Positions 1 to 64,000 of a DNA stretch of 64,000 nt are shown here, piece after piece. The DNA comes from Flavobacterium litorale. GTDB lineage: Bacteria > Bacteroidota > Bacteroidia > Flavobacteriales > Flavobacteriaceae. Location of the stretch: positions 959,501 through 1,023,500 of the forward strand of contig NZ_CP080429.1 in the NCBI RefSeq assembly GCF_019613795.1, written 5' to 3'. Under the pieces are notes generated by a model that worked only from the letters and a program-made list of their open reading frames with translations, did not search any database and had not been told where the DNA came from. Position numbers and translations under genes: made by a program. Within the stretch, counting starts at the first letter, position 1, and each line of letters opens with the position of its first letter.

Positions 1-1
1 C

Positions 2-1633
2 CGAAAATCGAGAGAAGAGATAGTATTTAACAGACGTAATACCGTGCTAGGGCAAATGGTGAAAAATGGTGTTTTAAAGCCAGAACTTAAACAAGAGCTA
101 GTCAAAAAACCTGTAAAACTCGATTTTAACCCAGAAAACCATAACGAAGGGATAGCTACTTATTTTAGAGAGTACCTAAGAGAGTTCATGAAAACGTGGA
201 CTAAGGAAAACCCTAAAAGCGATGGTAAAGAATATAATTTGTACCGCGACGGACTTAAAATATACGTTACTATCGACTCGCGCATGCAAGAATATGCCGA
301 ACAAGCTGTAACAGAACATTTATCCAACCTACAGGAAGAGTTCTTTATCAAACAAGAAAAAAACAAAAATGCCCCATTTGTAAATATTTCAAAGCAAGAA
401 ACGGAACGTATATTGGACCGAGCCATGAAAAACTCCGACCGATGGAGAATCATGAAAAACCTAGGAAAATCAGAAGATGAAATCGTTAAATCGTTTGATG
501 TAAAAACAGAAATGAAAGTTTTTACATGGCAAGGGGATAAAGATACCATAATGACGCCCATGGATTCTATCCGCTACTACAAACACTTTTTGCAAACTGG
601 CGTAATGTCCATGAATCCGCAATCAGGGCACGTAAAAGCATGGGTAGGTGGTATAAATCATAAACACTTTAAGTACGACCACGTTAAACAAGGGGCAAGA
701 CAGGTAGGTTCAACCTTTAAGCCATTTTTGTATGCAACGGCTATAGAGCAATTGCGTTTTTCGCCCTGCGATTCCATACTCGATGCATCGTATACCATAG
801 CAAAGGGGCGCCACGATTTAGAGCGACCTTGGACACCTAAAAACTCCAACGGTAAGTTTGAGGGTATGGTTACCATGAAATATGCATTGGCACACTCTAT
901 AAATACCGTTTCGGCAAAATTAATTGATAGTGTAGGACCAAAAGCAGTGGTAGACCTAGCCCATAGGCTTGGCGTTACTGCTAATATAGACGAACAACCC
1001 GCCATAGCACTTGGCGCGGTAGAACTAACGGTGCAAGAAATGGTAGCTGCCTACAGCACCTTTGCCAACAAGGGTATGTACATAAAACCCATAGTTATAA
1101 CCCGTATAGAAGATAAAAATGGCATAGAGTTGTACCATAGCATTCCGCAAACCAAAGAGGTTGTAAATAAGGAAATTGCTTATGCTGTTATTAAGCTACT
1201 GCAAGGGGTAACCGATTCGGGTTCGGGCTATCGCCTAAAATCAACATGGAAAGGCAGGGGCTACAACCGCGTTACAGGGCATCCCTACAAATTAACTAAT
1301 CCTATTGCAGGAAAAACAGGAACAACCCAAAACCAGTCCGATGGTTGGTTTATGGGCATGGTACCCAACCTTGCTACAGGTGTTTGGGTAGGTAACGAAG
1401 ATCGTTCGGCACACTTTAGGAGTATTACCTACGGGCAGGGAGCTACTATGGCACTACCCATATGGGGTATGTACATGAAAAAATGTTATGCCGATGAATC
1501 CCTGCAAGTTTCTAAAGAAGAATTTGAACGCCCCGAAGAATTATCCATACGGGTAGACTGCAACAGGAAAGTAGAAAAGGACAGTCTTGATTTACAAAAT
1601 GAAAAGATAGACGAGTACTTCACTACCTTTTAA
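2..1633 (+). CDS. Penicillin-binding protein 1A (class A), 3' part
   Basis: The reading frame is open to the left edge, so this is the C-terminal part of a larger gene; GTG 44 is internal, not a start. The first residues (RRNTVLGQMV) match the end of a family 51 glycosyltransferase domain. The transpeptidase domain follows with all three motifs: active-site STFK near nt 710, SIN near nt 898, and KTGTTQ near nt 1312. Class A PBPs sit in the inner membrane and polymerise and crosslink peptidoglycan from lipid II; the N-terminal membrane anchor and most of the glycosyltransferase domain lie outside the window. A strong terminator follows the stop codon. The family is certain; the exact paralogue (PBP1A rather than PBP1C) is inferred from the RRN motif and overall length. 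Confidence 0.93.
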   Translation, partial: RKSREEIVFNRRNTVLGQMVKNGVLKPELKQELVKKPVKLDFNPENHNEGIATYFREYLREFMKTWTKENPKSDGKEYNLYRDGLKIYVTIDSRMQEYAEQAVTEHLSNLQEEFFIKQEKNKNAPFVNISKQETERILDRAMKNSDRWRIMKNLGKSEDEIVKSFDVKTEMKVFTWQGDKDTIMTPMDSIRYYKHFLQTGVMSMNPQSGHVKAWVGGINHKHFKYDHVKQGARQVGSTFKPFLYATAIEQLRFSPCDSILDASYTIAKGRHDLERPWTPKNSNGKFEGMVTMKYALAHSINTVSAKLIDSVGPKAVVDLAHRLGVTANIDEQPAIALGAVELTVQEMVAAYSTFANKGMYIKPIVITRIEDKNGIELYHSIPQTKEVVNKEIAYAVIKLLQGVTDSGSGYRLKSTWKGRGYNRVTGHPYKLTNPIAGKTGTTQNQSDGWFMGMVPNLATGVWVGNEDRSAHFRSITYGQGATMALPIWGMYMKKCYADESLQVSKEEFERPEELSIRVDCNRKVEKDSLDLQNEKIDEYFTTF

Positions 1634-1635
1634 CT

Positions 1636-1666
1636 AAAAAAACACCTTTCAAAAAGGTGTTTTTTT
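1636..1666 (+). terminator. Rho-independent terminator after PBP gene
   Basis: An A-rich arm plus CACCTTT pairs with AAAGGTG across a short loop and is followed by a run of T, directly after the PBP stop codon. It separates the PBP gene from the CoA-transferase genes. Confidence 0.8.
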
Positions 1667-1699
1667 ATATATTTATACACAGAAACTAAAATAAATTGT

Positions 1700-2398
1700 A
1701 TGATTAATAAAACGGTGCAAAACGTTGCAGAGGCGTTGCACGATATAAAAGATGATATGACCATTATGCTTGGCGGGTTTGGTTTGTGTGGTATTCCTGA
1801 AAATTGCATCAACGAATTGGTTAAAAAAAACATTACCAACCTAACATGTATCTCCAATAATGCAGGTGTAGATGATTTTGGTTTGGGACTGTTGTTACAA
1901 AAAAAGCAGATTAAAAAAATGATATCGTCGTATGTTGGTGAAAATGCTGAATTTGAACGCCAAATGCTTAGTGGCGAGCTAGAAGTAGAGCTTACACCAC
2001 AAGGTACACTTGCCGAGAAATGCCGTGCAGCACAAGCAGGCATACCCGCGTTTTATACGCCAGCAGGTTACGGTACCGAAGTTGCCGAAGGCAAAGAATC
2101 GCGCGAGTACAACGGTAAAATGCATATATTAGAAGAAGCCTATAAAGCCGACTTTGCTATTGTAAAAGCATGGAAAGGCGATGAGGCGGGAAACTTAATT
2201 TTTAAAGGTACAGCACGTAACTTTAACTCGTGTATGGCAGGTGCGGCTACCGTTACAATTGCCGAAGTAGAAGAGCTAGTGCCAGCAGGTAAGTTGGACC
2301 CCAACCAAATACACATACCAGGCATACTGGTAACCCGTATTTTTAAAGGAGAGCAGTACGAAAAGAGAATTGAGCAACGAACCGTTAGACAACGATAG
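1700..2398 (+). CDS. scoA: 3-oxoacid (succinyl-CoA) CoA-transferase subunit A
   Basis: This 232-residue protein matches the alpha subunit of bacterial succinyl-CoA:3-ketoacid CoA-transferase. The N-terminal [10 protein letters not shown] glycine loop and the central [12 protein letters not shown] segment are typical of the family. With ScoB it moves CoA from succinyl-CoA to acetoacetate (or the reverse), linking ketone-body or amino-acid breakdown to the TCA cycle in the cytoplasm. The beta-subunit gene lies downstream but is separated by a small unrelated gene. The length is normal and the ATG is the first in frame after the upstream terminator. Confidence 0.93.
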
Positions 2399-2435
2399 TT
2401 TTTAATTAAAATAATTAACCAATGTACCAATTGGT

Positions 2436-2783
2436 ATGGAACGAGAAAATATTGTAGTATCCAAATCAATTGTGTTTGCAATAGATATAATCGCTTTTTG
2501 CGAGCTTCTGGAAAAAAACAAGAAGTTTGTTGTAGCGAGGCAATTGTTAAAATCAGGAACAAGTATTGGTGCAAATGTGCATGAGGCGCAAAATGCAGAG
2601 AGTAGGGCTGATTTTATTCATAAAATTAAAATAGCCGCAAAGGAAGTTGAAGAAACAAAATACTGGTTAACGCTTTGTGAAAAAGCACCTAGTTATCCTT
2701 TTGATAATATGCTAAAATCTAAAATAACAGAACTTGGGTTAATTATATATAAAATAGTAAGTAGCAGCAAAAATAATAAGTAA
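2436..2783 (+). CDS. Four-helix bundle protein (S23 / rRNA intervening-sequence family)
   Basis: The 115-residue protein matches the four-helix-bundle family first seen in 23S rRNA intervening sequences. Diagnostic segments are a helix with RQLLKSGTSIGANVHEAQ, then SRADFIHKIKIAAKEVEETKYWL. The family's molecular role is unknown; members form small helical oligomers and turn up scattered in Bacteroidota genomes. Here it sits inside the CoA-transferase operon between the two subunit genes (37 nt after scoA, 48 nt before scoB). It is visibly more AT-rich than its neighbours, which suggests later insertion. The nearby sequence shows no rRNA-like features. Confidence 0.85.
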   Translation: MERENIVVSKSIVFAIDIIAFCELLEKNKKFVVARQLLKSGTSIGANVHEAQNAESRADFIHKIKIAAKEVEETKYWLTLCEKAPSYPFDNMLKSKITELGLIIYKIVSSSKNNK

Positions 2784-2831
2784 CACAAAGCACAATTGCT
2801 ACACTGTTACATTAAAACATTGATACATTTT

Positions 2832-3488
2832 ATGTTAGATAAAACAGGAATCGCTAAGAGAATTGCAAAAGAAGTTAAAGACGGCTATTACGTAAACTTA
2901 GGTATTGGTATACCTACATTGGTTGCCAATTTTGTACGTGAAGATATATCGGTAGAATTTCAGAGTGAAAATGGCGTATTAGGCATGGGACCTTTCCCGT
3001 ATGAAGGAGAAGAAGATGCTGACATTATAAATGCAGGAAAACAAACCATAACAACCTTGCCAGGAGCTTCGTTTTTTGACTCGGCAACAAGTTTTGCCAT
3101 GATACGTGGGCAACATGTAGACTTAACCATATTAGGTGCCATGGAGGTTGCCGAAAATGGTGATATTGCCAACTGGAAAATTCCAGGTAAAATGGTAAAA
3201 GGTATGGGCGGTGCTATGGATTTGGTAGCATCGGCAGAAAACATCATCGTAGCCATGATGCACGTAAACAGAGCAGGACAATCTAAACTACTAAAGCGTT
3301 GCTCGTTACCCTTAACAGGTGTAGGTTGCGTTAAAAAAGTAGTAACCGAGTTAGCGGTTTTAGAAATTGTTCCAGAAGGATTTAAATTATTAGAGCGCGC
3401 TCCGGGAGTAACCGTAGCCGAAATACAAAAAGCTACAGAGGGTAACCTTATTGTAGCAGGAGATATACCCGAAATGGTACTAGATTAG
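2832..3488 (+). CDS. scoB: 3-oxoacid CoA-transferase subunit B
   Basis: This 218-residue beta subunit carries the SENGVLGMGPFP segment that includes the catalytic glutamate forming the glutamyl-CoA thioester intermediate. I chose ATG 2832 (MLDKTGIAKRIAKEV) over an earlier in-frame codon at 2796, because the extra 12 residues are unlike the family and family members start near LDK..IA.R.A. It works as a heterodimer or heterotetramer with ScoA. The two subunit genes are normally adjacent; here a four-helix-bundle gene separates them. The 149 nt between its stop and the convergent ABC gene show only weak pairing and no clear terminator. Confidence 0.92.
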   Translation: MLDKTGIAKRIAKEVKDGYYVNLGIGIPTLVANFVREDISVEFQSENGVLGMGPFPYEGEEDADIINAGKQTITTLPGASFFDSATSFAMIRGQHVDLTILGAMEVAENGDIANWKIPGKMVKGMGGAMDLVASAENIIVAMMHVNRAGQSKLLKRCSLPLTGVGCVKKVVTELAVLEIVPEGFKLLERAPGVTVAEIQKATEGNLIVAGDIPEMVLD

Positions 3489-3637
3489 TAACAGTGTTCA
3501 GTTTATGGTCACAGTTTATCTTTCAAGAAGTATTTGTCTTTTTCATGAAGTAGATTTAAAAAAAACACACTTCAGGATTTTTAGCTAATTTAAGAATGAC
3601 ATAATACGCGTAAACTGTGGCTGAAACTGCTCACTAG

Positions 3638-5320
3638 TTATTTTGGTATAGCAGCAATTAATTTTTTAGTGTACTCCTTTTTGGGGTTTTCGTAAAGCGC
3701 ATCCGCCTCGTTCATTTCCTCAATTTTACCTTTATTCATAACCAGTACTTGGTCGCTCATATATTTAACAACCGCAAGGTCATGCGATATAAATATATAC
3801 GTAAACCCAAAATTCTCTTTCAACTCATTCAGTAAATTAAGCACTTGTGCCTGTACGGATATATCCAGTGCCGATACCGACTCGTCGCATACAATTAACT
3901 TTGGTTGTAAAGCGATAGTACGTGCAATACCAATGCGCTGCCTTTGCCCACCCGAAAACTCATGCGGATAGCGGTGGAAGTGCTCATTACCAAGCCCTAC
4001 ACGGTTTAGTATTTCTAGGGTTTTCTCTTTTCGTTCTTTATCGTTTTTATACAGTTTGTGTACCTGCATTGGCTCCATTATGGCACTGCCTACCGTTAAA
4101 CGCGGGTTGAGTGACGAATAAGGGTCTTGAAAAATAATTTGTATTTCTTTACGGAGTTCCCGCAGTTGTTTTGGTGCTAGTTGTGTAAGCTCAGTACCTC
4201 GATAGACTATTTTACCTCCTGTAGGCTTATCCAGTTGTAGTATGGCATTGCCTAATGTCGATTTACCACAACCCGACTCGCCTACCAGCCCTAAGGTTTC
4301 CCCTTCGTATATTGTAAAGCTCACATCATCAACAGCTTTAAATTTTACGTCTTTATCAAACAATCCTGCCGACGAAATGTATTCTTTCTCCACATTCATC
4401 ACTTCCAGTAAAGGAGGTTGGCTGTATAATTGTTCGTGTTCTTTTTTGCGTTGTGCAGGCTCTACAGCTATGTTATTAACAGTGCCAGTAAGATAATCTT
4501 GTATGGTAGGGAGTCGTTTCAAACGCACATCCAACGACGGGCGCGAACTTATGAGTGCCTTAGTGTAAGTGTGCTTGGGAGTGTTAAAAACCGCTTCGGC
4601 AGTACCCTGCTCTACAATTTCGCCTTTATACATTACCAATACCCTATTGGCAATTTCGGAAACTAACGATAAATCGTGCGAAATAAAAATTATACTCATA
4701 CCCGTTTCTTGCTGTAGCGCTTTTAGCAGTAAAATAATTTCTTTTTGTACCGTAACATCCAATGCGGTGGTAGGTTCGTCGGCAATAAGTACTTTGGGTT
4801 TGCAGGCAATAGCCATAGCAATCATTACCCGTTGTTTTTGCCCTCCTGATATTTCGTGCGGATAACGGTTATAAATATTTTCGGGGTTGGGTAGTTTTAC
4901 TTTTTCGAATAACGATAAAACGGTAGTTTTTATCTGTTTTGATGATAAATCGGTGTGTTCTTTTAGAATTTCGGCTACCTGATACCCACATTGTAACGAT
5001 GGGTTTAAGGAACTCATCGGTTCTTGGAATATCATACTAATGGCATTACCCCGTACTTTGCGGACTTCTTTTCCCGAAAGTGTAGCCATATCATTACCCT
5101 CAAAATCAATCTTACCTTTGGTGATGGCTAAAATACCCTTGGGTAATAATCCCATAACGGCTAATGAGGTAACGGACTTACCTGAACCCGATTCGCCTAC
5201 AATGCCCAGTATTTCGTTTTGGTTGAGTACAAAATTAGCATCTTTTACAATAGGTATCCATTGCCCTTCTTTTTTAGCCGAAATGGTAACGTGGTCGATA
5301 TGGAGTAGGGAATTATTCAT
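3638..5320 (-). CDS. Double-domain peptide-type ABC transporter ATPase (YejF/GsiA-like)
   Basis: The protein has two complete nucleotide-binding domains. The first has Walker A GESGSGKS near residue 41, signature SGGQKQR and Walker B VLIADEPTT. The second has GESGCGKS, SGGQRQR and LIVCDESVSALD. This is the OppD-OppF fusion layout (560 residues) that energises dipeptide/oligopeptide or microcin-type importers at the inner membrane. No permease or solute-binding protein gene adjoins it, so its partners must be encoded elsewhere and the substrate cannot be assigned. It is convergent with scoB. Confidence 0.9.
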   Translation of the reverse strand: MNNSLLHIDHVTISAKKEGQWIPIVKDANFVLNQNEILGIVGESGSGKSVTSLAVMGLLPKGILAITKGKIDFEGNDMATLSGKEVRKVRGNAISMIFQEPMSSLNPSLQCGYQVAEILKEHTDLSSKQIKTTVLSLFEKVKLPNPENIYNRYPHEISGGQKQRVMIAMAIACKPKVLIADEPTTALDVTVQKEIILLLKALQQETGMSIIFISHDLSLVSEIANRVLVMYKGEIVEQGTAEAVFNTPKHTYTKALISSRPSLDVRLKRLPTIQDYLTGTVNNIAVEPAQRKKEHEQLYSQPPLLEVMNVEKEYISSAGLFDKDVKFKAVDDVSFTIYEGETLGLVGESGCGKSTLGNAILQLDKPTGGKIVYRGTELTQLAPKQLRELRKEIQIIFQDPYSSLNPRLTVGSAIMEPMQVHKLYKNDKERKEKTLEILNRVGLGNEHFHRYPHEFSGGQRQRIGIARTIALQPKLIVCDESVSALDISVQAQVLNLLNELKENFGFTYIFISHDLAVVKYMSDQVLVMNKGKIEEMNEADALYENPKKEYTKKLIAAIPK

Positions 5321-5370
5321 GTACGGTAAAGTTATGGATTTTAGTAATTCTAATTTAGCGTATGTTATTT

Positions 5371-5566
5371 GATAGATTCTTCACTCCGCTACGCTCCATT
5401 CAGAATGACAGTAATGATTTTTAATTATAGTTTTTGTTATTCTGACGCAGGAAGAATCTGATTTAATTATGTAAGATTCTTCACTCCGCTATGCTCCATT
5501 CAGAATGACATTGAATTATTTGTTATCATATTTTCTTTGTCATTCTGAGGCACGAAGAATCTAATG
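5371..5566 (+). repeat. Two units of an inverted-repeat intergenic element
   Basis: Two near-identical units each hold AGATTCTTCACTCCGCT followed by CAGAATGACA, then a reverse-oriented copy (TCTGA..GAAGAATCT). The forward arms lie at 5374-5410 and 5474-5510; the reverse arms end near 5459 and 5562. Each unit can fold into a long imperfect hairpin. Similar 'ATTCTTC...CAGAATGAC' elements are, from general knowledge, scattered in many Bacteroidota genomes. Nothing coding is visible in 5321-5607. Confidence 0.75.
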
Positions 5567-5607
5567 TATTTATCTAAAGATTTACCCTTTATTCAAAATG
5601 GCAAGAG

Positions 5608-6321
5608 TTATACGTGTATAATTTCGTCCTCAATTAGTAAATCTTCTCTGCGGAAGCGCAATAGTACTTGTGCTACAGCAACTACATCTTTTTCGCAATA
5701 GGTTACAATACGGTCAATGTCTTTTTCTACATAATATACATGCCCTACTTGGCTACCGTCTATATCGCCTTTGGGCGAGGGTATGCCCAGTATTTTAGTG
5801 AGTAATTTTAATGAGGTAAAACTTTTATAATCGCCAAACTTCCATAATTCCATCGTATCAAGGTGGGGTACTTCCCATGGTTTTTTACCAAACAAATTGA
5901 GTTTGTTGGGTAGCGGTATGCCATTAATTATCATGCGGCGTGCCATATACGGGAAATCAAACTCTTTGGCATTGTGACCGCATAAAATGTGCTGGGGTTG
6001 GTTAAAATGATTGGTGATGAGGTTGTTAAAGTCTTTTAATATTTTAGGTTCATCGCCAAAAAAAGAGGTTACCCTAAAATGGCGGATATCGCCTTTAAAG
6101 GTAAAATACCCCACCGATAGGCATACTATTTTACCAAATTCTGCCCAAATGCCTGCGCGCTCGTAAAACTCTTCGGGTGTTTCGCCATCCCTACGCTGGT
6201 ATTGCGTTTTTAGGTCGTACAGTTGTTTTGTTTCGTCATCAAGCGCATTAAAGTTAGGGTGTTCGGGCACGGTTTCTATATCTAAGAAGAGGATATTATC
6301 TAACCTTATTTTTTCTAACAT
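5608..6321 (-). CDS. PolB-like 3'-5' exonuclease (DEDDy)
   Basis: The 237-residue protein has the three exonuclease motifs of the DnaQ-like DEDDy class: D14-I-E16, D122 in HNAKEFDFPY, and Y208-x3-D212 near the C-terminus. It matches the stand-alone family related to the proofreading domain of family B polymerases. It probably trims DNA or RNA 3' ends using two metal ions; the physiological substrate is unknown. No polymerase domain is present. It lies 27 nt downstream of the beta-lactamase-like gene on the same strand and could share its transcript. Confidence 0.87.
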   Translation of the reverse strand: MLEKIRLDNILFLDIETVPEHPNFNALDDETKQLYDLKTQYQRRDGETPEEFYERAGIWAEFGKIVCLSVGYFTFKGDIRHFRVTSFFGDEPKILKDFNNLITNHFNQPQHILCGHNAKEFDFPYMARRMIINGIPLPNKLNLFGKKPWEVPHLDTMELWKFGDYKSFTSLKLLTKILGIPSPKGDIDGSQVGHVYYVEKDIDRIVTYCEKDVVAVAQVLLRFRREDLLIEDEIIHV

Positions 6322-6348
6322 ACTACTACTATTAAAAAAAGAACTGTA

Positions 6349-7539
6349 TTATTTTAATGCTTTTTTGTTGCCTTGTCCCTCATTGGGTTGCATCATGCCC
6401 ATCATTTTATAGGCTTCATCTACATATACATAAAAGTCGTTGCTATGTGCATCGGTACTGGTTTGTAATCCTTTTAAATGCCCTAGTCGGGTAATAATAA
6501 TAGCATCCTCAGGAATTACAATTACAAACTGCCCTAAATGCCCGCGCATATAGTACATTTTTTTACCGAGGTAATTGTGTAGCCACCAGCCATAGCCGTA
6601 TTGTGGCGACTGGTTAAAGCGTGGTGTTACCATTTTAGCTACCGATGTACTGTCCAGCAATTTCTTACCATTCCAGTTACCGTTACGCAAAAACAGTTTG
6701 CCAAAGCGCGAAAAATCGCGGGCATTGCTACCAATACAGCAGTAGGCTTTTTCGATGCCATCGGGGTCGTCCAGTTGCCAAAGGGCTTCGTTAGCTGCAC
6801 CCATAGGCTTCCAGAATTTATCTGATACGTAACTGGATAGTGTTTGCCCTGTGGCTTTGGTTATTACCATAGCAAGCAATTGTGTGGCGCCACTAAGGTA
6901 TTTAAATGCTGTGCCAGGTTCTTCTACCACGTCAAGCCCCAAAATAACTTCATCGAGTTTGTCATCAAAATACGCACGGGTAACAATGGAGAACGGACTA
7001 TAATACTTTTCGTCCCAGCTTAACCCTGATGCCATAGACGATAAATCGCCTACCGTCATTTTAGCACCCAACCCATCTTTAAATTTCGGATAAAAATCGC
7101 TTACTTTTTGGTCGAGGCTTTTTATTTTACCTTCTTCAATAGCTTTAAATAAAGCTGCCGAAACAATGCTTTTTGCCATAGAAAAGGAGTTGGATTTGCT
7201 ATTGGTACCATACCCATCATAATAGCTTTCGTGCCATATACTATCGTTTTTAATAATAAGGTAAGCTACAGTTTTAAGTTCTTTGTGGGTTTCCTGTAAT
7301 CGGGCTGTTGGTTGTACTTTATTATAGTCGGTATGTTCTGCCCATGGTTGTGCGGTACCTTTGGGTATGGTACGGTTGGGAAATTCTTTATAATCATCTA
7401 AAAAAGCGGTGGTTTCGCCTCTAAAGTATATGGTGCGTACGGCACGTAGTAGGTAATCTACATCAAAAATATACATTAGAATAATAATACTGGAGAGTAG
7501 TAAAACAAACCAGAGCAGAAATTTTTTAAGAAATGTCAT
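6349..7539 (-). CDS. Membrane-anchored serine hydrolase, class C beta-lactamase family
   Basis: Residues 5-25 form a hydrophobic N-terminal anchor, with the rest predicted periplasmic. The catalytic domain has S120-M-A-K123 (nucleophile and general base), Y214-L-S216 in place of YxN, and H334-L-G in place of KTG, which is the pattern of esterase or D-aminopeptidase-like relatives rather than true AmpC enzymes. Substrates for this group include esters, D-amino-acid peptides and 6-aminohexanoate oligomers; I cannot choose between them. The length (396 residues) is ordinary. No ampR-like regulator adjoins, so an antibiotic-resistance role is not supported. Confidence 0.85.
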   Translation of the reverse strand: MTFLKKFLLWFVLLLSSIIILMYIFDVDYLLRAVRTIYFRGETTAFLDDYKEFPNRTIPKGTAQPWAEHTDYNKVQPTARLQETHKELKTVAYLIIKNDSIWHESYYDGYGTNSKSNSFSMAKSIVSAALFKAIEEGKIKSLDQKVSDFYPKFKDGLGAKMTVGDLSSMASGLSWDEKYYSPFSIVTRAYFDDKLDEVILGLDVVEEPGTAFKYLSGATQLLAMVITKATGQTLSSYVSDKFWKPMGAANEALWQLDDPDGIEKAYCCIGSNARDFSRFGKLFLRNGNWNGKKLLDSTSVAKMVTPRFNQSPQYGYGWWLHNYLGKKMYYMRGHLGQFVIVIPEDAIIITRLGHLKGLQTSTDAHSNDFYVYVDEAYKMMGMMQPNEGQGNKKALK

Positions 7540-7610
7540 AATTAGTAGTTATGGATACTGTACGAATTTAAATAAAATTTACTTTAAAGCTATTCTAGCT
7601 TTGTATTCTA

Positions 7611-7912
7611 GCCACGGATTACACTAATTTTCACGAAAACTATTTTAAACTCTCTCTAATTACAGGTTTGGATTGTATTTACAATTATGTGTTATTAATG
7701 ATACCCTACGTTTATTATAGCCACGGATTACACTAATTTTCACGAAAGTATAGTTTTACACTCTTTGTTAATTACAGGTTTGGGTTGTATTTACAATTAT
7801 GTGTTATTGATGATGCTTTACGTTTATTCTAGCTACGAATTACACTAATTTTCTCGAAATTCTATTTTACGCTTTTAGCATAGCCACGAATTACCGAATT
7901 GAACGAATTTTT
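7611..7912. repeat. Tandem intergenic repeat, about 110-bp units
   Basis: Units begin GCCACGGATTACACTAATTT at 7611 and 7720, with a diverged copy at 7832 (GCTACGAATTACAC) and a short remnant at 7883 (GCCACGAATTACCG). The unit bodies also share a 'TTACAGGTTTGG(A/G)TTGTATT' block and an 'ACAATTATGTGTTATT' block. The array fills most of the 392-nt gap between the serine hydrolase and the methyltransferase gene, and nothing coding is visible. Confidence 0.85.
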
Positions 7913-7931
7913 AATTGGGAGGCTAAACTTT

Positions 7932-8405
7932 TTAAAATAGGCTTTGCTGTGTAGGCGGATTCTCGTGTTCCAAGAGCCACTTTTTGCGCCAAATACCCCC
8001 TGCATAGCCTGTAAGCGAACCGTCTGACCCTATTACGCGGTGGCAGGGTACTACTATCCAAAGCGGATTTTTACCGTTGGCAGCTGCTACGGCGCGTATG
8101 GCTTTTACATCGCCTAATTGTATTGCTAATTTTTGGTACGATGTTGCGGTTCCATAGGGTATGGTAAGTAGCGCTTGCCATACTTTTTTCTGGAAATCGG
8201 TTCCTTGTGGGTTCAGTTTAAAAGTAAAGTTGTTGCGTGTTCCTGCAAAGTATTCTTGCAGTTCGGTTACGGCTTGTTGTAGCTCGGTAGGTATAGTAGT
8301 GCTTGCAGGCATTTTATCATCCAATACCGATATTTTGGTAATACCTTCAGTATTGCCTTTTACTATAGTAGTACCTAAAGGTGTTGTAATGTATGCTTCT
8401 TGCAT
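7932..8405 (-). CDS. ogt: Methylated-DNA-protein cysteine methyltransferase
   Basis: This 157-residue suicide DNA-repair protein has the active-site motif PCHRVIG with acceptor C121. It also shows the helix-turn-helix DNA-binding region (IPYGTATSYQKLA) and the Asn hinge (RAVAAANGKNP) of the family. It transfers alkyl groups from O6-alkylguanine or O4-alkylthymine to its own cysteine. It lacks the Ada N-terminal regulatory domain, so it is of the Ogt/MGMT type. It lies 65 nt downstream of the small XRE regulator gene on the same strand. Confidence 0.93.
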   Translation of the reverse strand: MQEAYITTPLGTTIVKGNTEGITKISVLDDKMPASTTIPTELQQAVTELQEYFAGTRNNFTFKLNPQGTDFQKKVWQALLTIPYGTATSYQKLAIQLGDVKAIRAVAAANGKNPLWIVVPCHRVIGSDGSLTGYAGGIWRKKWLLEHENPPTQQSLF

Positions 8406-8470
8406 GGAATGTGCTTTTTACAAAGCTACAATTTTAAATACAACGCATGCCTTTTATAGTAAGTACTTTA

Positions 8471-8671
8471 CTAGTCCTCGTTTTCTAACGTAAATATTTC
8501 GTTTACCGTTTTTTGGAACAGGTCAGATAGTTTTAAAGCCAATACGGTTGAGGGTACATACTTTCCTGCTTCTAGTGCATTAATGGTTTGCCTGCTCACG
8601 CCTATTTTTTCTGCCAATTCCTGTTGTGTTAGGTTAAATATGGCACGTTGTACTTTTATATTATTCTTCAT
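8471..8671 (-). CDS. Small XRE-family transcriptional regulator
   Basis: This 66-residue protein is essentially one Cro/CI-type helix-turn-helix, with LTQQELAEKIGVSRQTINALE as its core, ending in a short acidic tail. It resembles YozG/ImmR-like mini-regulators that are usually encoded with a small membrane protein. Its start overlaps the end of the upstream membrane-protein gene by 11 nt, so the two are surely cotranscribed. It probably regulates its own operon; a perfect dyad lies upstream of the pair. Confidence 0.9.
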   Translation of the reverse strand: MKNNIKVQRAIFNLTQQELAEKIGVSRQTINALEAGKYVPSTVLALKLSDLFQKTVNEIFTLENED

Positions 8672-9140
8672 GGCTAGCAGTATTAAAGCGATACATTTTG
8701 TAGCGGAACAAAAGTATAAAAATTAGTAATTGCGACACCATAGCTACCATAAGCACATTAAAAAACACAAGACCGTATATAAACAGGTAACCAAGTAGCA
8801 CTATAATATAGTTTACAATGGTTGCCCATGCTAAACTATTCATACGGAGTGAAGCCACCATTTCGTCCTCATTTTTTTCTTTTGAGAAAGCGTATATAAT
8901 CCCAAAAGGAATAACAAAAAGCATTAATAACTCATCGGTAACAGAAGTTTCTATCCAATTAAATAAAGTGTTTTTGCTACCCAAACCAGAGTCTCCTAGT
9001 ACGGCAAATACTTTTGCATTTATTTCAAATCTGGACGAATCATCAGACGCGTAGAGTAGCGTTAACAGGATAAAAGAAATTGTAAAGAGTATGCCGCTTA
9101 TTAATTTAAGTCGGTACGGAAATAAAAAGTTCGTTTTCAT
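8661..9140 (-). CDS. Membrane protein, partner of XRE regulator
   Basis: I recognise no named family with confidence; it resembles the four-helix membrane proteins often coupled to YozG-type regulators. Hydrophobic helices lie near residues 8-28, 60-75, 95-115 and 120-145. I prefer ATG 9140 (MKTNFLFPYRLK) over an in-frame ATG at 9167, because a TAnnTTTG-like -7 element overlaps the latter. It overlaps the XRE gene by 11 nt. It may act as a membrane sensor or anti-regulator of the XRE protein, which is inference from gene coupling only. Confidence 0.7.
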   Translation of the reverse strand: MKTNFLFPYRLKLISGILFTISFILLTLLYASDDSSRFEINAKVFAVLGDSGLGSKNTLFNWIETSVTDELLMLFVIPFGIIYAFSKEKNEDEMVASLRMNSLAWATIVNYIIVLLGYLFIYGLVFFNVLMVAMVSQLLIFILLFRYKMYRFNTASHEE

Positions 9141-9164
9141 ACTGATTGATTTTAAATGATGTAT

Positions 9165-9172
9165 CAAATGTA
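9165..9172 (-). promoter_or_regulatory. -7 promoter element for membrane protein/XRE operon
   Basis: The minus strand reads TACATTTG, matching the Bacteroidota -7 consensus TAnnTTTG, 25 nt before the chosen ATG. No convincing -33 TTG lies at the usual spacing. Confidence 0.4.
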
Positions 9173-9201
9173 AAAATAATTTTCCAATAAGTAAAATAAA
9201 C

Positions 9202-9216
9202 TTTACATTTTGTAAA
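9202..9216. promoter_or_regulatory. Perfect dyad, possible XRE operator
   Basis: TTTACATTTTGTAAA has perfect 6-bp arms around a 3-nt spacer and lies 30 nt upstream of the -7 element of the membrane protein/XRE operon. Small XRE dimers bind dyads of this size, so autoregulation is a reasonable inference. Confidence 0.4.
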
Positions 9217-9221
9217 ATAAA

Positions 9222-9247
9222 TAAGCCACTCTGTTAGGAGTGGCTTA
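9222..9247 (-). terminator. Terminator of the DUF1573 gene
   Basis: A perfect 10-bp stem (TAAGCCACTC with GAGTGGCTTA, 6-nt loop) lies 25 nt past the stop codon of the DUF1573 gene. On the minus strand it is followed by TTATTTTA. Confidence 0.75.
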
Positions 9248-9271
9248 CTATACTAAATAAGGTTTGTGCTA

Positions 9272-9736
9272 TTATTGTTTTGATCCAGCTGCTGGTTTTT
9301 CAACCTCTGGAGCAATAACCCTACCTTTAATTTTAAGTATTTTTCTTGCATCAGTATCGTTAGTGGTTACCGTAACACTTTTGTTAAAGCTACCGTCTTT
9401 ACGTGCATTGTACGTTGCTGTTACCGATCCCATTTCGCCTGGCTTAATAGGCGTTTTAGTATATTTGGTAGCCGTACAACCACAAGATGCTTTTACTTTA
9501 GTAATAAGTATCGTTTGGTCTGTAGTGTTTTTAAAGGTAAACTCGTGCGATACGGGTGTACCTTTTTCAATTTCACCAAAGTTGTGCGTGTCCTTAGTCC
9601 AAGTAATTTTAGACGGTGTCATGTTTTTTTCAGTAGCACTGTTAGCAGCCACTTTAGCAGGTGCTTGCGCGTTTGCGTTGAATGCGAATAAAAGTGCTCC
9701 AGCAAATGCGAATAAAGATAATTTTAATGATTTCAT
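9272..9736 (-). CDS. DUF1573 exported protein
   Basis: The 154-residue protein begins with a clear signal peptide (KLSLFAFAGALLFAFNANAQA). A DUF1573 Ig-like beta-sandwich follows, typified by DTHNFGEIEKGTPVSHEFTF and KASCGCTATKYTKTPI. The family is abundant in Bacteroidota, is exported, and has no established biochemical role. It is monocistronic, with its own terminator and a divergent histidine-kinase gene upstream. Confidence 0.88.
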   Translation of the reverse strand: MKSLKLSLFAFAGALLFAFNANAQAPAKVAANSATEKNMTPSKITWTKDTHNFGEIEKGTPVSHEFTFKNTTDQTILITKVKASCGCTATKYTKTPIKPGEMGSVTATYNARKDGSFNKSVTVTTNDTDARKILKIKGRVIAPEVEKPAAGSKQ

Positions 9737-9920
9737 AATTAGAAGTAATTAATATAGGTTAATAGTATGTTTTAATAATTAAGCATTACAAATATAAACT
9801 ACTAATTTTAATATAGTTGTTAACCGCTTTCAAACGCTTGTTAATGACTTGTTAACGACTTGTACCCTACGCTTTTTTATAGTAATATCGGTTAACGAAT
9901 TAAAAACAACCCCATAAAAA

Positions 9921-11201
9921 TTGAAGTTTAATAAACTTAATATAATTGTATTTGTTGGCTTGCTTGCCATAATAGGCGTAATTACCATGCAGTTGGTAAT
10001 GCTAAAACAAGCCTTTATGTTTGAGCGTAACGAAGTTGCCGATAAGATACATTTTGCCTTGCAGGATGTGGTAAACAAAATATACCGCGATAACGGTAGC
10101 GAGTTGCCTACAGCCAGCCCCATTAAAAAAGTGGCAGACGATTATTATGTAGTAAACGTGAATGATGTTTTTGAGGCCAAAATATTAGAGTATTACTTAA
10201 AAAGCGAATTCCAGAAAGTAAAACTGGATATTGATTATGAGTATGCCATATACGATTGTGCTTCGGATGAAATGATGTACGGTAACTATATTAACGCAGC
10301 AGGTTTTGAAGCGGAGAATGATATTGCCAAGTGCGAAAACTGTTTTACCAAAAAAGAAGGACTCATTTATTACTTTGCCATTCGGTTTCCGCACCTGCAC
10401 TACAACTATAGTGCCTCCTTACAACAATATTGGGTGTACACGGGCGTACTGTTTTTAGTACTCATTATATATGTGTATTCGGTATTTACACTCTTAAAAC
10501 AAAAACGCTACACCGAGTTGCAAAAGGATTTTATTAATAACATGACGCATGAGTTTAAAACACCATTATCGTCCATATTAATAGCATCAAATTACGCAGT
10601 TAAACAAGACGTTATTGAGCAAAACCCAAAACTTAATAAATACCTGAAAATTATAATAGAACAAAGCAATAAGCTCAACCAACATATAGAGCGTATACTA
10701 AATGTAGCCAAAGCTGATTCTGACCTTATGGGGTTGGATAAAAAAGAATTCAATATTGTTGAAACATTGCAATTAGCTAAAGACAATGCCGAACTAAAGT
10801 ACCCCGCAACCCAAATAACTTTTACAAGTAGTAAAGATAATTACACCGTAGCTGCCGATGCCTTCCACTTTTACAACATCGTATACAACATTATAGAGAA
10901 TGCTATAAAGTACAGCAACGATACCCCTGAAGTAGCCATACAAATTACAGAAACAGCTAAATGTGTCGATTTACAGTTTACCGATAATGGGTCGGGGATA
11001 CCTCCGCAGCATTTAGAGCATGTTTTTGATAAATTTTACCGCGTACCCCGAGAAAACAAAAAAGAGATAGAAGGTTTTGGTATTGGGCTGTTTTACGTAA
11101 AGAAGATTTGCGAACTCCACGGATGGAAGATAAAAATAGAAAACAATACCGATAAAGGCATAACCATAACCATTGGCATACCCAAAAGCAGCATACTATG
11201 A
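9921..11201 (+). CDS. Two-component sensor histidine kinase
   Basis: The start is TTG 9921, because an in-frame TAA lies at 9915 and the first downstream ATG would cut into the first membrane helix. Transmembrane helices lie at about residues 7-27 and 172-192, flanking a periplasmic sensor of about 140 residues with a few cysteines. There is no HAMP domain. The dimerisation domain has the H-box NNMTHEFKTPLSS with phospho-acceptor H210. The ATPase domain has the N box (NIVYNIIENAIKYS) and G boxes (DNGSGIP, GFGIGLF). The 4-nt ATGA overlap with the next gene couples it to its response regulator. The signal is unknown. Confidence 0.92.
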   Translation: MKFNKLNIIVFVGLLAIIGVITMQLVMLKQAFMFERNEVADKIHFALQDVVNKIYRDNGSELPTASPIKKVADDYYVVNVNDVFEAKILEYYLKSEFQKVKLDIDYEYAIYDCASDEMMYGNYINAAGFEAENDIAKCENCFTKKEGLIYYFAIRFPHLHYNYSASLQQYWVYTGVLFLVLIIYVYSVFTLLKQKRYTELQKDFINNMTHEFKTPLSSILIASNYAVKQDVIEQNPKLNKYLKIIIEQSNKLNQHIERILNVAKADSDLMGLDKKEFNIVETLQLAKDNAELKYPATQITFTSSKDNYTVAADAFHFYNIVYNIIENAIKYSNDTPEVAIQITETAKCVDLQFTDNGSGIPPQHLEHVFDKFYRVPRENKKEIEGFGIGLFYVKKICELHGWKIKIENNTDKGITITIGIPKSSIL

Positions 11202-11878
11202 AAAAGAAAATACTATATGTAGAAGACGATACTACGCTTGCTTTTTTAACTGCCGATAATTTAGAGCAGGAATACGAAGTAGTCCATTACGATAATGGCA
11301 AGGAGGCCTTTGATGCCTTTACAGAACAAGATTTTGATTTGTGTGTGTTGGACGTTATGCTACCCCAAATGGATGGTTTTGAGCTGGCAACTGCCATACG
11401 CGAACGCGATGTAGAAGTACCCATTATATTCCTATCGGCTAAAACATTGAAAGAGGACCGTATAAAAGGCTTGCGGCTTGGTGCAGACGATTATTTGGTA
11501 AAGCCCTACAGTATGGAAGAGCTTACACTAAAAATAGAAGTGTTTTTACAGCGCAGCCAAAAACAATCCAAACAAAAAAATAGCAAATATACCATAGGCA
11601 ATTTTGCTTTTGATGCCGTAAACTATACCATAACCCATAATGGCAAAACCACGCAGTTAACCGAACGAGAGTCGGCGTTGCTGCAGTTGTTTATTGAGAA
11701 TAAAAATATCGTACTTAAACGTGAGCAAATATTAAAATCCATTTGGGGTACGGACGATTATTTTATGGGGCGCAGTATGGATGTGTTTATCTCGCGGCTG
11801 CGCAAAATATTTAAGGCTGACGAGCGTATTCGTATCGAGAATATACCCCGCGTAGGTTTTAAACTTGTAGCACCGTGA
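11198..11878 (+). CDS. OmpR-family response regulator
   Basis: The receiver domain has acidic residues E9-D10-D11, phospho-acceptor D52 (LCVLDVMLP), and conserved S/T and K (FLSAKT, VKPYS). A winged-helix domain of the OmpR/PhoB type fills residues 130-226 (TERESALLQLF, SMDVFISRLRK). Its ATG overlaps the kinase stop codon, so the two are a cognate pair. It controls transcription in response to the kinase; its targets are not visible here. Confidence 0.94.
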   Translation: MKKKILYVEDDTTLAFLTADNLEQEYEVVHYDNGKEAFDAFTEQDFDLCVLDVMLPQMDGFELATAIRERDVEVPIIFLSAKTLKEDRIKGLRLGADDYLVKPYSMEELTLKIEVFLQRSQKQSKQKNSKYTIGNFAFDAVNYTITHNGKTTQLTERESALLQLFIENKNIVLKREQILKSIWGTDDYFMGRSMDVFISRLRKIFKADERIRIENIPRVGFKLVAP

Positions 11879-11948
11879 TGCAGTTTTCAGTCGCAGTAGG
11901 CAGTCATTGTAATTACTATATACCAATTATGAAAACTGTGACTGTAAA

Positions 11949-12359
11949 CTACTTTTCTTGAAAGTACATCATATAATCTACCACTGCCTGCATTTCTTCA
12001 TCAGTAAAATGTTTGGTAATGTAAAAGTTGGTTTTCATTACATCATATTGCGATGGGTCTACAATCGGGTCGGCTTTACCACGCAAAAAAGCAGCCATAT
12101 CGCCGTTTTGCTCGGCGTATATTTTTGTAATTTCTTTAATGCTTGGTCCAATAACTTTTTTGTCGGCTTTGTGGCAGGTGTGGCAATTGCCTTTGCCATT
12201 AAAAATTTCTTGCCCCAACGTTTCCGAAGCCGTCATTTTAGTTGCGGTACTTTCGCTAGTTGCTTCCGTCATACTTTCAGGGTATAACGATTCTTTTTTT
12301 TCTTCTTTTTTGCAAGAAATTAATACTAATACTGCGAATATAGAAAGTAAGTGTTTCAT
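11949..12359 (-). CDS. Lipoprotein c-type cytochrome
   Basis: The 136-residue protein begins with a lipoprotein signal ending in VLISC, so it is probably tethered to a periplasmic membrane face. One heme-c site is present (CHTCH, residues 58-62), with methionines in the second half (MKTNFYI and later) able to serve as the sixth ligand. It resembles small class I cytochromes used as electron carriers to terminal oxidases. It is a single gene, convergent with the response regulator and just downstream of the heme operon on the same strand. Confidence 0.87.
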   Translation of the reverse strand: MKHLLSIFAVLVLISCKKEEKKESLYPESMTEATSESTATKMTASETLGQEIFNGKGNCHTCHKADKKVIGPSIKEITKIYAEQNGDMAAFLRGKADPIVDPSQYDVMKTNFYITKHFTDEEMQAVVDYMMYFQEK

Positions 12360-12532
12360 GATAAAAATAGTTTTAATAAATGCTGTTAAAAAGCACTAAA
12401 AATGGGGCTTTATCACCCCAAATTGTACTGTGCTATTGGGTATAACAAAGATACGACCCAAACGCCGAATACCCTATTGTAAACAGCAAATTTGTAGGTT
12501 AAAATGTATACTATTTTTTATCCGAAAAATGG

Positions 12533-13552
<1,020 letters not shown>

Positions 13553-13563
13553 TTAGCGGTTTA

Positions 13564-14484
13564 CTATCGAATCCACTCTTTCGGCTTTTCTAATACTTGA
13601 ATTAATCTTTCTTCTGCACTTCCCTTTTCAGGATGATGGTCGTATACCCATTGCACATAGGGTGGTAAGCTCATTAATATACTTTCAATACGTCCGTTGG
13701 TTTTTAAGCCGAATAGGGTGCCTTTATCGTGTACTAAATTAAACTCTACGTAACGCCCGCGCCTAATTTCCTGCCACGTTCTGTTTTCGGGTGTATAGGC
13801 TATGTTTTTTCGTTTTTCTACAATAGGCACGTAGGCATTTAAAAAACTGTTGCCTACTTCGGTAACAAAGTTATACCATTGTTCCATACTAAAATCATCG
13901 GTAGCTTTGCAATGGTCAAAAAATAGCCCGCCAATACCACGTGCTTCGTTACGGTGGCTGTTCCAAAAATACTCATCGCATTGCTTTTTATATTTCGGGT
14001 AAAATTCAGGGTTGTGTTTGTCGCAAGCCGTTTTGCACACACTATGAAAATGTGTAGCATCTTCCTCAAATAAATAGTAGGGGGTAAGGTCCTGCCCGCC
14101 ACCAAACCATGCCCCTCTCAATCTCCCCGAGGGGGATAGGTCGGTTTTATCGTACATCTCAAAATAACGCCAGTTGGCATGCACTGTAGGCACAAAAGGG
14201 TTTTTAGGGTGGATTACCAAACTTAATCCGCAAGCAAAAAAATCGACATCACCCACGTTAAAATAGGCTTGCATGGCTTTGGGGAGTGGTCCGTGTACTG
14301 CTGAGATATTTACGCCGCCTTTTTCGAATACAGCTCCGTTTTCGATTACACGGGTGCGCCCGCCACCGCCTTCGGGGCGTTCCCATAAGTCTTGCTTAAA
14401 GGTTGCTTTGCCATCGGCTTTTTCTAGCCCTGCCGTTATGGTATCTTGTAATTGTTGTATGTAGTGGTAAAATTTATCTTTCAT
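13564..14484 (-). CDS. hemF: Oxygen-dependent coproporphyrinogen III oxidase
   Basis: HemF oxidatively decarboxylates coproporphyrinogen III to protoporphyrinogen IX using O2. Family blocks are visible in order: GGGGRTRVI, GVNISAVHG, the GAWFGGGQDLTPYY segment, IGGLFFDHC, and RRGRYVEFNLVHDKGT near the C-terminus. The length (306 residues) is normal. Its start overlaps the end of the GNAT gene by 11 nt. Presence of HemF rather than HemN here fits an aerobic lifestyle. Confidence 0.96.
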   Translation of the reverse strand: MKDKFYHYIQQLQDTITAGLEKADGKATFKQDLWERPEGGGGRTRVIENGAVFEKGGVNISAVHGPLPKAMQAYFNVGDVDFFACGLSLVIHPKNPFVPTVHANWRYFEMYDKTDLSPSGRLRGAWFGGGQDLTPYYLFEEDATHFHSVCKTACDKHNPEFYPKYKKQCDEYFWNSHRNEARGIGGLFFDHCKATDDFSMEQWYNFVTEVGNSFLNAYVPIVEKRKNIAYTPENRTWQEIRRGRYVEFNLVHDKGTLFGLKTNGRIESILMSLPPYVQWVYDHHPEKGSAEERLIQVLEKPKEWIR

Positions 14485-15016
14485 TATACTCCGATTTCAA
14501 AAGTCCAAAATACAGTGTGTCTTCCAGTTTCCCGTCGCCATTTTTAAAATCTTCCCGCAATAGCCCTTCCTGCAAATAGCCATTTTTTTTGGCTACTCTT
14601 TGGCTGCCAATATTGGTTGTTGCGGCACAAATAAATACTTTATTCATATTGATTTTGTTAAAGCAATAGGCTGTTATATTGCTTACGGCTTTAGATATTA
14701 TGCCCTGCCCTTGGTAATCTTTATCAACAAAATAAGCCAATTCACATTTATCGCAATTTCGGTCGATATTCTTAATACAGATGTAGCCAATCATTAAATT
14801 GTCGCTATTGCGTAAATAAAAATAGTAGCCTCTGCCTCCCTGTTCTAAAGCAGCAGCATTTTTTAAAAAGGTTTTTGTTTTTTCTAAACTGGTGCAACTT
14901 GAGGACGTAGCTGGAAATGTTAGGTATATGTGCTGCCTATTACGCACTATAAGGTCGTAAAACTCCTCAGGCGTGGTATTGGCAATACGGTCGGTTTTCC
15001 AGCTTATTGTTCCCAT
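14474..15016 (-). CDS. GNAT acetyltransferase, RimJ/RimL-like
   Basis: The 180-residue protein is a GNAT-fold acetyltransferase of the RimJ/RimL type. The acetyl-CoA-binding motif A is seen in AYFVDKDYQGQGIISKAVSN, followed by the family's typical ATTNIGSQRVAKKNGYLQEG segment. Relatives acetylate ribosomal-protein N termini or small molecules; the substrate here is unknown. It is embedded between hemE (6 nt) and hemF (11-nt overlap), so it is expressed with heme genes, but no functional link is established. Confidence 0.9.
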   Translation of the reverse strand: MGTISWKTDRIANTTPEEFYDLIVRNRQHIYLTFPATSSSCTSLEKTKTFLKNAAALEQGGRGYYFYLRNSDNLMIGYICIKNIDRNCDKCELAYFVDKDYQGQGIISKAVSNITAYCFNKINMNKVFICAATTNIGSQRVAKKNGYLQEGLLREDFKNGDGKLEDTLYFGLLKSEYNER

Positions 15017-15022
15017 AAGTTT

Positions 15023-16048
15023 TTATTTATACTCTTTTACGGCTTCTATAAATGCCTTGGCATGGTCTACAGGAACATGGGGTAATATACCATGTCCTAA
15101 GTTTACAATATAGTTATCCTTACCAAATTCATCAATCATTTGGTGTACCATTTTTTTAATGGTTGGTATGGGCGATAGTAATCGGCTTGGGTCAAAATTA
15201 CCTTGTAGTGTTATGTTTCCGCCTGTTAGATACCGTGCGTTGCGTGGCGAACACGTCCAGTCTACCCCAAGTGCCGATGCTTTACTTCGTGCCATTTCGT
15301 CCAATGCAAACCAACAGCCTTTACCAAATACAATTACGTGGGTTTTGGGTGCTAGTGCCTCTACAATTTGGTTAATGTATTGCCACGAAAACTCCTGATA
15401 ATCAACAGGGCTTAGCATACCACCCCAACTATCGAAAATTTGGACTGCATTAACGCCAGATTTTACTTTTTCTTTAAGATAGGCAATAGTGGTATCGGTT
15501 ATTTTTTGCAGTAGTGCGTGGGCTGCTTCGGGTTGTGAAAAGCAGAATCCTTTGGCTTTATCAAAACTTTTAGAGCCTCTACCTTCTACGGCATAGCAAA
15601 GTATCGTCCATGGCGACCCTGCAAAACCAATTAGCGGCACTTCGTCGTTTAGCATTTCTTTGGTTAGCTTTATGGCATCCATAACATAACCCAGCTCTTC
15701 ATTAATTTCAGGAACGCGTACTTTTTCTACATCCTTAGCGGTACGTATGGGGTTGGGTAAATACGGACCAAAATCGGGTTTCATTTCTACGTCTATTCCC
15801 ATAGCTTGGGGTATTACCAAAATATCCGAAAATAGTATGGCAGCATCGGGTTTTACAATGCGTATGGGTTGTACAGTTATCTCGGCAGCCAGCTCTGGTG
15901 TTTGGCAGCGGGTAAAAAAGTCGTATTTATCTTTTAATGCCATAAACTCGGGCAGGTAGCGTCCTGCTTGGCGCATCATCCATACAGGTGGACGTTCTAC
16001 GGTTTCGTTACGTAGTGCCTTTAGGAATAAATCGTTTTTTATGCTCAT
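15023..16048 (-). CDS. hemE: Uroporphyrinogen decarboxylase
   Basis: HemE decarboxylates the four acetate side chains of uroporphyrinogen III to give coproporphyrinogen III. The N-terminal signature [16 protein letters not shown] binds the substrate carboxylates, and the second signature ([16 protein letters not shown]) and the conserved NLGHGILP near the C-terminus are intact. The 341-residue length is typical. It lies in the heme operon, 23 nt after an unrelated exported-protein gene. Confidence 0.97.
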
Positions 16049-16071
16049 TTTGTCTTTCTATTATGTATTTA

Positions 16072-16842
16072 CTAAAACGGAATTTCTAATACCCGTTCTT
16101 TATATTTTTTATTTTCAATAATTAATACTGTAGCATAAGCACCTGCACCATCACTATTATTGGCTATTATATAAAGCGTATCTTTAGCTGTATCATAATG
16201 TACTGATGTGTTGCTCAGGTTTGGTTCGTATAAGTTTTTATAAGATTGCTCAGGTAAAGTTATAGTCTTTCCATCAATTTTTATAGTGATGTTTTTATAT
16301 TCCATACGAGGGATATTACCATCAGTACCCCAAGGTTCCTTACCATCAATAAGCTCTAGATTGTATATGCCTTTGTCATAATGATAATACTCATCATCTG
16401 AGTAAAAACATTTATGTTCTGATTTTACGAAATTCCTCTGTGTTATTTGAACAAAAATATTCTCACTCGTGAAAGAAATACTATTATTTGTTGATGAAGT
16501 GTTTTTTACCTCTTTTAAAGACGAAATTTTCTTTACGCGACTTTTATGAACATATCCACTTGTTGCTATATCATTTTTTAGACCCTCTGCTTTCGAGCGT
16601 TCAACAAGTATCCAATTTCCATCTTGTTCGTAAGCAAACATTACTTTTCCATTTTGTAACTGTTTATCAATGCTTCCTTTTATATTGGGTGTATTTCTTA
16701 AGTTGACAAAACTATCTTCAGGGTCAGTTATTATTACAAATTCATATATACCTACAGGCTCCGTGCTGTTTTCTTGCCCGAAACAGTAGATAGCTTTAAG
16801 GAACAAAATTAGCATTGTAATAATTTTAAAGACCCTTTTCAT
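16072..16842 (-). CDS. Exported protein with bacterial SH3-like domain
   Basis: A signal peptide (residues 1-22, ending YCFGQ) precedes an SH3b-like segment (FVNLRNTPNIKGSIDKQL...GNWILVE, about residues 45-85). The C-terminal 150 residues match nothing I recognise. SH3b domains often bind peptidoglycan or peptides. The gene sits between hemD (3 nt) and hemE (23 nt) in the heme operon, but it is visibly more AT-rich than either and uses different codons, suggesting insertion. A heme-related role is not supported by the sequence. Confidence 0.75.
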   Translation of the reverse strand: MKRVFKIITMLILFLKAIYCFGQENSTEPVGIYEFVIITDPEDSFVNLRNTPNIKGSIDKQLQNGKVMFAYEQDGNWILVERSKAEGLKNDIATSGYVHKSRVKKISSLKEVKNTSSTNNSISFTSENIFVQITQRNFVKSEHKCFYSDDEYYHYDKGIYNLELIDGKEPWGTDGNIPRMEYKNITIKIDGKTITLPEQSYKNLYEPNLSNTSVHYDTAKDTLYIIANNSDGAGAYATVLIIENKKYKERVLEIPF

Positions 16843-16845
16843 GCT

Positions 16846-17523
16846 TTAGGTGTTATCTTTATAGTAGTTAATACACTGTATTATCACATTCTCTATAGTG
16901 GGTTTGTTTGCTACTATTATCTTTTTTGTTATGCCTGTTAGAGCTTCTGCTGTAGTAGTGCCAATGCAAAAGCAGGTGGCAGTACCAACAGTGTTTTGTT
17001 TTAAAAAGCTAGCTACCCCGCTAGGGCTAAAAAACAACAACCCGTTAGCCTCGGTATTCATTTTATGCGGTGTTAGCGCTGTTTTGTATACTTCAATTTC
17101 GTTATAGTCTACCCCTGCATTTTTTAATGCGTTGGGCAATGTGTCTCGGCGAATATTACCCGATAAGAACGTAAAACGTTCTTTGTTGTAATTGTTTATA
17201 ATCGTTGCAGCCAATTCCTCCGCATAATCCGAAAAAGCAATAACCGTATATCCTTCACTTACTATTACATTGCGGGTTTTTTGACCTACGCAAAATATAG
17301 CATGGTTTTTATATGCTCCGCCCAGTGGTATGTTGGCTAAAAAGGCTTTAAAACCGTTTTGGCTTGTAAAAATCAGGTTTTTCCTTATATCGTTTGTTGT
17401 AAATGTTTTATGCTTAACGCTTATAAAATTGGCTTCGGTTAGTGCCAGCCCTGCATTAAGCAGGTACTGCCGTTGGTTGGACTGTAGCTTTTTTGTTGAT
17501 ACGATGCGTACAGACCTTTCCAT
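16846..17523 (-). CDS. hemD: Uroporphyrinogen-III synthase
   Basis: HemD closes hydroxymethylbilane with D-ring inversion to give uroporphyrinogen III. Sequence conservation in this family is always low. Supporting features are the two-domain pattern: LIFTSQNGFKAF in the first half, and LLFFSPSGVASFL then CFCIGTTTAEAL in the second. The length (225 residues) and position in the heme operon, 2 nt after ktrA, also support the assignment. Confidence 0.9.
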   Translation of the reverse strand: MERSVRIVSTKKLQSNQRQYLLNAGLALTEANFISVKHKTFTTNDIRKNLIFTSQNGFKAFLANIPLGGAYKNHAIFCVGQKTRNVIVSEGYTVIAFSDYAEELAATIINNYNKERFTFLSGNIRRDTLPNALKNAGVDYNEIEVYKTALTPHKMNTEANGLLFFSPSGVASFLKQNTVGTATCFCIGTTTAEALTGITKKIIVANKPTIENVIIQCINYYKDNT

Positions 17524-17525
17524 GA

Positions 17526-18227
17526 CTAACGATTGCTTTTTTGCGAGCGGTTACAAAACTTACCAATATCTTTATTAAGCCCAAATACTACCAATAAGTC
17601 GTTTTCCATTATAACACAATCTTTAGTTATAAAACCTTCAGATTGGTCTATTTTACTGGTTGTCCCTATTATCGACTTTCGTACTTGCTTGCGTATAATG
17701 GTTACTACGTGCATGTTGTAGGTTTGCCTAAACTCCAATTCTTCAAGGGTTTTTCCTGTAAACTCGGGTAATGCCTTTATTTCCGATATGCTGTAGTTTT
17801 TATCAATATTAAAATTATCTACAATACCCTTTAGGTTTATTTTTTTAGCAAGCCTATCGGCGAAATCCTGTTCAGGGTGAATAATTGTTTCGATACCCAT
17901 AGCCTCCAGTACCGTATCGTGAATGGGTGATAGCGAACGCCCTATAATACGTGCACCCGATAGTTTTTTAATAATGGCAGTAGCTATAATGGCAGCCCCT
18001 TCGTTTTCGCCAATGGCAATAACAGCAAGGTCGGCATCCTTTACGGGGAGTGCTTGGTAGGCTAGCTCGTTGGTGGCATCCATACACACAGCGTGCGATA
18101 TTTGGTTTTTTACCAAGTTAACCTTGCCCATATCGTTATCAATACCAATTACCTCGTTGCCTGTTTCTGTAAGGTTTACGGCTAACGACATCCCGAAATT
18201 TCCTAGTCCGAATATGATAATCTTCAT
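17526..18227 (-). CDS. ktrA: Potassium uptake regulatory protein TrkA/KtrA
   Basis: The N-terminal Rossmann RCK domain starts with the nucleotide-binding GLGNFGMSLA and has an acidic residue ending beta-2 (GIDND). A C-terminal RCK_C domain spans about residues 135-225. The 233-residue single-unit layout fits KtrA, a cytoplasmic octameric ring that gates the KtrB channel on ATP, ADP or NAD binding. It lies 11 nt after the KtrB gene, inside the heme operon. Confidence 0.92.
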   Translation of the reverse strand: MKIIIFGLGNFGMSLAVNLTETGNEVIGIDNDMGKVNLVKNQISHAVCMDATNELAYQALPVKDADLAVIAIGENEGAAIIATAIIKKLSGARIIGRSLSPIHDTVLEAMGIETIIHPEQDFADRLAKKINLKGIVDNFNIDKNYSISEIKALPEFTGKTLEELEFRQTYNMHVVTIIRKQVRKSIIGTTSKIDQSEGFITKDCVIMENDLLVVFGLNKDIGKFCNRSQKSNR

Positions 18228-18238
18228 AACTTTACTTT

Positions 18239-19975
18239 TTAGTTTATCAGTATGTTTTCTTCTGGATATTCATAACTATGGGCTTCCATAGTTTTTAGCA
18301 TACCCACTAGTAGGTTGAGTAGCCCTATCCGTCCTAAAAACATTACCATTATCAAAACATATTTACTACCTATACTAAGCTCTGCTGTTATGCCCAAGCT
18401 AAGCCCAACGGTACTAAACGCCGAGAATACCTCGAAGGCGACTTGTATAAGCGAGAAATCTTTTTCAAAAAACAATACCATTAACACGCCCATACCTATT
18501 ACCATGAGCGAAATGCATATAATGGCAAACGCCCGCTTAACCGATTGGTTGTTAATTTTTCGGCTGCGTAGCTCTATGTGTTGTTTACCTCGTGCTATAG
18601 ATATTATGTTGAGCGTAGCCAATGCAAAGGTACTGGTTTTTATACCTCCTCCTGTTGAGCCTGGTGATGCTCCTATCCACATTAAAAATATTACAAACAG
18701 TATGGCGGGCATGGATAAGGATGCGAAATCGAAAGTATTAAAACCAGCCGTACGTGCAGTTACCGATGTAAAGGCTGCCGATGTAATTTTACCAAAAAGC
18801 GTTTCGTCCTTAAAGGTATTGTTGTATTCTGCAAAAAAGAAAAAGAAACTACCTACGGTAAGCAATATTGCGGTGGTTATAATAACAATGCGCGAGTTGA
18901 GTGTAAGGGTGCGTACAGGTGCCTGAAAACGCATATTGGTTACACTATTTACGATGAATAGCCTAATGTACCGTACAAAGTTAAACACGATGTTATAACC
19001 CAAACCACCAAAAATAACGAGATGCATAATTACCCATTGGAAAGCATAGGCATCTTGCAACGATTGGTCATTTAACCCATCGGAAAAGGTTGAAAATCCT
19101 GCGTTACAGAATGCTGAAACGGAGTGGAATACCGAGAAAAATAGTTTGTTTTGTATGCTGGGTATATCTACTATAAAGGAGTAAATGAGTAACGCTCCTG
19201 CAATTTCTACCCCTACTGTAAAGGCCACTACCCGCATGGCAAAATGGAGTACATTTTGCAGGTTATCGCTATCTACAAAGCTACTTACATTCATTCCCTC
19301 TCTAAACGATGAACCCTGCTTGAAAAAGAAGGCAAAAAACGATGTAAAGGTAAGCATACCAATACCACCCAATTGTATAAGGCAGAGTATTACAGTTTTA
19401 CCCATAAAGGTAAAATCGGTGGCGGTATCCAATACAATGAGCCCCGTAACGCATACTGCGCTAGTTGAGGTAAAGAGAGCATCAGTAAAACTTATGCCGT
19501 GTGTGGTAGCGTTGGGTAACATGAGTAAAAAGGCACCTATAAGCCCCGTAACGGCAAAACTTCCTACAAATAGTATGGTAGGGTTGTAATAGAGTGCGTA
19601 TAATTTGCGGAGTAGGCTAGTGAGCCGTAAAAAAAAGTAGAGTATAAGCCCCGTATCTATAACTAAATTGGCGTTGTACAGGCGTTCGTACTCGCCGCTG
19701 CTCATAAAAGTGGCGGTTGCTGTTACTAGCGTTAATGCTAGTACTAGTGTGTTTGCCTTGAGCATTTTTTTTAGCGTTGGATTTTCGGTATAAAAAAACC
19801 GTACCACGTTAAAGCCCATAAGCCCAACAATTAATCCAACAAAGTAGAGTGTTTTATGCTCGAATACTTCGTAAATGAGATTTTCGAAGCCAAAATCGAA
19901 CACCAAAAAGGTAATTAGTAAGATATCTACAAACCCGTATATCTTAGACAGTACGTTCGAAATATTTTTAAACAT
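18239..19975 (-). CDS. ktrB: Potassium transporter TrkH/KtrB family
   Basis: This polytopic inner-membrane K+ translocator has the repeated pore-helix/filter layout of the Trk/Ktr family. Filter-like segments are TSTSAVCVTGL, SAFCNAGFST, TARTAGFNT and STVGLS, each with the diagnostic glycine. The 578-residue length includes several extra N-terminal helices compared with Gram-positive KtrB. It pairs with the KtrA gene immediately downstream. Upstream, 13 nt separate it from hemC, placing K+ uptake in the middle of heme synthesis genes. Confidence 0.93.
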   Translation of the reverse strand: MFKNISNVLSKIYGFVDILLITFLVFDFGFENLIYEVFEHKTLYFVGLIVGLMGFNVVRFFYTENPTLKKMLKANTLVLALTLVTATATFMSSGEYERLYNANLVIDTGLILYFFLRLTSLLRKLYALYYNPTILFVGSFAVTGLIGAFLLMLPNATTHGISFTDALFTSTSAVCVTGLIVLDTATDFTFMGKTVILCLIQLGGIGMLTFTSFFAFFFKQGSSFREGMNVSSFVDSDNLQNVLHFAMRVVAFTVGVEIAGALLIYSFIVDIPSIQNKLFFSVFHSVSAFCNAGFSTFSDGLNDQSLQDAYAFQWVIMHLVIFGGLGYNIVFNFVRYIRLFIVNSVTNMRFQAPVRTLTLNSRIVIITTAILLTVGSFFFFFAEYNNTFKDETLFGKITSAAFTSVTARTAGFNTFDFASLSMPAILFVIFLMWIGASPGSTGGGIKTSTFALATLNIISIARGKQHIELRSRKINNQSVKRAFAIICISLMVIGMGVLMVLFFEKDFSLIQVAFEVFSAFSTVGLSLGITAELSIGSKYVLIMVMFLGRIGLLNLLVGMLKTMEAHSYEYPEENILIN

Positions 19976-19988
19976 CTTACTTTTACGA

Positions 19989-20912
19989 TTATTTTTTACT
20001 TAGCGCATTTCGTATTGCCTGCATTAGTGCTGTACCACCATTGTTTAATATTTCTTGTGCGCATTGCTCTCCAAAGGTACTGTAATCAGCGTTGGCAGCA
20101 ATTGTTTTTTGTATCTCTATTTTTTGCTTTCCGTTTATCGCTAATAATGCGCCTTCAAAATAAATAGCATCATCTTTAAACTGTGCCAATGCACCAATAG
20201 GTGCTGTACACCCGCCCTCTAGTTTTTTTAGGAACTGACGTTCTATAAAGGTACAAATTTCTGTTTGGTTATCGTTAAGTTTGGCAATAGCTTCGCGGCA
20301 ATAATCGTCGTGCTCCATAGCTACCACTACCATAGCCCCTTGTGCGGGTGCGGGTATCATCCAATCCAGATTGATATGATTTTCGGGTAGTAGGTTAATC
20401 CGCTTTAGCCCAGCAGCAGCAAATATGGCTCCGCCCCAGTTGCTTTCTGCTAATTTTTTAAGGCGTGTGTTTACATTACCGCGCAAATCGGTTACGTTGT
20501 GTTGTGGGTAACGGTTTAACCATTGCGCTTGCCTACGTAGGCTACCTGTGGCAATAGTACCTTCGCCTTCTAAAAAGTCCAAACTACCTTTGTGTACTAG
20601 TATATCTTCAGTTGCGGCACGCTCTAAAACGGCAGCTTGTACAATACCTTTGGGTAGTGCGGTGGGTACATCTTTCATGGAGTGTACGGCAATGTCTACC
20701 TCGCCTTTAATCATGGCAACATCTAGTGTTTTGGTAAATATCCCTGTTATACCAAATTCGTATAAAGGTACATCCAACACTACATCGCCTTTAGATTTTA
20801 CAGCAACAATTTCGGTAGTATAGCCTAAGGCTTCTAGTTTTGCCTGTACGGTGTGTGCCTGCCATAGTGCGAGTTCGCTATCGCGGGTGCCTATTCTTAT
20901 GGCTTTGTTCAT
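19989..20912 (-). CDS. hemC: Hydroxymethylbilane synthase (porphobilinogen deaminase)
   Basis: HemC polymerises four porphobilinogens into hydroxymethylbilane on a dipyrromethane cofactor. The cofactor-binding cysteine is C235 in LEGGCTAPIG, and substrate/cofactor-binding arginines lie in GSLRRQAQ and LRGNVNTRL. I chose ATG 20912 because it overlaps the hemA stop codon as ATGA and begins the expected KAIRIGTRDSELALWQA; an ATG at 20951 in this frame lies inside hemA. The resulting length (307 residues) is typical. Confidence 0.96.
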   Translation of the reverse strand: MNKAIRIGTRDSELALWQAHTVQAKLEALGYTTEIVAVKSKGDVVLDVPLYEFGITGIFTKTLDVAMIKGEVDIAVHSMKDVPTALPKGIVQAAVLERAATEDILVHKGSLDFLEGEGTIATGSLRRQAQWLNRYPQHNVTDLRGNVNTRLKKLAESNWGGAIFAAAGLKRINLLPENHINLDWMIPAPAQGAMVVVAMEHDDYCREAIAKLNDNQTEICTFIERQFLKKLEGGCTAPIGALAQFKDDAIYFEGALLAINGKQKIEIQKTIAANADYSTFGEQCAQEILNNGGTALMQAIRNALSKK

Positions 20913-22165
20913 TTTGTGGAGTTTTCGATGCGGAATACCTTTTCTATCCATTCGATGCTTTCATCTACCATAGTATCCCTGTCTTTCAGGTGGTTTGCAA
21001 AATGTGTTGTAATTTTATGAATAATACGTTGGCTGATTATTTCTGCCTGATCTTCATCAAAATTATTTATTTTTTTGCGCTGAAAGTTTAATTCGGTATC
21101 CTTTATTGTGTTAAGTTTTTCCTTAAGCGCGTGTATGGTTGGTGCAAACTTTCGGGCATTAAGCCAGTTTACAAAATCGTCTTCCACTTCGGCAATAATA
21201 GCTTCTGCTGCAGGAATGTATTTTTTTCTGTTTTCTAGCGTATCATCTGTTATTTTAGATAAATCGTCTAGGTGAACCACAGTAACGTTATCCAGTTCCT
21301 TAACATTATCGTGTACATTTTTAGGGATAGAAAGATCCAGTATTAACAATGGCTTTTTAACCACTAAAATATCTTTATCAATAGTAGGGTTTTGCGCTCC
21401 TGTAGCCACTACCAACACATCCGATTTCGGTATCTCTAGTGGTAAAACATCGTAATCTTTTACAACAAGGTTAAATTTACCTGCTACTTTTTCCGCTTTG
21501 TCCTTAGTACGGTTTATAAGCGTAATGTGCTCGTTTTTGGTATGCTTTACAAGGTTTTCGCAGGTGTTTCTGCCAATTTTACCCGTGCCAAAGAGCAAAA
21601 TGTTTTTATTTTGCATATCGGCAACATTATTCATAATGTATTGTACCGATGCAAACGATACGGATGTTGCACCCGAGCTTAGCTCTGTTTCGTTTTTAAT
21701 TCTACGGCTCGCCTGTATCGTGCAGTTTATCAATCGTTCTAAAAATGCATTGGCAAGCCCTAAGTTCTTAGAGGCTGAAAATCCTATTTTTATTTGGCTA
21801 ATAATTTCGAAATCGCCCAATATTTGGCTATCCAAACCTGTACCCACACGAAGTACATGATTAATTGCCTCGTTATTTTTATATACAAAGGCAACACGCT
21901 GAAACTCCTCAACAGTACCACGGCTATTATCACAAAGTAATTTTATGAGTTGGAAAGGGTGATTGGCAAAACCATAAATTTCGGTTCTGTTACAAGTAGA
22001 TACAGCAACAAGGCTGCTTATGCCCTCTTGTTTAGCCTGTTGTAACAAGTTATGCTTGCCTTCGGCATCCAAACTAAATTTCCCCCTCATCTCGGCATCG
22101 GCTTTCCTGTAGCTCAAACCTACAGCATAAAAATACTGATGCTTCGATGTATTATGATTCTCCAT
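20909..22165 (-). CDS. hemA: Glutamyl-tRNA reductase
   Basis: HemA reduces glutamyl-tRNA to glutamate-1-semialdehyde with NADPH, the first committed step of the C5 heme route. The catalytic cysteine is C58 in VAVSTCNRTEIYG, and the NADPH-binding motif is FGTGKIGRNTCENL. I prefer ATG 22165 over an in-frame GTG 22174. A -7 promoter element lies about 25 nt upstream. It is the first gene of the ten-gene heme operon, and its stop overlaps the hemC start. No hemL is seen in the window. Confidence 0.96.
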   Translation of the reverse strand: MENHNTSKHQYFYAVGLSYRKADAEMRGKFSLDAEGKHNLLQQAKQEGISSLVAVSTCNRTEIYGFANHPFQLIKLLCDNSRGTVEEFQRVAFVYKNNEAINHVLRVGTGLDSQILGDFEIISQIKIGFSASKNLGLANAFLERLINCTIQASRRIKNETELSSGATSVSFASVQYIMNNVADMQNKNILLFGTGKIGRNTCENLVKHTKNEHITLINRTKDKAEKVAGKFNLVVKDYDVLPLEIPKSDVLVVATGAQNPTIDKDILVVKKPLLILDLSIPKNVHDNVKELDNVTVVHLDDLSKITDDTLENRKKYIPAAEAIIAEVEDDFVNWLNARKFAPTIHALKEKLNTIKDTELNFQRKKINNFDEDQAEIISQRIIHKITTHFANHLKDRDTMVDESIEWIEKVFRIENSTK

Positions 22166-22190
22166 AGTGCTCACTTTCCTAAAAGTGCTA

Positions 22191-22198
22191 CAAAAATA
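22191..22198 (-). promoter_or_regulatory. -7 element upstream of hemA operon
   Basis: The minus strand reads TATTTTTG, matching TAnnTTTG, about 25 nt before the hemA ATG. A plus-strand TATTTTTG at 22293-22300 could serve the divergent AraC gene. No good -33 TTG is seen for either. Confidence 0.35.
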
Positions 22199-22393
22199 GT
22201 GTCAACATTTTTTTAAAAGTAACGCTGTAGGTTCTTTTTATGTCGCTATCGGATATTTTAGCACTAAAATCCTTTTATAACTATAAATACGCTATTTTTG
22301 TAATAAAATCAATGCTTTGCGATTGTTTAGTTTAGAACTATTCTAAATAAATAGGCTTGAAAAGGGAAAAAATACAACCAAAAAAATACCGCT

Positions 22394-23266
22394 ATGAGTA
22401 CTCATGAAGCGATAGAAATTGAAGATAATTTTTTTGTTTTACGTTTTGAAAATGATACTGACGAAACGCTTCACTTTGAGCGTGAGGTGGGTGTAGACCT
22501 TATCCAATTTCACTTTGGTGTAAAAGGGCGTGCCAAGTTTATATTTAACCAAGGGCGTTATGCGCTCGATTTGCGCGAGGAGGTATCGTTATTTTTGTAT
22601 AACCCTCAAAAAGAGTTACCTGTACACTTAGAAATTGCACCGCAATCGTGGGTGTTAACCGTATTAATCTCCATTAAAAAATTCCATAGTTTCTTTTCTG
22701 AAGAGGCAGATTATATACCTTTCCTGAGCGAAGGCAACAAGGATAAAAAATATTATAAGGAAGATAAAATAAATCCATCAATGGCTATAGTGCTTAGCCA
22801 GTTGTATCATTTTAACCTGCATCAATCCATTAAAAAACTGTATTTTAAAGGAAAGGTGTACGAATTGTTGAGCCTGTACTTTAATCGTACCGAAGACCCT
22901 AATGCCGAGCAATGCCCGTTTTTAATAGACGAGGAAAACGTAATAAAAATACGCAAAGCAAAGGATATTGTAATAGCCAACATGGCAGAGCCACCAGGCT
23001 TGCAGGAACTTGCCGACCAAGTGGGTATTAATTTAAAGAAACTTAAAATGGGCTTTCGCCAGATATACGGCGATAGTGTATATAGTTTTTTGTTTGATTA
23101 TAAGATGGAGTACGCCCGCAAGTTGTTAGATAGCGGCTCGTACAACGTAAACGAAGTGGGGTTGCGTATTGGTTACAGTACGTCCAGCCATTTTATAGCG
23201 GCCTTTAAAAAGAAATTTGGTACTACACCTAAAAAGTACCTGATGAGTATGAATGAGAAGATTTAA
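22394..23266 (+). CDS. AraC-family regulator, PchR-like
   Basis: The C-terminal 100 residues are a double helix-turn-helix AraC domain (LQELADQVGINLKKLKMGFR, then VNEVGLRIGYSTSSHFIAAF with the terminal FKKKFGTTPKKY signature). The N-terminal 190 residues resemble the effector domain of PchR-type regulators that respond to siderophores or iron. The gene is divergent from hemA and 110 nt upstream of hemH, so it could control heme synthesis on either side; that is inference from position. The effector is unknown. Confidence 0.88.
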   Translation: MSTHEAIEIEDNFFVLRFENDTDETLHFEREVGVDLIQFHFGVKGRAKFIFNQGRYALDLREEVSLFLYNPQKELPVHLEIAPQSWVLTVLISIKKFHSFFSEEADYIPFLSEGNKDKKYYKEDKINPSMAIVLSQLYHFNLHQSIKKLYFKGKVYELLSLYFNRTEDPNAEQCPFLIDEENVIKIRKAKDIVIANMAEPPGLQELADQVGINLKKLKMGFRQIYGDSVYSFLFDYKMEYARKLLDSGSYNVNEVGLRIGYSTSSHFIAAFKKKFGTTPKKYLMSMNEKI

Positions 23267-23330
23267 AACACACTAGCTTTAAAAATGCTTAAACAATTCA
23301 CAAAAGTTAGATTAATGTAATATCTCTCAC

Positions 23331-23338
23331 TATTTTTG
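23331..23338 (+). promoter_or_regulatory. -7 element upstream of hemH
   Basis: TATTTTTG matches TAnnTTTG, 38 nt before the hemH ATG in the gap after the AraC gene. It suggests that hemH and the genes behind it have their own promoter. Confidence 0.35.
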
Positions 23339-23376
23339 ACTAGAAATTAACAGATTAAGAATTATATAAACAGAAT

Positions 23377-24408
23377 ATGAAAGGAGTACTATTAGTAAAC
23401 CTTGGCTCGCCAGCCAGCCCCAATCCAGAGGATGTAAAACCGTATCTTGATGAGTTTTTGATGGATAAATATGTAATAGATGTTCCTTTTTTATTACGGG
23501 CTTTATTGGTTAGGGGTATAATATTACGCAAACGACCAAAAGAGTCGGCGCACGCTTACCAACAAATATGGTGGGACGAGGGCTCGCCACTTATTGTGCT
23601 TAGTGAGCGCATGCACAAAAAAGTAACTAAAAAAGTAGATATGCCTGTTGCGCTAGCCATGCGCTATGGTAGCCCCTCTATAGAGAGCGGTATGCAGGAA
23701 CTTTCGGATAAAGGAGTAACAGAAGTACTATTGTTTCCGCTGTATCCGCAGTATGCCATGGCATCTACATTAACCATATTAAAATTAGCAGAGGAACTCC
23801 AACGGAAGAAGTTCCCGCACATGAAAATTACCGATGTGCCTGCGTTTTACGATAAGCCCGATTACATAAAAGTACTGGCAAAATCCATAAAAACATCTTT
23901 AGAGGGGTACGATTACGACCATTTGTTATTTAGCTACCACGGTATACCCGAACGCCACATTAGAAAAACCGATATAACAAAATCGCACTGTAAAATAAAC
24001 GATACGTGCTGCCAAACACCATCGCCAGCACATAAGTTTTGTTACCGCCACCAATGTTATGAAACCACCCGATTGGTAGTAGAAGAACTGGGGTTACCCG
24101 AAGATAAATACTCGCTTACGTTTCAATCGCGCCTTTCGGGCGATAAATGGTTGGAGCCGTATACGGATGTTGAAATTGATAAAATGCCCGCCAAAGGCAT
24201 TAAAAACTTAGCCGTAGTAACGCCTGCTTTTGTATCGGATTGTTTGGAAACACTAGAAGAAATAGCCATGCGCGCCAACGAAGATTTTAAAGAAAACGGT
24301 GGCGAAAACTTTATGGCAATACCCTGCCTTAATGATAACGACGATTGGGTAGCTGTAGTTGCCAACTGGATAAAAGAGTGGGCACACGCTGAAACGCCCG
24401 TAGCATAA
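23377..24408 (+). CDS. hemH: Ferrochelatase (or coproporphyrin ferrochelatase)
   Basis: HemH inserts Fe2+ into the porphyrin. The N-terminal LLVNLGSPASP and the active-site histidine H188 in SYHGIPERH are present, together with a conserved glutamate late in the protein (CLETLEEIAMRA). With HemJ and HemF in the window, protoporphyrin IX is the likely substrate. Five cysteines (205, 211, 212, 222, 227) cluster in the middle; internal cysteines hold a [2Fe-2S] cluster in some bacterial ferrochelatases. Its stop codon overlaps the start of the MATE gene (TAATG). Confidence 0.95.
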   Translation: MKGVLLVNLGSPASPNPEDVKPYLDEFLMDKYVIDVPFLLRALLVRGIILRKRPKESAHAYQQIWWDEGSPLIVLSERMHKKVTKKVDMPVALAMRYGSPSIESGMQELSDKGVTEVLLFPLYPQYAMASTLTILKLAEELQRKKFPHMKITDVPAFYDKPDYIKVLAKSIKTSLEGYDYDHLLFSYHGIPERHIRKTDITKSHCKINDTCCQTPSPAHKFCYRHQCYETTRLVVEELGLPEDKYSLTFQSRLSGDKWLEPYTDVEIDKMPAKGIKNLAVVTPAFVSDCLETLEEIAMRANEDFKENGGENFMAIPCLNDNDDWVAVVANWIKEWAHAETPVA

Positions 24409-25748
24409 TGTCAGTTTCTTCAAAAGATCTGGCAAATAAAAGTATCAACAGCCTGCTTATTAAGCAGGCTGTGCCTGCCTCTATAGGTATACTATTCCTA
24501 ACTGTTAACCTACTTATCGATACTATTTTTGTAGGACGGTGGATAGGTGCGTTAGCCATTGCAGCCCTATCCGTAGTAATGCCCATAACCTTTTTTATAT
24601 CCTCCATGGGTATGGCAGTAGGTATAGGCGGTAGCTCGGTGCTTTCGCGGGCATTGGGTAAAGGCAACCATAAAAAAGCAGTGGCCACTTTTGCGCATCA
24701 AATTATGATGACGGTTACCATTTGTGTACTTTTTGTAATAGCAGGATTTTTTTTTAGCGAAGAAATTTTGTTACTCTTTGGAGCCAACGGTGCTATAATG
24801 GCACCCGCCAAAGCGTTTTTTATGCCCATACTGCTTGCCGTGCCGTTACAGGCATTGTGCATGATGGGGAACACCGTAACACGCGCCGAAGATAAAGCGC
24901 GCTACGCTATGGTAGCCATGATAGTAGCAGCAGTATCCAACATTGTGTTGGATATACTTTTTATAAAAGTATTCGACATGGGAATTTTTGGGGCGGCATT
25001 GGCTACCGCATTTTCGTTCCTGTTTTGCTTTTTATACATCCTATGGTTTTTTGTGGTAAAGAGTGAACTCCGATTAAAAATAATCTCCTTTAATTTTGAT
25101 GTAAAACTTACTAAAGAAATTCTTTCGTTAAGTTTTGTAACCTTTGCCCGCCAAGGTGTAATTAGCATCCTTGCCATTATACTTAACCATACCCTGTATG
25201 CCGAAGGGGGTGAGCAGGCTGTTACTATATATGGTATTATTAGCCGTATGCTTATGTTTATGCTGTTCCCCGTATTGGGCGTTACACAAGGTTTTATGCC
25301 CATTGCAGGCTACAACTACGGTGCAGGCAATTACACCCGTGTAAAAGAAGCCATACTTACCGCCATAAAATATGCAGGCTACCTATCGGTAATTATTCTT
25401 GTAATAGTACTTGTTTTTGCAAAACCTATTGCATCCGTATTTACAACCGACCCACAGATAATAAAAGAAACGCCGAGTGCATTGCGTTGGGTATTTGCAG
25501 CATCGCCTATTATTGCGGTACAACTTATAGGCGCTGCTTATTTTCAGGCAGCAGGCAAAGCCACAAAAGCCTTATTACTTACGTTAAGTAAGCAAGGATT
25601 TTTCCTGATACCATTAATACTTATATTACCACAGTTTTTTGGTATTTTTGGGGTATGGATAGCCTTCCCGATTTCAGATATCCTATCAACAACCATAACA
25701 GGGCTATTCTTGAAAAAAGAAATGGCAAAAGAACTTAAAGAATCTTGA
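24408..25748 (+). CDS. MATE-family efflux transporter
   Basis: The 446-residue protein has about twelve hydrophobic helices in the two six-helix halves of the MATE fold. Family segments include LIKQAVPASIGIL at the start, PITFFISSMGMAVGIGGSSVLSRALG, and a central GVTQGFMPIAGYNYGA. MATE proteins export cationic drugs or metabolites using Na+ or H+ gradients. The gene is translationally coupled to hemH and hemJ by overlapping stop/start codons, so porphyrin or heme-intermediate export is an attractive but untested idea. Confidence 0.92.
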   Translation: MSVSSKDLANKSINSLLIKQAVPASIGILFLTVNLLIDTIFVGRWIGALAIAALSVVMPITFFISSMGMAVGIGGSSVLSRALGKGNHKKAVATFAHQIMMTVTICVLFVIAGFFFSEEILLLFGANGAIMAPAKAFFMPILLAVPLQALCMMGNTVTRAEDKARYAMVAMIVAAVSNIVLDILFIKVFDMGIFGAALATAFSFLFCFLYILWFFVVKSELRLKIISFNFDVKLTKEILSLSFVTFARQGVISILAIILNHTLYAEGGEQAVTIYGIISRMLMFMLFPVLGVTQGFMPIAGYNYGAGNYTRVKEAILTAIKYAGYLSVIILVIVLVFAKPIASVFTTDPQIIKETPSALRWVFAASPIIAVQLIGAAYFQAAGKATKALLLTLSKQGFFLIPLILILPQFFGIFGVWIAFPISDILSTTITGLFLKKEMAKELKES

Positions 25749-26305
25749 TGGAAGCGTATTACGACTATATAAAATCGTTACACCTCATTTTTGTAATAAC
25801 TTGGTTTGCTGGGTTGTTTTACATTGTGCGTCTATTTGTGTACCATATAGAGGCAAATAGCAAACCATCGCCCGAAAAGGAAATACTCATAAAGCAATAC
25901 AAACTCATGGCGTACCGTTTATGGTATATCATCACGTGGCCATCGGCAGTATTGGCAAGCCTGTTTGCTTTTTTAATGTTGTTTGGTACAGAAAGGGGAG
26001 CGGTATGGTTACAATTCTCATGGATGCACGTAAAACTAGGTTTTGTATTTTTATTATACCTGTACCATTTAAAATGCCATAGCATATACAAGCAATTGCA
26101 AAACGATGAGGTAAAATACTCCACCACCTTTATGCGCCTTTGGAATGAGGGGGCAACCATAATACTATTTGCCGTAGTTTTTTTGGTAATTTTAAAAAGT
26201 GCTGTAAACTGGGTATTTGGCGTAGTAGGCATTATTGGTTTTTCGGTACTACTAATGTTAGGATTTAAATTTTATAAACGAATACGGGAACGGAACAAAT
26301 CCTGA
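25748..26305 (+). CDS. hemJ: Protoporphyrinogen oxidase HemJ
   Basis: HemJ is a small membrane protein that oxidises protoporphyrinogen IX to protoporphyrin IX. The N-terminal YIKSLHLIFVITWFAGLFYI is diagnostic, with the conserved histidine in helix 1, and KLGFVFLLYLYHLKCH carries the second conserved lysine/histidine region. Four or more helices are predicted. I chose ATG 25748, which overlaps the MATE stop codon as TGATG. It fills the pathway gap between HemF and HemH, as no HemG or HemY is seen. Confidence 0.93.
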   Translation: MEAYYDYIKSLHLIFVITWFAGLFYIVRLFVYHIEANSKPSPEKEILIKQYKLMAYRLWYIITWPSAVLASLFAFLMLFGTERGAVWLQFSWMHVKLGFVFLLYLYHLKCHSIYKQLQNDEVKYSTTFMRLWNEGATIILFAVVFLVILKSAVNWVFGVVGIIGFSVLLMLGFKFYKRIRERNKS

Positions 26306-26309
26306 TTGG

Positions 26310-27809
26310 ATGAATAAACAGTTAAAGATAAGCAGATGGTCGTTACGCGTACGAATATTCCTTTCGATGATATTCGTTACCCTTGTTGCCTCGTTGCTTA
26401 TTACAGCCGTATCCATTTACCAGTTTAAAAAAGAAGCCAAAGATTACCACCAAGACCGCGTAGATAGGAAAGAGAAAGCCATAACGGAGCATATTAACTA
26501 CATTCTTTCCACTACCACCTATCCATTATCTACCGAGAATCTACCACTTATTTTACGCGAGCGCATACACGAGTTGTCAAACATCCATGGTATGGAAATT
26601 GACATCTACGACCTTGATGGTAACTTGCTAAAAGCATCCAAAGCTTCCTTTTCTGTAGATACCATTAGCCGAAAAATTCCTGAGCCTGTATTGCGCGTAA
26701 TACGCTCTACCGCCGAGAAACGCTATGTAGATTTACTTACTACCGAAGAGGGCAAACGCTTTCGTTCGTCGTACAGTTATATAACCGATACCAAGTTTAA
26801 ACCTTTAGGTATACTTAACCTACCGTACATTGAGGACGATGGGTATTACGAAAGGGAGATTAATAATTTTATGATGCGCTTTTTTCAGGTGTACTCTTTC
26901 ATGTTGCTCATCTCCATCATAATAGCCTATTTTCTTTCCAGTTATATTACTAAATCCCTCAAATCCATTAGCGATAGGATAACCGAAATACGCCTGAGTA
27001 GTGTTAACGAAAAAATAAATCAGCTCGATTCGCCACAGGAAATTAGTCAGCTTGTAAAAGCCTATAATACGCTGGTGGACGACCTTGACGAAAGTGCAGC
27101 CAAACTCGCGCAAAGCGAAAGAGAACAAGCGTGGCGCGAAATGGCAAAACAGGTAGCCCACGAAATTAAAAACCCGTTAACACCCATGCGTTTAACGGTA
27201 CAGAGTTTTCAGCGTAAGTTTAATCCTGACGACCCTGATATAACAAAAAAACTCGACGAATACTCCAAAACACTCATACAACAAATAGATACCATGACGT
27301 CGGTGGCATCAGCATTTTCCAGCTTCGCATCCATGCCTGCACAACAAAACGAAACCATAAACATGGTTAAAATTGTGCAGTTGGCACTAGAAATCTTCAA
27401 TGAGAACTATATTGTTTTTAATGCAGAAGAGCCTGAAATAATAACCCGTATGGACAGAACGCAGTTGATACGGATTATTACCAACCTTGTTAAAAATGCC
27501 ACACAAGCCATGCCCGAAAATCATCCGAATCCGCTTATAGAGGTAAGCGTTTATCGTAAAGAGAATAGCGCTATTATAGCCGTAACCGATAACGGAAAAG
27601 GAATAAGTACACCCAACAAGAACCGTATATTTGAACCTAAATTTACAACCAAAACAAGTGGTATGGGCTTGGGCTTGGGTATTATAAAAAATATTGTAGA
27701 AAATTATAATGGTACTATTACCTTTACGAGCGAGTTGGGAAAAGGAACTACTTTTACTGTTACGTTTCCTATGACGGATATTACTAACGAAGGACAAACA
27801 ATGCTATAA
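26310..27809 (+). CDS. Membrane histidine kinase, NtrY-like
   Basis: Two transmembrane helices (about residues 15-35 and 190-212) bracket a periplasmic sensor, followed by a HAMP-like segment. The H-box reads MAKQVAHEIKNPLTPMRL, a form shared with NtrY-type kinases. The ATPase domain has LVKNATQAMP, DNGKGIS and GMGLGLGIIKNIV. It lies 4 nt after hemJ in the hemH operon, and no response-regulator gene adjoins, so the partner is encoded elsewhere. Its signal is unknown. Confidence 0.91.
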   Translation: MNKQLKISRWSLRVRIFLSMIFVTLVASLLITAVSIYQFKKEAKDYHQDRVDRKEKAITEHINYILSTTTYPLSTENLPLILRERIHELSNIHGMEIDIYDLDGNLLKASKASFSVDTISRKIPEPVLRVIRSTAEKRYVDLLTTEEGKRFRSSYSYITDTKFKPLGILNLPYIEDDGYYEREINNFMMRFFQVYSFMLLISIIIAYFLSSYITKSLKSISDRITEIRLSSVNEKINQLDSPQEISQLVKAYNTLVDDLDESAAKLAQSEREQAWREMAKQVAHEIKNPLTPMRLTVQSFQRKFNPDDPDITKKLDEYSKTLIQQIDTMTSVASAFSSFASMPAQQNETINMVKIVQLALEIFNENYIVFNAEEPEIITRMDRTQLIRIITNLVKNATQAMPENHPNPLIEVSVYRKENSAIIAVTDNGKGISTPNKNRIFEPKFTTKTSGMGLGLGIIKNIVENYNGTITFTSELGKGTTFTVTFPMTDITNEGQTML

Positions 27810-27829
27810 ATTATAAAACCAATACGAAA

Positions 27830-28612
27830 ATGAATTACGAAAATATCCTTACAGAAATAGAAGAAGGAATTGGATTAATTACAATTAACCGACCTACCAA
27901 ATTAAACGCGCTTAACAAAGCCACTATTGAGGAGTTACACGAAGCTTTTAAAACATTGGATGCCGATGCTGCTGTAAAAGTTATTATTATAACAGGTACA
28001 GGCGAGAAAGCTTTTGTAGCAGGGGCAGACATCTCGGAATTTGCTAACTTCTCTGTAGAAGAGGGTGGAAAACTAGCGGCAAAAGGGCAGGAATTACTCT
28101 TCGATTTTGTACAGAACCTGAGTACGCCTGTAATAGCAGCCGTAAACGGTTTTGCACTGGGCGGCGGTTTGGAGTTGGCTATGGCAGCACACTTCCGTAT
28201 TGCGTCTGATAATGCCAGAATGGGATTACCCGAAGTATCGTTGGGGGTAATACCAGGTTATGGTGGTACGCAACGTTTGCCACAGCTTGTAGGCAAAGGG
28301 CGCGCTATGGAAATGATTATGACGGCAGGTATGATAAATGCTACCGAAGCAAAAGCCTACGGATTAGTAAACCACGTGGTGCCACAGGAAGAATTAATAG
28401 AGTTTTGTAGAGGTATTGCAGGTAAAATTATGAAGAACTCGCCAAAAGCAATAGCTAGAGCAATAGAAACAGTAAATGCTAACTACCAAGACGGCGTTAA
28501 TGGTTACGAAACCGAAATAAAAGCCTTTGGAGAATCGTTCGGTACAGAAGATTTTAAAGAGGGTACTACTGCCTTTTTAGAGAAAAGAAAAGCAAAATTT
28601 ACAGGTAAATAG
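27830..28612 (+). CDS. Enoyl-CoA hydratase/isomerase family protein
   Basis: The 260-residue crotonase-fold enzyme has the oxyanion-hole segments GEKAFVAGADISEF and NGFALGGGLELAMA. Glutamates equivalent to both catalytic residues of hydratases are visible (the first in GGGLELA, the second in MGLPEVSLGVIPGYGGTQRL). It probably hydrates trans-2-enoyl-CoA in fatty-acid or amino-acid breakdown. It is the last gene of the hemH operon, 20 nt after the kinase gene, and is followed by a terminator. Confidence 0.93.
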   Translation: MNYENILTEIEEGIGLITINRPTKLNALNKATIEELHEAFKTLDADAAVKVIIITGTGEKAFVAGADISEFANFSVEEGGKLAAKGQELLFDFVQNLSTPVIAAVNGFALGGGLELAMAAHFRIASDNARMGLPEVSLGVIPGYGGTQRLPQLVGKGRAMEMIMTAGMINATEAKAYGLVNHVVPQEELIEFCRGIAGKIMKNSPKAIARAIETVNANYQDGVNGYETEIKAFGESFGTEDFKEGTTAFLEKRKAKFTGK

Positions 28613-28628
28613 AAATAATCAAATACAT

Positions 28629-28655
28629 AAAAAGCAGTCTGGAAAAGGCTGCTTT
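28629..28655. terminator. Bidirectional terminator between enoyl-CoA hydratase and HD genes
   Basis: AAAAAGCAG pairs with CTGCTTTTT across a short loop, giving A and T runs on both sides. It can serve the two convergent genes. Confidence 0.75.
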
Positions 28656-28656
28656 T

Positions 28657-29310
28657 TTACTTTTCGCCTTCCCACTCGGCATAAAATTCCGATAGGAAGT
28701 GTACCATATAGTTGTGCCTGCCCTGTGCTAAGGTTTTACCTGTTTCGGTATTCATACGGTCTTTAAGTAATAATAGCTTTTCGTAAAAGTGGTTTAGTGT
28801 AGGGCTATCGCTATTCTTGTACTCCTCTTTTGTCATTCTGGTTTTGGGTGCAATATCGGGGTTATACAACGCCCTGTTTTTAAACCCACCGTAGTTAAAA
28901 GTACGTGCTATACCAATGGCACCCAGTGCATCGAGCCTATCGGCATCTTGTACTATTTGTAACTCTACAGAGGTAAAGGTTTGCTCAAAGTTACCGCCTT
29001 TAAAGGATATGTTTTCGATGATTTTTGTAACGTGTGCTATGGTAGCTTCATCTACGTTTTCTTGTTCCAAAAATGTTCTTGCAACTTTAGGTCCAACAGT
29101 TTCGTCGCCATCGTAGAATTTACTATCAGCAATATCATGCAACAACGCGCCTAATTGCACTACTAATAAATCGCACGCTTCATGTTCTGCAATAGCTAAA
29201 GCATTGTTATATACGCGTTGTATATGAAACCAATCGTGACCTCCTTCGGCATTTTGGAGTTGTTTTTTTACAAAAACAATAGTGTTGTGTACAAGCGCAG
29301 GGTTGCTCAT
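28657..29310 (-). CDS. HD-domain phosphohydrolase
   Basis: The 217-residue protein has the HD superfamily metal ligands: an early histidine in GGHDWFHIQRVYNNA, the HD pair in ALLHDIADSKFYDGD, and a late aspartate in IVQDADRLDALGAIGIAR. It resembles the YedJ/YpgQ group of metal-dependent (d)NTP or pyrophosphate hydrolases. The substrate is not predictable from sequence. It stands alone between two terminators. Confidence 0.88.
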   Translation of the reverse strand: MSNPALVHNTIVFVKKQLQNAEGGHDWFHIQRVYNNALAIAEHEACDLLVVQLGALLHDIADSKFYDGDETVGPKVARTFLEQENVDEATIAHVTKIIENISFKGGNFEQTFTSVELQIVQDADRLDALGAIGIARTFNYGGFKNRALYNPDIAPKTRMTKEEYKNSDSPTLNHFYEKLLLLKDRMNTETGKTLAQGRHNYMVHFLSEFYAEWEGEK

Positions 29311-29374
29311 GGTATGGGTTTAGGTTTTGCAAAAATAGTTAATAGTAGGCTAACTATATCCATTTTAACACATC

Positions 29375-29401
29375 AAAAAAGCCACCCTTACGGTGGCTTT
29401 T
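29375..29401. terminator. Terminator-like hairpin upstream of HD gene
   Basis: AAAAGCCACC and GGTGGCTTTT form a 10-bp stem with a 5-nt loop. It lies just past the acyl-ACP desaturase stop codon on the minus strand and ends that transcription unit. Confidence 0.75.
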
Positions 29402-29407
29402 GGTAGT

Positions 29408-30403
29408 TTATTTTATAAGGGCAGGTTGTACCCATTTAAATATATGCGATTCTTCGGGTATTACAATCCTTTCGGATATTCGTGCCATTCTATCGGGTAA
29501 TTTCATTAAGTAATCTCTGGCTTTTTCCGCTTCGGCGGTAAGCCCGTCAATTTTATCTATTTGCCATTTGTTTATTAGCTTACGCAGAATTTCTACATAA
29601 TCCATAGCGGTATAAACGCCTATACGCTGTGCAGAATCGGAGAATTGGTCGAAAGCTGTACCTAAACTATCGCCTGATTGTCTTAAAAAGTGAGCAGGCA
29701 TGGTTATCTTCAGTTTCATCATATAGTTAAATGCCAACATCATTTCGCTAGGGTCTACCTTAAAAATACGATCTACAAACTCGCTATATGCCATATGATG
29801 GCGCATTTCGTCGCCAGCAATTAGCTTGCACATTTTAGAGAGTTTTTTGTCGCCAAATTTTCGGGCAATTTGCGATACTCTGTTGTGCGATACGTAGGTA
29901 GCCAATTCCTGAAAACTGGTGTACACAAAGTTTTTATAAGGGTCGCGATCCGTACCAATATCAAAACCATCATTTAACAGGTGGTGCGTCGTCATTTCTA
30001 CTTCACGCATGTTTACACGCCCCGATAGGTATAGGTATTTGTTTAATACATCGCCATGGCGGTTTTCTTCACCTGTCCATTTACGTACCCATCGCGACCA
30101 TCCGTTGCCACGTCCGTCTACTTGGTTTACACCTTCAACATCCATTAGCCACGACTCGTATGTAGGTAGTGCCTCTTCGGTAATGGTATCGCCCACCATA
30201 ACCACCCAAAAATCGTATGGTAAATCTTTTGCTATTTCTCTTAGTTCTTTTACGTCGTCGTAAAAAGTTTCTTGCTGTGAGTCAGGCAACAAATCGGTAG
30301 GTTGCCATATTTCCTCTACGGGTACGAGGTATTCGTCAACAAAAGAGTCAACGTCTTTTTCTAGCAGTTGCATTACCTCCAACCTAACATTTTTTGTAGA
30401 CAT
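29408..30403 (-). CDS. Acyl-[acyl-carrier-protein] desaturase (soluble, diiron)
   Basis: The 331-residue protein belongs to the plant-type soluble stearoyl-ACP desaturases. The diiron ligands are visible as E113-x-x-H116, E166 in SFQELATYVSH, and E199-x-x-H202 in AGDEMRHH. It introduces a cis double bond into ACP-linked fatty acids with O2 and ferredoxin, adjusting membrane fluidity. It lies 4 nt after the PlsC gene on the same strand, so acyl-chain desaturation and phospholipid assembly are cotranscribed. Confidence 0.94.
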   Translation of the reverse strand: MSTKNVRLEVMQLLEKDVDSFVDEYLVPVEEIWQPTDLLPDSQQETFYDDVKELREIAKDLPYDFWVVMVGDTITEEALPTYESWLMDVEGVNQVDGRGNGWSRWVRKWTGEENRHGDVLNKYLYLSGRVNMREVEMTTHHLLNDGFDIGTDRDPYKNFVYTSFQELATYVSHNRVSQIARKFGDKKLSKMCKLIAGDEMRHHMAYSEFVDRIFKVDPSEMMLAFNYMMKLKITMPAHFLRQSGDSLGTAFDQFSDSAQRIGVYTAMDYVEILRKLINKWQIDKIDGLTAEAEKARDYLMKLPDRMARISERIVIPEESHIFKWVQPALIK

Positions 30404-30407
30404 ATAT

Positions 30408-31142
30408 TTATTTTTTTATTCCTTGTTTTACTGCGCGTTCTGTTCGTTCCATAACTTCGTCAAAAGGAATGTTTTTTATAGCAAAGGGTTCCTGTACTGT
30501 TACAGTAAACCTATTGCCCAGCCCTAGTGGGTAGTTCCCGAATTTAAATAACTTCCATGAGTTATTAATGCTTACGGGTACAATGTACGCAGACGGGGCG
30601 TATTTACAAAGTATTTTAAGTCCGTTTTCTGAAAACCTTTTGGGTTCTCCCGTTTTGCTTCGTGTTCCTTCCGGAAATATTACTGCCGAGCGTTTATGCT
30701 GCTCTATATACACTCCCATTTTTTTTATGGCAGGTAGTGCTTGTTTGGGGTCTTTACGGTCTATTAATACCGAGCCACCATGCCTTAAATTGTACGATAC
30801 GCTGGGTATGCCTTTCCCCAATTCTTTTTTACTAATAAATTTAGGGTGGTACTTGCGCATAAACCAAACTAGCGGTGGTATATCATTCATACTTTGGTGG
30901 TTGGCTACAATTATAAGCGGTACCCCCATAGGTATGTTGGCTGTTTTGGTAAATTTATAGGTTGTGCCTAAAATGTGCGTACACCGTAATAACGACAGGT
31001 TTAAAAGGCTTACACTTTTTTTATGGGCGTTGTAGCCAAATACGTTAAGGCAAATCCATTGTATGGGGTGAAATATAAGCAGCAACATAAAAAAAACAAT
31101 GTAATATAGTGCTGATATAGGATATGACAGTACCTTTTCCAT
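30408..31142 (-). CDS. plsC: 1-acyl-sn-glycerol-3-phosphate acyltransferase
   Basis: The acyltransferase motifs are H82-QSMN-D87 (catalytic HX4D) and FPEGTRSK at residues 156-163. An N-terminal hydrophobic stretch (about 8-30) anchors it to the inner membrane. It acylates lysophosphatidate to phosphatidate. Cotranscription with the acyl-ACP desaturase fits use of unsaturated acyl donors. Confidence 0.93.
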   Translation of the reverse strand: MEKVLSYPISALYYIVFFMLLLIFHPIQWICLNVFGYNAHKKSVSLLNLSLLRCTHILGTTYKFTKTANIPMGVPLIIVANHQSMNDIPPLVWFMRKYHPKFISKKELGKGIPSVSYNLRHGGSVLIDRKDPKQALPAIKKMGVYIEQHKRSAVIFPEGTRSKTGEPKRFSENGLKILCKYAPSAYIVPVSINNSWKLFKFGNYPLGLGNRFTVTVQEPFAIKNIPFDEVMERTERAVKQGIKK

Positions 31143-31230
31143 AACAGGTTTAAAAATTCGCGTAAAACTACTACCTTTTTACAACATACTAAAAAGTTTT
31201 GTTATGCAGGCATAGTTGTGTGTTGTAGCT

Positions 31231-31259
31231 AAAAACCACGCTAATTAGCGTGGTTTTTT
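31231..31259. terminator. Terminator between bacilliredoxin and PlsC genes
   Basis: AAAACCACGCTA and TAGCGTGGTTTT form a perfect 12-bp stem with A and T flanks, 20-odd nt past the bacilliredoxin stop codon on the minus strand. Confidence 0.75.
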
Positions 31260-31280
31260 GGATGTTGTTATTAGTGTTGC

Positions 31281-31691
31281 TTAGCAATGCTCACTATAGG
31301 CATCTTTAAGATTTTCGGCAATCATTTCGGCAGGGCGTCCCTCTATATGATGACGCTCTAGCATGTGTACCAACTCACCATTTTTAAACAATGCCATACT
31401 TGGCGATGAGGGTGGGAAAGGGAACATCGACTCGCGCGCTGCATCTACAGCCTCTTTATCTACACCTGCAAATACAGTTACCAGTTTGGCTGGTTTCTTG
31501 TCGTTATCAAGACTCATTTTTGCGCCTGGGCGTGCATTTCGGGCAGCACATCCGCATACTGAGTTTACTACCACTAGTGTAGTACCTTCGCCGTCGATAG
31601 CGTTTTTAACCGCATCGGCTGTATATAGTTCTTCAAAACCTGCTTCTGATAGTTCAGCACGCATCGGTTTTACTAATTCTTCAGGATACAT
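31281..31691 (-). CDS. Bacilliredoxin BrxA/BrxB family protein
   Basis: The 136-residue protein matches the YphP/YqiW family, with the C46-G-C48 motif in [16 protein letters not shown] and the family-typical [20 protein letters not shown] and [15 protein letters not shown]. In Bacillus these proteins remove bacillithiol from S-bacillithiolated proteins. Whether this organism makes bacillithiol cannot be told from the window, although several Bacteroidota do. It forms a single-gene unit. Confidence 0.92.
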
Positions 31692-31813
31692 ATCTTTATT
31701 TATTAAAGTTTAAGTTTACAAAGTTACAAAGAAATGCTTTTGCAAAAAACAGTGTGTATGTGAAGGTTTACTTAATTTTTTATGCTGTTTTCCAGATTAT
31801 TTTTGTGGTGCTA

Positions 31814-32965
31814 TTATTTTAGTACTAATTTTCTGCCAAGTGCTTGTATAAAGGGGAGTTTAGGGCAACTTAGTATTACTTTTAATTCCTCTGCAAAGGT
31901 GGTTTCTTCATCCAGAAATTTAAAGATGAGTTGTGGGTTTTCTTTTTTAAACATTGCCGAGAAAATACTACTGCCTTTCTCGTTAGTGCGGTACAAAATA
32001 TCTATTAAAAGTAAATCGTACAGCCAAAACCTATTTTTTTTATATAGCTTGGTAAAATCGGGGTTGGGCTGCTGTAGGTAGTTAACCAACTGCTCGGATT
32101 TTTTGGTGGTATTTTTAAACGTGTACCCCGTACTTGCTTTTGTCCAGCCCCCTGCCGAACCTATATGCACGATGTTTTTACTATTATTTTTCCAAAACGG
32201 GTAGCACGTCATCGGTATATTGCCAGCCTCTTTTTCTACAATTTCGTAACCACCATCGTTAACCCCTAAATTTTTAAGGTACTCTCGTATGGCATTTTCA
32301 TACTCCTGTTTTTCCAGTAGGTTGGGCGAAAATAGCGTGTATTCTACCAAAGCTTCTTTCTCTGATGTTGGCAATACGTACATAAAGCGCGTATTGCCCA
32401 ATTGTGGCACACTAAAATCCATAAAAGTAGCCATACCACTACTAAAAACAGGTTTTTTGGTTTTTACAAACCAGCCTATAAAGTGCTGTTGTACCAGTTG
32501 GTAGTTGCTTTCGTGTACAAAGTTGGGGTTGTATATACTGTTAAAAAGCTTGTTGCAAGTATAGTTTTCTGTTTCCGTTTTTACTAAAACGTGCTGCGAT
32601 GCATCCGAAAAATCGACTACTTTTTGCTGCACAAATGTTATGTTGCTGTGCTTACTAACGGTATTAAAAACATGCTGGTAAAAAGTAGCCCCTTTTATCA
32701 TTTTGTAGCTGTAGGGTGCCAATACCATGTTTTTCCTGAAATTGCTACTGGCAAACAGGGCATTATCCCATTTTTTGCTCACAATGGCATCCCACTCGCC
32801 TGCGCCTGTTTCCCAATAGCACCATGTACGGTCGTTACTCTTTTTGGCATCAGCATCAATCAATAAAATATTTTTATCCGAAAATTTACCCGAAACCGCC
32901 ATTCTGTAAACCGTTATTAAAGCCGAAAGTCCCGCACCTGCAAAAATATAATGGTAGTGTTTCAT
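31814..32965 (-). CDS. crtY: Lycopene beta-cyclase
   Basis: The N-terminal FAD/NAD-binding motif (YIFAGAGLSALITVYRM) and the cyclase motif NDRTWCYWE are typical of the CrtY family. The 383-residue length is normal. The enzyme closes beta-ionone rings on lycopene to give beta-carotene, a precursor of zeaxanthin in yellow flavobacteria. No other crt gene lies in the window. It is divergent from the DtxR-family regulator. Confidence 0.92.
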   Translation of the reverse strand: MKHYHYIFAGAGLSALITVYRMAVSGKFSDKNILLIDADAKKSNDRTWCYWETGAGEWDAIVSKKWDNALFASSNFRKNMVLAPYSYKMIKGATFYQHVFNTVSKHSNITFVQQKVVDFSDASQHVLVKTETENYTCNKLFNSIYNPNFVHESNYQLVQQHFIGWFVKTKKPVFSSGMATFMDFSVPQLGNTRFMYVLPTSEKEALVEYTLFSPNLLEKQEYENAIREYLKNLGVNDGGYEIVEKEAGNIPMTCYPFWKNNSKNIVHIGSAGGWTKASTGYTFKNTTKKSEQLVNYLQQPNPDFTKLYKKNRFWLYDLLLIDILYRTNEKGSSIFSAMFKKENPQLIFKFLDEETTFAEELKVILSCPKLPFIQALGRKLVLK

Positions 32966-33026
32966 AGTATTTGTTAGGGATAAAATCCAAAAATACGAAA
33001 AACGAATGCAGTATTACAGTGTAATA

Positions 33027-33042
33027 TTTAGACGCATCTAAA
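33027..33042. promoter_or_regulatory. Perfect dyad upstream of DtxR-family gene, probable operator
   Basis: TTTAGACGCATCTAAA has perfect 6-bp arms and a 4-nt spacer. It lies 28 nt upstream of the -7 element, across the -33 region, which suits repression by the metalloregulator encoded just downstream. I see no second copy upstream of feoA. Confidence 0.5.
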
Positions 33043-33070
33043 AAATAGTTTAACCGTATCAAATAATCAC

Positions 33071-33078
33071 TATATTTG
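33071..33078 (+). promoter_or_regulatory. -7 promoter element for DtxR-family gene
   Basis: TATATTTG matches the TAnnTTTG consensus 20 nt before the ATG, giving a very short leader. Confidence 0.45.
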
Positions 33079-33098
33079 CGCCATAATACAGTTTACTA

Positions 33099-33752
33099 AT
33101 GACTTATTCTGAAGAGAATTATCTTAAAACAATCTACCATTTATCTACAGGTACAGGCAAAGGCATTACCACAAATGCTATTGCTAACGATATGGAGAGT
33201 AAACCATCGTCGGTTACCGATATGATTAAAAAGCTTGCGGATAAGGAGTTGGTTGTGTATAAAAAATACCAAGGAGTATCGCTTACCGAAAAAGGTAGGT
33301 TTACCGCCTTAATGATTGTGCGTAAACACCGCCTTTGGGAAGTTTTTTTGTTGGAAAAACTCGATTTCTCTTGGGATGAGGTGCACGATGTTGCCGAACA
33401 GTTGGAGCACATAAAATCGGAAAAACTGATTAATAAACTAGAAGAGTTTTTGGATTTCCCTACGGAAGACCCTCATGGCGATCCTATACCCGATAGGGAG
33501 GGAAATGTGAAGAAAATAGATAAAAAATTACTATCGGAGGTAGCACCTGGTGCAAAAGTACTATGTGTTGGCGTTAAAGATAGTTCACCTGCTTTTTTAC
33601 AGTACCTCGATAAACAGCAAATAGCACTTGGCTCGGCTATTACTGTACTTTCTAAAGAAGATTTCGATATGTCGTTAACCTTACGTGTTCATGATGCCGA
33701 AATGACTGTATCGAATAAAATAGCCGCTAACCTTTTTGTAAAAACACTATAA
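33099..33752 (+). CDS. Metal-dependent regulator, DtxR/MntR family
   Basis: The 217-residue protein has an N-terminal winged helix (SEENYLKTIYHLS, NDMESKPSSVTDMIKKL), a dimerisation/metal domain with HRLWEVFLLEKLDF, HDVAEQLEHI and PHGDPIP, and a C-terminal FeoA-like SH3 domain (about 140-215). Such proteins bind DNA when loaded with Fe2+ or Mn2+ and repress uptake genes. It is followed 4 nt later by a ZIP transporter gene, and FeoAB lies nearby. Whether iron or manganese is sensed cannot be decided by eye. Confidence 0.93.
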   Translation: MTYSEENYLKTIYHLSTGTGKGITTNAIANDMESKPSSVTDMIKKLADKELVVYKKYQGVSLTEKGRFTALMIVRKHRLWEVFLLEKLDFSWDEVHDVAEQLEHIKSEKLINKLEEFLDFPTEDPHGDPIPDREGNVKKIDKKLLSEVAPGAKVLCVGVKDSSPAFLQYLDKQQIALGSAITVLSKEDFDMSLTLRVHDAEMTVSNKIAANLFVKTL

Positions 33753-33756
33753 TTAC

Positions 33757-34581
33757 ATGTTTGAAGATATAGTAACGTATTTTGAATCGATAGACCCTGT
33801 TTTGGCGGCACTATACGCCACGTTATTTACTTGGGGTGTTACCGCACTAGGTGCATCGGCAGTATTCTTTTTTAAGAACATGAACCGTGTGGTGCTAGAT
33901 GGTATGCTTGGTTTTACAGGTGGGGTAATGGTAGCTGCCAGTTATTGGAGTTTACTATCGCCCGCTATTGAGATGAGCGCGGGCGAAGGTTTTATTAAAG
34001 TGCTACCTGCTGCTGTAGGTTTTATGCTAGGCGCTATATTTTTATTTGGGTTAGATAAAGCCTTGCCTCACTTGCATATTAACTTTAAAGAAAGCGAAAA
34101 AGAAGGGATAAAAACCCCTTGGCAACGTACTACGCTACTAACGTTAGCCATAACGCTGCACAACATACCCGAGGGGCTTGCCGTAGGCGTATTGTTTGGT
34201 GGTGTAGCTGCGGGTATACCCGAAGCCTCTATAGTAGGAGCATTAACCCTTGCTATGGGTATTGGTATCCAGAATTTCCCCGAAGGTATTGCGGTATCCA
34301 TGCCGTTGCGCCGTATGGGCATGAGTCGTCGTAAAAGTTTCATGTACGGGCAGGCATCTGCAATTGTAGAGCCTATTGCGGGTGTACTTGGTGCTTTGGC
34401 AGTTACGTTTTTTACGCCTATACTGCCTTATGCGTTGGCATTTGCTGCGGGTGCGATGATATTTGTTGTGGTTGAAGAGGTGATACCCGAAACGCAACAG
34501 GATAAAAATACCGATATTGCTACGCTAGGCTTTATTGGCGGTTTTGTAGTAATGATGACGCTTGATGTTGCACTAGGCTAG
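33757..34581 (+). CDS. ZIP-family metal transporter (ZupT-like)
   Basis: The 274-residue protein has about eight helices and the binuclear metal site motifs HNIPEGLAVG and QNFPEGIAVS of ZIP transporters. A further E in GQASAIVEPIAG is also conserved. It probably imports Zn2+, Fe2+ or Mn2+ across the inner membrane. It is cotranscribed with the DtxR-family regulator (4-nt gap), which suggests regulation by the transported metal. Confidence 0.92.
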   Translation: MFEDIVTYFESIDPVLAALYATLFTWGVTALGASAVFFFKNMNRVVLDGMLGFTGGVMVAASYWSLLSPAIEMSAGEGFIKVLPAAVGFMLGAIFLFGLDKALPHLHINFKESEKEGIKTPWQRTTLLTLAITLHNIPEGLAVGVLFGGVAAGIPEASIVGALTLAMGIGIQNFPEGIAVSMPLRRMGMSRRKSFMYGQASAIVEPIAGVLGALAVTFFTPILPYALAFAAGAMIFVVVEEVIPETQQDKNTDIATLGFIGGFVVMMTLDVALG

Positions 34582-34614
34582 TGCAGCTTTTTGCAAAGTA
34601 TATAGTATTATATT

Positions 34615-34743
34615 TTAATGGCAACCACAATCGTTAGTACCGCATTGGGTTGCCTTTTTCTTTTTCTTAAAAAAGAATTTCTTAACCAAATAGGCTGCTG
34701 ATGCTGCAACTAGTAAATACGCTATAACAGATTGTATATACAT
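34615..34743 (-). CDS. FeoB-associated Cys-rich membrane protein
   Basis: This 42-residue protein starts 6 nt after the feoB stop codon on the same strand. It has one transmembrane helix (IQSVIAYLLVAASAAYLV), a lysine-rich stretch (residues 21-30) and a terminal Cys-rich tail (QCGTNDCGCH). That layout matches the small FeoB-associated Cys-rich proteins annotated next to feoB in Bacteroidota. It may be a functional counterpart of FeoC, delivering or sensing iron at the FeoB pore; this is inference. Confidence 0.85.
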   Translation of the reverse strand: MYIQSVIAYLLVAASAAYLVKKFFFKKKKKATQCGTNDCGCH

Positions 34744-34749
34744 AATTTT

Positions 34750-36855
34750 TTATTTTAAGAGTTGGTAGGCTATTAACGATACAAGATACGCAAAACCACT
34801 CATACCAAACAACTGTATCATGGGCCACTTCCACGAGTTGGTTTCTTTCTTGGTAATTGCCAGCGTACTCATACACTGCATGGCAAAAGCATAAAACAAT
34901 AGTAACGATATGCCTGTAGCAAAGTTAAATACTTTTTTGCCCGTTTCGGGGTCGGTTTCTGCGCGCATACGTTGCTTTATCGTAGCTTCGTCGTCGCTAC
35001 CGCTACCAATGTTGTATATAGTGGCTAGTGTACCTACAAATACCTCGCGTGCTGCAAAAGAAGATACAATAGCAATGCCAATTTTCCAGTCGTAACCCAA
35101 AGGTGCTATTGCAGGCTCAATACTTTTACCCATAATACCAATGTATGAGTTTTGCAGTTGGTAGGCAGCAATTTTATCGTCTAATTCGTTGGCAGATAGT
35201 GTGGCACTGCTTTCCTCCGATGTTACAATCTGTTCTGCATTTTCAAAGTCGTCACCAGGACCATGCGAACCTAAAAACCATATTACTATAGATAGGGCTA
35301 GTATTATTTTACCAGCACCGTATACAAACGCCTTCGTTTTTTCTACAACAGTAATGGCTACATTTTTAGCAAGTGGTACTTTGTAGTTGGGCATTTCTGC
35401 CACAAAAAAACTTTTGTACCGTGTTTTTAGTACTTTATTTAAAATAATACCCGATAGTATTGCTCCTAAAAAGCCCAGCATATACAATAACATTAGTGTG
35501 AGCCCTTGCAGGTTTACAAAGCCCAATACCATACGGTTGGGTATAATTAACGAAATAAGTATGGCGTATACGGGCAACCTTGCCGAGCAGGTTGTAAAGG
35601 GGGTTACTAATATGGTTATAAGCCTTTCGCGCCAATTTTCTATATTACGGGCAGCCATAATAGCAGGTATAGCGCATGCTGTACCCGATATTAAAGGCAC
35701 AACACTTTTTCCGCTTAATCCAAAGCGTTTCATAACCCTATCCATAAGGAATACTACACGGCTCATGTAACCACTTTCTTCTAATATAGAGATAAACAGA
35801 AACAAAAAGGCTATTTGTGGGATGAATATAACTACGCCCCCTATACCAGGTATAATACCCTGTGTAACCAATTCGGTAAGTTGCCCTGGCGGCAGGTTTT
35901 TAGCGGCATACGAACTTAACCAGCTAAAGCCCTCGTCTATTAAATCCATAGGCACATTGGACCACGCAAATATGGATTGGAAGATGAGCATTAGTATGGA
36001 AAAGAATATTACGTAGCCAAATACTTTATGTGTTAAAACCCTGTCCAGCTTTGCGCGTAAATCGTTTGCGTTGGCTGTATTAACAATACGCCCAAGTTTT
36101 AAAACGTTGTTTATAAACTGGTAGCGTTTTATGGTTTCTTTTTGCTGTAGTCGTTTTAGCTCTGTTTTGGATTTTGTAAACGAGCTTTTATCAATTTCGT
36201 TTCGTTCTACCTGCCCAAAGTTAACATCCTGCGTAATAACAAGCCATAGCTTGTATAACAACTGGTTGGGGAATGCTTGCCTTAGCTTTCCAAAATAATC
36301 AGGGTCTATGGATGATGCATTGAGGCAAGGCTCGGTAGGTAAATCCTTATAATTTAAAATGAGTTCTTTAAGCGCTGCAATACCCGTGCCTTTGCGCGAG
36401 CTTACCAAAGCAATTTTGGTTTTTAATTGTTCTTCTAGGTAAGGTATATCTACGGTAATGCCTTTGCGTTCCATTCGGTCTGCCATGTTTATAACCAGTA
36501 TGGCAGGTATCTCTAAATCTTTAATCTGTGTAAACAGCAGTAAATTACGCTTTAGGTTTTCTACATCGGTAACCACAACGGCAACATCAGGAAAATCCTT
36601 ATCCTTTCGGTTTAATAGCAACTCAATAACAACACTCTCGTCCATAGAGCTGGCGTTAAGGCTGTATGTACCTGGCAAGTCGATAACCGTACCTTTAGTA
36701 GTGCCGTTTAGCCGCATGGTACCCTGCTTACGCTCTACAGTAATACCTGGGTAATTTCCTACTTGTTGGTTAAGTCCTGTAAGCTGGTTAAAAACAGATG
36801 TTTTACCCGTGTTAGGATTACCTATTAAAGAAATTTTTATTATTTGGGTTGCCAT
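34750..36855 (-). CDS. feoB: Ferrous iron transporter B
   Basis: The N-terminal G domain has G1 GNPNTGKTS, G3 DLPGTYSL and G4 NMAD, followed by a helical GDI-like region and a polytopic domain with two Gate motifs. The 701-residue length is typical. It transports Fe2+ across the inner membrane. It lies 3 nt after feoA, with the Cys-rich small gene behind it. Confidence 0.96.
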   Translation of the reverse strand: MATQIIKISLIGNPNTGKTSVFNQLTGLNQQVGNYPGITVERKQGTMRLNGTTKGTVIDLPGTYSLNASSMDESVVIELLLNRKDKDFPDVAVVVTDVENLKRNLLLFTQIKDLEIPAILVINMADRMERKGITVDIPYLEEQLKTKIALVSSRKGTGIAALKELILNYKDLPTEPCLNASSIDPDYFGKLRQAFPNQLLYKLWLVITQDVNFGQVERNEIDKSSFTKSKTELKRLQQKETIKRYQFINNVLKLGRIVNTANANDLRAKLDRVLTHKVFGYVIFFSILMLIFQSIFAWSNVPMDLIDEGFSWLSSYAAKNLPPGQLTELVTQGIIPGIGGVVIFIPQIAFLFLFISILEESGYMSRVVFLMDRVMKRFGLSGKSVVPLISGTACAIPAIMAARNIENWRERLITILVTPFTTCSARLPVYAILISLIIPNRMVLGFVNLQGLTLMLLYMLGFLGAILSGIILNKVLKTRYKSFFVAEMPNYKVPLAKNVAITVVEKTKAFVYGAGKIILALSIVIWFLGSHGPGDDFENAEQIVTSEESSATLSANELDDKIAAYQLQNSYIGIMGKSIEPAIAPLGYDWKIGIAIVSSFAAREVFVGTLATIYNIGSGSDDEATIKQRMRAETDPETGKKVFNFATGISLLLFYAFAMQCMSTLAITKKETNSWKWPMIQLFGMSGFAYLVSLIAYQLLK

Positions 36856-36858
36856 GTA

Positions 36859-37092
36859 CTACTCGGTTAAAATTTCCACATCAATCTCGGCAGCCGTTTC
36901 CAGTCGGATGGCTACATGACTATCGTTTACATTGATGTAGATGGGGTCGCCAAATGGCGCTACCTGTAACAGCTCTACAAGATTACCAGGCAAACACCCC
37001 ATTTCAAGCAATTTGAGTGGGATGAGGTCGATATTAAAGTCGACAATGATAGCTCTTTGCCCTTTTTTAAGTTCTGCAAGCGTGTTTTTCAA
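36859..37092 (-). CDS. feoA: Ferrous iron transport protein A
   Basis: The 77-residue SH3-like cytoplasmic protein has the family pattern LAELKKGQRAIIV, LLEMGCLPGNLVELLQVAPFGDPI and HVAIRLETA. It is required for FeoB function in other bacteria and probably contacts its G domain. It is the first gene of the feoA-feoB-small protein operon. Confidence 0.95.
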   Translation of the reverse strand: MKNTLAELKKGQRAIIVDFNIDLIPLKLLEMGCLPGNLVELLQVAPFGDPIYINVNDSHVAIRLETAAEIDVEILTE

Positions 37093-37117
37093 GGTTTATT
37101 AAGAATAAGTAAAGGCA

Positions 37118-37125
37118 CAAATTTA
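37118..37125 (-). promoter_or_regulatory. -7 element upstream of feoA
   Basis: The minus strand reads TAAATTTG, matching TAnnTTTG, about 26 nt before the feoA ATG. No -33 TTG is obvious. Confidence 0.4.
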
Positions 37126-37146
37126 CAAAAAATAGCTGATAATGTA

Positions 37147-37839
37147 CTAGTTTTCCCGTCCAGATAACCAGTTAATATCCTCTAGCAATTGCGTAACATT
37201 TTTTTCGCCTTCAACCTCCTCGTCAAGATTCGTTCCGTTATAAAATCCCCTAATACGTCCTTCGGCATCTACCAGTATAAAATTTTCGGTATGTACCATA
37301 TCATATAACTCGTCCGATGTATTTGTTTTTACCGCCAAATACGATTTTCGGGCAATGTAGTAAATGTCCTTTTTGTTGCCCGTAACCAAATTCCACTTAC
37401 TATCAATTACCCCTTTTTTCTCGGCGTACGCCTTAAGTACAGGTACGCTGTCAATATCGGGCGTTACCGAGTGCGATAGTAGCATTACCTTAGGGTTATC
37501 TTTAATTTTATCCTGTAGCCATACCATATTGTCCGTCATTATGGGGCAAATAGTAGGGCAGGTCGTAAAAAAGAAATCGGCTACATAAATTTTGCCCTTG
37601 TAATCCTTTTGCGTAATGGTTTTACCGTTTTGGTTGGTAAACGAAAAATCGGCTATTTTATGGTTACGGCTAATGTATTGCACGGTGGTATCTACCAACT
37701 CGGGGCTAACATCGGCAGGACTGTATACTTTTAAGAATTTTTGGGGCTTTAGCGCATTGTAAAAAAGGTATAATATAATTGCCGATACAATAAGGAGCAC
37801 TATAAAGAATACTTTGTATTTTTTGAAGAAAGTAAGCAT
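37147..37839 (-). CDS. SCO1/SenC-family copper chaperone
   Basis: The 230-residue protein has an N-terminal membrane anchor (residues 8-28) and a periplasmic thioredoxin fold with copper ligands C94-x3-C98 (TTCPTICP) and H183 (MVHTENFIL). SCO proteins deliver copper to the CuA site of cytochrome c oxidase or act as thiol reductants. No oxidase genes adjoin. It is 54 nt after feoA's promoter region but is transcribed separately toward the left. Confidence 0.92.
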   Translation of the reverse strand: MLTFFKKYKVFFIVLLIVSAIILYLFYNALKPQKFLKVYSPADVSPELVDTTVQYISRNHKIADFSFTNQNGKTITQKDYKGKIYVADFFFTTCPTICPIMTDNMVWLQDKIKDNPKVMLLSHSVTPDIDSVPVLKAYAEKKGVIDSKWNLVTGNKKDIYYIARKSYLAVKTNTSDELYDMVHTENFILVDAEGRIRGFYNGTNLDEEVEGEKNVTQLLEDINWLSGREN

Positions 37840-37971
37840 GTAAAAATAATTTCCTGCAAAATTACAAAAGGATGTCCGATTAATGTAGTGCTATATTGCA
37901 CTTTGGTACGTTAAAAAACAGCGTAAAAATCACTTTTTTTGCTTTTAACGCCCCTTTTTAAGGTAACTTTA

Positions 37972-37979
37972 TATTTTTG
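37972..37979 (+). promoter_or_regulatory. -7 element upstream of M13 peptidase
   Basis: TATTTTTG matches TAnnTTTG, 26 nt before the ATG, with no -33 TTG at the standard spacing. Confidence 0.4.
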
Positions 37980-38005
37980 TATAAATAAGGTTTAAAACAA
38001 ACAAC

Positions 38006-40069
38006 ATGAAACTAAACAAAAAGGCTACCCTTGCAACACTTGCCATAGTGCTTGGAGCAACGGTATGTAATGGACAAACTAAAAGCAGCAAGCAAACTAA
38101 GCCCGGTATAAATTTATCGTATATGGATACATCTGTAAAACCAAGCGAAGATTTTTTCCGTTTCGTAAATGGTAAATGGCTGGATAACACAGAGATTCCT
38201 GGCGATAAAACCCGTTGGGGTAGTTTTGATGAGTTGCGTGAGCAAACCAACCATGATGCACTTGTCATACTTAAAGAGGCAGCTGCTGATAAAACATTAA
38301 ATCCAAATTCAGACCAAGGTAAGGCAGCAAGCTTGTACCGCGCTATTATGGATACTGTGGCACGAAACCAAAAAGGGATTGAACCATTAGAACCCTATTT
38401 GGTTAAAATAGACAGGGTTAGAAACTTATCTGACTTGCAAAAGCTAATAACCGAAATGGAAGTTGTAGGGGGTATAGGGTTTTTTAACTCGGGCGTAGGC
38501 GCAGATGCTAAAGATAGTAACCGTAATGCGGTATATATAATGCCTGGGTCTTTGGGATTACCCGATAGGGATTATTATGTGTCTGACGATAAAGATTCGC
38601 AAGAAAAGCGCGATAAATACATAATGCATGTAGCTCACATGTTACGCTATGTAGGGTATAACAAGACTACTGCAGAAAAAGCGGCAAAAAGTATTCTTGA
38701 GTTTGAAACCGCAATGGCAACGCCACGACTGGACAGAGTAGAGCGCAGAGATAGCAGAAAAACGTACAACCCTATGTCAGTCGCACAGCTACAAGAACTT
38801 ATGCCAGTAATCAACTGGAACAGCTACCTATCGGGTATTGGTATTACTAAAGTAGATACCGTTATTGTTTCGCAGCCTAAGTATATGGATAGGTTAGCGG
38901 GGTTACTAAATGAGAATAAAGTTGACGATTGGAAGCACTACATGAAATGGACTTTACTGAATAGTTCAACAAGTCAGTTAACTACTAATATTGAAACTGA
39001 CAATTGGAGATTTTACAGCCAAACCCTTCGCGGCGCACTTAAAGAGGAAAAGCGCGAAATTAATGCACTACGTACTATAAACGGTACCGTAGGAGAAGCA
39101 TTGGGTAAATTATACGTTGCCAAAAAATTTCCTGCTGAGGCTAAGCAGAAAGCAGAAAGTATGATAGCCAATGTAATGCTGGCTTTTGAAAACCGAATTA
39201 ACAAATTGCCATGGATGGCAAAATCGACCCGTAAAAATGCAATAGAAAAACTACGTAAACTACGTATAAAAATAGGTTACCCCGATAAGTGGAAAGATTA
39301 TTCTGCACTTACCATTACAAGCCCCGAAGCAGGAGGTGACTTGTTTACCAACATGAAAAATATTGCCCGCTTTAACCATAATAAAGACATGGCTAAACTG
39401 CACAGGCCTGTTAATAAGGACGAATGGTATATGGCGCCACAAATTGTAAACGCCTATTTTAACCCATCGTACAACGAAATTGTATTCCCAGCAGCCATAC
39501 TACAACCGCCATTTTACGATTACAAAGCAGATGAAGCTGTTAACTACGGAGGTATTGGCGCAGTAATTGGGCACGAAATATCGCACGGATTTGACGATTC
39601 GGGTTCACGTTACAATGCTGATGGTAACCTTGTAAACTGGTGGAGCAATGAAGATTTAGAGAAATTTACAGGTCTTGGCGGAGCACTAGCCAGCCAGTAC
39701 AGCCAGTTACAACCCTTACCCGGTACGTATGTGGATGGCGAGTTTACGCTAGGCGAAAATATTGGTGACCTTGGTGGTGTTAATGCAGCATACGATGGTT
39801 TACAGATTTATCTTGAGAAGAACGGACGACCAGGTTTAATAGATGGCTATACGCCAGAACAACGCTTTTTTATCTCTTGGGCTACCATATGGAGAACCAA
39901 AATGAGAGATGAGGCGATAAAAAATCAGGTAAAAACCGACCCTCACTCGCCAGCAATGTATAGGGCTTACGTGCCTTTACAAAATGTAGATGCTTTTTAT
40001 GAAGCCTTTGATATTAAAAAAGGAGATGGCATGTATATTAACCCTGAAGAGCGAGTTAAAATTTGGTAA
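38006..40069 (+). CDS. pepO: M13-family zinc metallopeptidase (PepO-like)
   Basis: A signal peptide (MKLNKKATLATLAIVLGATV...) sends it to the periplasm or outside. The zinc-binding HEISH motif lies at about residue 523 in IGAVIGHEISHGFDD, and the third zinc ligand is in GENIGDLGGVNAAY. The 687-residue length and the NAYFNPSYNEIVFPAAILQPPF block are typical of neprilysin-type peptidases, which cleave peptides of limited size. A promoter-like -7 element and a terminator define a single-gene unit. Confidence 0.95.
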   Translation: MKLNKKATLATLAIVLGATVCNGQTKSSKQTKPGINLSYMDTSVKPSEDFFRFVNGKWLDNTEIPGDKTRWGSFDELREQTNHDALVILKEAAADKTLNPNSDQGKAASLYRAIMDTVARNQKGIEPLEPYLVKIDRVRNLSDLQKLITEMEVVGGIGFFNSGVGADAKDSNRNAVYIMPGSLGLPDRDYYVSDDKDSQEKRDKYIMHVAHMLRYVGYNKTTAEKAAKSILEFETAMATPRLDRVERRDSRKTYNPMSVAQLQELMPVINWNSYLSGIGITKVDTVIVSQPKYMDRLAGLLNENKVDDWKHYMKWTLLNSSTSQLTTNIETDNWRFYSQTLRGALKEEKREINALRTINGTVGEALGKLYVAKKFPAEAKQKAESMIANVMLAFENRINKLPWMAKSTRKNAIEKLRKLRIKIGYPDKWKDYSALTITSPEAGGDLFTNMKNIARFNHNKDMAKLHRPVNKDEWYMAPQIVNAYFNPSYNEIVFPAAILQPPFYDYKADEAVNYGGIGAVIGHEISHGFDDSGSRYNADGNLVNWWSNEDLEKFTGLGGALASQYSQLQPLPGTYVDGEFTLGENIGDLGGVNAAYDGLQIYLEKNGRPGLIDGYTPEQRFFISWATIWRTKMRDEAIKNQVKTDPHSPAMYRAYVPLQNVDAFYEAFDIKKGDGMYINPEERVKIW

Positions 40070-40092
40070 AACTTTATTTGATAAAACTTTTC

Positions 40093-40124
40093 AAAACCTA
40101 TGATGAGAATCATAGGTTTTTTTT
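40093..40124 (+). terminator. Terminator of M13 peptidase gene
   Basis: AAAACCTATGAT and ATCATAGGTTTT form a perfect 12-bp stem with a GAGA tetraloop followed by T residues. Confidence 0.85.
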
Positions 40125-40163
40125 GTATTTTTAAATAACACAGGTACTGGGAATTAAAATGTT

Positions 40164-40184
40164 AATTGCGGAAAAACCGCAATT
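40164..40184. repeat. Hairpin repeat TGCGGAAAAACCGCA, copy 1
   Basis: Perfect 8-bp arms around an A5 loop, 58 nt upstream of the response-regulator start. The same 15-bp core occurs at 40981 and, reversed, at 59713. Confidence 0.7.
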
Positions 40185-40241
40185 ATCCTATGCTTTTAAG
40201 AATTATATTTGTCATCCCACAAAATATAAATACAATCCAAC

Positions 40242-40904
40242 TTGAAAAAAGTATTACATGTTCTAGCAATAGACGATCATGTTGTAGTCCTTGAGGGTTA
40301 CCATGCTATTTTTAAAACGCTGAATGGAAAACATGACGATCTGAATTTTATAAAGGCTACTGATTGCAAGTCGGCTTATGAATTGATTGAAAACCACAAA
40401 TCCGAGCCGTTTGATATAGCGGTGGTAGATTACAGCATACCCAATTACGTAGAGAAGGAGCTTTACTCAGGAGCCGATATGGCTATGCTGGTTAGGCGCG
40501 TTATGCCCGAATGCAAAATTATGATGATGACGATGCATAAGGAGGTGGATATTATGACGCGCATACTCGAAAATATTAAGCCCGAAGGTTTTATTAATAA
40601 AAGCGATTGTACTACCGATGAACTTTTTGAAGGGTTTAAGGTAGTGCTTAGCGGTGGCAATTACTACTCCAAAACAGTAGCTAATTTCCAAAAACGTTTA
40701 GAAAGTGGCATATTGCTGGATGAAGTAGATGTACGCATTATAAAATTACTTGCAAAAGGTATTAAAAACAAAAACCTTAATAAGTACATACCCCTTACTG
40801 TTAGTGGTATAGAAAAGCGCAAGTATAGAATAAAGCGGATGTTGGAAATAGAGGGTGGCGACGAAGAGTTAATACTGGAAGCCCGTAACCAAGGTTATTT
40901 ATAA
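40242..40904 (+). CDS. LuxR/NarL-like response regulator (orphan)
   Basis: The start is TTG 40242; an in-frame TAA lies at 40227 and no ATG lies between. The receiver domain has D11-D12 and phospho-acceptor D63 (IAVVDYSIPN). The C-terminal 65 residues look like the helix-turn-helix of flavobacterial LuxR-type regulators (DVRIIKLLAKGIKNKNLNKYI, VSGIEKRKYRIKRML). No histidine-kinase gene adjoins. The gene is flanked on both sides by the same hairpin repeat. Confidence 0.87.
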   Translation: MKKVLHVLAIDDHVVVLEGYHAIFKTLNGKHDDLNFIKATDCKSAYELIENHKSEPFDIAVVDYSIPNYVEKELYSGADMAMLVRRVMPECKIMMMTMHKEVDIMTRILENIKPEGFINKSDCTTDELFEGFKVVLSGGNYYSKTVANFQKRLESGILLDEVDVRIIKLLAKGIKNKNLNKYIPLTVSGIEKRKYRIKRMLEIEGGDEELILEARNQGYL

Positions 40905-40980
40905 CCCATTGGTTGCACCAAAATACGGTAAATGTATTTTTTGTTTAAAGTTAGTGTGTGATTATTAAACAAGTGTTAAC

Positions 40981-40995
40981 TGCGGAAAAACCGCA
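40981..40995. repeat. Hairpin repeat TGCGGAAAAACCGCA, copy 2
   Basis: This is identical to the 15-bp core of copy 1, 77 nt past the response-regulator stop codon. The rest of 40905-41099 holds only a terminator. Confidence 0.7.
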
Positions 40996-41047
40996 ATTTT
41001 AAGTCGTTAAAATTCTGTTATTTTACACTACATCCAGCTAATTTTAT

Positions 41048-41093
41048 AATACTACTCTTGGTAATGCGTTTATCAGGGGTAGTATTCTTTTTT
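41048..41093 (+). terminator. Terminator downstream of orphan response regulator
   Basis: AATACTAC pairs with GTAGTATT, extended by G-T pairs, around a 20-odd-nt loop and followed by a T-rich run. It ends the plus-strand transcript before the convergent gene. Confidence 0.65.
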
Positions 41094-41099
41094 ACCCCC

Positions 41100-41903
41100 C
41101 TATGGTTTTGGGTGTATAAAGTTATAATTCAGTACTTCCTGTAAATTTTCAGATGCTATTATCTTTCCACCAGAGGTATCTGCCTCATTAAACATAGGCG
41201 TGCTAAGCTTCATTTCTTTTGCTTTTTTGGTATAATATTCCTTTCGGGTAGGATGATAATCTGCAACAGCATTAAATACATACCCCAAAGCACCATCAGT
41301 TATTATTTTTTGCATAATACCAATACAATCCTCACGCTGAATCAGATTAACGGGGGCATTAGGGCTAGGTAAATTACTTTTGCCTGCTAAATACCGTGCT
41401 GGGTGCCTATCGTTGCCAATTAGTCCGCCAAAGCGTACTATGGTTGCTTTATAGTTAGTATTTTCTTGCAAGATGTTTTCAACCTCCAATAATTGCTTAC
41501 CGCTTTCAGTTTTTGGGTTGGGTGGTGCACTCTCGGTAAGTGTACCTGCCGTAGCACCATAAACTGATGTTGAGCTTATAAACAGTACCTTTTTTATACA
41601 GGATGCATTTACAAATCCAAAAAAGGTATTTATTTTAGCTACAAAACTAGCACTACTATCTTTTCGTAACCCTGGCGGAATATCAATAATCAAAGTATCG
41701 CACCCTTCCAGAAAATCGGTAACATTACCAGTAGTTTCATCTTCGTGTAAGGTTATACAATAGGGTTGTATACCTGCCTCGTGCAAAACAGGTATTTTAC
41801 TGGGGGTTGTAGTTGTGCCTTTTATACTATATCCTGCTGCTATAAGTTGTTTGGCTAGGGGTAACCCGAGCCATCCGCAACCCAATAGTGCTATATCTGC
41901 CAT
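41100..41903 (-). CDS. NAD(P)-dependent epimerase-like protein (YeeZ-like SDR)
   Basis: The 267-residue protein has an N-terminal Rossmann motif (IALLGCGWLGLPLAKQL) and an atypical SDR core with FISSTSVYGATAGTLTE, close to YeeZ-like nucleotide-sugar-epimerase relatives. The YxxxK catalytic pair is not clearly present, so enzymatic activity is uncertain. It lies 15 nt after the GNAT-nitrilase gene and could share its transcript. The substrate is unknown. Confidence 0.82.
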   Translation of the reverse strand: MADIALLGCGWLGLPLAKQLIAAGYSIKGTTTTPSKIPVLHEAGIQPYCITLHEDETTGNVTDFLEGCDTLIIDIPPGLRKDSSASFVAKINTFFGFVNASCIKKVLFISSTSVYGATAGTLTESAPPNPKTESGKQLLEVENILQENTNYKATIVRFGGLIGNDRHPARYLAGKSNLPSPNAPVNLIQREDCIGIMQKIITDGALGYVFNAVADYHPTRKEYYTKKAKEMKLSTPMFNEADTSGGKIIASENLQEVLNYNFIHPKP

Positions 41904-41918
41904 TTGTTTTTTGTATGT

Positions 41919-43463
41919 TTATGAAGTACTCTTGGTATTGTTTAACTTTTTAATTTGGTACAAGTCGTTGCGCCTGTCTTTTAGTATGCGTACGCTACCA
42001 TGTTCGTGTAGTTCTTTCAGTAAATCAATATCAACATCTACAATAAGCGTCATCTCGGTGTTGGGCGTTGTTTCAGCCTTAATCCCATTAGATGGAAACG
42101 AAAAATCAGAGGGTGTAAACACAGCCGTTTGCGCGTATTGTATATCCATGTTATTTACTTTTGGTAAGTTGCCCACACAGCCCGCTATGGCTACGTAACA
42201 CTCATTCTCTATAGCACGTGCTTGCGCGCAATGTTTTACGCGGGTATAACCGTTTTGCGTATCGGTAAGGAAAGGTACAAACAAAATATTCATTCCCTCG
42301 TCTGCCATTAAACGTGCCAGTTCGGGGAACTCCACATCATAGCAAATCATAATACCAATTTTACCACAGTCGGTATCAAAAGTCTGAATTTTGTCGCCTC
42401 CTTTCATGCCCCAATACTGTACCTCGTTGGGTGTAATGTGTACTTTAGTATACATTTCCGATGTTCCGTCGCGTTTGCATAAAAAGCCCACATTATATAG
42501 GTTGCCATCCTCCATATACGGCATACTACCTGTAATAATATTGATGTTGTATGATATTGCCATTTCCTGAAAACGCTTTTGTATAGGGTCGCAGTAACGC
42601 GCAATTTCACGTATGGCATCGGCTTCGCTCAGGTGGTTAAAGTCTGCCATAAGTGGTGCAACAAAAAGCTCGGGGAATAGTGCAAAATCGGAACCGTAGC
42701 CCGAAACGGCATCAATAAAAAACTCGGCTTGTTCAAATAAGGCCTCTACATTGGCAAGTGGTCGCATTTGCCATTGTACCAACCCGAGCCTTATGGTGCT
42801 TTTACGAGTGTTTATTAGTTTTGGGCTTTTATCGTAATAAATATTATTCCACTCCATCAATACGGCATACTCCTTAGAGCTGGTATCGCCCTCAAGGTAA
42901 TTGCGCATTAATTTTATTACGTGGAAATCGTTACTGATTTGAAACGATAATACAGGGTCGTGTACCTCTTTTAGGCGTACTTTTTCGATGTATTCTTTTG
43001 GGGAGTATTCGTCGGCATGTGCCGTATAGTTGGGTATGCGCCCCGCAAATATGATGGATTTTAGGTTGAGCTGCTCGCACAATTCTTTTCGCATATCATA
43101 CAGCCTTCTGCCCAGCCTAAGCCCACGGTATTCGGGGTCTATAAAAACATCAATACCATATAATATTTCGGCATCGTAGTCGTGTGTATTAAAAGTGTAC
43201 TTACCTGTAATGGTTTCGTAATTATGTATGCTAGTAGCTTTTTTGTAATCTACAATAAGTGATAGGGCTGCGCCTACCACCTTGCCATCTACTAATACAA
43301 CAAGCTGCCCTTCGGGGAATATATTTAGGAGTTTTTTTATTTCTTTTTCTTGCCAGTAGGCTTGCTCTAGTTCGCCATAGGCGTGTTGCATAGAAAGCTT
43401 TAACTGCTTATAATCTTCTATCTTCAGGTTACGTAATTCAACCTTATTAATTTCTATTTGCAT
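41919..43463 (-). CDS. GNAT acetyltransferase / carbon-nitrogen hydrolase fusion
   Basis: The 514-residue protein fuses an N-terminal GNAT domain (about 1-215, with IDVFIDPEYRGLRLGRRLYD as its acetyl-CoA motif) to a nitrilase-type amidohydrolase. The hydrolase triad is visible: E in FALFPELFVAPL, K in MYTKVHITPNE and C in GIMICYDVEFPE. The fusion is widespread in Bacteroidota and Proteobacteria. A joint amide-forming and amide-cleaving role has been suggested, but no substrate is established. It seems to be the first gene of a two-gene unit with the epimerase-like gene. Confidence 0.92.
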   Translation of the reverse strand: MQIEINKVELRNLKIEDYKQLKLSMQHAYGELEQAYWQEKEIKKLLNIFPEGQLVVLVDGKVVGAALSLIVDYKKATSIHNYETITGKYTFNTHDYDAEILYGIDVFIDPEYRGLRLGRRLYDMRKELCEQLNLKSIIFAGRIPNYTAHADEYSPKEYIEKVRLKEVHDPVLSFQISNDFHVIKLMRNYLEGDTSSKEYAVLMEWNNIYYDKSPKLINTRKSTIRLGLVQWQMRPLANVEALFEQAEFFIDAVSGYGSDFALFPELFVAPLMADFNHLSEADAIREIARYCDPIQKRFQEMAISYNINIITGSMPYMEDGNLYNVGFLCKRDGTSEMYTKVHITPNEVQYWGMKGGDKIQTFDTDCGKIGIMICYDVEFPELARLMADEGMNILFVPFLTDTQNGYTRVKHCAQARAIENECYVAIAGCVGNLPKVNNMDIQYAQTAVFTPSDFSFPSNGIKAETTPNTEMTLIVDVDIDLLKELHEHGSVRILKDRRNDLYQIKKLNNTKSTS

Positions 43464-43691
43464 ACTAAAATTGGTTTTTTATTAAAGGTACAAAAAATGT
43501 TTTTTTGGTATATCTCTACCGTAGTATGCGTTATAAAAACACTGTATTTACGCACTGCAACTACCTATTAGTTTAACGGAGCAATAGTATTACTTTTTTT
43601 AATACGAAAATCATAAAAGTTTACACATTTATTTAATGATTTATATTCAGTGAAATAGGCACGTATTAACTAAACTGTTAAAAAAGAAAAT

Positions 43692-43742
43692 TACCCACAG
43701 TTGGGTATGGTATGCCCTTGCATGGGCGTTTATATTTGTGAC
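43692..43742 (+). promoter_or_regulatory. Possible promoter region of predicted small RNA
   Basis: TATATTTG at 43731-43738 matches TAnnTTTG. The upstream sequence holds two short hairpins (TACCCA/TGGGTA at 43692-43707 and ATGCCC/GGGCGT at 43712-43729) and no -33 TTG at standard spacing. The stretch 43464-43691 shows nothing I can assign. Confidence 0.35.
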
Positions 43743-43866
43743 TTTAGTAATTGTGTATTACTAAAAAGTTAGATTGTGTTTTGTGTTCATACGAGGTATT
43801 AATTACAACCTCGTGTAGGACTGGTTTAGGGGAGGGGTTGCTGAGGAGCAACCCCTTATTTTTTAC
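43743..43866 (+). ncRNA. Predicted structured small RNA with terminator
   Basis: Three hairpins follow each other: a perfect 8-bp stem at 43744-43764, a 7-bp stem with wobble extension at 43789-43816, and a 10-bp GC-rich terminator at 43833-43856 followed by TTATTTTTT. The T run follows the stem on the plus strand, yet no plus-strand gene lies to its left, so it should end a noncoding transcript of about 120 nt. A -7-like element stands just upstream. No convincing ORF is present. Family not recognised. Confidence 0.5.
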
Positions 43867-43867
43867 C

Positions 43868-44632
43868 TTACCACGATGGTTTTTGCCGTAACAATGCTAT
43901 GGTACTTTCCAGTTGTGCCAGGCGTTGCTCCATTTCGCTGTTGTTATTAGGTAATGTATACCGAAACACATGTACTATTACCCACACACCTATAATAGCT
44001 GTAGTAGCAATAGCAACGGGTGCTACACCAGGGTGGTTGGCTTGCAGCACTACGGTATCGTCCTGATGGTTCATTTTTCTAAAATACAATGCATCGGCTG
44101 TAGCCACAAGCACCAGTTCGTTGTTTGTTTTTGCTATTTCGGTTGTTGGTACTTTGTTGCCTATTACAACATCGTTTGGTAAAAAACCATGTGCTCCGCC
44201 CGACATTGTTAAGTCGTCTATAACCAATGCCAGTTTATTATCACCGCTAACATGTGGTAAGTATAGGTGTGGTAGTTGTATGTTACTAATATTATTAGCA
44301 GCACCATATTGCGCTATAAAATCAGCTTTATTATCGTTTGTAATGCATACAATACCTTGTATGTTGTTACTTTTAGTCTCTTTTGGTACTACCGTTATTG
44401 CTTCGTTAAAGCGCAATAATTGGTTTACGGTAAGCTCTTTGGTAAGCAAATCCTCTATTGTAATACTAAAATGCTTAGCAATTTTTACTACGGTTTCTAG
44501 CTTGGGGTTACTGCGGTCTTCTTCGTATGCACCAAGTGTAGCACGCTTTAAATCAAAGAGTTCTGCAAATTCTTGCTGACTCATTCCGTGTACACTGCGT
44601 ATTTTTTTAAGGTTCTTTCCGAGCATCATCAT
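43868..44632 (-). CDS. XRE-family regulator with S24/LexA-like C-terminal domain
   Basis: Residues 5-62 form a Cro/CI helix-turn-helix (GMSQQEFAELFDLKRATLGAYE). Residues 90-225 resemble the S24/LexA-like fold common in Bacteroidota XRE regulators, ending in the typical hydrophobic IIGVWVIVHVF segment. The expected self-cleavage serine is not obvious (DDLTMSGG replaces GDSM), so proteolysis may be lost. A short coiled coil (EMEQRLAQLESTIALL) closes the protein. It is divergent from the YbjN-PspA-flotillin operon, with shared operator-like repeats between, and probably controls it. Confidence 0.85.
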   Translation of the reverse strand: MMMLGKNLKKIRSVHGMSQQEFAELFDLKRATLGAYEEDRSNPKLETVVKIAKHFSITIEDLLTKELTVNQLLRFNEAITVVPKETKSNNIQGIVCITNDNKADFIAQYGAANNISNIQLPHLYLPHVSGDNKLALVIDDLTMSGGAHGFLPNDVVIGNKVPTTEIAKTNNELVLVATADALYFRKMNHQDDTVVLQANHPGVAPVAIATTAIIGVWVIVHVFRYTLPNNNSEMEQRLAQLESTIALLRQKPSW

Positions 44633-44641
44633 AAAATATAT

Positions 44642-44726
44642 TTTGCTAATATTATTTGCAATTTAAAATTATATCTTTATATTTGTACTAACATTATTAG
44701 CAAATATAGTAATAATGCTAATATAA
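44642..44726. promoter_or_regulatory. Three operator-like repeats between XRE gene and PspA operon
   Basis: Copies of TTTGCTAATA(A/T)T occur at 44642-44654 (plus), 44692-44704 (minus) and, with one change, 44714-44726 (plus). They flank and cover the divergent -7 elements, which suits binding by the XRE regulator. Confidence 0.5.
44656..44685 (+). promoter_or_regulatory. Promoter of the YbjN-PspA-flotillin operon
   Basis: TTG at 44656-44658 and TATATTTG at 44678-44685, spaced by 19 nt, match the Bacteroidota consensus (TTG, 17-23 nt, TAnnTTTG). The predicted start near 44690 leaves a leader of about 150 nt. An inverse TATATTTG at 44701-44708 could serve the XRE gene. Confidence 0.6.
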
Positions 44727-44841
44727 TGAGTTTTTGAGGCTTAAAAAGATTTTTCTTTATTGTTAAAAACTATAGAAAACAATATTTGTAAGCCGTTAAA
44801 AAAAAAGCGAGTTTTATAAATTATTAATACCTATTGTAAAC

Positions 44842-45237
44842 ATGAAAGACTATTTTGGAGTGATTAAGGATTACTTGAATGAGCTTGAGCTTGAAATTAA
44901 ATACCAAAGCGAGAGCGAGGGCGTATTTATAGTAAGCAACGAGCAGGACGGTATCATTAATCTTATTATTTGTGTAGCGTATCCTATTGTTATTTTTGAG
45001 CAATATTTATTTGAGGTACAACCCGATGCCTATACTGTTTTTAAAGAACTGCTCCAAAAAAACCGCGATATTATTCACGGAGCTTTCGTACTGGATACTT
45101 CAGGTAGAAAAGTAATTTTTAGGGACTCGTTGCAACTCGAAAATTTAGACCAGAATGAGTTTGGTGCAACGTTAAATTCGCTCAGCCTATTGTTGAGTGA
45201 GTATTCGGAACAGATTATTAACTTTTCAAAAAATTAG
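44842..45237 (+). CDS. YbjN-like / type III chaperone-fold protein
   Basis: The 131-residue acidic protein matches the YbjN domain (type III secretion chaperone-like fold), with a central beta-sheet pattern GIINLIICVAYPIVIFEQY followed by amphipathic helices. No enzymatic motif is visible. YbjN proteins are linked to stress responses and may bind partner proteins. It is the first gene of the PspA-flotillin operon and ends 4 nt before the pspA start, so it is probably a small adaptor of the complex. Confidence 0.8.
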   Translation: MKDYFGVIKDYLNELELEIKYQSESEGVFIVSNEQDGIINLIICVAYPIVIFEQYLFEVQPDAYTVFKELLQKNRDIIHGAFVLDTSGRKVIFRDSLQLENLDQNEFGATLNSLSLLLSEYSEQIINFSKN

Positions 45238-45241
45238 AACG

Positions 45242-45958
45242 ATGAAATTTTTAAAACGATTATTTAAAATAGGACAGGCAGAGGTGCACCATGCTATTGA
45301 CGGTATTGAAGACCCTATTAAAATGACGGAGCAGGGCATACGCGATATGAAGCAGGATTTAGAGAAGAGCCTAGAAGCCCTAGCCCAAGTAAAAGCCATG
45401 AGCATTCGTGCCAATAACGAGGCAGAAGAGCATAACAGTAAAGCACAAGATTATAGCGAAAAAGCAATGTTGCTACTTAAAAAAGCCCAAAGAGGCGAAA
45501 TAGAAAGCCAAGAGGCAGACCGATTGGCCACCGAAGCTTTGGTTAAAAAAGAAGAGGCTTTAGCACATAAAGCACGTGCTGAAGGCGACAAGGAGCGTTT
45601 TGACCAAAATGTAGTACAAATGGAGGGCAATGTGCAAACCATTAAGCAAAATATAAACAAATGGGAAAACGAGCTTAAAATACTCCGCTCCCGCGTTAAG
45701 GTGGCAGATGCTACCAAAAGCCTTAACGAGCAAATGGCAAAAATTGATAGTAATGGTACCATATCGTTACTGGAGCGCATGAAAGAAAAGGTAGTACAAG
45801 AAGAAGCCCTTGCCGAAGCGTATGGCGAGATAGCCGATGCCACAAAATCCATAGATGCCGAGATAGATAGTGCTATAGATGTAAAAAAATCTAAAGCCAC
45901 TAATGAGCTAGAGCAGCTAAAAGCCCAAATGGGTATTAGCGATAGCAAAACCAAATAA
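45242..45958 (+). CDS. PspA/IM30 family protein
   Basis: The 238-residue protein starts at ATG 45242 (MKFLKRLFKIGQAEVHHAID), the usual PspA N-terminal amphipathic helix; an earlier codon in this frame lies inside the YbjN gene. The rest is long coiled coil of the ESCRT-III-like PspA fold, including DPIKMTEQGIRDMKQDLEKSL. PspA proteins polymerise on damaged inner membrane and remodel it. It lies directly upstream of NfeD-like and flotillin genes, so a membrane-maintenance unit is likely. Confidence 0.93.
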   Translation: MKFLKRLFKIGQAEVHHAIDGIEDPIKMTEQGIRDMKQDLEKSLEALAQVKAMSIRANNEAEEHNSKAQDYSEKAMLLLKKAQRGEIESQEADRLATEALVKKEEALAHKARAEGDKERFDQNVVQMEGNVQTIKQNINKWENELKILRSRVKVADATKSLNEQMAKIDSNGTISLLERMKEKVVQEEALAEAYGEIADATKSIDAEIDSAIDVKKSKATNELEQLKAQMGISDSKTK

Positions 45959-45975
45959 ATATACTTTAATAAATA

Positions 45976-46614
45976 ATGGAGGAATTAATAGAAATTTCTT
46001 TTTCGCCTGTAAATGCGTTTTTTACCATCATGTCCATCGTCATGGTTTTCTACTGGGTATTAGTAATAATAGCTGGTTTGGATCCCGATTTGTTTAGCGT
46101 TGAGTTTGATGCGGCAGATGTTGATGGCGAGTACGGCGTTGATGCCCATAGTGGGAGCAGTAGTTTCATGAAAATACTCGAGTACTTCAGTTTCGATGAG
46201 CTCCCAATGATGTTTATTATTACCATAGTGTTTTTTAGCATGTGGTTTTTAGGCGTAAACATCACGTACTATTTAGGCATCGAGAGTTCCCTCTTAGGGT
46301 TTCTATTACTCATTCCAAACCTTATCGTTAGCTTGTTTATAGTAAAATTAATTGCCAAACCTTTAGGGCGGTTATACAAAGTGGTAAACCACAAGGGCGA
46401 GCCAGAAATAGATTTTTTGGGTAGGCGGTGCAACGTACTAACAGCAGTAGCGCCAAATAAAACGGGTATGGTAGAGCTCACCGTAAACGGCGACCCTATA
46501 AAGCTATACGCCCGCAGCCATACAGACGAAAAAATTATGGCTGGACAACAAGCCGTTATTATAAAGGAAAGCGAGGATAAGCGATATTATCTTATTGAGA
46601 AATTTGATTATTAA
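45976..46614 (+). CDS. NfeD/YqiJ-like membrane protein with OB fold
   Basis: The 212-residue protein has three hydrophobic helices (about 10-33, 72-92 and 98-125) and a C-terminal OB-fold-like domain (FLGRRCNVLTAV, GMVELTVNGDPIKLYAR). This matches YqiJ/NfeD proteins, which accompany flotillins in bacteria and are thought to help build flotillin assemblies. It lies between the PspA and flotillin genes, 17 nt after pspA. Confidence 0.87.
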   Translation: MEELIEISFSPVNAFFTIMSIVMVFYWVLVIIAGLDPDLFSVEFDAADVDGEYGVDAHSGSSSFMKILEYFSFDELPMMFIITIVFFSMWFLGVNITYYLGIESSLLGFLLLIPNLIVSLFIVKLIAKPLGRLYKVVNHKGEPEIDFLGRRCNVLTAVAPNKTGMVELTVNGDPIKLYARSHTDEKIMAGQQAVIIKESEDKRYYLIEKFDY

Positions 46615-46754
46615 CCACCAACAAATTCCAACAACCATGATGTCCTTTTTAATTGCCATAATTACTCTCTCTATAAATATAATAGAGCAAGTAGTATAAT
46701 GCACCCCACAAACAACAATCAATAAAAATTAACAACCCATAAATCAAAAGTAAA

Positions 46755-48815
46755 ATGTTCGAAAATTCAGGAACCGTATTATTAATAGGTATCACTATAG
46801 CCATAATAGGTTTACTAGTATGGATTATATCTATGTACAAAAAAACCATACAAGGTAAGGTTATAGTACGTACGGGAGCAGGGGGTACCAAAGTGTTTTT
46901 TAACGCTGGGCTTGTAGTACCCGTATTACACAAAATGGAAATAATGGATATTTCTGTTAAAAAACTTGAGGTAGAGCGTACAGGGCTTAGCGGGCTTATC
47001 TGTAAAGATAACATCCGTGCCGATATTAAGGTAACCTTCTTCATCAAAATCAATAAATCAACCGCCGATATTATAAACGTAGCACAAACCATTGGTTGTG
47101 CCCGCGCATCGGAAATTGATGTATTGCGTAACCTGTTTGATGCCAAATTCTCCGAAGCCCTAAAAACAGTAGGTAAAAAATTCGATTTTATCGAGCTGTA
47201 CGAAGCCCGTAGCGAATTCCGCGAAGAAATTATCTCCATTATCGGAACCGACCTTAACGGTTATATTTTAGATGATTGTGCTATTGACGATTTAGAGCAA
47301 ACAGCATTAAGTTATCTAAAAAACGATAATATACTCGATTCTGAGGGTATCAAGAAAATTACCGAGCTTACCGCAGCGCAAAACATGAAATCGAACCTTA
47401 TCCGCAGGGACGAGGAAAAAACCATCCGCAAGCAAGATGTAGAGGCGCGCGAAGCCATTTTAGCATTAGACCGTCAGTTAGCTGAAAAAGAAGAAATACA
47501 AAAACGTGAAATTGCCAACATTAAAGCCCGTGAGGAAGCCGAAATTGCAAAAGTAAACGAAGAAGAACGCTTAAAATCGGAAACAGCACGCATTAGTACT
47601 ACCGAAAAAGTACAGGTAGCCGAAGAAAACAAAGACCGATTGGTAATTGTAGCTGCTAAAAATAAAGAGCGTACCGAAGCGGTAGAAACCGAACGTGTAG
47701 AAAAAGACCGTGCGTTGGAGCAAACCGAAAGAGAGCGTATTGTAACCTTAGCACAAATTGAAAAAGAAAAAGCGGTTGAGGTAGAGCGTAAAAACATCCA
47801 AAATGTAATTCGCGATAGGGTAACACTCGAAAAAGGAGTAGTACAAGAGCAGGAAAACATGAAGGATATTGAGGCATTTAAAACTGCCGATAGGGAGAAG
47901 AAAGTAGCGCTTACACTTGCCGAAAAGGAAAGTGAAGAACTGTATATAAAACGCTTAAAAGCTGCCGAAGCCGAAAAAGAAGCGGCGAAGCAAAGGGCAG
48001 AAGAAATTAATATTGATGCAGCAGCACGTATGGCAGCCAGTGAAAAAGATGCCGAAGCACGTAAGATATTGGCTGATGCCAAAGCGAAAGAAGATGCTAC
48101 TTTAGGACTCTCGGAAGCGCAGGTAATGCACGCCAAAGCTGATGCCAGCGAAAGAGAGGGTATTGTACAAGCGGTAGTTATCGAGAAAAAAGCACTTGCC
48201 GAAGCTGCAGGTATAAAAGCAAAAGCCGAAGCCAATAAGGAGCAAGGTGTAGCCGAAGCCGATGTAATAAAAGAGAAAGCCCATGCCGAGGCGAGTGGTA
48301 TAGAAGAGAAAGCCGAAGCAATGAAGAAACTTGACGGCGTTGGAAAAGACCACGAAGAGTTTAAACTACGACTGGATAAAGAGCTACAAGTAGATTTAGC
48401 AGAAATTAATATCCAGAAAGATATAGCCGACGCACAAGCTAGCGTAATAGGCGAAGCACTTAAAGCCGCTAAGATTGATATTGTGGGTGGCGAAACAATG
48501 TTCTTTGACCAAATTGTAGGTCAAATAACTAAATCGAAAGGCTTTGATAGGCTCGTAAACCACTCAGAAAATATTACCGAGATTAAAGACGCTATTTTAG
48601 GCGAAGGTGGCGAGGAAGGCGAGAACCTTATGGATCGTGTAAAAGGCTTTGCCGATAAATACAACATCTCATCCGAAGATATAAAAAACCTTACCATAGC
48701 AGGATTACTTATGGAGCTACAAAAACGCAGTAGCGATACCGAGGAGCAAGGCTTATTCTCCAACTGGTTGGATATGGCAAAAAACCTAGGTTTATCTAAC
48801 AAAAAGCTAGGATAA
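46755..48815 (+). CDS. Flotillin family protein (YqiK-like)
   Basis: Residues 7-27 form a transmembrane helix, followed by an SPFH/band-7 domain (about 30-210, with ADIKVTFFIKINKSTADIINVAQTI). Then comes a long Ala/Glu-rich coiled-coil flotillin repeat region (about 215-560) and a helical C-terminal tail. Flotillins form membrane scaffolds that organise lipid and protein domains. The 686 residues exceed the usual flotillin because of the long coiled coil, as in YqiK. The gene follows the NfeD-like gene after a 140-nt gap holding a possible tiny ORF. Confidence 0.92.
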   Translation: MFENSGTVLLIGITIAIIGLLVWIISMYKKTIQGKVIVRTGAGGTKVFFNAGLVVPVLHKMEIMDISVKKLEVERTGLSGLICKDNIRADIKVTFFIKINKSTADIINVAQTIGCARASEIDVLRNLFDAKFSEALKTVGKKFDFIELYEARSEFREEIISIIGTDLNGYILDDCAIDDLEQTALSYLKNDNILDSEGIKKITELTAAQNMKSNLIRRDEEKTIRKQDVEAREAILALDRQLAEKEEIQKREIANIKAREEAEIAKVNEEERLKSETARISTTEKVQVAEENKDRLVIVAAKNKERTEAVETERVEKDRALEQTERERIVTLAQIEKEKAVEVERKNIQNVIRDRVTLEKGVVQEQENMKDIEAFKTADREKKVALTLAEKESEELYIKRLKAAEAEKEAAKQRAEEINIDAAARMAASEKDAEARKILADAKAKEDATLGLSEAQVMHAKADASEREGIVQAVVIEKKALAEAAGIKAKAEANKEQGVAEADVIKEKAHAEASGIEEKAEAMKKLDGVGKDHEEFKLRLDKELQVDLAEINIQKDIADAQASVIGEALKAAKIDIVGGETMFFDQIVGQITKSKGFDRLVNHSENITEIKDAILGEGGEEGENLMDRVKGFADKYNISSEDIKNLTIAGLLMELQKRSSDTEEQGLFSNWLDMAKNLGLSNKKLG

Positions 48816-48846
48816 CCGCGAGTTTACTTGATTTTTTTAAATAATG

Positions 48847-48874
48847 CCTTCGGTATGCTTTGGCATACTGAGGG
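48847..48874 (+). terminator. Hairpin after flotillin gene (weak terminator or attenuator)
   Basis: A 12-bp stem (CCTTCGGTATGC with GCATACTGAGGG, two G-T pairs, TTTG loop) is followed by only a weak T-rich tract. The other bases of 48816-48968 show nothing assignable. Confidence 0.5.
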
Positions 48875-48968
48875 TTATCTTATCCTTAATTCCCAAATAG
48901 AGAGTGAAAAGGCAGGGTGTTCTGCTGTAAGCTTTTAACTTAACCTACCAACTAATTATTGCTATACA

Positions 48969-50729
48969 ATGAAGATAAAAAATATTAAAATAATAAATGT
49001 TAAAGGTATTGCTAATAGAACCTTTGATTTAAATCTTATTCCTAACAAGCCAAATATTCTTGTGGCTCCAAATGGTTTTGGTAAGAGTTCGTTCAGTATA
49101 GGCTTTGATTCACTCAAAAGGAACAAAATTGAATTAGATGAAAAAAATTACCATTTAAACGATAGTAATAATAAACCTGTCATTGAAATGACTATTGAAG
49201 ACATATCTGGAATTAAGAATTTATTGGCAAATGACACTACTAATATTATTTCTAATGAGTTTGATGTTTTTGTAATTAATAGTCAACTGATGGCTAAGGC
49301 AAAAAAAATGAATATTAGTGGAAATATCATAGTAAAGTCATCTTTAGAAATCTCACCAATAACTCTAATTAAAACAATACCTTCAAAAGTTCTATTTAGC
49401 TATAACGTTACAAAGGCAAGACAAGCTTTTGGAACAAATGGATTTATTTTATCTAATATAATAAGTGTTTTTAAATCAGCTTCTTTATTGCACTCTATTA
49501 TCAATGAAGTGAATTTTTCAAAATTCGTACAAGTAAAAACTTCAAGGACACTATCAATCCTTAAAGATGAAATAAACGAGAAAACAGGTACTAAGAAACA
49601 AATTAAAAGCTGGATAGAAGAATATAAGAAGGCTGAATTTGAAGATATATCAGAATTTAATAAGCTAGCGAAAATTTTACGAAATTTCGATGGAATCAGT
49701 ACTGATACTGAGAGCTATCTGGCTGCTTTTCAAGTAATAGAAACTGCTCTTTCTATGAAAGCAAATTTTCAAAAAGCAGCAAACTATGTTTTCTATCTTG
49801 ATGAAAAAGACTATTTTACTACAAGTATAAATGATTTTATTCCTGCAAATGTGCAAAAAAGATTTGACATTAAACCCAAAGTTTCTGGTTCAAGTCTAGT
49901 CATTGAATGGCCAAAGGCTCATGAAATTTCTAATGGGCAGAGAGATATTCTTTCTTTTATTGCTTTACTAATGAAAGCAAAAAGAAGTTTTAAAAAGCAA
50001 AACTGTATTCTGATAATTGACGAAGTTTTTGATTATTTGGACGATGCGAATTTAATAGCTTTCCAATATTTTGTGACAAACATGATTGAAGATATGAAAT
50101 CTAAGGGAAAGAATTTTTTCCCTATTCTGATGACGCACTTAGACCCTCTTTTTTTTCATAACAATTGTTTCAATAAACATAAATTGAAAGTAGCTTACCT
50201 TAAAGAAACTCCTTATCAGTCAAGCCAACATATAATTAACTTAATCAAAAAAAGAGGAGATTCTACAATACAACAAGATGTTGATAAACATCATTTTCAC
50301 TATTATCCAACTCCTGTCAGCATTGAGAATGAATTTGTAGCATTAGGTTTACCTAAGGCTTGGGGATGTTCTGAAAAATTTCACGAGTTTATAAATTTTG
50401 AAGTTGAAAAATATTTGGAAGATAAGAAGGACTATGATCCATTAGCAATTTGTTTTGGTGTAAGAGTGAAAGTAGAGGAATTAATCTATGATCAAATTAA
50501 AGATTCAGAAAAAAGACAAGAATTTTTAGATTTACATGGAACAAAAAAGAAGTTAGAATATTGTGAAAAAATCAGGCATTCAGTTCCTGATACTTTTTAT
50601 CTATTAGGCATTATATATAACGATGAACTTCACAGACATAAAGATGATGATAATGTAAGAGCAGTTGCCAATAAATTAGAAAACTTTGTCATAAAAAAAA
50701 TGATAAGCGGTATATTCTCTAAAACTTAA
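48969..50729 (+). CDS. SMC/ABC-type ATPase of unknown function
   Basis: The 586-residue protein is a single-chain ABC/SMC-class ATPase. The P-loop is P34-N-G-F-G-K-S41, an ABC signature (ISNGQRDILSF) lies near residues 320-330, Walker B with catalytic glutamate (LIIDEVFDYLDD) near 345-358, and an H-loop histidine (LMTHLD) near 390. Between P-loop and signature only a short helical region replaces the long SMC coiled coil. The last 190 residues form an unrecognised helical domain. Such Rad50/RecF-like ATPases often occur in anti-phage modules. It is AT-rich and sits between the flotillin and giant AAA+ genes, 12 nt before the latter. Function not assignable. Confidence 0.85.
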   Translation: MKIKNIKIINVKGIANRTFDLNLIPNKPNILVAPNGFGKSSFSIGFDSLKRNKIELDEKNYHLNDSNNKPVIEMTIEDISGIKNLLANDTTNIISNEFDVFVINSQLMAKAKKMNISGNIIVKSSLEISPITLIKTIPSKVLFSYNVTKARQAFGTNGFILSNIISVFKSASLLHSIINEVNFSKFVQVKTSRTLSILKDEINEKTGTKKQIKSWIEEYKKAEFEDISEFNKLAKILRNFDGISTDTESYLAAFQVIETALSMKANFQKAANYVFYLDEKDYFTTSINDFIPANVQKRFDIKPKVSGSSLVIEWPKAHEISNGQRDILSFIALLMKAKRSFKKQNCILIIDEVFDYLDDANLIAFQYFVTNMIEDMKSKGKNFFPILMTHLDPLFFHNNCFNKHKLKVAYLKETPYQSSQHIINLIKKRGDSTIQQDVDKHHFHYYPTPVSIENEFVALGLPKAWGCSEKFHEFINFEVEKYLEDKKDYDPLAICFGVRVKVEELIYDQIKDSEKRQEFLDLHGTKKKLEYCEKIRHSVPDTFYLLGIIYNDELHRHKDDDNVRAVANKLENFVIKKMISGIFSKT

Positions 50730-50741
50730 TCAAATTTAACC

Positions 50742-53700
50742 ATGAGTACACTGGAAGGCGGTACATACGAAATTATACAGGCACGTTTGGCAACCCAAAA
50801 GAACGATCTTTTGGAACGATTGCAACAGCTAAACCAAGCGCGTAAGGAGGTATTTGGCAGTATAGAAACCAAACTAATAGCCAACAACCGCATTATAACC
50901 CAAAACAACTGTATTCCTGCCGATATTGTTTCGGTAAACGACAAGTGCATACTCGGGTACAATGTACACTTTGGGTTACGTACCGATATAAAAGCTGAAG
51001 ATGTTTTTAGTATTTATGCTTACGAAGATGGCGATTTCCGCGAGGAATCACTCGATTATATTAATGACGAAACGTTCCAAACTGATTTCTTCAATCTATA
51101 CAAATATTATAGAGATACCAGTTTCCGTAAGTTTTTTATAGCAGGCAACTACCTGCATATGGTATTCCAGATTAGCGACAGAATATCGGACATAAAAACG
51201 TTTAAATGGCTTATTAAAGAGGATAGCCTAACGTATATAGACAACAGGAGCGACCACGAATATAAATTCCCGAAACAGCATGACTTTAGGTGGCAGGAAA
51301 CCACCCGCGATATGCAAAAGTATGGCGAGCATCCGCACGTTTCCATACTCGATAAAGTATTTGTAGAAACCGTTGGCGGAACGCTTACCATAAAAATTGA
51401 AGACAATACCGATACGGGTAAAGGTATTTATGATGAAGAAGTAATCCACGCCGACCAAACGCTGGATGATGGTAATTTTCAGTACGCCGATTTAGGTAAT
51501 ATCATCGCCCTGCGCATACAACCCTTTCAGGAAGACCCGCGTTACTTTATTTACAATCATAAACTACAGGAAGTTTGTAAAATAGATAGCCTCGAAACAT
51601 CGGCAATATTACTACCCGACGATCATGGGGTAATATTCTCCAACGGGTATTACCTCCAAACAGGCGAGTACAAAATATTTGAGAGTAGCCTCGAAAACCT
51701 ATTCTTTCAAAAACGTATTACATCGCCCAATGGCGAAGATTTTATGTACGTTTTTTACGAAGAAACACACGGGCAATATGTACTAATGTCGTATAACCTT
51801 ATTACCCGCGAGGTAATGACGCCGATTATCTGTAACGGTTTTACAGTATTAAAAAATGGCGCGTTAACCTACTTCCGTGCGGAGGATGCAGCTAGTAAAA
51901 GCCACTTGGTACAAATATGGCAAACCCCTTTTGTAAAAGCCGATAGTATGCCCTCGGAGCACAAGGACAGCTACATTTACAAAATAGGCAACAAGGACAT
52001 TGTAAAGGCCATGGCAGATTGCCAGGCTATTGTTACACTCCTTAACAAAGAGGACGATTACGACGGGTTGTATGTTGATTTAAATCGTTTATCGCAAAAC
52101 GTACTGGATGCCTACTACTGGATAACCAATACCGAAACATTTGCGCTTAACGTACCGCTTAGCGCGATAAAAAGTACCGCAAACGCTGCTATAGATGAGT
52201 TTGAAAAAGTAGTACAACTCCGCCAAAATGCTAAAAAAATTACAGAGGAGGTACAGCAAAAAGCCGAAAGCCTCTTCATCCAGATAAAAAGCTCACCGTT
52301 AGATGATATTGATGTTTTTGTAGCCGATTTGGCAGGATTACGTACCCTACGGGGCGAGGTAATCAGTTTAAAGGAAGTCCGTTACATTGATCATGACTTT
52401 ATAACTGAATTGGAAGCCGAAATTGTAGCGCAAACCGAAAGTATTTCGCAAAATTGCGTGCAATTCCTAATGAACGATAAGGCATTAGCCCCCTACCATG
52501 CACGCGTAGCCAAAAAGCAAGAGGCAATTGCCGATATTACTACCGTTACCGAAGGTAAAAAACTGCAAGATGAGGTAAACACTATTACGGGCGATTTGGA
52601 GATGCTAATTGACATTGTATCCAATTTAAATATAGAAGATACCTCTAAGTCCACCCATATTATTAATACCATATCGTTAATATTTGCTACACTCAACAGA
52701 GTAAAAGCCGATATAAAAAATAAAATATCGTCACTAGGCAGTAAAGAGGCAAAAGCCGATTTTGCTGCACAAATAAAACTGATAGACCAAAGTATTGTAA
52801 ATGCCCTCGATAGGGCTACAACACCCGAAAAGGCTGAGGAATTACTCAACAAAATATCGGTACAGCTTGAAGATGTAGAAGCCCGTTTTGCCGATTATGA
52901 GGAGTTTACAGGTGCCATTATCGAGAAAAGAGAAGAGGTGTACAATGCCTTTGATGCCAAAAGAAGCAGCCTAGTAGAAGCCCGTAATAAAAAAGCGGTA
53001 GCTATAGAGAGTGCTTCGAGCAGAATATTAAAAAATGTAGCTTCCAAAGCCTTAACCTTTAAATCGGCAGAAGAGATAAACGGTTATTTTGCTTCTGATT
53101 TGATGATTGCCAAATTACGCGATTTAGTACAGCAACTCATCGACCTTGACGATACAGGCAAAGCTGAAGCGATAGAAACCGCACTAAAATCGGCACGCGA
53201 AGATGCGCTTCGTAAATTAAAAGACAAGCAAGAGCTGTATGAGGATGGCGAAAACATTATCCGTTTTGGGAAACACAAATTTGCTGTAAACAAACAACCG
53301 CTAGACCTTACCATTGTATATAAAAACGGTACGCTAAACTACCATTTAACAGGTACCGATTTTTACCAAGAATTGGAGGACGAAACCATGCTTTCGTCTA
53401 AAAAATATTGGAGTCAGGAACTCGTTTCCGAAAACGATGCGGTGTATAGGGCTGCCTTTTTAGCCTATAAAATATTTAGAAACAATACACCCAATGCACT
53501 TTTTGAAATGACAGATGAAAATCTGGAAAAATTAGTAGCCGAAGAAACATCAAAGAATTATACCGAAGGCTATACAAAAGGGGTGCACGATGCCGATGCG
53601 TTTAAACTATTAAAAACGTTAGTAGCTAAACATCATAATTTAGGATTACTCCGCTACGAGCCTACTACACGTGCTTTTGCCCAGTTTTTTTGGTATGGTT

Positions 53701-55595
53701 TGGAGGACGATGCTCGTACCACACTCAACAGTAAAATAAAAGCTTCGGGGGGTGTTTTGGCGGTGTTCCCCAACAGCAAAGAGTTCGATTATATTGTAAC
53801 AGAACTACAGCAACAACTAGAAGCCTATTTGCAGCATACCGCTTTTAGTAAAGGGTTAAATAGTAATACTAAAAATGCAGCACATTACCTTTTTGAGGAA
53901 TTAAAAAGTGATGATGCTTTTACCGTAAGCCACAAAGCGGCGCAATTAGCCGAAAGTTTCTTTAAAATGCTGGATAGCAAAGGGGCAAGCGTAGCCTTTA
54001 GGCACAATATTGATAACGCACCCGATAAACAAAGTGGCATACAACTGGCTGCGCAATGGGTAGCCTCGTACCTTGTAGAAACAGCGCAGGAGCAATACGA
54101 AGATTATTTATACGAAATTACTGCCCTGCTACTATACAGGCACGAATCGGCAGAGAATATAGTAGCCATAGAACCCGACGAGGTTATAACGGGGCTTGCA
54201 GGGGCGCACCCTACGGTAACTAATGGTACGTACAACTTCCATTACCATACGTTTACCCGTTTACTAAGCCATTATTACGATAACGAAGTACCTGCCTTTA
54301 ACCGTTTTAGAGAGGCGCGCCATACCCTGACAGTTACCTTAAAAGAGCAATTACGCTTAAACGAATTTATGCCCAAAGTACTAACCTCGTTTGTGCGTAA
54401 TAAACTGATAGACCAAGTGTATTTGCCCCTATTTGGGGACAACCTTGCCAAACAATTGGGTAGCGCAGGCGAAAACCGCCGTACCGACCGCTCTGGGATG
54501 CTGTTATTGGTATCGCCACCAGGGTATGGTAAAACGACCTTAATGGAGTATTTGGCGAACCGATTGGGGCTAGTATTCATGAAAATAAACGGACCTGCTA
54601 TTGGGCACGATATTACTTCGGTAGATCCTGCTTCGGCAACCAATACCGCAGCCCGCGAAGAACTGAAAAAACTCAACCTAGCCCTCGAAATGGGGAATAA
54701 CGTAATGTTGTATCTGGACGATATCCAACATTGTAGTCCTGAGTTTTTACAGAAATTTATTTCGCTTGCCGATGGTACCCGTAAAATAGAGGGGGTATAT
54801 AACGGGCAACCCAAAACGTACGACATGAAATCGAAAAAGTTTTGTGTTATTATGGCGGGTAACCCGTATACCGAAACAGGCGAGAAGTTTGCCATACCCG
54901 ATATGCTTGCCAACCGTGCCGATATTTATAACTTGGGTGATGTAATAGGCAGTACTAGCGAATTGTTTGAACTGAGCCTTATCGAGAATGCATTAACATC
55001 TAACCCCATACTGGCAGGTATTATGGCTAAAAATAGCGATGATTTGTACCCGTTAATCAAAATGGCAACCACAGGGCAACGCGATGGTTTTGAGCTAAAA
55101 GGTAATCACAGCAAGCAGGAGATAGAAACTTATATTTCGTTGCTGGATAAGGTACTAAAAGTACGTGATGTAGTGCTAAAAGCCAATGCAGCTTACATTG
55201 CTTCTGCGGCGATGGAAGATGCCTACCGTACCGAGCCATCATTTAAATTGCAGGGTTCGTACCGTGATATGAACAAATTGGTGGCTAAAATAGTACCTGT
55301 TATGAATGATGATGAGATAGATACACTATTACTATCGCATTACCGTAACGAAACCCAAACCCTTACCAGTGCTGCCGAAGCCAACCTATTAAAGTATAAA
55401 GAAATGACCGAGCAGCTCTCGGAAGAAGAAAACCAGCGTTGGCAAACTATAAAAGAAACTTTTGTAAAGAATAACAAGTTAAAAGGCTTTGGTAACCAAA
55501 ACGAAATGGCGCAAATGCTTTCGCAGATTATGGAATTTACCGACCATATTGAGGGCATAAAAGATATCCTACGAAAAGGATTAGAAACAAAGTAA
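50742..55595 (+). CDS. Giant AAA+ protein of the 'DNA repair ATPase' type
   Basis: This 1617-residue protein matches the family annotated as DNA repair ATPase. Residues 1-450 are mostly beta-rich with no known catalytic motif. A long helical/coiled-coil region spans about 470-860. A middle region of unknown fold follows. One AAA+ module lies near residues 1240-1480, with Walker A SPPGYGKTTLMEYL (about 1257), Walker B MLYLDDIQHC and a sensor-1-like VIMAGNP. The DNA-repair name rests on weak evidence. Its place at the end of the PspA-NfeD-flotillin operon suggests a membrane-associated remodeller instead. It ends 5 nt before a strong terminator. Confidence 0.85.
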   Translation: MSTLEGGTYEIIQARLATQKNDLLERLQQLNQARKEVFGSIETKLIANNRIITQNNCIPADIVSVNDKCILGYNVHFGLRTDIKAEDVFSIYAYEDGDFREESLDYINDETFQTDFFNLYKYYRDTSFRKFFIAGNYLHMVFQISDRISDIKTFKWLIKEDSLTYIDNRSDHEYKFPKQHDFRWQETTRDMQKYGEHPHVSILDKVFVETVGGTLTIKIEDNTDTGKGIYDEEVIHADQTLDDGNFQYADLGNIIALRIQPFQEDPRYFIYNHKLQEVCKIDSLETSAILLPDDHGVIFSNGYYLQTGEYKIFESSLENLFFQKRITSPNGEDFMYVFYEETHGQYVLMSYNLITREVMTPIICNGFTVLKNGALTYFRAEDAASKSHLVQIWQTPFVKADSMPSEHKDSYIYKIGNKDIVKAMADCQAIVTLLNKEDDYDGLYVDLNRLSQNVLDAYYWITNTETFALNVPLSAIKSTANAAIDEFEKVVQLRQNAKKITEEVQQKAESLFIQIKSSPLDDIDVFVADLAGLRTLRGEVISLKEVRYIDHDFITELEAEIVAQTESISQNCVQFLMNDKALAPYHARVAKKQEAIADITTVTEGKKLQDEVNTITGDLEMLIDIVSNLNIEDTSKSTHIINTISLIFATLNRVKADIKNKISSLGSKEAKADFAAQIKLIDQSIVNALDRATTPEKAEELLNKISVQLEDVEARFADYEEFTGAIIEKREEVYNAFDAKRSSLVEARNKKAVAIESASSRILKNVASKALTFKSAEEINGYFASDLMIAKLRDLVQQLIDLDDTGKAEAIETALKSAREDALRKLKDKQELYEDGENIIRFGKHKFAVNKQPLDLTIVYKNGTLNYHLTGTDFYQELEDETMLSSKKYWSQELVSENDAVYRAAFLAYKIFRNNTPNALFEMTDENLEKLVAEETSKNYTEGYTKGVHDADAFKLLKTLVAKHHNLGLLRYEPTTRAFAQFFWYGLEDDARTTLNSKIKASGGVLAVFPNSKEFDYIVTELQQQLEAYLQHTAFSKGLNSNTKNAAHYLFEELKSDDAFTVSHKAAQLAESFFKMLDSKGASVAFRHNIDNAPDKQSGIQLAAQWVASYLVETAQEQYEDYLYEITALLLYRHESAENIVAIEPDEVITGLAGAHPTVTNGTYNFHYHTFTRLLSHYYDNEVPAFNRFREARHTLTVTLKEQLRLNEFMPKVLTSFVRNKLIDQVYLPLFGDNLAKQLGSAGENRRTDRSGMLLLVSPPGYGKTTLMEYLANRLGLVFMKINGPAIGHDITSVDPASATNTAAREELKKLNLALEMGNNVMLYLDDIQHCSPEFLQKFISLADGTRKIEGVYNGQPKTYDMKSKKFCVIMAGNPYTETGEKFAIPDMLANRADIYNLGDVIGSTSELFELSLIENALTSNPILAGIMAKNSDDLYPLIKMATTGQRDGFELKGNHSKQEIETYISLLDKVLKVRDVVLKANAAYIASAAMEDAYRTEPSFKLQGSYRDMNKLVAKIVPVMNDDEIDTLLLSHYRNETQTLTSAAEANLLKYKEMTEQLSEEENQRWQTIKETFVKNNKLKGFGNQNEMAQMLSQIMEFTDHIEGIKDILRKGLETK

Positions 55596-55600
55596 ACTAA

Positions 55601-55640
55601 AAACACCTGCAAGGTTTTTAAAACCTTGCAGGTGTTTTTT
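55601..55640. terminator. Strong bidirectional terminator ending the PspA-flotillin operon
   Basis: AAACACCTGCAAGGTTTT and its perfect reverse complement form an 18-bp stem with T and A runs outside. It serves the giant AAA+ gene and the convergent glycine-zipper gene. Confidence 0.9.
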
Positions 55641-55674
55641 TGTATAAATACTTCTTTCGCTACTCTATATTACT

Positions 55675-56139
55675 TTATATAACATTGCCCTGTTTTTTAG
55701 CTTCTGCATCTTTTTTGGCACCGTAAGCTATTCCGAGTGCAATACCCATTCCCATTCCAATAGATATTCCTAGGCTTATCCCTATAGTTGGGTTAATTGC
55801 TATACCAATAGGCATTCCTATTGCTATACCTAAACTTATCCCCAAACTCATTCCTATGGCGGTATAATATTTTTCGGTAGTAAAAGAAAATTCGTTTTTT
55901 AAGAATGTCTTAAATTCAGTAAGTTTTTTACTGTAGTACTTTTTTCTGTTTTCCGTTGGCATATCCAAATGCAGCGAAGTAAGCTTTTCCTCTATTTGTT
56001 GGAGCTGCTCTTTGGTTAGCTCCTTTTCTTTTAAGGAAATTAGTATCCCTGTAAAAGAACTGTAAACTTTTTTCTCCGTTTTATTCGTTGTCTGTAATGA
56101 TAAGTTATCTAATAATTCGGTAGCCTCGTTTAAACGCAT
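55675..56139 (-). CDS. Glycine-zipper protein of unknown function
   Basis: I recognise no named family. The N-terminal 90 residues are charged and helical. Residues 92-145 consist of a repeating G-x-x-(I/L)-G pattern (GMSLGISLGIAIGMPIGIA and onward), a glycine-zipper membrane segment seven or more turns long. The C-terminus is lysine-rich. Such zippers pack helices tightly in membranes or form pores. The gene lies opposite the end of the PspA-flotillin operon, but nothing ties it to that system. Confidence 0.75.
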   Translation of the reverse strand: MRLNEATELLDNLSLQTTNKTEKKVYSSFTGILISLKEKELTKEQLQQIEEKLTSLHLDMPTENRKKYYSKKLTEFKTFLKNEFSFTTEKYYTAIGMSLGISLGIAIGMPIGIAINPTIGISLGISIGMGMGIALGIAYGAKKDAEAKKQGNVI

Positions 56140-56186
56140 GTGTTTTTATTTTATACGTCGTTACTAGGAGCATTTTGTTACATTTT

Positions 56187-57089
56187 CTAAAAATATACCT
56201 CCTTTGCCACTCGGTACGTATTGGCATGCGCTTCTATAATAATTTTTATATCGGGGCTATAACCACCGCCCATACTGCACTGTACGGGTATGCCCAGTTT
56301 TTGGCATAGGTTCAATACAAAAGTGTCACGCTCTTTACAGCCTTCTACACTACAACCGAGTTTGCCCAATTTATCGGATGCTAAAATATCTACACCGCTC
56401 AGGTAAAAAATAAAGTCGGGTTTATGGTTGTCAATCAATTTTGGCAATGTTTCTTCTAAGATGGTTAGGTACTCATCATCACCTGTATTATCTCCCAGAG
56501 CAATATCCAAATCAGACGTTTCTTTCTTAAAAGGGTAGTTGGTTTTACCGTGCATACTAAAGGTAAATACAGCATCATTATTTGCAAAAATTTCGGCAGT
56601 ACCATTCCCCTGGTGCACGTCGAGGTCTACAATTAGTATGCGTTTCGCTTTTTTGTTTTGCAGTAGGTAGTGTGCTGCTGTAGCTTGGTCGTTTAATAAG
56701 CAAAAAGCCTCACCATGGGTACTATAGGCATGGTGCGTGCCACCTGCAATATTAAAGGCAATACCTTTTTGCAAGGCTTGTTCGCATCCCCAAATGGTGC
56801 CTTGCGCAATGCGCAATTCACGCTCTACCAACTCCGCCGAAAGCGGAAAGCCTATTTTACGTGCCGCTCGCGCATCTAATGTAAGGTTAAGTAAATCATC
56901 TACGTACACTGTTTGGTGCACGCCCAGTATGTATTGCATATCGGGCATATTGGGTGCATAAAACGCCTTTTCAGTTATCGTGCCCTCGTGTATAAGTTGT
57001 TGGGGTAGCAACTCGTATTTTAACATCGGAAAACGATGCCCTTCGGGTAACGGGTGTTTGTATATCGGGTGAAAAGCAATGGGAAGCAT
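56187..57089 (-). CDS. Histone deacetylase-family (acetoin utilisation-like) protein
   Basis: The 300-residue arginase/deacetylase-fold enzyme has zinc-site residues in DLDVHQGNGTAEIF and the active-site histidines in GGTHHAYSTHGEAFCLLND. The tyrosine-containing end (QCSMGGGYSPDI) is normal, although the catalytic tyrosine position is only approximate by eye. Bacterial members remove acetyl groups from proteins or small amines such as polyamines. It stands alone, with no acu genes nearby. Confidence 0.92.
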   Translation of the reverse strand: MLPIAFHPIYKHPLPEGHRFPMLKYELLPQQLIHEGTITEKAFYAPNMPDMQYILGVHQTVYVDDLLNLTLDARAARKIGFPLSAELVERELRIAQGTIWGCEQALQKGIAFNIAGGTHHAYSTHGEAFCLLNDQATAAHYLLQNKKAKRILIVDLDVHQGNGTAEIFANNDAVFTFSMHGKTNYPFKKETSDLDIALGDNTGDDEYLTILEETLPKLIDNHKPDFIFYLSGVDILASDKLGKLGCSVEGCKERDTFVLNLCQKLGIPVQCSMGGGYSPDIKIIIEAHANTYRVAKEVYF

Positions 57090-57131
57090 TCTTAGTAAAC
57101 TTTGTACAAAGATACGCTTCCCGTATCATGT

Positions 57132-57563
57132 TTAACTGTTACTGCTTTTATTTTTGGGCTTATCAAACAAAACGTAATCCAAACTCCATTTTCCTGCTCC
57201 CATAGTAAAGTACAGAAAGAATAGTAGTATGAATAACGAAAAGATACCCCCATTTAAAAGATTCATGTTTGCCATATCCCATAGTAATACACCCATAACA
57301 AAAGTTAGTGGTGGAGTAACCAAGCGGGTAAACAACCCCAGTGCTAAAAATATTCCTCCAACTAACTCAATTATTTTGGCTAAATAAATCATAAATACTG
57401 GGGCAGGAAAACCCATTTTTTCTACATAAAGAGAATATTCAATCATAATATCGTCCCGAAAAATTTCCATACCAAACTTTGCCATTATTATCCCTGTTAA
57501 AATTCTAACAAGGTCAAATCCGTAGCTCCAAAGTGGTTGTGTGCTAAATACTTTTGCTTTCAT
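57132..57563 (-). CDS. DoxX-family membrane protein
   Basis: The 143-residue protein has four hydrophobic helices and the DoxX pattern RILTGIIMAKFGMEIF, YLAKIIELVGGIFLALGLFTRL. Members are quinol-oxidase-associated or redox/membrane-integrity proteins of mostly unknown activity. It is divergent from a winged-helix regulator gene, from which it may be regulated; that is inference from position. Confidence 0.87.
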   Translation of the reverse strand: MKAKVFSTQPLWSYGFDLVRILTGIIMAKFGMEIFRDDIMIEYSLYVEKMGFPAPVFMIYLAKIIELVGGIFLALGLFTRLVTPPLTFVMGVLLWDMANMNLLNGGIFSLFILLFFLYFTMGAGKWSLDYVLFDKPKNKSSNS

Positions 57564-57609
57564 AATCGTTCTATTTTAATTATACCACAAAACTAAATGG
57601 GTTAGTTGC

Positions 57610-57617
57610 TAACTTTG
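57610..57617 (+). promoter_or_regulatory. -7 element upstream of membrane winged-helix gene
   Basis: TAACTTTG matches TAnnTTTG and lies 64 nt before ATG 57681, which supports that start over an ATG-less upstream extension beginning at 57606. Confidence 0.35.
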
Positions 57618-57680
57618 GTAAAAGCCCGTAAATCAAATGTAAACAAATGTAAAAAGTGCATTTTGGGCATTATAAAAAGG

Positions 57681-58553
57681 ATGAAATTGCTATTTTTAAC
57701 CATGATTAAATTTGTATGTACTCTTATAGTTTTATGTACGTTTTGTACGCCTGCTTTTTCAGGTACTTTTTTATTTGATGATGGTGTTGAAAAAGACCAA
57801 CAGCATATTGCGCTCCGTAAAGTGGGGCACGAATTATTGTTAAATGCCAACGATGCTACCTCTAGGGTTTTGCCGATACAACAGGTTGACGGAAGTACGT
57901 ACGAAATTCATTTTGAGCACCCTTTTGCGTTGCACCCTGATGCACTTATTGAAATTATAGCCAACGAAGAAAAGAAAGGGTACATCCCCCAAAACTATAT
58001 TGTACAAGTGTACGACGTAGCTACCAATACGGTACAATATGCTTATAGTATGCCTACAGCAGAAGCCGATGCTGTACCCTGTTTGGGGCGTGCGTTACCG
58101 AAGGACAACTACTATATTACCATACAATTTATAGAAACAAACAATGTAATATGGTATGCAGCAGGAGTTATACCTTTGTTTGTATTGTTTGGTTGGCACC
58201 AACTACGCACTACTAAAAAGAAAGCCAAAGCTCCTGTTGCGGTACAGCCTCATGTTCCTGTGATGATAGGAGCTTGCAAATACTTTCCAGATCTACAAAA
58301 ACTAGAGGTAAAAAATACCGTACAGAGCCTTACAGCCAAAGAAGCCAAAGTACTCAACATATTTGCCACCAATGTCAATACAGAGGTTACCCGCGAACGC
58401 ATCCAGAAAGAAGTTTGGGAAGATGAAGGGGTAATAGTAGGGCGTAGCTTGGATATGTTTATCTCTAAACTGCGTAAAAAATTTAAAGACGAACCTGCTA
58501 TACAAATAGTAAGCATTCATGGTAAAGGCTATAAACTTATTGCCGAAGCGTAG
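57681..58553 (+). CDS. Membrane-bound winged-helix regulator (reverse ToxR layout)
   Basis: The N-terminus carries a signal or anchor helix (MKLLFLTMIKFVCTLIVLC...), then a periplasmic domain of about 140 residues, a transmembrane helix (IWYAAGVIPLFVLFGWH), and a C-terminal OmpR-type winged helix (QSLTAKEAKVLNIFA, GRSLDMFISKLRKKF). It thus senses outside and binds DNA inside without a kinase, in reverse order to ToxR. I chose ATG 57681; the frame stays open upstream to 57606 but a -7 element lies there. It is divergent from the DoxX gene. Confidence 0.85.
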   Translation: MKLLFLTMIKFVCTLIVLCTFCTPAFSGTFLFDDGVEKDQQHIALRKVGHELLLNANDATSRVLPIQQVDGSTYEIHFEHPFALHPDALIEIIANEEKKGYIPQNYIVQVYDVATNTVQYAYSMPTAEADAVPCLGRALPKDNYYITIQFIETNNVIWYAAGVIPLFVLFGWHQLRTTKKKAKAPVAVQPHVPVMIGACKYFPDLQKLEVKNTVQSLTAKEAKVLNIFATNVNTEVTRERIQKEVWEDEGVIVGRSLDMFISKLRKKFKDEPAIQIVSIHGKGYKLIAEA

Positions 58554-58554
58554 T

Positions 58555-59709
58555 TTATTTACCTACCAATACACTTACAGCATTACCACCAAAACCAACC
58601 GCATTTACGAGTACTTTTTTTATTGGTTTTTGGTTTTTCTGACTAGGAATAAAAGGTATACCAATAAACGTATTGTGCTGTATCATCATCAGTGCCAATT
58701 CGAGGCTAAGCAAGCCCGAAGCACCAAAAGTATGCCCCGTTTTCCACTTGTTGGTGGTAAGTAAAGGCAGGCTTTCGCCGAAAATTGACTGAACAGCGTT
58801 GTATTCTGATAAATCGCCCTTTACGGTACCGGGAGCGTGCATTACTATAGCATCAACTTCGTTTAAGGGAGTGTTGCGCAACGCCATTTGCATGGATTTT
58901 TGCAAACATACTGCATTTGCCGAAATGGAAACACTATGCTTTAATTCCTCTGTAGCATAACCAATACCCTCAATATAACCCAACGCATTTGTTTTACGAC
59001 CAACCTCCAAACACGCAGAGGCTGCACCCTCGCCCAATACCATAGTGTTGGTTTTTTTATTGAGGTCTAAGGCACGACAGGGATATTCCGATTCGTTAGA
59101 GGCATATATTTTCATCGCTTTCATTTGGGCTATGGTAAAAGGGGTAAGCGGTGCCTCGCTGCCACCCACTAAAAATTTCGACGTCATACCCGATTGTAAC
59201 CACGCCACCCCATTAAGCAAAGCATGCAATGCTGTAGAGCACGTTATGGAGTGCGAAATATCGGGACCTGTAGTTTTTAAATCTTGTGCCACCCACGAAG
59301 CGATATTGCCTAGTGTAGTAGCAGGCGACGCTTGTGTAGCCGTTAATCCTGTTTTTAGGAATTCTTGATGGTATTGTTCAAATAATGCTGTTGCCCCACG
59401 AGATGAACCTATATTTACGCCAAAATCGTCGCCCTGTTGCCATCCTGCATTTTGTACTGCTTCGCGCGAAGCTAAAAGCGCATACAATACCGAATTATCA
59501 AGATTAAGGTACTTATTTTCGGAAGCCCTTAATGCAGCTACTTTTTGCTGTAACGTATCGTGTAGGGGTGCGCCCAATGCCTGCGTACCGTTACAATCCA
59601 TAGGTTGGATTAACGATGTTGTGTTGCAGTAGTTTTCCCAGATGGTTTCAGGGGTATCGCCCAACGCGGAAAACGAACGAAGCGAGGTTATGGCTATGGG
59701 TGGTAACAA
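58555..59709 (-). CDS. Beta-ketoacyl synthase family protein (biotin cluster)
   Basis: The 384-residue thiolase-fold enzyme keeps the condensing triad: C157 (TCSTALHALLNG), H291 (MHAPGTVKGD) and H326 (GHTFGASGL). The start is TTG 59709; no ATG occurs between it and an upstream in-frame TAG. It follows bioA on the same strand by 59 nt, so it probably supplies a step of pimeloyl-chain synthesis for biotin. It is not FabB/FabF, which would be longer and better conserved. A hairpin repeat sits 4 nt upstream of the start. Confidence 0.88.
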   Translation of the reverse strand: MLPPIAITSLRSFSALGDTPETIWENYCNTTSLIQPMDCNGTQALGAPLHDTLQQKVAALRASENKYLNLDNSVLYALLASREAVQNAGWQQGDDFGVNIGSSRGATALFEQYHQEFLKTGLTATQASPATTLGNIASWVAQDLKTTGPDISHSITCSTALHALLNGVAWLQSGMTSKFLVGGSEAPLTPFTIAQMKAMKIYASNESEYPCRALDLNKKTNTMVLGEGAASACLEVGRKTNALGYIEGIGYATEELKHSVSISANAVCLQKSMQMALRNTPLNEVDAIVMHAPGTVKGDLSEYNAVQSIFGESLPLLTTNKWKTGHTFGASGLLSLELALMMIQHNTFIGIPFIPSQKNQKPIKKVLVNAVGFGGNAVSVLVGK

Positions 59710-59712
59710 TAG

Positions 59713-59727
59713 TGCGGTTTTTCCGCA
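59713..59727. repeat. Hairpin repeat TGCGGAAAAACCGCA, copy 3 (reversed)
   Basis: On the minus strand this is identical to the 15-bp cores at 40164 and 40981. It lies 4 nt upstream of the ketoacyl synthase TTG start, where it could affect translation. Confidence 0.65.
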
Positions 59728-59768
59728 AAAATACTGTAAAACCTCAAACTACCGAAACCTATAGCCTT

Positions 59769-61061
59769 TTAATGTACTTCTTCTATTGCGGATGCTATTG
59801 TTTCGTAAATTTCAGATAACAACTCGTCGCTAATAATATACGGAGGTAGTATGTAAATAATGTTACCTACAGGGCGCAGTATTACCCCTTTATCAATAAA
59901 ATAATTATATAGCTTGTTACGTAGTCCGCCGTAGTAGCTTTCTTTACTTTCCGTTTTTAATTCGAGGGCAAATATTACTCCCAGCACCCGAGTTGTTTTT
60001 ATACGTGGATGTTGTGCTATTTTTGCCTGAAAAGCCAAGTGCTGTTGGTTAATACGCTGTATGTTAGCTTGCATTTCGGGTTGTTGTAATAGCTGTATGC
60101 TTGCTAATGCTGCTGCACAACCTGTTGGGTTGGCGGTAAAGGTATGCCCATGAAAGAGGGCTTTGTTTACATCGTCATCATAAAAACCATCAAATAATTC
60201 TTGTGTAAATGTGGTTATTGCCATAGGGATTGTACCGCCTGTTAGTGCTTTGGAGAGGCACATCATATCGGGTTGTGCAGTAAGGTAATCGCAAGCAAAG
60301 TTTTTACCACTTTTACCAAATCCTGTCATAACCTCGTCGGCTACCGTAAAAATATTATTGTCTTTACAAGTACTTATTAAGGTATCTAACGCTTCAGGAG
60401 CATACATTACCATACCTGCTGCACCTTGCACTAAGGGTTCGAATATAAAGGCAGCGTAATCGTTTGTTTTGGTAAGTTCTTTTAAGGCATCAAGGCTAGC
60501 TTCTTCTTGCCCTGCTACAGGCACGGGAATACGGGTAACCTCTATAAGCGAACCGCTAAAGGCTTCGGTAAAAAACGATATACCGCTGGCAGCCATAGCG
60601 GCAAAAGTATCGCCATGAAAAGCATTTTCAAAAGCAATAATTTTAGTGCGTTTTTTGCCCTTGTTGTAATAGTATTGCAAGGCTACTTTTAGGGCAATTT
60701 CTACCGCCGTAGAACCATTATCTGAAAAGAAAAATTTTTGCTGATTGCTGGGTAGTATTTCTTTGAGTTTTTCGGCTACCTGTATAGCAGGTTCGTGTGT
60801 AAAACCGCCAAACAATACGTGCTCTAATGTAGTGAGTTGTTTATATATGGCATCGGCTATAAACTTGTTGCTGTGCCCAAAGGGGTTTACCCACCACGAG
60901 GCTATGGCATCTATGTACTGCTTGCCTTTATCGTCCCACAGCAATGCGCCTTCGCCACGTTGTATGGCAATGTGTGGGGCTGCTGTTTTGTGCTGTGTGT
61001 ACGGGTGCCAAAGGTAGTGGGCATCGCGAGCTGCAAGGTCGTTATTTTGAGTTGTATTCAT
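59769..61061 (-). CDS. bioA: Adenosylmethionine-8-amino-7-oxononanoate aminotransferase
   Basis: BioA makes 7,8-diaminopelargonate using S-adenosylmethionine as amino donor and PLP. The N-terminal HYLWHPYTQ block is diagnostic of BioA, and the PLP lysine lies in MCLSKALTGGTIPMA. The 430-residue length is normal. It lies 2 nt after bioD on the same strand and begins the pair with the ketoacyl synthase gene behind it. Confidence 0.96.
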   Translation of the reverse strand: MNTTQNNDLAARDAHYLWHPYTQHKTAAPHIAIQRGEGALLWDDKGKQYIDAIASWWVNPFGHSNKFIADAIYKQLTTLEHVLFGGFTHEPAIQVAEKLKEILPSNQQKFFFSDNGSTAVEIALKVALQYYYNKGKKRTKIIAFENAFHGDTFAAMAASGISFFTEAFSGSLIEVTRIPVPVAGQEEASLDALKELTKTNDYAAFIFEPLVQGAAGMVMYAPEALDTLISTCKDNNIFTVADEVMTGFGKSGKNFACDYLTAQPDMMCLSKALTGGTIPMAITTFTQELFDGFYDDDVNKALFHGHTFTANPTGCAAALASIQLLQQPEMQANIQRINQQHLAFQAKIAQHPRIKTTRVLGVIFALELKTESKESYYGGLRNKLYNYFIDKGVILRPVGNIIYILPPYIISDELLSEIYETIASAIEEVH

Positions 61062-61063
61062 TA

Positions 61064-61684
61064 CTATTCTAGGGCTTGTAGTTGTGCTTTAAACTGATTG
61101 GCGTAGTCACGAATAACCGTAGCGTCGAAAAAAGGTTCATCCTCTATTCTGCCGAGTAATTTTACACCTGTTTTTTTTAGAATAATTTCTTCGGTAGGCT
61201 TGTATTCATCACCGTTAAAAATAATACCCGCAATAGCAATGTTTCGTTGCTGCAAGGCTTCAATAGTAAGTAGTGTATGGTTTATGCTGCCCAAATAATG
61301 GCGCGATACTACAATAACTTTATAATCGGGTTGTAGTAGGTCGGCAATAGTATCGTTATCGTTTAACGGTACCAGCAAACCACCTGCACCCTCTATAACC
61401 AAGTGGTTTTTGGTTTTGGGCTCTTTTATTTTTTTGATGTCGATGGTAACATCGTCTATAGCGGCTGCCATATGCGGGCTTGCAGGGGTAGTGAGCGCAT
61501 AACTGTTGTTGTGAAACACCGTTTTACTATTAGATACGTATTGTTTTACCTTGTGGGTGTCAGAATTATCAAGGTCGCCCGCTTGTACAGGTTTCCAGTA
61601 ATCGGCTTTTAAGGCTTCGGTAACAATGGCCGATGCTACTGTTTTACCTACATCGGTACCTATGCCTGTTATAAATAGTTTCAT
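61064..61684 (-). CDS. bioD: Dethiobiotin synthetase
   Basis: BioD closes the ureido ring of dethiobiotin with ATP and CO2. The P-loop is GIGTDVGKTVAS near residue 7, with the KPVQAG and EGAGGLLVPL blocks of the family. The 206-residue length is typical. Its start overlaps the stop of the DUF2007 gene as ATGA, and bioA follows 2 nt later. Confidence 0.96.
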   Translation of the reverse strand: MKLFITGIGTDVGKTVASAIVTEALKADYWKPVQAGDLDNSDTHKVKQYVSNSKTVFHNNSYALTTPASPHMAAAIDDVTIDIKKIKEPKTKNHLVIEGAGGLLVPLNDNDTIADLLQPDYKVIVVSRHYLGSINHTLLTIEALQQRNIAIAGIIFNGDEYKPTEEIILKKTGVKLLGRIEDEPFFDATVIRDYANQFKAQLQALE

Positions 61685-62097
61685 GAGATATTGAATTCGT
61701 TTCCGCAGTTGCTACAGCGGTATTTGTATTTGATGTAAAACGGAAGTGTGCCTAAAAAACCAAAACTAAAAAGGAATACAAAGAATGATTTTATGTTTTT
61801 TACGGTAGAACCAATCTCGACTTTATTTTGTTGGCATTTTGGGCATTTAATAGGCTTGCCTTTATCATCTAATGAATATCGACTTATTTCATCGAGTACT
61901 TTTTTTGCTGCTCCGAGCTGTTCCGTTTTTACAAACAGTTTTACTCCGCCAATAGCGTTGCTCATTAAGGGGTCTGTTTCTATTGTATGGTTATCAGCCA
62001 TAAATACTTCTATGCCTTCAGACGCTAGTTTTCCTTTTATGATAATAGCTTCGGATGAATAAAGATAAGACCCAATTTTTGTAAAGGCACTTTCCAT
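61681..62097 (-). CDS. DUF2007-type protein with C-terminal zinc ribbon
   Basis: The first 70 residues match DUF2007 (SSEAIIIKGKLASEGIEVFMADN), a small ferredoxin-like fold called 'putative signal transducing'. The second half has two CxxC pairs (KCPKCQQ and RCSNCGNE) separated by a hydrophobic stretch, suggesting a membrane zinc ribbon. The function is unknown. It overlaps bioD, so it is expressed with biotin genes, but no role in biotin synthesis is known. Confidence 0.85.
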   Translation of the reverse strand: MESAFTKIGSYLYSSEAIIIKGKLASEGIEVFMADNHTIETDPLMSNAIGGVKLFVKTEQLGAAKKVLDEISRYSLDDKGKPIKCPKCQQNKVEIGSTVKNIKSFFVFLFSFGFLGTLPFYIKYKYRCSNCGNEFNIS

Positions 62098-62215
62098 ACT
62101 ACAAATCTACTAAATCAAAGGGCAATAATTACCAGCTTTTTATACAGATGTACTTTGATAAAAAGTGTTTTGTAATTTTAATAAAACATTACCATATGCA
62201 GCAACTTATTATATG

Positions 62216-62223
62216 TACATTTG
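62216..62223 (+). promoter_or_regulatory. -7 element upstream of AI-2E-family transporter
   Basis: TACATTTG matches TAnnTTTG, 34 nt before the ATG; no -33 TTG at standard spacing. Confidence 0.35.
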
Positions 62224-62257
62224 AAAAGTTTGATATAATTTAACATGTGTTTACTTT

Positions 62258-63376
62258 ATGGACACCTTAAAAGTACCCTCTTACATTAAAACTGTTTTTA
62301 TAGCATTACTCATTATCATTATTATACTTTTTATGGTGGCGGGTAAAACAATTTTAGTTCCGTTGCTTATATCGGGCTTTATAGCCATGTTGCTAACCTC
62401 TACGTGTAACAGGCTGGAAAGTTTAAAAATACCTCGTACCGTTAGTGCTATTATATGCCTTTTTGCCTTTATTTCTATAATATCGGTGCTATTGGTGTTT
62501 ACCTATTTTCAGGTACGAGGCTTTATAGAAGATTTGGGTGGCGATCTTTCTGAAAAAGCAAATCTGTATGTTATAAAGGCGAATAGCTGGAGTTACGAAA
62601 ACTTGGGGGTAGATATGGGTATGTACAACGGTTTTGAGTTTAAAAAAGCAGTAGCCATTGTACAAACTGAAGATGCTACGCCAACCCAACTGATATTATA
62701 TATCCTTAGTATGTTATCAGACATATTATTGTTACCCATATTCATATTTTTTCTGCTTATATACCGCGATCATTTAGCGGTATTTATTAGTAAAGTATTC
62801 CGTAAAGAAAAAGATAGTGTTTTGCTGGACAGGTTAACGGATATACGCCGTATTGTACACGCCTATATTACAGGGGCAGGAAAAGTAATGCTTATTCTTG
62901 CTATTATTAATACTGCGGTATTACTAATATTGGGCATAGAGCACGCCATATTTTTTGGAGTGTTGGCAGGCGTATTAAATATTATTCCGTATTTGGGTCC
63001 TGTACTTGGGGCTATATTACCTTTCTTTTTCGCATTAATAACTAAGGACACACTTTTTTATCCTATAGCTGTTTTGGTGTCGTTTTCTTTTATACAAATA
63101 CTCGAAAATGCGTATTTAACACCCAGAATTACAGGTGGTAATGTAAATCTTAATGCATTAGTTACCTTCTTGGGTTTATTAATAGGTGGTGCCATATGGG
63201 GTATTATAGGTATGATATTAATAATACCTACCATTGCCATATTGAAGAAGTTGTTTGAGATGAGCCCCGAAACACAACCTTACGCCTATTTGTTTGGTGA
63301 AGAAGATAGTAATTGGTTTAAGAAACGACGACCGCGCCAAAAAAAGCAAGAACCCGAGGTTACAGAGCAGCCTTAA
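62258..63376 (+). CDS. AI-2E family transporter
   Basis: The 372-residue protein has about eight membrane helices with the family pattern VPLLISGFIAMLLTSTCNRLE, an ITGAGKVMLILAIINTAVLLILG segment and GVLAGVLNIIPYLGPVLGAILPFFFAL. Members are predicted exporters, and the autoinducer-2 link rests on one founder (TqsA). The substrate cannot be inferred. It is transcribed against the biotin genes, and its last 17 nt overlap the bioF 3' end on the other strand. Confidence 0.92.
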   Translation: MDTLKVPSYIKTVFIALLIIIIILFMVAGKTILVPLLISGFIAMLLTSTCNRLESLKIPRTVSAIICLFAFISIISVLLVFTYFQVRGFIEDLGGDLSEKANLYVIKANSWSYENLGVDMGMYNGFEFKKAVAIVQTEDATPTQLILYILSMLSDILLLPIFIFFLLIYRDHLAVFISKVFRKEKDSVLLDRLTDIRRIVHAYITGAGKVMLILAIINTAVLLILGIEHAIFFGVLAGVLNIIPYLGPVLGAILPFFFALITKDTLFYPIAVLVSFSFIQILENAYLTPRITGGNVNLNALVTFLGLLIGGAIWGIIGMILIIPTIAILKKLFEMSPETQPYAYLFGEEDSNWFKKRRPRQKKQEPEVTEQP

Positions 63377-64000
63377 GGCAATGCAATACGCCCTCAATTT
63401 CGGTAAACGTAACGGTACTGCGCAAACAAAACCGTAAGCGTTCTGAGCCTTCGGCTACTGTGGGCGACATAATAGGCTTTACATTATAGCCTTCCTTTTG
63501 TAAATGCTGTGCAATGCTTTTTACCTTTATATTGGTGGGGATAACGGCACAATGTATTGCCGACTTACTAACAATAAACTGATGTAACCCTAATGTTTTA
63601 GCTGTTGTTATAAAATGGTTGATATTGGCTCGTAATTGCTCCCAATTATTGTTATCACTCTCCATTTGCTTGTAAGCACATAAAATAGTAGCAACCGAGT
63701 GCGGTGGTAGCCCTGTAGTATAAATAAAACTACGTGCAAAATTAACTAAATAACTCCTAAGTTCCTTTGCGCCTAGTATTGCTGCACCATGGCAGCCCAA
63801 ACCTTTGCCAAAGGTTACTATACGGGCAAAAACAGCACCTGCAATGCCCAGTTGCTGTACTAAGCCTTCGCCCTTTGTGCCAAAAACGCCTAGTGCATGT
63901 GCCTCGTCTATAACCAGTTTACAGTTATAATTCTTAGCCAATTTGGCTATTGCAATTAAATCAGGCGTATCGCCATCCATCGAGAAAACCGACTCGGTTG
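63360..64000 (-). CDS. bioF: 8-amino-7-oxononanoate synthase, partial
   Basis: The frame is open to the right edge, so the N-terminal part is missing. The sequence enters at TESVFSMDGDTPDL, a hallmark of the alpha-oxoamine synthase family. The PLP lysine lies in VTFGKGLGCHGA, and the aspartate stacking on PLP in VIDEAHALGVFG. BioF condenses pimeloyl-ACP/CoA with alanine in biotin synthesis. Linkage with bioA and bioD supports BioF over its homologues (Kbl, HemA-ALAS). Confidence 0.93.
   Translation of the reverse strand, partial: TESVFSMDGDTPDLIAIAKLAKNYNCKLVIDEAHALGVFGTKGEGLVQQLGIAGAVFARIVTFGKGLGCHGAAILGAKELRSYLVNFARSFIYTTGLPPHSVATILCAYKQMESDNNNWEQLRANINHFITTAKTLGLHQFIVSKSAIHCAVIPTNIKVKSIAQHLQKEGYNVKPIMSPTVAEGSERLRFCLRSTVTFTEIEGVLHCLKAAL

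Follow-up and report, generated by a model that had tools for sequence, protein, structure and literature searches.

Gene content and control region

The window (the whole 64,000-nucleotide stretch of Flavobacterium litorale DNA analysed here) carries a gene for an XRE-family regulator that faces a run of genes encoding a CesT/Tir-like protein (CesT_Tir_1), PspA, a YqiJ/NfeD-like protein, a flotillin, an extra ATPase and a giant AAA+ protein of the DUF3686 family (Table 1). An ORF check of the window recovered every ORF of the locus named in a first-pass annotation at its given coordinates; for pspA, the start is the ATG at 45245, while the mechanical ORF begins at a GTG at 45197. The locus is one more example of a bacterial membrane-stress gene cluster that has been described before; neither the grouping of these genes nor their proposed membrane role is new, both being present in PMC11237479. 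Our analysis established gene order, co-occurrence, predicted folds and a conserved operator-like site.

Table 1. Features of the XRE–flotillin–AAA+ locus (positions within the window)
Feature	Position	Strand	Remarks
XRE-family regulator gene	43868..44632	-	HTH; S24-like C-terminal part, variable and degenerate
Conserved operator-like site TTTGCTAATNNTATTTGCA (exact)	44642..44660	+	XRE–CesT interval
Bacteroidota-type promoter pattern TTTG-N19-TANNTTTG	44655..44685	+	16/30 XRE–CesT intervals
Weaker operator-like site	44686..44704	-	XRE–CesT interval
CesT_Tir_1 (CesT/Tir-like chaperone-fold protein) gene	44842..45237	+	PF22550, E value 1.6e-51
PspA/IM30 gene	45245..45958	+	PF04012, E value 3.3e-36
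YqiJ/NfeD-like membrane protein gene	45976..46614	+	Family profile vs E. coli YqiJ, E value 6.2e-8
YqiK-like flotillin (SPFH) gene	46755..48815	+	Family profile vs E. coli YqiK, E value 4.9e-39
IDIVGGE motif in the flotillin tail (candidate docking site)	48474..48494	+	Gly-Gly in 28/28 aligned AAA+-linked flotillins
Extra RecF/SMC-type ATPase gene	48969..50729	+	Private insertion, outside the system
Giant DUF3686 AAA+ gene, 1617 aa	50742..55595	+	PF12458, E value 2.2e-179; DUF7902; AAA
N-terminal all-beta ring, WD40-like propeller	50871..51923	+	Residues 44–394, predicted model
AAA+ motor module	54348..55418	+	Residues 1203–1559
Walker A	54522..54536	+	Within AAA+ motor module
Walker B Asp-Asp	54717..54722	+	Within AAA+ motor module
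Strong terminator, predicted bidirectional	55599..55639	.	19-pair stem, T run on either strand

The PspA/IM30 gene, which adjoins that of CesT_Tir_1, was confirmed by its PF04012 match. The small ORF preceding it had been called YbjN-like; this identity was dropped because the PF22550 match is far stronger, YbjN reaching merely 0.0015, under its cut-off. Family profiles aligned with E. coli YqiJ and YqiK (hhalign for the latter) bore out the NfeD/YqiJ-like and flotillin assignments. Taken alone, the YqiJ-like protein, which has four hydrophobic windows, returned a weak YqiJ_N match (Pfam E value 0.09), and the flotillin, which has a single N-terminal hydrophobic segment, returned no Pfam match; Band_7 was found in 2/28 of its relatives. 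Sequence searches against solved structures gave weak matches for both proteins (YqiJ-like protein to YuaF, 2k14, E value 0.027) and no match for CesT_Tir_1. A strict version of the flotillin tail pattern was matched by 51/56 AAA+-linked flotillins versus 0/6 flotillins without the AAA+ protein, a comparison group of six only.

The extra ATPase is present as annotated; however, it does not belong to the system. It is absent from two sets of other loci (0/43 and 0/17), and the two relatives whose surroundings were examined lie in unrelated contexts; the gene is a private insertion. In PADLOC it matches mad3, mad8 and PtuA only weakly.

The regulator had been described as S24-like, of which the XRE part stands (HTH_3, Pfam E value 2.8e-11), whereas the S24 match lies under the Pfam cut-off. 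A LexA-like self-cleaving regulator was considered and rejected: at the position of the catalytic Ser of such regulators, an alignment of 24 proteins shows Thr for the window protein, and Ser, Glu or a different residue for the others. The operator-like site occurs in 28/30 XRE–CesT intervals (≤3 mismatches), and a whole-genome scan identified the copy in Table 1 as the sole exact site in its own genome, where two-mismatch sites number three, as they likewise do for the control. The pattern count of 55 sites per 9,701 bp of intervals versus 45 per 694,029 bp is descriptive only: the pattern was derived from these very intervals, near-palindromes were counted on both strands, and some loci are near-copies; the whole-genome result is cleaner. 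The promoter pattern follows the Bacteroidota-type consensus, and the strong terminator reported to close the locus was found directly downstream of the AAA+ gene.

Distribution and linkage of the AAA+ gene

Using the AAA+ family model alone, we found 31 genomes, in all of which a flotillin gene lies immediately upstream of the AAA+ gene on the same strand (31/31) and a YqiJ gene is present (31/31), with PspA in the operon in 25/31; the YqiJ–flotillin–AAA+ synteny exceeds chance, and this gene context supports a link of the AAA+ protein to a membrane scaffold. The AAA+ gene adjoins flotillin in every examined locus whose sequence includes it, and the two are kept together in loci of four phyla. 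In a sample of 249 related Flavobacterium genomes, AAA+ and full-length flotillin occur in the same 21, while PspA and CesT above cut-off share the same 15, all within the 21; a hypergeometric value for the co-occurrence, which takes no account of kinship, was given no weight. Six Flavobacterium genomes possess AAA+, flotillin and YqiJ without PspA above cut-off anywhere in the genome, which means that the system does not require PspA as a client. These six form one clade, representing about one event rather than several separate losses, in a tree built by a quick method that itself flags a long-branch join near this clade as possibly false.

The first-pass annotation had the AAA+ protein acting on PspA or flotillin; flotillin, present at every locus, survives as a candidate, whereas PspA as an obligate client does not. 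Taken together, the sequence comparisons indirectly suggest that the giant ATPase is dedicated to a membrane scaffold of flotillin, and not to PspA or DNA repair. Where PspA is present, its add-on could nevertheless be the main business of the operon. An alternative, in which the AAA+ protein disassembles PspA polymers as Vps4 does ESCRT-III and flotillin is a mere membrane anchor, draws on PspA being an ESCRT-III relative found in most of these operons and on the ESCRT analogy drawn in passages of PMC11237479. We consider it unlikely. The AAA+ protein has no match to the N-terminal MIT domain, a Vps4 trait, and its N-terminus models as a propeller.

The locus is patchily distributed (21/249 Flavobacterium, 10/395 genomes of a phylum sample), and some copies are plasmid-borne, as might be expected if the operon were chiefly a response to phage or envelope attack, often gained and lost. 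In line with this, PA3728–PA3732 of Pseudomonas aeruginosa were raised in all phage-infected samples in the part of PMC12041424 concerned. However, none of the core proteins convincingly matches any known defence family, the AAA+ gene has no copy among 50,697 phage records, and the phenotypes given for bac in passages of PMC2587700 and PMC10948618 concern biofilm, rhamnolipid, virulence and osmotic responses, which makes a primarily anti-phage role quite improbable.

The giant DUF3686 protein

Pfam agrees with the earlier description of a 1617-residue AAA+ protein. The predicted model, together with its matches, places a propeller at its N-terminus, and the motor lies towards its C-terminus. 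An N-terminal alignment covered 28/29 locus rows (L016 being left out), the window protein and seven others. Walker A is kept in 169/169 DUF3686 proteins and Walker B is Asp-Asp in 169/169, while an Arg-finger-like LANRAD motif occurs in 164/169 and a strict sensor-2-like pattern in 33/169. For the predicted model, and among the best 10 rows, the motor is best matched by MoxR-type activases of the CbbQ/NorQ kind; by Foldseek alone, MCM, RuvB, Lon and others rank level with MoxR, Pfam AAA and AAA_5 give similar scores, and sequence searches against solved structures returned general AAA motors only. MoxR-type AAA+ proteins usually have an Asp-Glu Walker B and a VWA partner gene nearby; the window protein differs in being far longer, in its Asp-Asp Walker B and in the lack of a VWA domain among the ten window proteins scanned. 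HflK/C–FtsH likewise pairs an SPFH membrane scaffold with an AAA+ motor, but the window motor has no peptidase domain match and no hydrophobic segment.

Because Walker B carries Asp where Glu is usual, the protein might serve the scaffold as a structural clamp or as a sensor, gated by nucleotide and scarcely hydrolysing ATP, and the invariant Asp-Asp alongside a retained Walker A and LANRAD is consistent with this; judged from the motif, hydrolysis may be slow or absent. However, the whole motor is strongly conserved in four phyla and Asp in this position can sustain slow hydrolysis, and we regard a pure clamp as improbable.

The doubt previously cast on a DNA-repair function appears justified. 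Pfam and source names favour such a function, as do weak RuvB-like matches, which reflect general AAA+ similarity. Against this, no nucleic-acid or repair domain other than DUF3686 by name exceeds the Pfam cut-off in the protein, and the linkage to flotillin is constant. A search for 'DUF3686' found no paper in the library covered, hence no source for the name was found. A repair enzyme is therefore highly unlikely, and the database name 'DNA repair ATPase' appears to be misleading.

Related operons and proposed mechanism

Passages of PMC11237479 describe a CesT/Tir–PspA–band-7 operon group (example ANH61663.1) with proposed chaperone-like and ESCRT-like membrane roles. The window shares the CesT/Tir-superfamily gene next to pspA and has a YqiJ/YuaF-type membrane protein; relative to those passages, it adds the XRE regulator, the operator-like site and the private ATPase insertion. 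The motor type is unassigned there, with 0 occurrences of MoxR and Walker. Our searches returned this paper only for operons of YqiJ, flotillin and ATPase, none joining MoxR, flotillin and AAA+, and, among titles and abstract starts from 2024 on bacterial flotillin, SPFH, PspA and AAA+, nothing further on the operon; passages of PMC10936438 deal with archaeal ESCRT systems.

The bac operon of P. aeruginosa is similar, comprising PA3732–PA3729 and two downstream genes in the relevant parts of PMC10948618 and PMC13086221: PspA-like BacB, NfeD-like BacC and flotillin BacD follow the order seen in the window, with the two further co-transcribed genes after BacD, and the genes are described as one operon with a joint response (PMC10948618). 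P. aeruginosa has one DUF3686 protein (P0217), a candidate for BacE/PA3728. The operons differ in their first gene, BacA being DUF2170 and the window protein PF22550 with the DUF2170 profile not among its matches (the DUF2170 protein of pQBR103 likewise did not match the PF22550 profile), and in the sigma-54 promoter proposed for bac in these sources. Deletions of P. aeruginosa SPFH genes gave no pronounced phenotype in the passage concerned (PMC13086221); no weight was given to a passage of PMC8926400 in which PA3729 was close to control level in pull-downs. The B. subtilis PspA–YdjGHI operon also joins an SPFH protein with PspA, the former bringing the latter to the membrane according to part of PMC8581546, but lacks the AAA+ protein (DUF3686 in 0/14 control genomes, B. 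subtilis among them).

We propose, with a probability of about 0.5, that the locus is a two-module membrane-stress operon with a flotillin/YqiJ/AAA+ core and a CesT_Tir_1/PspA add-on, repressed by the XRE regulator. Judging from relatives, the flotillin and its YqiJ/NfeD-like partner would form a membrane-anchored SPFH scaffold, on which the cytosolic AAA+ protein would dock via its propeller and a coiled coil, the MoxR-like motor then rebuilding or dismantling the scaffold or the clients that it holds. On the model of YdjI in B. subtilis and BacA in P. aeruginosa, CesT_Tir_1 might hold or chaperone PspA until the scaffold takes it to damaged membrane, and the XRE protein would repress the divergent promoter at its dedicated operator until some signal lifts repression. 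More tentatively, DUF3686 proteins could constitute a class of soluble AAA+ proteins for SPFH scaffolds in at least four phyla, with a MoxR-type Asp-Asp motor and a propeller that holds a YqiK-like flotillin by its Gly-Gly-acidic tail; they would act on the flotillin/YqiJ cage whether or not PspA is present.

The function of bacterial flotillins is an open question and, HflK/C–FtsH apart, energy-using partners are known for few of them; a constant AAA+ partner gives a handle on it. The probable motor type, the candidate motif in the flotillin tail and a naturally occurring variant that lacks PspA make the question testable with two or three proteins.

Gene content and setting of the operon

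The first-pass annotation had placed a run of membrane-associated genes here, and its placement of the genes agrees with the ORFs of the window. Pfam returned matches for the XRE helix-turn-helix, CesT_Tir_1, PspA and the giant AAA+ protein (DUF3686 + DUF7902 + AAA). The window's own flotillin and YqiJ sequences are too divergent for Pfam detection; however, profiles built on their families recognise the yqiK and yqiJ products of E. coli K-12. The strong terminator said to close the operon was also recovered, as a 19-pair stem 3′ of the AAA+ gene. The source genome is a single contig of 2.73 Mb, and the closest AAA+ protein among those compared is that of F. salilacus (86 % identity).

The same two flanking genes occur at several related Flavobacterium loci, so the position of the operon is conserved among them. 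Family searches with the small glycine-rich protein encoded convergently gave no match above cut-off.

Features of the window and of compared loci
Sequence	Positions	Strand	Feature
Window	41919-43463		Flank, GNAT-nitrilase protein
Window	44642-44660		19-base operator-like site in the XRE-CesT interval
Window	48816-50741		Flotillin-AAA+ gap
Window	55675-56139	-	Convergent gene, small protein with glycine-rich hydrophobic repeat
Window	56187-57089		Flank, histone-deacetylase-like protein
L039 (plasmid pQBR103)	986-14190		Gene run from DUF2170-PspA to AAA+
L010 (PspA-less locus)	15589-17256		Gene 5′ of YqiJ, resembling formate-tetrahydrofolate ligase by eye
L081 (PspA-less locus)	3744-5411		Gene 5′ of YqiJ, resembling formate-tetrahydrofolate ligase by eye

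The flotillin-AAA+ pair and the PspA-CesT genes

Using the AAA+ family model as sole query, we matched 31 distinct genomes in total (6/40 relatives, own included; 10/395 phylum genomes; 21/249 genus genomes), and the neighbourhoods of all 31 were inspected. The conserved linkage expected for the AAA+ gene was borne out for flotillin, which lies immediately 5′ on the same strand in 31/31, and for YqiJ (31/31), while PspA proved less constant, being present, like CesT, in 25/31. A set of 43 loci (13 of the 31 genomes, 19 loci found by sequence similarity and 11 of 12 annotated records), which includes two duplicates and one sequence that breaks off within the AAA+ gene (L025), contained flotillin in 43, YqiJ in 42, PspA in 33, CesT in 32 and XRE in 31; the contig of L018 stops short of the XRE position. 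Loci from proteus, vibrio, photobacterium, halomonas, deinococcus, nonomuraea and streptomyces carry flotillin and AAA+; YqiJ is missing from one of them, and PspA was found in none of them within ~9 kb. Plasmid pQBR103 encodes DUF2170-PspA and polyamine-type genes, then YqiJ-like, SPFH and AAA+ (DUF3686) genes, in one run.

Within the 249 sampled Flavobacterium genomes, full-length flotillin and AAA+ occupy exactly the same 21. PspA and CesT_Tir_1 were each above cut-off in an identical 15, all among the 21, leaving out below-cut-off matches for PspA (genome G504) and CesT (G454 and G618); all 15 PspA matches map inside the operon by coordinates. The PspA model gave no match anywhere in the six remaining genomes. 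PMC11237479 raises the possibility that shortened operons use a PspA encoded elsewhere; in these six, none was detectable with the model used. In a tree of 54 AAA+ proteins, the six group in a single, well-supported clade that falls within PspA-bearing Bacteroidota, and near it the tree tool flags long branches; since the tree joins them in this way, their state reads as a single loss of XRE-CesT-PspA. At two of the six loci, the gene 5′ of YqiJ is the ligase-like one tabulated.

AAA+ and flotillin are thus retained together without PspA in the six-genome clade, and PspA was never seen without the pair in the genus sample; it is mainly for this reason that we call the AAA+ protein a flotillin partner. 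Fifteen further Flavobacterium genomes encode a different SPFH protein, with a match limited to the first 170 positions, and one more match was marginal; AAA+ was found in 0/16 of these genomes.

The AAA+-linked flotillins also share a C-terminal feature. A Gly-Gly pair following a short hydrophobic stretch is present in 28/28 aligned proteins, with Glu or Asp as the next residue in 27. The strict tail pattern occurs in 51/56 distinct flotillins of this type, and in none of the six (five from Flavobacterium plus E. coli YqiK) for which there is no AAA+ gene. The motif may serve for docking, or it may only mark a subfamily.

Insertions and the divergent regulator

The flotillin-AAA+ gap measures <200 bases in 41/60 loci (duplicates counted) and is filled, as in the window, in L019, L087, L011, L052, L016 and L050. 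It takes up varied mobile or nuclease-like genes by lineage: the RecF/SMC-type extra ATPase in the window, an HNH gene in F. salilacus (PF01844, E value 3.4e-8), an IS200-type transposase in L087 (PF01797, E value 1.1e-25; L011 alike by eye), ORFs in L052 and Leeuwenhoekiella that we take to be GIY-YIG-like and, in L050, one that is presumably DUF559-like. The extra ATPase resembles RecF/SMC ATPases and has at least 2076 relatives; it is full-length in 4/199 Flavobacterium genomes (own included), one of the four with an internal stop, and the two contexts inspected were unrelated. The gap looks like a tolerated insertion point.

The XRE regulator has a well-conserved HTH and a highly variable C-terminal part. 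The 19-base site was detected, at ≤3 mismatches, in 28/30 XRE-CesT intervals, the two without it being L040 (a Hymenobacter plasmid) and L050. The window copy is exact and shares bases with the TTTG element of a promoter pattern of Bacteroidota type, itself present in 16/30 intervals; it is the only exact copy in the genome, where three 2-mismatch sites equal the control. On account of this distribution, the XRE protein looks to be a dedicated regulator of the operon.

Relation to published systems

PMC11237479 describes the same operon type, including propeller and shortened forms, and proposes a chaperone-like role; PMC9239133 lists band 7 and NfeD proteins among PspA neighbours, and PMC8581546 has B. 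subtilis PspA brought to the membrane by an SPFH protein. In P. aeruginosa, PMC10948618 reports bacABCDEF as a single operon, a T3SS-chaperone-like fold for BacA and a 6.1- to 13.5-fold increase of BacB-F in a bacA mutant. Other studies tie PA3731 to biofilm formation and hyperosmotic stress (PMC2587700), find PA3728-PA3732 up in every phage-infected sample (PMC12041424), enter PA3728 as an ATPase (PMC8190622) and describe SPFH deletions without pronounced phenotype (PMC13086221). We infer that PA3728, the P. aeruginosa DUF3686 protein P0217 and BacE are one protein.

The locus is real, and it probably encodes a membrane-scaffold machine. Its make-up and general role are not new, having been proposed in 2024. 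The first-pass annotation had cast the AAA+ protein as a membrane-associated remodeller of PspA or flotillin assemblies; the point worth testing is a narrower claim, namely a flotillin-dedicated MoxR-like AAA+ protein without need for PspA.
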